In this document: in pieces, positions 1 to 20,672 of the stretch
Layout of the letters: each line of letters opens with the position of its first letter
Position numbering within the stretch: the stretch's first letter is position 1
Source of the DNA: a virus
Reading direction: 5' to 3' (one strand)
Length of the DNA stretch: 20,672 bases
IMG/VR virus record: IMGVR_UViG_3300031997_000083
Span: 1-20,672 of that record
Made by a program: the position numbers and the translations under genes
The notes under the pieces: generated by a model
What the model was told of the DNA's origin: nothing
What the model saw: the letters and a program-made list of their open reading frames with translations, nothing else
The model's database searches: none

Positions 1-8
1 CACCGTTC

Positions 9-14
9 TATAAT
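9..14 (+). promoter_or_regulatory. Possible -10 box of head-operon promoter (P1)
   Basis: A perfect TATAAT lies 33 bases upstream of the first gene. Downstream it is followed by an ACGACAGG string (25-32) that also follows the -10 box of the promoter candidate at 12956-12987. The -35 region would lie before the window, so this is only half a promoter. The AGGA at 30-33 is a rather distant ribosome site for the start at 47. Confidence 0.4.
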
Positions 15-46
15 ACTCGACAGAACGACAGGATATTTGTATCCAC

Positions 47-955
47 ATGGCATTTCGGAAAACAGCTGCGGTCGACGTCCTTGGTGTACGATCTGACTCC
101 TCGTGGCAGCGGGTTGCTGCTGCTGGGAAGACCTCGTCGCACTTCATGGAGGACGGGCTTCAGCTGAACCTCGAAGCGATCCTGGACACGGTGGCCGACA
201 CCTACCGGATCTCGCGAGATCCCCGAGACTACCTCCTGATACCTTGTCGGGCTTGCAGTGCGGATCGCCCCAACGAGAACATGGACGGCTGGCGGCGGGA
301 AGAGCTGCTGCGGTTCGATCCAAAGATCGGCCGGCGGGTCTACTCGACCTTCGTGATGAAGCCGCACTTCGTGAACCACAACTCTGCGAACTTCTCCCTG
401 TCGCGGGGTGTTCTCCTCGATGCGCACTACAACGACCAGAACTCGGCTTCCGACGCGGTGAAGCGCGCGGTTTTCGACGCTACCGGCAAGGATGCCTCCC
501 AGGACGAGTTCATTGAGACCCTGATCGCCGCCGACATGTCCAAGGATCCGTACTTGGCTGAGGCCTACAAGAGCGGCTCGGTCTACCGATTCTCGATGGG
601 TTGCGACGTGACGGACACGGAGTGTTCGATTTGCGAAAAGATCGCGTCGAACACCCTCCAGTTCTGCGAGCACGTTCGTGGGAAGCACTCCCGTAGGGCC
701 TACCCCCTCAAGGGAGGCGGGCAGCGCAAGGCTTCGGAGTGGTGCAGGGGCACGATCTTCGCTGAGCTGTCGGCGGTGGACGATCCCGCGGACAAGGATG
801 CTGAGATCCAGGAAGGCCTTCTGCGGATTGCCTCCAACGATCTTTCATTGACAGAGCGCGATCTTTATGAAATCAGTTCGTTTGTGGCTCGGCACGCAAA
901 TCAGATTCCAGAGGCTCTGGCGGGGCTGATTAACTCAGCCCTTTCCAGGAGTTAG
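47..955 (+). CDS. Putative prohead (head maturation) protease
   Basis: A 302-residue protein at the head of the capsid operon, directly before the scaffold. It would cleave scaffold and capsid proteins inside the prohead. Visible signals are a VNHN motif with His111 and an FSMG motif with Ser183, placed as the catalytic His and Ser of herpesvirus-fold phage head proteases. A cysteine cluster follows: CSIC (193-196) and CEH (207-209), a probable zinc site seen in large-myophage versions of this family. The N-terminal ~30 residues and the C-terminal ~70 look like flexible or helical tails. The start ATG at 47 has only a distant AGGA. Gene order (protease, scaffold, capsid) and the motifs support the call; the catalytic assignment is by pattern and is not proven. 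The 3' end is followed after 10 bases by the scaffold gene. Confidence 0.72.
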   Translation: MAFRKTAAVDVLGVRSDSSWQRVAAAGKTSSHFMEDGLQLNLEAILDTVADTYRISRDPRDYLLIPCRACSADRPNENMDGWRREELLRFDPKIGRRVYSTFVMKPHFVNHNSANFSLSRGVLLDAHYNDQNSASDAVKRAVFDATGKDASQDEFIETLIAADMSKDPYLAEAYKSGSVYRFSMGCDVTDTECSICEKIASNTLQFCEHVRGKHSRRAYPLKGGGQRKASEWCRGTIFAELSAVDDPADKDAEIQEGLLRIASNDLSLTERDLYEISSFVARHANQIPEALAGLINSALSRS

Positions 956-965
956 GAGAACGGTA

Positions 966-3182
966 ATGTCGGGACTGACTCAGCGGTTTCAGCTTTTCAA
1001 GACGGTTGCCGATCTCCACAGCCAGGGCAGGGTCAAGCTCTCGAATGAGGAGCAGCGGCTGATCGAGAGAGAGTCGATGGATCTCATCCGGAAGTCGATG
1101 CTGAATCGGACCGCCGAGAAGGCTCCTCCCGGATTCGAGGGTGTGCTCCAGCAGCTGTCGAAGGCCCCCGACGCGGATTCCGCCTACGGCATCATCGTGG
1201 AGTACCTGAAGTCCCAGGGGGACCTCGGTGGGGCTCCCGAGCCGAAGCCCGGCCTGCCCGGCATGGACAAGGGTCCGGGCATGGGCATGGACAAGGGTCC
1301 GGGCATGGGCATGGGCATGGGCATGGACAAGGGCCCAGGCCCCGGTCTCGACATGGACAAGGGTCCGGGCATGGGTATGGGCATGGACAAGGGTCCGGAG
1401 CCGAAGCCCGGTCTCGGGAAAGGCCCGGAGATGGGCGGCGGCATGGGGAAGAGCCCGGATCACGCTCCGGAAGGTCTCGGCGGCGAGCCCGGGATCATGA
1501 AGGGCAAGCCCTCCGAAGGTCCGATGCACGAGAAGACGGAATCCCCTATGGAGGAGGGTATGGAGCACGGTAAGCCGGCTCCGAAGCCCGAAGGTGGTCC
1601 GGCCCCGAAGCCCGAGTCTACCCCCGGCGAGAAGCCCGAGAGCTTCGGTGGTGGCGAGAAGTCCGAGAAGTCCGAGAAGTCCGAGGGTGGTGAGGACAAG
1701 GACGACGACAAGGGCGGCGAGAAGCCCGAGAAGAAGGACGACAAGGGCGAGGACAAGGGCGAGAAGAAGCCCGAGAAGAAGGACGACAAGGGCGAGGCTC
1801 CCAAGAAGGAGCGCGAGGCCCTGCGTCGTCGTGCCCAGGAGCAGGCCGAGCAGTCGAGGATCAAGAATCTCCAGAAGGAGAAGAAGGACTTCGGCAAAGA
1901 GATCACTTCCGACGAGATGGGACTCGAAGCGACGGAGGGTATGCCGATGTCCAACCCAATGCCTCAGGAGCAGACGAACGTCCGCGCGAAGAAGGTGCGC
2001 GTCCACACGACGCCGTCCGGCACCATCGTCGCCAGCCACATCGACTTCGGTCCGATCTTCCACGCCGTCCCGTCGGAAGCGATCCGGGGCAACGCGGAAG
2101 AGCTGCGCCGCCTCGCGAACCGCGTCTACGGCAAGATCGTGTACGAGGGGTTCATGAAGGCCGCGAAGTTCTGCAACGCGAAGATCATCCGTTCGGCCGG
2201 CATCGATGACGGCGTCGAGCTGAACCACGTCGAGACCGTCGAGCCGAAGACCAAGGGCGTCACCGACGGCGCGGAGAACGTGAACCGCGAGAAGCCCGAG
2301 GGCGAGTCGGACTCCTTGACCACGGATGTCGAGGTCGTCACGCGCGAGAAGCCCTCCATCGAGCAGCCGGATGTTCTGGCGGGTCGCCGCAAGGCGCTCG
2401 CCCGCGCTGCGCTCATCAAGATGAAGCGCCGGCAGGGCGGGGACATCCTGGACCAGGCGGAGAACGTCACGAAGGACCACAAGCCGTCCAAGCCCACCTT
2501 CAACACGGGTGACGACGCCGAGACCAACGCGACGGAGCAGCACGGTGCTCCGGAGGGTCGCGTCATCGACGGCGGGGACAACGTGATCCGCAACGCGCAG
2601 ACGCACTTCCAGAAGCTGTACGCTACGCGGATGGCGAAGAAGGTCGCCGCGGAGAAGGAGGCGTTCATCCGCCGGTTCACCCGGGCGATGCGCCTCGCCG
2701 CGACTCGGATGCTGCTCAACCACGAGGAGCACCCGTTCAAGGCCGCCGCGGTCGACGTCCTCGCGGACAACAGCGGCAGCATCGAGTTCTCGGACGGCCA
2801 GCGCTACACGGGCATGGACGTCGCCGCCGCGGTGGAGCTGACGGAGCTGATCGCTGTCGAGGGCCACAAGGCGTTCCTCGACGCCCTGCTCACGAAGGCG
2901 GCCGACCTCATGCAGAAGGATGATCGGTATCTGGCGGATGCCGAGTCCGATCTCGCCAAGCTCGCGCCGGTTTCGGTTTCGGCCGGCCTCGCGGGCTCCA
3001 AAACGTCTTCTTTCCGCAACCGCTCCGTTTCGAAGAGGCGGGCGGCAGTGGAGGGGAATTTCGAAGTCACGCATGGGACCCCTGCAACCGGTCCTGAAAT
3101 TTCAAAAACAGCTGATCTGCGCGGAGCCCTCGGCGGCGGCACTCTCCTGGGTCGTAGGCTGGAGAGATTGGGCCGTGGGTAG
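966..3182 (+). CDS. Putative prohead scaffold / core protein, low complexity
   Basis: A 738-residue protein with AGGAG (954-958) before its start. Residues ~1-90 are helical. Residues ~98-150 carry five MDKGP units joined by Gly-Met runs. Residues ~200-285 are a highly charged Lys/Glu/Asp/Pro tract. About 290-330 is a basic helix, and the rest is mostly helical with short degenerate DxAENV-type repeats at about 434, 454, 496 and 535. There are no enzyme motifs. Its position between a head protease and the major capsid protein, its high charge and its low complexity fit an internal scaffold that is degraded or expelled during maturation. It is longer than most phage scaffolds, so it may also carry a packaged inner-capsid domain. 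The C-terminal ~60 residues use less biased codons than the middle. Assignment rests on context and composition. Confidence 0.65.
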   Translation: MSGLTQRFQLFKTVADLHSQGRVKLSNEEQRLIERESMDLIRKSMLNRTAEKAPPGFEGVLQQLSKAPDADSAYGIIVEYLKSQGDLGGAPEPKPGLPGMDKGPGMGMDKGPGMGMGMGMDKGPGPGLDMDKGPGMGMGMDKGPEPKPGLGKGPEMGGGMGKSPDHAPEGLGGEPGIMKGKPSEGPMHEKTESPMEEGMEHGKPAPKPEGGPAPKPESTPGEKPESFGGGEKSEKSEKSEGGEDKDDDKGGEKPEKKDDKGEDKGEKKPEKKDDKGEAPKKEREALRRRAQEQAEQSRIKNLQKEKKDFGKEITSDEMGLEATEGMPMSNPMPQEQTNVRAKKVRVHTTPSGTIVASHIDFGPIFHAVPSEAIRGNAEELRRLANRVYGKIVYEGFMKAAKFCNAKIIRSAGIDDGVELNHVETVEPKTKGVTDGAENVNREKPEGESDSLTTDVEVVTREKPSIEQPDVLAGRRKALARAALIKMKRRQGGDILDQAENVTKDHKPSKPTFNTGDDAETNATEQHGAPEGRVIDGGDNVIRNAQTHFQKLYATRMAKKVAAEKEAFIRRFTRAMRLAATRMLLNHEEHPFKAAAVDVLADNSGSIEFSDGQRYTGMDVAAAVELTELIAVEGHKAFLDALLTKAADLMQKDDRYLADAESDLAKLAPVSVSAGLAGSKTSSFRNRSVSKRRAAVEGNFEVTHGTPATGPEISKTADLRGALGGGTLLGRRLERLGRG
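1262..1398 (+). repeat. Degenerate tandem repeat encoding MDKGP/GMGM units
   Basis: Five copies of ATGGACAAGGG(T/C)CC alternate with GGCATG runs inside the scaffold gene. The copies are nearly identical at the DNA level, so the array probably expands and contracts by slippage or recombination. All spacings keep the reading frame. Confidence 0.85.
1721..1796 (+). repeat. Two perfect 31-bp direct repeats in scaffold gene
   Basis: Copies at 1721-1751 and 1766-1796 are identical over 31 bases and offset by 45 bases, a multiple of three. They encode the charged unit KPEKKDDKGE twice. The region around them is made of shorter GAGAAG/GACAAG units. Confidence 0.85.
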
Positions 3183-3219
3183 CGCAGTGAGGCAACAGAG
3201 CGAGAAAGAGGGTTAGAAA

Positions 3220-4011
3220 ATGGTATTTTCACCTCGGATGGACGCATTCAGAGTCAGTACCCGCGCGATGGGTATCGACCTGATGCGTTCGGTCTACACT
3301 CGCAACCTGGGCACGTACGTCGCTGCCATCGGGACCACATTTCGAGCTGGGATGCTCGTTCAGTTGAACGCAGCCCAAGAGATCGAGATCTGTGGAAACG
3401 GCGGCGCGACGAACCCGTTCGGGTTCGCGAAGTACAACAAGACGAGCACGCTGTGGGCGGCGGTCGTCGGAGAGCAGATCCAGCTGGTCGGTGTCCTGCC
3501 GACCAACCTGGCCCACGCCAACCTCTGGTCGGCGGCGGGCGGTGTCGGCGGCGTGCGCGTGTTCAACCTGAGCACGGGCGCGGCCTACATCGAAGGCGCG
3601 CTCAACGACTACACCGTCACCTACATCAACGGCCAGGTCCAGCGGACGGCCGGCTCCACCATCCCGGCGGGCGCGTACGTCGGCGTCACCTACCAGTACG
3701 AGGTGACCCAGAGCGAGATGAAGTTCGAGGGGCGCAACTTCTGGAACTTCACCGACGACGTCTCCATCCAGGACAACAAGATCACGGTCATCAACGACTG
3801 GTCGCTGATCTTCACCACCCAGTACGATGCCTCGCGGACCTACGCCGTGAATCAGCCTCTGTACGCGGGTGACTCTGCGAACCTCCTCCAGGGCTTTGTG
3901 TCCAACGACGGCGCGCTCGGCACTCCGTACGTTGGTCGTGTCTTCCAACTCCCGACCGCCGCGGACCCGTTCATGGGTGTGCAGTACGCTGGCGGCAGGA
4001 CTGCGCCGTAA
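3220..4011 (+). CDS. Virion structural protein, possible capsid decoration/head protein
   Basis: A 263-residue protein, ATG start with AGAGGG 7 bases upstream. It is Gly/Ala/Thr/Asn-rich and poor in charge, with alternating hydrophobic residues typical of beta proteins. A segment at about 45-95 (GM-x-VQLN, then NPFGFAKYN, then a V-x-E/Q hydrophobic strand) resembles the layout of small phage head-decoration domains. I do not recognise a precise family. It sits between scaffold and major capsid, with strongly biased codons like the capsid gene, so high expression as a capsid-surface or auxiliary capsid protein is likely. It could also be a minor capsid or vertex protein. It has no signal peptide or membrane segment. 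Confidence 0.5.
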   Translation: MVFSPRMDAFRVSTRAMGIDLMRSVYTRNLGTYVAAIGTTFRAGMLVQLNAAQEIEICGNGGATNPFGFAKYNKTSTLWAAVVGEQIQLVGVLPTNLAHANLWSAAGGVGGVRVFNLSTGAAYIEGALNDYTVTYINGQVQRTAGSTIPAGAYVGVTYQYEVTQSEMKFEGRNFWNFTDDVSIQDNKITVINDWSLIFTTQYDASRTYAVNQPLYAGDSANLLQGFVSNDGALGTPYVGRVFQLPTAADPFMGVQYAGGRTAP

Positions 4012-4027
4012 AGAAAGGAGCGGAAAA

Positions 4028-5263
4028 ATGACGAATCCATATCGTTCGATCAGTTCGGATCGCCGTCCCGTCTCCGCGCAGTCGGCTCGGAGAGCGGAAG
4101 GCAGCGCCCAGACCCCGCAGTCCAAGGGCATGGCGGTTCGGCCGAAGGGGAGGTTCGCCTCCCGCCAGGACGAGCGCCTGTTCGAGGGCAACGGCACGTT
4201 CAACCCGCAGCGGCACGATGCCCACTCGACGCGGCACGCGACGAAGGATCGTACCGACCGGCGCATGTTCGACAAGCGCGGTGAGGTCAACGCCTGGGAT
4301 CGCCGGGACGTCCTCACCCAGATCAACGAGCTGATGAACGGCGTGACCAAGCGCAACGCGAAGGCCCTGTCGTTCTACAAGCCCGAGACCGAGTCGAACA
4401 TCTCCAAAGAGGCCCGGCGCGACATCCTCGCGGCGGCTCTCACCGACCCGACCAACCAGGGGTTCCACCTGGTCGGCCAGGAGCTGGCGCTCCCGATCAA
4501 GGTCATCCTCGACTACGAGGGGTTCGCGCGGAAGGTGTACCGCGTGCGGAAGCTGGCGCAGGCCGAGCTGTTCCGCATCCCGGTGGACATCCGTTCGACG
4601 GCCTGGGTGGTCGGTCAGGACGGCCAGAGCAACGAGTCCCGGATCAAGACGAAGTGGATCACTCCGCCGGAGTGGAAGGTCACTTCGTTCCCGTCGGTCG
4701 ACATCATGGACATCTACCAGATGAACTTCGATGTCCTCGACAGGGCCCAGGACACCGCGCGGCAGGAGATCGAGCTGAAAGAGGACCAGGCCGCCGTCGG
4801 CCTCATCGACGAGGCGGCGCAGACGATCAACGCCGTGACCACGTTCGCCACGCTGGGCATCGGCGCGTTCGAGGACGTTCGCTTCCAGGTGGAGCGGCAC
4901 CGGCTCATGGTCGAGAACTTCCTCATCAGCCGTTCCGAGCTGAGCGACATCGTGAAGACGATGTCGGCGGCAGTCGACCCGGTGACCGAGCGCGAGCTGA
5001 TCCTCGCCGGCTACATCGGCAACGTGCTCAACGCGCAGATCCTGACCGCGGCCGGCACGGGCGTCGAGGAAGTCATCCCTCCGGGGACCTTCTACGCGAC
5101 GACCGGCGCTGACTACATGGGCGAGATGGGCATCCGCATCGAGCTGTTCTCCGAGCCGTACAACAAGTACAGCCACCAGGAGACGGTGAAGGGCTGGGCG
5201 TTCATCGAGATGGTCGGCTTCGGCATCGCGAACGCTCGCGCCTGCGCGAAGGGGATGAAGTAG
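4028..5263 (+). CDS. Major capsid protein (HK97-fold type)
   Basis: A 411-residue protein. The chosen ATG at 4028 has AAAGGAG 7 bases upstream; the frame is open further upstream, but that part overlaps the previous gene and lacks a ribosome site. Residues 1-80 are basic, Arg/Ser/Gln-rich and probably disordered, as in capsid proteins whose N-terminal arm is removed by the head protease. From ~95 on it alternates helices and strands: a long helix near 240-290, then a VIPPGTFYATTG segment and a C-terminal GWAFIEMVGFGIANA strand pair, which fit the P-domain/A-domain end of HK97-fold proteins. Length, position after protease and scaffold, strong codon bias and the following terminator all fit the major capsid protein. 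Confidence 0.82.
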   Translation: MTNPYRSISSDRRPVSAQSARRAEGSAQTPQSKGMAVRPKGRFASRQDERLFEGNGTFNPQRHDAHSTRHATKDRTDRRMFDKRGEVNAWDRRDVLTQINELMNGVTKRNAKALSFYKPETESNISKEARRDILAAALTDPTNQGFHLVGQELALPIKVILDYEGFARKVYRVRKLAQAELFRIPVDIRSTAWVVGQDGQSNESRIKTKWITPPEWKVTSFPSVDIMDIYQMNFDVLDRAQDTARQEIELKEDQAAVGLIDEAAQTINAVTTFATLGIGAFEDVRFQVERHRLMVENFLISRSELSDIVKTMSAAVDPVTERELILAGYIGNVLNAQILTAAGTGVEEVIPPGTFYATTGADYMGEMGIRIELFSEPYNKYSHQETVKGWAFIEMVGFGIANARACAKGMK

Positions 5264-5277
5264 TTCATCCGTGGAGA

Positions 5278-5308
5278 GGGCCCCGGGGAATCACCTTTCC
5301 CGGGGCCC
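5278..5308 (+). terminator. Strong GC-rich hairpin terminator after capsid gene
   Basis: A 13-bp stem (5278-5290 with 5296-5308, one G-T pair) encloses the loop TCACC. Ten consecutive G-C pairs make it very stable. Only AAACCACTTAA follows, so there is no U-tract. It starts 15 bases after the capsid stop codon and would end transcripts of the head operon or protect their 3' ends. Confidence 0.75.
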
Positions 5309-5320
5309 AAACCACTTAAC

Positions 5321-5351
5321 CCCGCTGCGGCGGGAGATGGAGCGAAAGCTC
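5321..5351 (+). other. Two small hairpins in leader before 5374 gene
   Basis: CCCGC-TGCG-GCGGG (5321-5334) and GAGC-GAAA-GCTC (5340-5351, GNRA tetraloop) lie between the terminator and the next start. They may structure the leader RNA. No promoter is recognisable in 5309-5373, so this gene may depend on read-through. Confidence 0.4.
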
Positions 5352-5373
5352 TGGCACACCTGAGAGTTCATGG

Positions 5374-6216
5374 ATGTACCGTACAACAGGATCAGTCCCC
5401 GTTCTGGGTCGTAACGACGAGATCCTGTCGTACACGCATCCCGCCAGAGCAAGAAAATTGGTGGACTCAGGAAGGGCGCGAGTGGCAAACCGCGACCCTT
5501 TCATAATCAAACTGGCGAGAGATCCCAGGGAGGCTAACATGGAAGCAACATCGAGAGTTCCAGTCATCACCAACTTCACGGAGTATTTCCGTGAGGAGCG
5601 GGACGTGTACGTCCAGAACAAGAGCAACACGCAGGTGTCTCTCCAGTTCGAGACGTCGCCGGGTCGTGTCGACTCGCTGCTGATCCCGCGCGACAAGAAG
5701 CCGCTGAACCTCACGCAGATGGTGCCGTTCAAGGCCATCAAGGAGTCGGTCGATCTGCGCAAGATGGTGAACCGGCAGCCGCCGGTTCTCGTCCTCCTCA
5801 CCGAGGAAGAGTACCTCGCGTACTACCAGCTGATCGCGCAGGCGGACAATGCCCCCATCGACAAGGTCATCGCGGAGGCTCAGCAGTACCAGAGGGACCT
5901 CCAGGACAAGCGCGTCTTCACAGCGCCCGAGCCCCGCGGTCGGAAGACTCTGGAGGACACGGCCGAGGATCGGAAGGACGAGCCGGCGGACCCGCAGGAC
6001 AAGGTTACCGCGCGTATCGTGGGCATCTGTAACTCGGTCGGCGACGACGTCTCCGAGAAGGATCGTCTCGCGGCGGGCCCCATGCTGGAGGAGATCAAGG
6101 ACCTCGACGCCGGGCAGCCGCTCACGCGGGCGGACTTGGAGTACATCCAGGGCCACGGCTTCTACAAGAGCGTCAAGAACTGGGCGTTGACGACCCACGC
6201 AGAGCGCTGGAGCTAG
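5374..6216 (+). CDS. Virion-type protein with IscB-like RRXRR/PLMP N-terminal motif
   Basis: A 280-residue reading frame. Residues 8-47 match the RRXRR (PLMP) N-terminal pattern of IscB-family proteins: a VPVLGRNDEIL strand, HPARARKL (22-29), SGRARV (32-37) and DPFIIKL (41-47). No RuvC or HNH nuclease part follows. From Met56 (5539) the protein changes to a beta-rich domain (about 60-120) and then a charged helical tail (145-280), with strongly biased codons like a structural gene. The 5539 ATG has a good AGGGAGG site 5 bases upstream, while the 5374 ATG has only a weak GAGAG. Two products (280 and 225 residues) are therefore possible. Codons in the first 55 residues are less biased (AGA, AGG, TTG, TCA), which suggests a different origin or weak expression. 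The role of the main domain is unknown; it is probably a head or neck protein. Confidence 0.6.
   Translation: MYRTTGSVPVLGRNDEILSYTHPARARKLVDSGRARVANRDPFIIKLARDPREANMEATSRVPVITNFTEYFREERDVYVQNKSNTQVSLQFETSPGRVDSLLIPRDKKPLNLTQMVPFKAIKESVDLRKMVNRQPPVLVLLTEEEYLAYYQLIAQADNAPIDKVIAEAQQYQRDLQDKRVFTAPEPRGRKTLEDTAEDRKDEPADPQDKVTARIVGICNSVGDDVSEKDRLAAGPMLEEIKDLDAGQPLTRADLEYIQGHGFYKSVKNWALTTHAERWS
5527..5541 (+). promoter_or_regulatory. Internal ribosome site and alternative start ATG 5539
   Basis: AGGGAGG (5527-5533) stands 5 bases before an in-frame ATG at 5539. It is much stronger than the site at the 5374 start. The next ~15 codons are A/T-richer, as at other gene starts in this window, which supports initiation here. 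Confidence 0.6.
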
Positions 6217-6236
6217 TTCTTCGGCCCTCTTCACAC

Positions 6237-6268
6237 TTTAAAAAATCGAAGTCGTTTCGTGGTACTCT
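6237..6268 (+). promoter_or_regulatory. Promoter P2 (TTTAAAAAATC block with TACTCT box)
   Basis: The 11-mer TTTAAAAAATC (6237-6247) is followed by GGTACTCT (6261-6268) with the -10-like TACTCT at 6263. The same 11-mer at the same distance from GGTA occurs at 12956. It sits in the 89-base gap 6217-6305, 38 bases before the 6306 start. The recurrence in the only two sizeable intergenic gaps that precede long operons supports a phage promoter. Confidence 0.65.
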
Positions 6269-6305
6269 GAGACAGACGGGACTCGTCTACTTTGCGAGGT
6301 GATTC

Positions 6306-6761
6306 ATGGGTAGAATGCGGCATAGGGTGGTTGAGGTCGAGCTGGCGGACGGAGAAGAAATCCGCATCACGGATGCTCCCAACAGCGACCCCCTGAGGAA
6401 CCTGACCATCACGGTGGCCCCTCTGTACGACGGGCCCCTCGTTCCCGCTGGCGGCGGCAACGTCGTGTGCAAGATCTTCTACGGGGGAGGCTACGCCCAG
6501 CCGGCCGCGGTGTTCGGGCCGAACTACGAGACGGGCGTCCAGCAGGGCGGTGTCGTGAACCTCGCGTCAGCGTCCGCCCTTCCGCGTCGGATCTACACGG
6601 ACACGGGCATCTGCACTCCGGACCGGTGGAGGGACGGCACCACGGTCCGCGAGGATGCGAACCTCGCGAGGGCACTGCATCTGTACAACAACACAGGCGG
6701 CGGCGGTACTTTGCGCTGCAAGGTCATGTTCGACTCCGAGGAGCTGAACGAGGCCACCTAA
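6306..6761 (+). CDS. Small beta-rich protein of unknown function, first gene after P2
   Basis: A 151-residue protein whose ATG is preceded by GAGGT 5 bases upstream. It has alternating hydrophobic strands, several Gly runs (AGGG, YGGGY, TGGGG) and two Cys residues. There is no signal peptide, membrane segment or known motif. It is the first gene behind promoter P2 and ends 10 bases before the holin-like gene. Its strand-rich composition and its place between capsid and neck genes suggest a virion protein, but I do not recognise the family. Confidence 0.55.
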   Translation: MGRMRHRVVEVELADGEEIRITDAPNSDPLRNLTITVAPLYDGPLVPAGGGNVVCKIFYGGGYAQPAAVFGPNYETGVQQGGVVNLASASALPRRIYTDTGICTPDRWRDGTTVREDANLARALHLYNNTGGGGTLRCKVMFDSEELNEAT

Positions 6762-6771
6762 GGAGGGTTCC

Positions 6772-7155
6772 ATGGAAGACATTCTCAACCTCTTGATCGA
6801 GTACGGTCCTTACGTCGCGCTGGCGGTCATCGTCGCCGGAATCGTGCAGTCCTTGAAGCTCGCCTTCAAGAAGTTCTTTCTTCAGATGCCTCTCGGGATG
6901 AGGATCCTGCCGTTTCTCCCGCTGATGCTGGGCATGATCGGTGGGCTTCTTCTCCCGCAGGAGACTCTCGCTTCGAAGCTGATGGTCGGTGGCGCGTTGG
7001 GGACGTTGTCCTCGGTGATCTACGGTGCCATCACACGCACGTTCGTGAGCAACAACACCTTGCGGCAGAAGATCGAGATGAAGACCGGCAACGCGGCATC
7101 CACTTCGGTAGAGGCTATGGAGCCCCCGGCAGGCCCTGAGGGCGAAGTGAAATGA
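6772..7155 (+). CDS. Small membrane protein, holin-like
   Basis: A 127-residue protein with AGGAGGG 4 bases before the ATG. Three hydrophobic segments are visible at about 8-28, 45-61 and 67-88, joined by short basic loops (KLAFKK, then the hydrophilic region from 89 on). The C-terminal ~38 residues are polar. Size, membrane spans and the two coiled-coil membrane-associated neighbours fit a holin, which would form the inner-membrane hole for lysis. No endolysin gene lies nearby, so this is only a candidate. It could instead be another phage membrane protein. It overlaps the next gene by ATGA, which indicates translational coupling. Confidence 0.5.
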   Translation: MEDILNLLIEYGPYVALAVIVAGIVQSLKLAFKKFFLQMPLGMRILPFLPLMLGMIGGLLLPQETLASKLMVGGALGTLSSVIYGAITRTFVSNNTLRQKIEMKTGNAASTSVEAMEPPAGPEGEVK

Positions 7156-7517
7156 AGACCCTGGGGAAGATCTGGGCGTGGGTGAAAGCCCACTGGAAGT
7201 GGATCGTCGCCGGCCTGGCGGTGGTTGTCGCGCTTATCGTGGGTGCGCGCATCGCGAAGGGTCGCGTAGACCCTCCACCCATCCCGGAGAAGATCCAGAA
7301 GCGCAAGGAGAAGGTCGCCTTCCTGGAGGGTGAGATCAACCAGCTCGAAGGCCAGAAGACCGGCATCAAGGCGAAGGAGACCGTGGCCGAGGGCGAGATC
7401 GAGGACCTCACCAACCAGGTCACCGAGCTGAATGGGAAGATCGCCGAGGTTCGAGAAGAGGTTCCGACGCTCTCCGCCGAGGAGAAGCTGAAGCGGTTCA
7501 AGAAGCTGGGGTACTGA
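7152..7517 (+). CDS. N-anchored membrane protein with coiled coil, spanin-like candidate
   Basis: A 121-residue protein. A Trp/Lys-rich start is followed by one membrane span (about 18-36), a Pro-rich linker (DPPPIP), a long heptad-like coiled coil (about 46-112) and a basic end. This is the layout of an inner-membrane spanin (Rz type), which bridges to the outer membrane in the last lysis step. It could equally be a membrane-anchored coiled-coil accessory. It starts inside the stop codon of the holin-like gene (ATGA) with GAGGG 9 bases upstream, and the next gene begins one base after its stop, so the three genes form a translationally coupled unit. Confidence 0.5.
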   Translation: MKTLGKIWAWVKAHWKWIVAGLAVVVALIVGARIAKGRVDPPPIPEKIQKRKEKVAFLEGEINQLEGQKTGIKAKETVAEGEIEDLTNQVTELNGKIAEVREEVPTLSAEEKLKRFKKLGY

Positions 7518-7518
7518 G

Positions 7519-7968
7519 ATGCGGTGGTTCATCCTCACGGTCTTCGTGGTCCTCCTGGCGGCGCTGCCGGCGCACGCGCAGGACAACGGCAGCGTCATCC
7601 TCGTGAACAAGGGTGTGACCGGCTTCTGGTTCCCCGAGCCCGTCGCGACGAAGATGCTCCAGGACCTCGAAGAGCTTCCCCTCCTTCGGCAGAAGGTTGC
7701 CGCGTTGGAGCTGAAGGTCTCTCGGATGGAGGATCTGAATCTGCTGATGAAGGACGAGCGCTCCGTCACCGAGCAGATCAGCGCGAAGTGGAAGCTGGCG
7801 TTCGACGAGCAGTTGAAGATCACGCAGGAGCAGCAGGCCTACTACGAGGAGCAGCTCGCGCGTGAGAAGAAGTGGTACAAGTCGCCGGTCCTGTGGTTCA
7901 GCGTCGGGGTGATCGCAACGGCTGCGCTCGCCATTGGTCTGAACTACGGGCTCGCAAAGACACGATAG
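7519..7968 (+). CDS. Exported coiled-coil protein with C-terminal membrane anchor
   Basis: A 149-residue protein. The N-terminus is a clear signal sequence (MRWF, hydrophobic core, then AHA before QDN, cleavage after about residue 20). There is no lipobox Cys. A coiled coil spans about 55-120, and a second membrane span (about 126-145) ends the protein. This would leave a periplasmic coiled coil tethered at one or both ends. Together with the two preceding genes it looks like a lysis or envelope unit. It starts one base after the previous stop without a clear ribosome site, so it is probably translated by coupling. Family not recognised. Confidence 0.5.
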   Translation: MRWFILTVFVVLLAALPAHAQDNGSVILVNKGVTGFWFPEPVATKMLQDLEELPLLRQKVAALELKVSRMEDLNLLMKDERSVTEQISAKWKLAFDEQLKITQEQQAYYEEQLAREKKWYKSPVLWFSVGVIATAALAIGLNYGLAKTR

Positions 7969-7977
7969 GAGACTCCC

Positions 7978-8358
7978 ATGGCGGTTCTCAACATTCTCGG
8001 CAAGATGACGTTCCCGGGCTCGCCCAGCGGAGCGAACAACCCAGTGATGATCGGCGCTCCGACGGTGCCGGCTACCTCGACGACGGGGTTCTCACTGAAC
8101 TACAACGAGACCGCGCAGTTCGAGTACGTGGTTCCCGCGGCGGGCACGCGCGTGGTGAACTTCGGCTCCATCGCGACGGGGAAGTTCCTGTACATCGGCA
8201 CGGACCAGCCGATCACGTACACGATGAACGGCGGCGTGGAGGTCTTCTCCTTGTCAGCCGGCGGCTTCCTGCTGATCGCAATGGGGAGCCTCTCTGCGCT
8301 GACGATCATCGCAGGGGCGCAGGAGGCCCGCGTCTTCGTGCTGGTGCTGGGAGACTAG
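7978..8358 (+). CDS. Small beta-rich virion-type protein, unknown function
   Basis: A 126-residue protein; AGGAG (7967-7971) precedes the ATG. It is almost uncharged and made of short hydrophobic strands with Gly/Thr/Asn turns, ending in VFVLVLGD. It contains no cysteine, signal peptide or long helix. Such proteins are common among phage head-fibre, neck and baseplate components. It is followed after three bases by a GTG-started gene. The exact role cannot be told from sequence. Confidence 0.55.
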   Translation: MAVLNILGKMTFPGSPSGANNPVMIGAPTVPATSTTGFSLNYNETAQFEYVVPAAGTRVVNFGSIATGKFLYIGTDQPITYTMNGGVEVFSLSAGGFLLIAMGSLSALTIIAGAQEARVFVLVLGD

Positions 8359-8361
8359 ACC

Positions 8362-9270
8362 GTGATCATCCAGCCGGGAGTAGAGCAGCCTTCGGTTGCG
8401 AGCATGATCGAGCTTGCTCGGACGAATTCTATTCGCCGGGTGGACATCGAGCTGCAAGACTCGACCGGGGCCCTCGTCGACATCGACGCCACCCTGGGAG
8501 CGGGAGGGGAGCCGAACGGCGTTCTCGACTTGGAGATCACCGACGTCGGCGGGATGTCGATCTACAAGGAGTCGTACTACCCCCCGCCGATGGGCGTGCT
8601 GGAGCCGAGGATCAAGAAGGCCGCGCCCGGGAGGTACTACATCGATCTCGGCAAGGTTCCCCACGAGACGGACAACCCTCAGGCGCTGCTCTTCAACTGG
8701 CACTCCCGGCAGAACGTCACCGCGGAGGAGGTCTACCGCACCCAGGTTGTCGAGGTCGTTTCGCCGAGGATCCTGTCCCTGCTCCCGTCGCTCCGGTTGC
8801 TGATCGACAAGACCGTCAAGCCGAACCTCCCGGAGAAATACTGCTTCATCGGCTACACCGACGGGATGCTGATCCTCTTCTTGAAGCTGGGGCTCTATAA
8901 AATCAACGAGTACGAGCCGTACCCCGTCTGGGAGAAGTTGGACTACTTCCCTATCGAGCTGTACGCGAGCATCCTCCTGCGGGCCGCCTTGTACCAGGGG
9001 ATCACGAGCCAGCTGCTCTTCTCCATCGACACGGACGTCCCACAGTTCTCGGACTCCGGGCACAGCTTCGTTCTCCAGCACGCGACTCCATTGGCAGCAT
9101 TTCTTAATACGTTAAGTTCGGAACTCGATAAATCTGTCCCTAACCTGAAGCGAAAATTCGTAAACAGTGGGACAATATCTATCGAGATGCGAATGGATAT
9201 GGCCTTCTCCATGTTACTGGCAAGTGCTCCAAATGGTTCACTATTTCGGAACATGTGGCAGGCAGGTTAA
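8362..9270 (+). CDS. Putative neck/virion structural protein with N-terminal Ig-like domain
   Basis: A 302-residue protein starting at GTG 8362, with GGGAG (8350-8354) upstream. Residues ~25-95 have a D-x-x-G-x-LVDID strand pattern followed by LEITDVGG, a beta-sandwich layout often found at the N-terminus of phage neck and baseplate proteins. Residues ~130-290 are helical with conserved-looking hydrophobic blocks (RILSLLPSLRLLID, then ALYQGITSQLLF). From about 9085 the codons become A/T-rich up to the stop. The last 16 bases overlap the next gene. Position between capsid and sheath suggests a neck or head-completion role, but I do not recognise the family. Confidence 0.5.
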   Translation: MIIQPGVEQPSVASMIELARTNSIRRVDIELQDSTGALVDIDATLGAGGEPNGVLDLEITDVGGMSIYKESYYPPPMGVLEPRIKKAAPGRYYIDLGKVPHETDNPQALLFNWHSRQNVTAEEVYRTQVVEVVSPRILSLLPSLRLLIDKTVKPNLPEKYCFIGYTDGMLILFLKLGLYKINEYEPYPVWEKLDYFPIELYASILLRAALYQGITSQLLFSIDTDVPQFSDSGHSFVLQHATPLAAFLNTLSSELDKSVPNLKRKFVNSGTISIEMRMDMAFSMLLASAPNGSLFRNMWQAG

Positions 9271-9557
9271 CCAATTACGATGGGATTATCGATACAGTAA
9301 TAATGGAAAAAGAGCTAGTCATAGACCTCTTCGACGAATCCGCCCCCGAGAACGAATCTCTGGCGCGTCTTCTCGACGATGGTCTATGGCAAGAACTCAT
9401 CTCCAAGGCCGAGAGGATCGAGCCGCCGAAGGTTCTCGAAGAGGACAGGGGCTTCGCGATGGATGGATCTCAGAGGAAGGAGCCTTCCGCCGGCCAGGAA
9501 GAGGATGCCGCAGATCCTCTCGCGGCGCTCGTCCAAGAGCTGATCGAGGGCCCGTAG
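9255..9557 (+). CDS. Small acidic helical protein of unknown function
   Basis: A 100-residue acidic protein (many Glu/Asp, several Leu-rich helices), starting at GTG 9255 inside the end of the previous gene. An in-frame ATG at 9303 would give 84 residues; neither start has a convincing ribosome site. It ends one base before the next ATG. The tight overlaps on both sides argue that it is translated by coupling. Its acidic helical composition would suit a small adaptor or chaperone of virion assembly. No family recognised. Confidence 0.5.
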   Translation: MAGRLTNYDGIIDTVIMEKELVIDLFDESAPENESLARLLDDGLWQELISKAERIEPPKVLEEDRGFAMDGSQRKEPSAGQEEDAADPLAALVQELIEGP

Positions 9558-9558
9558 C

Positions 9559-10587
9559 ATGGTCGAGACCACACAGCGCGGCTGCAAGGTCCCGGGCTCC
9601 AACATGGCCGTCGGCTACTGGGGCCGGGACATCCATGCGCAAGTCTTTGCCGAGCAGCAGCTTGGCAAGGAGCGCGCGTTGCTCCAGGAGCAGATCCTGC
9701 TCGGCGGTCTCCGTATGGAGCTGTGGCAGGAGGCTCCTGTCGGTCCCGAGTGCGCCTGCTACAACACCATCAACCGGATGGCGGACCGGAAGTGCATGGC
9801 CTGCCACGGCGTCGGCAGGGTGCCCGGGTACCTGAAGTTCGGGTACAACACGCTGTGGATGTCGGCCTCGGATCCGGACAACACGCTCACGGACCTCAGG
9901 CTCACCCGGAACTACCAGTCGTCGAAGCTGGAGCTGGTCGACGGTGCGCTCGTGGGGACCGTCGAGAGTGCTGACAAGCCCTTCTCCAGGACGGTGTTTG
10001 GGGCTACGTGGGGTACAAGTGTCCAGTGCTACCTGATGGAGTCGGACTACTCCTCCGTCACGGTGGAATACTCGCTCGACGCTGGGGTGACCTGGGCGGC
10101 GCTGTCGAACCTGCCGGCGGAGGTTGCGCAGACGGGTACGATCCGGTTCCGGGCGACTCTGACCCGTACTGAGACCGCGGCGCGCTCGCCGTTGTTCGAG
10201 ATGCTCAGTGCGCGGTACGCGACGATCCCTCTGGCGAATCCCGACGTGAACGGCGTGTACCGGAAGGGTCCTTGGATCCTCATCATGCGCGAGCCTCCGT
10301 CGACTGGTCACCGCAAGCAGGACTACGGCGACCAGCCCATCGAAGAGGGCCTGGAGATGTGGACCGCGGGGTTGTCGATGTTCGACGCTGCGATCCCGGC
10401 CGGGAGCATGGGCGAGGTGATCAAGGGGCCCGAGGTCCTGATGCAGCTGCTCGACGGCGCTCGCGCGGGCAATAGGTACATGGCGACGGCTTGGAAAAAC
10501 TCGGACCCGATGGCGTACATTCTCGTGTCGCAGACGTTCAAGATGCGCATCACCGACGACGTCGACCCGATGAAACTCGTGTGGTAG
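9559..10587 (+). CDS. Neck/virion structural protein with CxC-x11-CxxC cluster
   Basis: A 342-residue protein; GAGGG 8 bases before the ATG. Residues 65-82 hold Cys65, Cys67, Cys79 and Cys82, followed by HGVGRVPGY. This is a small zinc-binding or disulfide knuckle of the CxxCxGxG style. About 90-215 is beta-rich (VTVEYSLDAGVTW resembles Ig-like or tail-protein modules). About 230-340 mixes strands and helices. Similar Cys-rich turns followed by Gly-Tyr occur in some phage head-tail joining proteins, so a neck or connector role is likely by motif and position. It carries no enzyme signature. Confidence 0.5.
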   Translation: MVETTQRGCKVPGSNMAVGYWGRDIHAQVFAEQQLGKERALLQEQILLGGLRMELWQEAPVGPECACYNTINRMADRKCMACHGVGRVPGYLKFGYNTLWMSASDPDNTLTDLRLTRNYQSSKLELVDGALVGTVESADKPFSRTVFGATWGTSVQCYLMESDYSSVTVEYSLDAGVTWAALSNLPAEVAQTGTIRFRATLTRTETAARSPLFEMLSARYATIPLANPDVNGVYRKGPWILIMREPPSTGHRKQDYGDQPIEEGLEMWTAGLSMFDAAIPAGSMGEVIKGPEVLMQLLDGARAGNRYMATAWKNSDPMAYILVSQTFKMRITDDVDPMKLVW

Positions 10588-10596
10588 GAGACGATC

Positions 10597-11070
10597 ATGA
10601 AAAAAGGCATCACCCCAGAGGCAGCTCAGCGGCTGGAGTCGTTCCTCAAGAAGAGGGCGCAGAGCTTTGATCCCGAAGAGGGGGATCTGGGGTCGCATGT
10701 GGAAGACGCCCTCTGGGATCCTGCGAGGAGGATGGACCTCGCTTTTTCCACTGCGATTGACGACTTGAAGTTCGCTGTGGAGCAGGCGGTGCAGGCCGCT
10801 CTTCCTTCCGTGGAGGCGTCCTTCTCTGCGGCGTTTGACGCGCAAGTCTCGGAGATGTCGGATCTCGTTTCTGCTGCCTTCCCGGGGACAGCTCTTCCGA
10901 GTGCTCAGGACTTCGAGCAGATGAAGCAGCAGTTCATGGAAGAGCTTCGACAGGTCTTCACGGAGGACTTTGAGCTGTGGATCTCAGAGTCCGCGGCGCT
11001 CCCGTCCACTGATGGCTACGACGTTCGTGGGCTGTTCGGGGCTGCGGCAAATAGAGGGGTGACACCATGA
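10597..11070 (+). CDS. Helical protein of unknown function, possible neck adaptor
   Basis: A 157-residue, almost entirely helical, acidic protein. AGGAG overlaps the previous stop codon and lies 6 bases before the ATG. Its start, GIT-x6-RL-x-SF, is shared with the following gene product. The middle (about 45-130) has Ala-rich amphipathic helices. It overlaps the next gene by ATGA. The small helical form and the position between neck proteins and sheath would suit an adaptor, but the family is not recognised. Confidence 0.5.
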   Translation: MKKGITPEAAQRLESFLKKRAQSFDPEEGDLGSHVEDALWDPARRMDLAFSTAIDDLKFAVEQAVQAALPSVEASFSAAFDAQVSEMSDLVSAAFPGTALPSAQDFEQMKQQFMEELRQVFTEDFELWISESAALPSTDGYDVRGLFGAAANRGVTP

Positions 11071-11765
11071 GACGCAACGCTGGCGGGATCACGGACGATG
11101 GCTTCAGCCGGCTCGCGTCTTTCGTGTCGGCCAAGGAGAAGGACGAGCCCGAGGAGCTGGAGAAGTCCGAGGGCTCGGACAAGGACCTCAAGCAGGAGCT
11201 GGTCGAGTTCCTCAAGGACAATCCGAACCCCGAGGACGAGCTGGTCCACGATTGGGCTGAGGAGCATGGCTACGAGGTGGACGACATCGAGGCCCTCCTG
11301 TACGAGCTTGCCACGGACTACGTGGAGTCGAACGATCCGGACTCGGAGGACCTGATCCCCGGCGGCAAAGCCGACGATGTTCCCGACGAGGACCTCCCAA
11401 TGGAGCAGCTCCTGAAGGGGATCAAGGTCGAGATGGAGCACACGGATGATAAATCGCTAGCCGAAGAAATAGCATCCGATCATCTGGAGGAGTTCGACAA
11501 CTACTACGACGCTCTGGCGGACATGGAAGACGAGCTGAAGAAGGAAGGCCGGCTCCCGGGCTGGCCGTCCTCGAAGCCTTCCGGCTGGGGCTGGCGCGAG
11601 GAGATCGCCCCTCCTCGGTGGACCCCCGAGATGGAGAGAGCGGAGGAACCCGACCCACGCGAAGGGTTTGGATCCTGTCCTGGATGCGGTCAGGATGTTC
11701 CTGATCTCCCGGAGGGCGAGCTGTGCGACGTGTGTGACCGTAAGACTCGGAACATGCAGGAGTAG
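11067..11765 (+). CDS. DUF5661-like acidic protein with C-terminal zinc ribbon
   Basis: A 232-residue very acidic protein. After the shared GIT...RL.SF start (residues ~7-18) and a charged linker, residues ~45-95 form a helical WAEEHGYEVDDIEALLYELA segment. Residues ~112-157 contain GIKVEMEHTDD...AEEIASDHLEEF...YYDALADME, which I recognise as the DUF5661 pattern seen in many phage and metagenome proteins of unknown role. The C-terminus has CPGC (204-207) and CDVC (220-223), a likely zinc ribbon. Around 11445-11480 a run of A/T-rich rare codons interrupts the usual bias. It is coupled to both neighbours. Function unknown. Confidence 0.6.
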   Translation: MRRNAGGITDDGFSRLASFVSAKEKDEPEELEKSEGSDKDLKQELVEFLKDNPNPEDELVHDWAEEHGYEVDDIEALLYELATDYVESNDPDSEDLIPGGKADDVPDEDLPMEQLLKGIKVEMEHTDDKSLAEEIASDHLEEFDNYYDALADMEDELKKEGRLPGWPSSKPSGWGWREEIAPPRWTPEMERAEEPDPREGFGSCPGCGQDVPDLPEGELCDVCDRKTRNMQE

Positions 11766-11768
11766 CCC

Positions 11769-12932
11769 GTGCCGCAGAACGACTTCTCAGGACCGCGCGA
11801 GTACCGGGGCACAGTCCCACGGGATCCTCGCAATCCGCCGCGTTTCGGTCAGTTGATCGAGACCGTGAAGGACGCCTTCGCCGCGGAGCTGTACCGGTTC
11901 TTCGAGTCCAAGTCGGACGACATCCGGGCGAAGCTGGGCGAGTTCCCTGCCATCGAGAAGTTCGCTATCGGTGCCGGCAGCACCTCGTCGAGCATGGAAA
12001 CCGTGATGAACCTCATCATGTCCTACGGGAACACCCTGGACAAGTACCCGATGATCGCCATCACCTCCGCCAACGACAAGGAGTTCGTCCTCGGGCTGGG
12101 ATCGACCATCGTTTGCGACGGGCAGCAGGCTCCGCGGCTGACAGGTGGCGAGGGCCCCTTCAACCTCCAGGATGGCTGGACGCTCAGGATCCGGACGTGG
12201 CCTCTCGGTCTCGATAATGATCCGGTGGAGTCGACCTACGAGTTCAAGGACTTCCTGTTCCCGGACATCGCCAACGCCACGGTGCAGGACGTCATCCAAG
12301 CCATCAACGCGCAGGCGCTGTACACCCAGGCTCGGGAGTCTGGTAACGGGTTTCTCCAGATCGTTTCTGGAGGTCCTTGCGCTTCGGGGGCGAAGAACGG
12401 TCTGGAGATCATCGGAGGCACGCCTGACTGCCTCCTGGCGCTCGGCTACTCCGAGGGGCAGATCGACCGGTACACCGACCACACGTCGGGCTCAGCGTCC
12501 CCTGTGCAGCGCTACGGTGTGGCCGGGAAGATGACGATCAACTTGGACGTGATCTCTGACGACATGAACACGAGGACTCAGCTCGCGGATCTCGTGAGAG
12601 CTTTTTTCACATTCTACGTGGATCGCCAGTATTTTCAGTTCCAAGGGCGGTCGTACCTGGACGATTCGATAGACCCTCCTGAATGGTACCAGATCGTGTT
12701 GGATCGGAAGTTCTCGTGGGCTGGAGAGTACCAGAGGGCCCGCCAGGGCGGTGAGCAGAAGTCCTACCTGTACTCGATCCGGGGTGCTGTTCCAGTCTTT
12801 GCGGCGGACTTCATCGACCGCCAGGTGAACCGTGGGAACGCAACATTTGTCCAGTCCTCGAATCTCATCCACAAGGAAGACTTCCCCACAGGGGACTACT
12901 TCGGGGTCAACTACCTGAAGCTCGGCCAGTAG
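11769..12932 (+). CDS. Neck/tail structural protein sharing a domain with the sheath
   Basis: A 387-residue protein starting at GTG 11769, with AGGAG (11758-11762) 6 bases upstream. The N-terminal ~100 residues are helical. Residues ~125-225 carry a beta-alpha module: strands, then ATVQDVIQAIN, then a strand, SG-x-K-x-GLEIIGG and LLALGYSEG. The same layout occurs twice in the sheath protein encoded downstream. The C-terminal part (about 255-385) includes DLVRAFFTFYVDRQYF and YQIVLDRKFSWAGEY. It is the last gene before promoter P3 and the sheath, a position often taken by tail terminator or neck proteins. The precise role is inferred from place only. Confidence 0.5.
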   Translation: MPQNDFSGPREYRGTVPRDPRNPPRFGQLIETVKDAFAAELYRFFESKSDDIRAKLGEFPAIEKFAIGAGSTSSSMETVMNLIMSYGNTLDKYPMIAITSANDKEFVLGLGSTIVCDGQQAPRLTGGEGPFNLQDGWTLRIRTWPLGLDNDPVESTYEFKDFLFPDIANATVQDVIQAINAQALYTQARESGNGFLQIVSGGPCASGAKNGLEIIGGTPDCLLALGYSEGQIDRYTDHTSGSASPVQRYGVAGKMTINLDVISDDMNTRTQLADLVRAFFTFYVDRQYFQFQGRSYLDDSIDPPEWYQIVLDRKFSWAGEYQRARQGGEQKSYLYSIRGAVPVFAADFIDRQVNRGNATFVQSSNLIHKEDFPTGDYFGVNYLKLGQ

Positions 12933-12955
12933 GCTCTCCAGTCCTTCGACTTCGT

Positions 12956-12987
12956 TTTAAAAAATCCGACAGCTCCCACGGTATACT
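12956..12987 (+). promoter_or_regulatory. Promoter P3 before the tail operon
   Basis: TTTAAAAAATC (12956-12966) and GGTATACT (12980-12987), with a good -10 box TATACT at 12982. The 11-mer and its 24-base distance to GGTA are identical to P2 at 6237. It lies in the 102-base gap between the neck gene and the sheath gene, 47 bases upstream of the sheath start. Confidence 0.72.
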
Positions 12988-13012
12988 AGCCTCACGACAG
13001 GGGCCTTTCACC

Positions 13013-13026
13013 ACCTCCAGGGAGGT
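13013..13026 (+). promoter_or_regulatory. Hairpin overlapping the sheath ribosome binding site
   Basis: ACCTCC (13013-13018) and GGAGGT (13021-13026) are perfect complements and include the Shine-Dalgarno of the sheath gene (ATG 13035). A realistic fold is a 5-bp stem with the 4-base loop CAGG. This could hide the ribosome site until melted. Confidence 0.45.
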
Positions 13027-13034
13027 TTTCTACG

Positions 13035-15539
13035 ATGGCAATCAGCATTTCGAAATATGTCGATCCAGGCGTGTACATCGCGGAAGTGATTGTCCCTGGT
13101 GCGATTTCCGTCACTTCTGAGCGCACGCTGGGCATCCTCGCCATCGCTCCGCGCACTCGTCGAAGCGTGGACGAGCCGGTCACCCGTGGGAAGATCTACG
13201 ACGAGACGCTGACGCTGACCGTCGGGTCTCCTCACGTAGGAACCTTGGCGAACACCTCGAACAGGTCCAGGAACAGCGCCCAGATCTACATGAATGGGAA
13301 CCCGCTGGGGCTCTCGGACTGGCAGTTCCTGGCTGCGCGTCTGGTGGGCACCGAGTGGGCCGGCGTGACGGTGGACGTCTCCCTGGCGACCGGCACTCCG
13401 TACTTCACATTGGCTCTCGACGGGAAGCGGGCCGTGACGCTGGACTTCAACACCTTGGTACCTCTGGTCGGCGGTGTTGCTGCGGTTGCGACTCCGACGA
13501 ACATCTGCAACGCCATCAACTACGCTCTGGCGAACGCGCTCGGGCCGTTCTTTTTGATCTACGGTCTGACCTACGCTGCCGTGGCGACCCACGCCGTGGG
13601 TGTGGTGAACGAGATCATCACCCTCACGTCCCCCTCGACAGAGCCTGCTTCCGACGTGAAGGTGTTCATCTCCCCGAACGCGGCGCTCGACGGAGCGTCC
13701 ACGATCTCGACCGCGGCATGGACGCCGACGGTCGGTGCCGGCGTCCAAGCGCCGACGCGCCTCCAGGTGTTCGACGCGGCGTATACGTCGTCTGCCGTCT
13801 ACACTCTGGACTACGTGTCGGTCGACATCCTCACCGATGCTCTCACGAATGCCGGCACCTCGACCCCTCTGTCGGACATCAACTACCTCGGCTCGTACCC
13901 GGGCGGTGTGGACTACACGAAGAACACGGACTACGAAGTTGGCATCGCCAACGATGTCGACTGGGATGTGACGACCTGGTTGCAGGCGACGGCGACCACG
14001 TTGGATTTCGTCGCCTTCCCGCCGACCATCGTGGCGGCCACCAACGACAAGCTCTTGGTGTCCATCAACAACCGCACCCAGGTCCTCGTGACCCTGACCC
14101 CGGGCGCTCCGACGACTCCGGCGATTGTGGCCGCGGACATCAACGCCGCGCTGGCCTCGATTGCGAGTGCGTACGGACCGGAGTTCTCGCACATGGCGGT
14201 CGTCGTGGGCAACACGGTGCGGATCCGGTGCCCGGACGACTTCGAGAACTACCTCCCCGAGAAGGGCGTTTCCAGCTCGATTCAGTTCCGGGCGACCGCT
14301 GCGAACGCCTTCACGACGCTGTTCGGCGCGATCACACTGCCCTACACGGCCCAGGGCACCGGAAAGCGGCCGGCGTTCGGGACGAACTACTACTGCACGT
14401 ACGACTACGTCCGGCCGGCCACGGACTACACGACGGGACACCGCGTGTACGATCCGGATCAGTTGTACCAGTACACGACCAAGCTGACGATGCAGAACTA
14501 CCTGGTCAACAAGCTCTGCGTGGCGGGGGAGATCGCGTTCGAGAACGGCATCTCCTCGATGTACCTCTTCCAGATCAACGATTCGGTGGCCCCCGGCACG
14601 CCGACGCAGCTGGAGATCAACTCCGCGCTCGATGCTGCGAAGGAGTACTCGACCGTCACGGACGTCGTCACCATCGACACTGCGCTCGACACTGCGGTGT
14701 ACCAGATGCTGCACGTCGCGGACCAGTCGTCGATGCTGGAGAAGCACTACCGGCGCGGCTGGTTCGGCATGGCGCGGGGCACGGACGTCGGGGACCCCGA
14801 CACGCCGAACACCTTCGTCTATCGGTCGACCAAGACCTTGCAGCCGGGCAACACCTCTCCGGGCCGCGGGCGTCTGTTCCTGGTCTCTCCGGGTGATGCG
14901 ACTCGCACCATCAAGCTCGATACGAGTCAGGAGATCGATCTCAACGTGGATGGCACCTACATCGCGGTCGCCGTCGCGTCGGTCTACACGGCTCTTCCGA
15001 GCCCCTCGTCGGCGCTCATCGGGAAGTTCATCACCGGCTTCAAGACCGAGGGCTTCGGGACGTACCTCCGCGGCGAGCGCCACACTCTGGCGGACAAGGG
15101 TGTCCTCGTCGTCACGCTCGATGCCGGCCGGCTGGTCCTGCTCGATCCGATCTCCACCGAGGCCGGCGGTGCCAAGGTGGTGCAGTTCGAGGAGCCGGCC
15201 TCCAGCGCCCAGAAGGACGCGGTCACGAAGACCGTCGACACGCTGCTCGCGGGCAACGTCATCGGTGTGGTGCCAGACGACCTGAGCGACTTCATTTCGG
15301 ACTGCAAGAAGTGGATTTTGCTCGGCATCACGGCGAACATAAATAACGGCTCGATTGCGGCTTACCGCGACCAGTCGGGCCTGCCGAGGGACATCGACGC
15401 CACGACGGACATCGTGGTGTACCAGTCCACCACGGACCCGAGGACGTTCTACTTCAAATATTGGTACAATTTGAAATATCCCGCGAAGCGATTCTTCGGT
15501 GAGTACTCGGTTGATAACCCGTTCTTCAGCCCCGCCTAG
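13035..15539 (+). CDS. Contractile tail sheath protein
   Basis: An 834-residue protein. The start ISKYVDPGVYIAEV and the following RTLGILAIAPRTRR are typical of contractile tail sheath N-termini. The end, YFKYWYNLKYPAKRFFGEYSVDNPF, fits the C-terminal sheath domain that wraps neighbouring subunits. Between them lie two copies of a beta-alpha insertion module (about 152-222 and 364-432), which make the protein longer than most sheaths (usually about 450-660 residues). Residues ~520-720 correspond to the conserved core. The sheath surrounds the tube and contracts during injection. Codons are strongly biased, fitting a high-copy protein, and it has its own promoter and a strong ribosome site. 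It is followed 25 bases later by the tube gene. Confidence 0.88.
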   Translation: MAISISKYVDPGVYIAEVIVPGAISVTSERTLGILAIAPRTRRSVDEPVTRGKIYDETLTLTVGSPHVGTLANTSNRSRNSAQIYMNGNPLGLSDWQFLAARLVGTEWAGVTVDVSLATGTPYFTLALDGKRAVTLDFNTLVPLVGGVAAVATPTNICNAINYALANALGPFFLIYGLTYAAVATHAVGVVNEIITLTSPSTEPASDVKVFISPNAALDGASTISTAAWTPTVGAGVQAPTRLQVFDAAYTSSAVYTLDYVSVDILTDALTNAGTSTPLSDINYLGSYPGGVDYTKNTDYEVGIANDVDWDVTTWLQATATTLDFVAFPPTIVAATNDKLLVSINNRTQVLVTLTPGAPTTPAIVAADINAALASIASAYGPEFSHMAVVVGNTVRIRCPDDFENYLPEKGVSSSIQFRATAANAFTTLFGAITLPYTAQGTGKRPAFGTNYYCTYDYVRPATDYTTGHRVYDPDQLYQYTTKLTMQNYLVNKLCVAGEIAFENGISSMYLFQINDSVAPGTPTQLEINSALDAAKEYSTVTDVVTIDTALDTAVYQMLHVADQSSMLEKHYRRGWFGMARGTDVGDPDTPNTFVYRSTKTLQPGNTSPGRGRLFLVSPGDATRTIKLDTSQEIDLNVDGTYIAVAVASVYTALPSPSSALIGKFITGFKTEGFGTYLRGERHTLADKGVLVVTLDAGRLVLLDPISTEAGGAKVVQFEEPASSAQKDAVTKTVDTLLAGNVIGVVPDDLSDFISDCKKWILLGITANINNGSIAAYRDQSGLPRDIDATTDIVVYQSTTDPRTFYFKYWYNLKYPAKRFFGEYSVDNPFFSPA

Positions 15540-15564
15540 CAGGGGTAGGGGAGGAGGATAGCAG

Positions 15565-16011
15565 ATGCCAGTTCCGTACACAGGAATTCGTACTAGCCAT
15601 GCGATCTCCATCCGCGTGGGTAGCACCACCATCGGCCAGATCCAGACCTGGGCTCCGAACCAGTCGCGGACCATCACGCCGGCCTACGAGCTGCGCTCTG
15701 AGACTTCTGGAGAGGTGACAGAGAACGTTCCGGGCAACATCACGGGTCTGACGATCCAGGTGAGCCGCTACGACTTGTTCACTTCCAAGATGGAGGAGGT
15801 GTGGGGTACCTCGAAGGCGCTGTGGATGCTTTCGAGCCAGCTCATCCCCCTCACCGTCGAGGAGAAGTGGCGCAATCCGAACAACGTCGTCGAGAAGTTC
15901 GTCTACGAGGGCTGCTGGTTCTCTCAGCTTGGGCGCAACATGCAGGCGCAGGGTGACAGGATCGTGCTCGTCAACGCCACCCTCGCCTACGTCAAGTGCC
16001 GCCCATACTAG
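15565..16011 (+). CDS. Tail tube protein 1 (major tube)
   Basis: A 148-residue protein directly after the sheath, the normal place and size for a myophage tail tube. Strong GAGGAGG site (15551-15557) 7 bases before ATG. Motifs shared with the next gene product are RTSHAI, VSRYDLFTSKMEEVWG, LTVEEKW, GCWF..LGR and QAQGDR.VLVNATL.YVK. The fold would be the beta-barrel ring of phage tail tubes. Codons are strongly biased. It stacks as hexameric rings inside the sheath and guides DNA. Confidence 0.82.
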   Translation: MPVPYTGIRTSHAISIRVGSTTIGQIQTWAPNQSRTITPAYELRSETSGEVTENVPGNITGLTIQVSRYDLFTSKMEEVWGTSKALWMLSSQLIPLTVEEKWRNPNNVVEKFVYEGCWFSQLGRNMQAQGDRIVLVNATLAYVKCRPY

Positions 16012-16017
16012 AAACCC

Positions 16018-16623
16018 ATGCCTGTACCGCGCACTGATCTCCGTACAAGCCATGCCATAACGCTTCGTGCAGCGGATACAACCATCGGGCGGATCCAGAG
16101 CTGGGGACCTTCGCAAGGCAGAGACGTCAAGCTCAAGTTCGAGATCAACGCGGTAGGAACTGGGTCACCTATCGAAGCGGTTCCAGGGGTCATGACTTCC
16201 CAGACTCTTACGGTGTCTAGATACGATCTCTACACCCAGAAGATGGAAGAGATCTGGGGGATGCCGAAGCCGCTGTGGGCATTGACCGATCAGCACAACC
16301 CTATCGACATCGAAGAGAAGTGGATCAAATTCGGAACGAAGGAGAAACCGTTGATCCCGGGGCTGGAGAAGTTCCAGACTTCTTCCTTGCTGGACAAGGT
16401 AGGATCGACGAAGTTCGGTAAAGCCCTGGGGATTGGAACTGCGAACGAGCTTGAAGGGATTGACATCGGGCGTGCCGGCGCGGGCCAGGAGATCTCGGTT
16501 GAGAAGAACTGGTACTCGGGCTGCTGGTTTACGAGCTTGGGTCGTGTTGTGCAGGCTCAGGGAGACCGTTTGGTGCTCGTAAACGCTACTTTGGTGTATG
16601 TGAAGATGCGACGGTTGATGTAG
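16018..16623 (+). CDS. Tail tube protein 2, paralog with 52-residue insert
   Basis: A 201-residue paralog of the preceding tube protein, similar along its whole length. Trp102 is in the same place in both. Between it and the shared GCWF motif there are 65 residues here and 13 in tube 1, so an insert of about 52 residues (roughly 108-160, Gly/Lys-rich) has been added or lost. It starts six bases after tube 1 with no clear ribosome site and uses less biased codons, so it is probably made in lower amounts. It could be a tube-initiating ring, a baseplate-proximal tube protein or a terminator-side ring. It is less likely to be an unused copy because the frame is intact. Confidence 0.75.
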   Translation: MPVPRTDLRTSHAITLRAADTTIGRIQSWGPSQGRDVKLKFEINAVGTGSPIEAVPGVMTSQTLTVSRYDLYTQKMEEIWGMPKPLWALTDQHNPIDIEEKWIKFGTKEKPLIPGLEKFQTSSLLDKVGSTKFGKALGIGTANELEGIDIGRAGAGQEISVEKNWYSGCWFTSLGRVVQAQGDRLVLVNATLVYVKMRRLM

Positions 16624-16678
16624 AGTTCGTCATCGACAAAACACCCCGGAAACCCCGGGAGAAGGGAGCGAAAGCGCC

Positions 16679-17206
16679 ATGTCGACGGACAATCCGAAAA
16701 GAATCTTGGACGATCTCGCGAAGGAACTCGACGGCGAGTGCTTGGAGGAGACGTTCACTTGGAAGGGCCTGGAAATCAAGATTCGACTCCTGAACGAAGA
16801 GGAGTCGAACTGGAGGAACGGCTTCGTGAACATGGGGAGCGGCTTGGCGACGATCACGTCATGGAGGCTCCCGACCCTCGCCATTGGAATCCGCGAGATC
16901 GGTGGACTCCCAGTGTTCGATTTCTTCCGCGGGGAGTGGGAGAGCACTGAGGAGGGTCGTAATGTGCTGCGTCTGGTCGAGGGTCGCGGTGCTCACAGCA
17001 TGAAATACTTCTCGGCGGAGCATCTGATGCAGTATCTCGGGAGCCGGCCCCCGGAGGCTCTGGAGGACCTGTGGAAGTATTGGAAGATGCTCGAAGACCG
17101 CCGCGAGGAGGTTCAGGGCAACATAAAAAAATCCTCAGGGGTGGATTCGGAGAAGGGCACGAAGCCCACTGGGACCGAGTCTACCCCATCTGGAGAAGGA
17201 CAGTAG
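16679..17206 (+). CDS. Tail assembly chaperone, short (unshifted) form
   Basis: A 175-residue protein; GGGAG (16664-16668) upstream. It lies between the tube and the tape measure genes, where tailed phages keep a chaperone pair made by programmed frameshifting. Residues 1-140 hold short strands then helices (EETFTWKGLEIKIRLLNEEE, WRLPTLAIGIREI, EALEDLWKYWKMLED). The last ~25 residues are a disordered Ser/Gly/Thr/Glu tail that begins at the slippery site. It would bind the tape measure protein and tube subunits during tail assembly and is not expected in the mature virion. Confidence 0.75.
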   Translation: MSTDNPKRILDDLAKELDGECLEETFTWKGLEIKIRLLNEEESNWRNGFVNMGSGLATITSWRLPTLAIGIREIGGLPVFDFFRGEWESTEEGRNVLRLVEGRGAHSMKYFSAEHLMQYLGSRPPEALEDLWKYWKMLEDRREEVQGNIKKSSGVDSEKGTKPTGTESTPSGEGQ

Positions 17207-17943
17207 ACAAGCTCAAGGTCAAGGCGAAGATCTTGACCAAGAGGATGCTCCCTGTAGGGGATCCTCGGCTGAAAGGGATGAACGACACCCAGTGGGTGTT
17301 CGAACTGGAGGCCATGAACGTTCAGGAGAAGCAGCACTACGACGACATTCGGATGATCTCCGAAAATGTGCGTAGGCAGGTAATCTCTATGCTGGGCTTG
17401 AATCTTCTCCCTGTTGAAGACCCCGAGACGAAGCTGCTGCGTCCCCCGGAGGACCACGAGTGCCTTCCGCTGGTCGCGCTCATCGGGCGGGACGATGCTC
17501 TCCAAACCATAAAGACTCGACAGGACGAGTACCAGGTCCAGCGAGAGGTGCAGAAGCAGCTGGAGGCTTCTAGTCCCATTCGGGGTTCCAAGAAGGATAC
17601 AGGGGTTGTGGAGCTGAGCCCGGAGGAGCTGGAGACGTTCATGCAGGACGAGGGTGATGTTGAGTTCGAAAACGCCCCCGAGGACATCCTGAAGGCCATG
17701 AAATGGGGTGGCAAGGAGTCCCAGATGCTCCTGGAGAGCCTTGTTCTCTCCAAGGACGACTTGGGAGACGATCCGCTCGTAGAGGCCCCTGCGAGGACGA
17801 TTGGGCAGGTTAGAAACGATTGGCGATCCAAGAAAGGGAAACCTGAGGTTCAGAAGATCGAAGTAGAGGAGGTGAACCTCAAAGGCTCCGGTGCCGCGGC
17901 TCCTAAAGAAGGTCGTCAGGCAGTGACTCTGGATGTGAAGTGA
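16679..17943 (+). CDS. Tail assembly chaperone, -1 frameshift fusion form
   Basis: A -1 slip at 17125-17131 would join the first 151 codons of the short form to a 270-residue extension read in the -1 frame up to the TGA at 17941, giving about 421 residues. The extension starts at ILRGGFGEGHEAHWDRVYPI. It has no convincing start of its own: the first ATG in that frame, 17071, lies inside the upstream gene. It is charged and helical: residues after the junction include TKRMLPVGDPRLKG, WVFELEAMNV and a long Glu/Lys-rich tail. The tape measure gene begins one base after its stop. This is the gpG/gpGT type of arrangement known from phage lambda, here in a contractile-tail phage. Confidence 0.75.
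17125..17131 (+). other. Slippery heptamer for -1 ribosomal frameshift
   Basis: A AAA AAA in the zero frame (preceding codon ATA, following TCC) is a perfect X-XXY-YYZ slippery site. Slipping back one base enters the long open -1 frame. Downstream, GTGG (17141) could pair with CCAC (17166-17169), or GGGC (17155-17158) with GCCC (17164-17167); neither stem is strong. Confidence 0.8.
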
Positions 17944-17944
17944 C

Positions 17945-20371
17945 ATGACCGATGTGACCCAATACCTCCTGCGATGGGACTTCGATCAGTTCCGTGATCA
18001 GATCTCGGACGTTTCTGCATCGTATACCAAGTTCGGAGCTTCGATCAGGGAGCTGGTAGGGGCCGCTTCTACCGATCTGTCCTTGTTGCAGCAGAAGGCG
18101 GCCCAGGTCACAACCACCCTCGCCGCCATGAACCCCGAGCTGGAGAAGTCCCTTCATGGGATCCGGGAGAGCACCGGCTCCGTGAACCAGCTCATGGAGT
18201 CCATCGCTCAGAACAGCACCAAGATTTCCGGTGACGTTTCTAGGATGGCTGCTTCCGGGGCCTCTTCGAAAGGCGTGGGGGGTCCTGAGCTGGAGAAGGC
18301 CAGGTCACAGGTCACTATCATCTTGGAGGGGGCTGCCTTTGCGAATGCTTCTGTGGAGCTTGCTCAAAGCAACGCTGGTGAGGTTATCAGGGTGGTCCAG
18401 GACGCTGACAAGAAGTCAGCGGATGATGTTACTCGCATACAGAAGTATTTGCAGTCGGAGATGAATGCCGCAGCCAGCAGGGTCAAGGAGGTAGCCGGCC
18501 ACGTTCCTGGAGGGGTTCTTACAAGTGGGCTCATCGGCGGTGCCCTGGGTGCCATGATTTTGGGTGTCACTGAGAAGGATCGAAAGAAGGCTCAGTTCGG
18601 AGAGATGTTGAATGTAGTTGAGGCTACTGGGGAGGCGTTGACCTCTGAAGCCTCCAGAAAGGCTGTTGGGTGGTTCTCTTCGTTCCAGGAAACAGCTCAG
18701 TGGTTCTACGGGATCGCCAAGGAAGAAACCCAGCAGGTCGTCAAAGCCTTGGTGGACGCGGGATACCGGTCCAAGGACATCATTGCGTCTTTCGACAGCT
18801 CTTTGAAGTTCGTGGGCCAGAACGTCGGTATCGCCACCATCGCTCTGGACAAGCACTTCAACTTGGATACCGGCACCTCGATGACCAACGTCATCAAGAT
18901 CACGACCGCCCTGGGTGAGTCCTTGCAGAGCGCTACGGACAAGTACATCAAGCTCGGATTCGCCGGCCAGCGCAGCGCGATGGGCATCAGCAAGTTCACG
19001 GACGCCGTGATCTCGGGCGCTTCCGCGATGCAGCAGTACGGGGTGGACATCGAAGACGTTGCGGATCTCATGGGCAAGATCCAGAAGCACTATGAGGCCA
19101 TGGGTTTGAGCCCACAGTACGCGGGGGCTCAGGCTACCCAGGTGGTCAATGGGATCTCTCAAGGCATGGCGAGCATGAGCCCCAGCATGAAGGCTGTGCT
19201 GGCTCAGCAGATGTTCCCGGAGCTGACCGCGTTGGATGCCCTTCAGAAGTGGGAGGACGGCTTCAAGAGGGTTGCTGAGGGCGGGGGCGACACCTTCGTG
19301 ACCCAGGCCACGGTTCTGATGCGCAACTGGGCCGCGGAGGGTGGCCGTAGCAGGTCTCAGGCGATCAGGATCATGGAGTACAACGGCATCGACAATCGGA
19401 CCGCGGCGACGTTGTACGATCTTGGGGACAAACTCTCCAAGACCAACAAGCTCTCTGAGCTGACGAAGGATGAGCAGCACCGGTTGAAAACGGCGCTGGG
19501 TGTGGAGAGCGAAAAGGTCTCTGACTTGGCGAAGCTCACGAGAGATCTCACCAACGCGGTTGCGCTCATAGGTCAGGGACTTCTGAAGATTCTGGCTGAC
19601 TTGGTGGGTGTCATCATTCTCGGGATCAAGATGCTCCCCCTTCAGATTATGGCTGCGCTCCCGGGTGGTGGGGCAGATGAGAAAGCGGCTCTTAAAAAGG
19701 GCGATGCGATGTTCGATGCCCTGATCCTTAGCATGGGATCTGGAGTTTCTGATATTTCGAAAGGTCTCAAGGACGCTGCCGAAGCTACTGGAAAAGAGTT
19801 CAAGGATGATTTCAAACCAGTTCTCGATGTTCTAGGTTGGAAAGTGCCCACCCAAGGGGGAGCGGATACCTCATACAATCCTTTTAGTGAGGTATCAAAG
19901 GCGAATTATTCGGAGTTGGGGGGTGTAGCGGTAGAAATAGCCACGGATTCGGCACTCCGACGCCAGATGTCTTTCCAAAGCTCTATGAATGATCTTGATA
20001 ACATGGTCGCTGCTTCTGAAAACCGAGTTGCAGAGCTGCAAAAGAGGATGGAGTACCTTACGGGTGGTGGCGTCATGGGGGCGAGGCGTGCTATGCAAGG
20101 TCTTCCTCAAGGAGCGAAATCTGAGATTGATTCTTTGCAGCAGCAAATAGACCAGGCTAAGTTTCAACTCGAAGGGGATCGTATAATCCGAGAGGATGGG
20201 CAGAAAAATCTGGAGGAGAGGGAAAAGGAAATGTACCGACAGGGTAAGGACGCTCCCGGTACGACACCTACGCCCATTCAAGTAATACTGCCAGCCGGAG
20301 AGACTGCTGGCGCGCGAATAAATCAACAGGAAAATATACTGACATCTGGTTATGCAGGTGTTACGGGTTAG
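17945..20371 (+). CDS. Tail tape measure protein
   Basis: An 808-residue mostly helical protein directly after the chaperone pair, as tape measures are. Two hydrophobic segments are visible at about 187-208 (Gly-rich) and 538-568; such segments are thought to insert in the host membrane during injection. Long amphipathic helices with Gln/Ala/Lys/Glu fill the rest, with a coiled coil near 690-770. No peptidase or lysozyme motif is seen. It sets tail length and is held inside the tube. Start ATG one base after the chaperone stop, without a clear ribosome site, hence coupled. From about 19860 the codons become A/T-richer to the end. The N-terminal 50 residues resemble the start of the next gene. 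Confidence 0.8.
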   Translation: MTDVTQYLLRWDFDQFRDQISDVSASYTKFGASIRELVGAASTDLSLLQQKAAQVTTTLAAMNPELEKSLHGIRESTGSVNQLMESIAQNSTKISGDVSRMAASGASSKGVGGPELEKARSQVTIILEGAAFANASVELAQSNAGEVIRVVQDADKKSADDVTRIQKYLQSEMNAAASRVKEVAGHVPGGVLTSGLIGGALGAMILGVTEKDRKKAQFGEMLNVVEATGEALTSEASRKAVGWFSSFQETAQWFYGIAKEETQQVVKALVDAGYRSKDIIASFDSSLKFVGQNVGIATIALDKHFNLDTGTSMTNVIKITTALGESLQSATDKYIKLGFAGQRSAMGISKFTDAVISGASAMQQYGVDIEDVADLMGKIQKHYEAMGLSPQYAGAQATQVVNGISQGMASMSPSMKAVLAQQMFPELTALDALQKWEDGFKRVAEGGGDTFVTQATVLMRNWAAEGGRSRSQAIRIMEYNGIDNRTAATLYDLGDKLSKTNKLSELTKDEQHRLKTALGVESEKVSDLAKLTRDLTNAVALIGQGLLKILADLVGVIILGIKMLPLQIMAALPGGGADEKAALKKGDAMFDALILSMGSGVSDISKGLKDAAEATGKEFKDDFKPVLDVLGWKVPTQGGADTSYNPFSEVSKANYSELGGVAVEIATDSALRRQMSFQSSMNDLDNMVAASENRVAELQKRMEYLTGGGVMGARRAMQGLPQGAKSEIDSLQQQIDQAKFQLEGDRIIREDGQKNLEEREKEMYRQGKDAPGTTPTPIQVILPAGETAGARINQQENILTSGYAGVTG

Positions 20372-20373
20372 TT

Positions 20374-20672
20374 GTGGCAAGCGAGCAACTCATAGTGTTC
20401 GACATTTCCGATCTGGATGACCAGATAGGATCCCTAAATCGAGCCTATACGGACCTCGGTACGGCGATACAATTTCTTGCTCGGGATACTAGGACCCGAA
20501 TGGCTTCAATGGCAGCGGCTGCTGTTCCTACAAATTCCACACCTATCAAGATGCCTGAGTCTTTCGATCAAGGGCTGAATCAACTTAAAGAGGCCTTGAA
20601 TGCAGCCCAGCGTGGTGCCAAGGATCTGCAAGACTCCCTTAACAAGATGGACTCTTCGTCGGGATTAGCTGC
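20374..20672 (+). CDS. Partial CDS, tape-measure-like N-terminus (runs off window)
   Basis: An open frame from GTG 20374 to the window edge (99 codons, no stop), starting two bases after the tape measure stop. A TTG at 20372 lies in another frame. The start reads MASEQLIVFDISDLDDQI and then AYTDLGTAIQFL. This matches the tape measure start (WDFDQFRDQI, then SYTKFGASIREL) in spacing and key residues (D, DQI, YT, G, I, L). The rest is helical and Ala/Gln/Lys-rich. It is probably a second tape-measure-like or tape-associated protein. No clear ribosome site, so coupled translation is likely. The full length and role cannot be seen. Confidence 0.65.
   Translation, partial: MASEQLIVFDISDLDDQIGSLNRAYTDLGTAIQFLARDTRTRMASMAAAAVPTNSTPIKMPESFDQGLNQLKEALNAAQRGAKDLQDSLNKMDSSSGLA

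Follow-up and report, generated by a model that had tools for sequence, protein, structure and literature searches.

A tandem pair of probable tail tube genes in a contractile-tailed phage: the second copy carries a conserved loop insert and may form a specialised tube ring

The DNA analysed here, called the window, is a virus record of 20,672 bases in which the tail genes follow one another on the plus strand. The tail sheath gene (13035-15539, 834 aa) is recognised by its homology to the sheath protein of phage G, gp178. A profile of 20 members of the sheath family aligns with gp178 with an hhalign probability of 99.2% (E 3.3e-19), and one of the 20 members matches PF04984, Phage_sheath_1, at 1.4e-5; the sheath has no match among PDB sequences. 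Because the gene upstream of the tube genes is homologous to the phage G sheath, the tail is contractile. Two tube genes come next. Copy 1 (15565-16011) encodes 148 aa and is the probable major tail tube protein, and copy 2 (16018-16623) encodes 201 aa and is probably a low-copy specialised tube ring protein. The six bases between the stop of copy 1 and the start of copy 2 (16012-16017) hold no Shine-Dalgarno sequence. A probable tail assembly chaperone of 175 aa, the zero-frame product (16679-17206), lies between the tube genes and the tape measure gene, in the order of gp181/182 of phage G. Its reading frame contains the slippery heptamer A AAA AAA at 17125-17131, and an overlapping -1 frame is open to 17943; together they make a programmed frameshift of the tail assembly chaperones probable. 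The probable tape measure protein (17945-20371, 808 aa) is named from its position and length, and it has no protein-family match above noise.

Two genes farther upstream are recorded as side observations. A 280-aa protein of the capsid region (5374-6216) has at its N-terminus an RRXRR domain that scores above the cut-off (PF14239, E 1.3e-8) and also occurs in HNH/IscB-type proteins. A large low-complexity protein made of Met/Gly/Asp/Lys/Pro repeats is encoded at 966-3182; its neighbours are the genes of the maturation protease and the major head protein, one on each side.

Both tube reading frames are intact, and the proteins are homologous over their full lengths, as an earlier note on this DNA had claimed. 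Copy 2 is 51% identical to copy 1 over residues 1-104 (E 4.7e-34) and 68% identical over the C-terminal 41 residues (E 1.4e-14), a likeness far above chance. Between these regions, from Trp102 to the GCWF motif, copy 2 has 65 residues (16324-16518) in the place of 13 in copy 1, which agrees with the 52-residue insert described in that note.

The name tail tube was first given to the pair by a reader of the bare sequence. Profile searches add little to it: neither protein matches Pfam at E<=0.1 or NCBIfam, and an hmmsearch of the tube alignment (A3) against PDB sequences returned unrelated chains only, at E 0.8 and worse. With no profile match in the PDB, the two ties of these proteins to tubes are fold comparison and homology to phage G. 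The latter is seen in a tblastn match to gp180 (E 2e-4); both copies also match phrog_985, 'virion structural protein' (copy 1, E 7.6e-8; copy 2, E 1.1e-4). AlphaFold2 models were built on 61-row alignments and have a mean pLDDT of 75.0 for copy 1 and 71.9 for copy 2. The copy 1 model matches chain 8q01_G of phage 812 (Foldseek E 2.9e-6; VIA-align Z 11.4, rmsd 2.9, 135 residues aligned), and many phage and injection-system tubes are among its matches. The matches of the copy 2 model are weaker (Foldseek E 2.6e-4 to 6j0n_n, a PVC baseplate chain) and tied at the top; its structural alignments reach Z 9.2 at best (rmsd 3.8, 118 aligned), and that with 6j0n_n has Z 8.4 (rmsd 3.7, 129 aligned). 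Both copies thus have the tube fold as predicted models. Neck chains (8q01, 9mu3) occur among the fold matches as well, and the fold has no power to tell a neck ring apart. The gene order, with the sheath gene upstream and the slippery-site overlap and a long reading frame downstream, is that of a tail tube locus, and the predicted folds, this order and the homology to gp180 together support the tail tube identity of both copies.

In the AlphaFold2 models the order of elements is beta1, beta2, beta3, helix, beta4, insert, beta5, beta6, beta7. The insert lies between the strands 96-107 and 157-178 and by this order replaces the loop beta4-beta5, so that the fixed position on the barrel proposed for it earlier holds in the predicted models. 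Residues 117-152 of copy 2 have a pLDDT below 50, and the model therefore gives no readable contacts for the insert. According to PMC8718954, the loop beta4-beta5.1 sticks out to the exterior in SPP1 and 80alpha, the loop beta4-beta5 is a main contributor to the tube-sheath interface of contractile tails, and outer C-terminal Ig domains are said to clash with a sheath. By analogy with this description of the loop, the insert should face outward.

Purifying selection keeps the insert. In the three closest comparisons (among the window, L030 and L032) its dN/dS is 0.056-0.10, and that of the copy 2 core is 0.05-0.08. Between the window and L033 the value for the insert is 0.38, and in distant pairs the synonymous sites are near saturation. 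Gly and Ala make up 0.15-0.47 of the second-copy segments, against 0.11 in copy 1. A membrane-active helix in the insert was considered and rejected, as the maximum hydrophobic moment exceeded that of shuffled sequences (p<=0.05) in one of 14 second-copy segments. Only two positions distinguish copies 1 and 2 as sub-types across nine genomes, L43I and V51P in the beta2-beta3 loop, which are too few to infer ring interfaces.

The two genes differ in their expression signals. Copy 1 is preceded by a strong Shine-Dalgarno sequence, GGAGGAGG (15550-15557), whose duplex with the anti-Shine-Dalgarno has an energy of -12.1 kcal/mol; copy 2 has no recognisable ribosome site (+0.2 kcal/mol). Measured against the capsid and sheath genes, the codon adaptation index is 0.627 for copy 1 and 0.425 for copy 2, the latter at the level of the tape measure gene (0.418). 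The weak ribosome site and weaker codon bias that had been noted for copy 2 are thus borne out in the window. Across the 23 distinct multi-copy loci, the stronger Shine-Dalgarno sequence belongs to copy 1 in 21 (sign test 6.6e-5, relatedness of the loci ignored). In the clade of the window the contrast is found in all nine genomes (-11.3 to -12.1 against -4.5 to +0.4); outside the clade several pairs show a small contrast, and L028 and L069 show the opposite one. By the sheath-based codon index copy 1 exceeds copy 2 at 20 of the 23 loci, mostly by little; the gap is clear only in the window and L030, and it is reversed in L031, L049 and L069. In the window's clade copy 2 starts 3-18 nt past the stop of copy 1, a distance at which translational coupling could feed copy 2 without a ribosome site of its own. 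No sigma-70-like promoter was found from 15400 to 16800 of the window. Synonymous divergence between the window and L030 is 0.21 for copy 1 and 0.72 for copy 2 in the same two genomes, and the low value for copy 1 could be due either to codon selection or to local recombination of copy 1.

Viral contigs were scanned for relatives, which yielded sets of 12, 12, 42 and 5 loci. When L015, Rctr197k, phage G and the window are added to the set of 42, there are 46 loci with 78 tube reading frames, 65 of them distinct; the remaining loci of the other three sets repeat contigs already included. One tube gene is present in 19 of the 46 loci, two in 22 and three in 5 (L054, L055, L056, L057 and L063). 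Of 26 records searched whole, all 19 single-copy records gave one tube match each; virus records may be fragments, and that of L015 ends about 510 bases past its tube gene. At 10 of the 19 single-copy loci the reading frames between the tube and tape measure genes were also searched for a second tube, with the window as a control, and none scored better than E 1 against the tube profile. The second copy is therefore optional across the family. The third copies form a long-branched clade of their own (support 100/100), and a scan with their alignment (A4) found only the five three-copy loci already known.

Within the clade of the window, the pair and the insert are kept in all nine distinct genomes. 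The insert, whose conservation the earlier note proposed to check, is kept in all nine under purifying selection, and decayed second copies, which would have spoken against that note, were looked for among relatives and none was found, the frames being open. Across the family, 15 of the 23 distinct second copies have an insert of at least 39 residues; none of 37 distinct first or single copies and none of five third copies has one. The segment at the insert site measures 39-82 residues in these 15 second copies, 24 in one and 13-17 in seven, compared with 12-19 in the first or single copies and 13 in the five third copies. In six of the eight second copies that lack the long insert, the C-terminal tail is extended to 28-38 residues; first or single copies have 13-18 there, except for the longer phage G copy, with 41.

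Two further observations on relatives stand apart from the tube genes. In the single-tube relatives L048, L053 and L059, a reading frame that looks by eye like a lipoprotein, with a signal-peptide-like start and a Cys, lies between the tube and chaperone genes (L048:6393-6929, L053:6348-6899, L059:6392-6907). L077 (QMZE01000009.1), a relative with 84% identity in copy 1, lies on a contig of 17,766 bases that was deposited as part of an Archaeoglobales MAG; the placement either stems from misbinning or hints at an archaeal host.

A tree of the 65 distinct tube reading frames was built without the insert columns; its deep branches are weak, with 22 of 62 open. In the window's clade all nine second copies fall together with support of 100/99, which indicates that the insert-bearing copy predates the radiation of these nine lineages; whether the duplication is old was a question that the earlier note had put to a phylogeny. 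By parsimony the insert needs about four gains (four changes) on the tree. A single ancient duplication with one gain of the insert was rejected: one clade of the 15 insert-bearing second copies is rejected (p-AU 5.9e-7), and so is one of 22 second copies with phage G left out (p-AU 1.5e-6), both groups having been chosen after the tree was seen. A single clade of copies 1 and 2 of the window's clade is absent from the tree and is not rejected by the test (p-AU 0.288). Gene conversion between tandem copies could yield the same picture, and L052 c1/c2/L046 could be such a case. A wider reading of this history is tentative, and we consider it rather doubtful: that tandem tube duplication has been repeated across widespread uncultured contractile phages, that second copies have independently gained an outward insert in this one loop, or else an extended C-terminal tail, and have in each case become a ring of their own that joins the tube to the sheath at one tail end, and that some lineages have a third, separately diverged ring.

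A separate candidate for the initiator of the tube is encoded in L030, a contig of 211,982 bases. Its 251-aa protein, whose gene lies downstream of the tape measure gene and before a baseplate wedge gene, is weakly similar to the Pfam model PF23980, named 'putative phage tail tube initiator', with an E of 0.028 and 14.5 bits, under the curated cut-off of 27. In its family 9 of 21 members match PF23980 at E<=0.1, the best at 2.5e-5. Of 26 records searched, all but that of phage G contain the family, whether they have one tube copy, two or three; outside the L030 contig it was scored for presence only. The candidate was rejected as a tube paralog (hhalign of A5 vs A3, probability 0.07%), and its comparison with PDB sequences gave nothing relevant. 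If the label is right, the tube is initiated independently of copy 2, which is then an extra ring. Since the candidate is also found in single-copy relatives, this ring is probably an optional addition.

The tandem pair with its insert is real and conserved. The explanation of it that we favour, with a probability of roughly 0.55, is that copy 1 is the major tube protein, which would stack into the trunk of the contractile tail, and that copy 2 is a diverged duplicate, produced in smaller amount, which would form one or a few specialised rings with the same barrel. The enlarged beta4-beta5 loop of copy 2 would bind a partner to which the trunk rings do not bind, the candidates being the sheath end, the baseplate or the neck. 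We infer for copy 2 a hexameric ring, a low copy number, a terminal position and an outward projection of the loop towards this partner. By analogy the baseplate side may be slightly ahead of the neck side, because there are precedents of tube-like rings at the baseplate (gp48/gp54, Afp5/Alg5). Of the specialised low-copy ring proposed in the earlier note, the low-expression signals that speak for it are largely conserved; the 19 of 46 loci that are single-copy, and the PF23980-like family present in such relatives as well, speak against one form of it, a simple baseplate initiator.

Alternatively, both proteins may build the trunk, in alternating rings or hetero-hexamers, with the insert as a sheath-facing spacer along the tail. 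The genes are adjacent and likely co-transcribed, with gaps short enough for possible translational coupling, and the homologous Hcp fold is described as forming hetero-hexameric rings (Hcp2-Hcp3 of B. fragilis, PDB 9vne); for phage G, both candidates forming the tube is a possibility left open by the authors (PMC8570332). However, the difference in ribosome-site strength is largely conserved, the codon bias of copy 2 resembles that of the tape measure gene, and single-copy relatives presumably build their tails from one tube protein. A sheath is expected to leave no room for bulky additions on the outside of the tube (PMC8718954), and 52 extra residues in each trunk ring seem improbable given both this clash and the sheath contact of the beta4-beta5 loop. 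We regard such a mixed trunk as unlikely.

It is still less likely that copy 2 is itself the tube initiator on the hub, in the manner of gp54 or Afp5. The initiator rings Alg5 and Alg7 of AlgoCIS share the tube fold (PMC8894135), which copy 2 has as a predicted model, and PVC baseplate chains are among its best Foldseek matches; but 6j0n_n also matches copy 1, at E 7.0e-6, and this match does not discriminate between the copies. An initiator or adaptor should be present in every member of the family, whereas copy 2 is absent from the single-copy loci, and the PF23980-like family is found whatever the number of tube genes. As T4 and AlgoCIS each have two such rings, copy 2 and the initiator candidate could coexist. 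That copy 2 is not a part of the tail, but an assembly factor or a decoy against a defence of the DSR2 type that senses tail tubes, is very improbable: its predicted expression is low, tube proteins are bound by such defences and DSR2-tail tube complexes are among its structural matches, but these matches reflect the common tube fold, the barrel and C-terminal strands are under purifying selection, and both phage G paralogs are, by their annotation, 'virion structural protein'.

The reading of copy 2 as a specialised ring predicts that it is present at a low copy number in the virion. The relatives, whose tube genes number from one to three, provide a natural comparison, and the apparently independent inserts that mark second copies at one outward loop indicate the region to examine.

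The closest known arrangement is that of Bacillus phage G, in which gp179 and gp180, an adjacent tube-family pair, follow the sheath gene and precede the frameshifted chaperones and then the tape measure. The sheath and tube proteins are homologous to those of the window. The identity is weak, however, and the phage G pair has no long beta4-beta5 insert (18 and 17 residues at this site); the longer copy comes first, and its extra residues lie at the C-terminus and ahead of beta4. On the tree the two form a group by themselves, and their duplication therefore looks separate. In the phage G study it is described as unclear whether both candidates form the tube or one binds the neck or baseplate (PMC8570332), and in the literature searched that paper is the only direct precedent for phages with a second tail tube protein or a hetero tube. 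Genes 067/068 of Rctr197k (KX853510.1, annotated as hypothetical) encode an insert-free copy and, after it, one in which a segment of 74 residues occupies the insert site of the window's copy 2. Unlike that of the window, this segment is Gly/Ala-rich (47%) and has no recognisable sequence similarity to the insert, and the ribosome site of its copy 2 is as good as that of copy 1. Between the sheath gene and tube copy 1 of Rctr197k there is also a gene (L028:7220-7951) with a Cys-pair and HNH-like motifs, noted by eye, near an annotated putative homing endonuclease.

In Afp, Pvc and Alg systems and in T4, the second tube-like gene is not known to adjoin the main tube gene. In the window's family it is adjacent and optional, and a separate initiator candidate is present. 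The likeness lies in the pairing of a high-copy tube protein with low-copy baseplate rings of tube fold or at the tube junction, as described for Afp1/Afp5, Pvc1/Pvc5, Alg1/Alg5 and T4 gp19 with gp48/gp54 (PMC8894135, PMC3004832). In T4, 138 copies of gp19 are given against 6 of gp48 and 6 of gp54 (PMC3004832), and in AlgoCIS two proteins that have the tube barrel, Alg5 and Alg7, attach the tube (PMC8894135). Extra outward loops or domains on tubes are described for the loop beta4-beta5.1 of SPP1 and 80alpha and for the inserted domain 2 of YSD1 (PMC8718954), but in these systems it is the major tube protein that carries the addition, and a sheath is absent from their tails. Specialised tube rings are thus already known, and what is less familiar is a second tube gene that is adjacent, optional and repeatedly modified.
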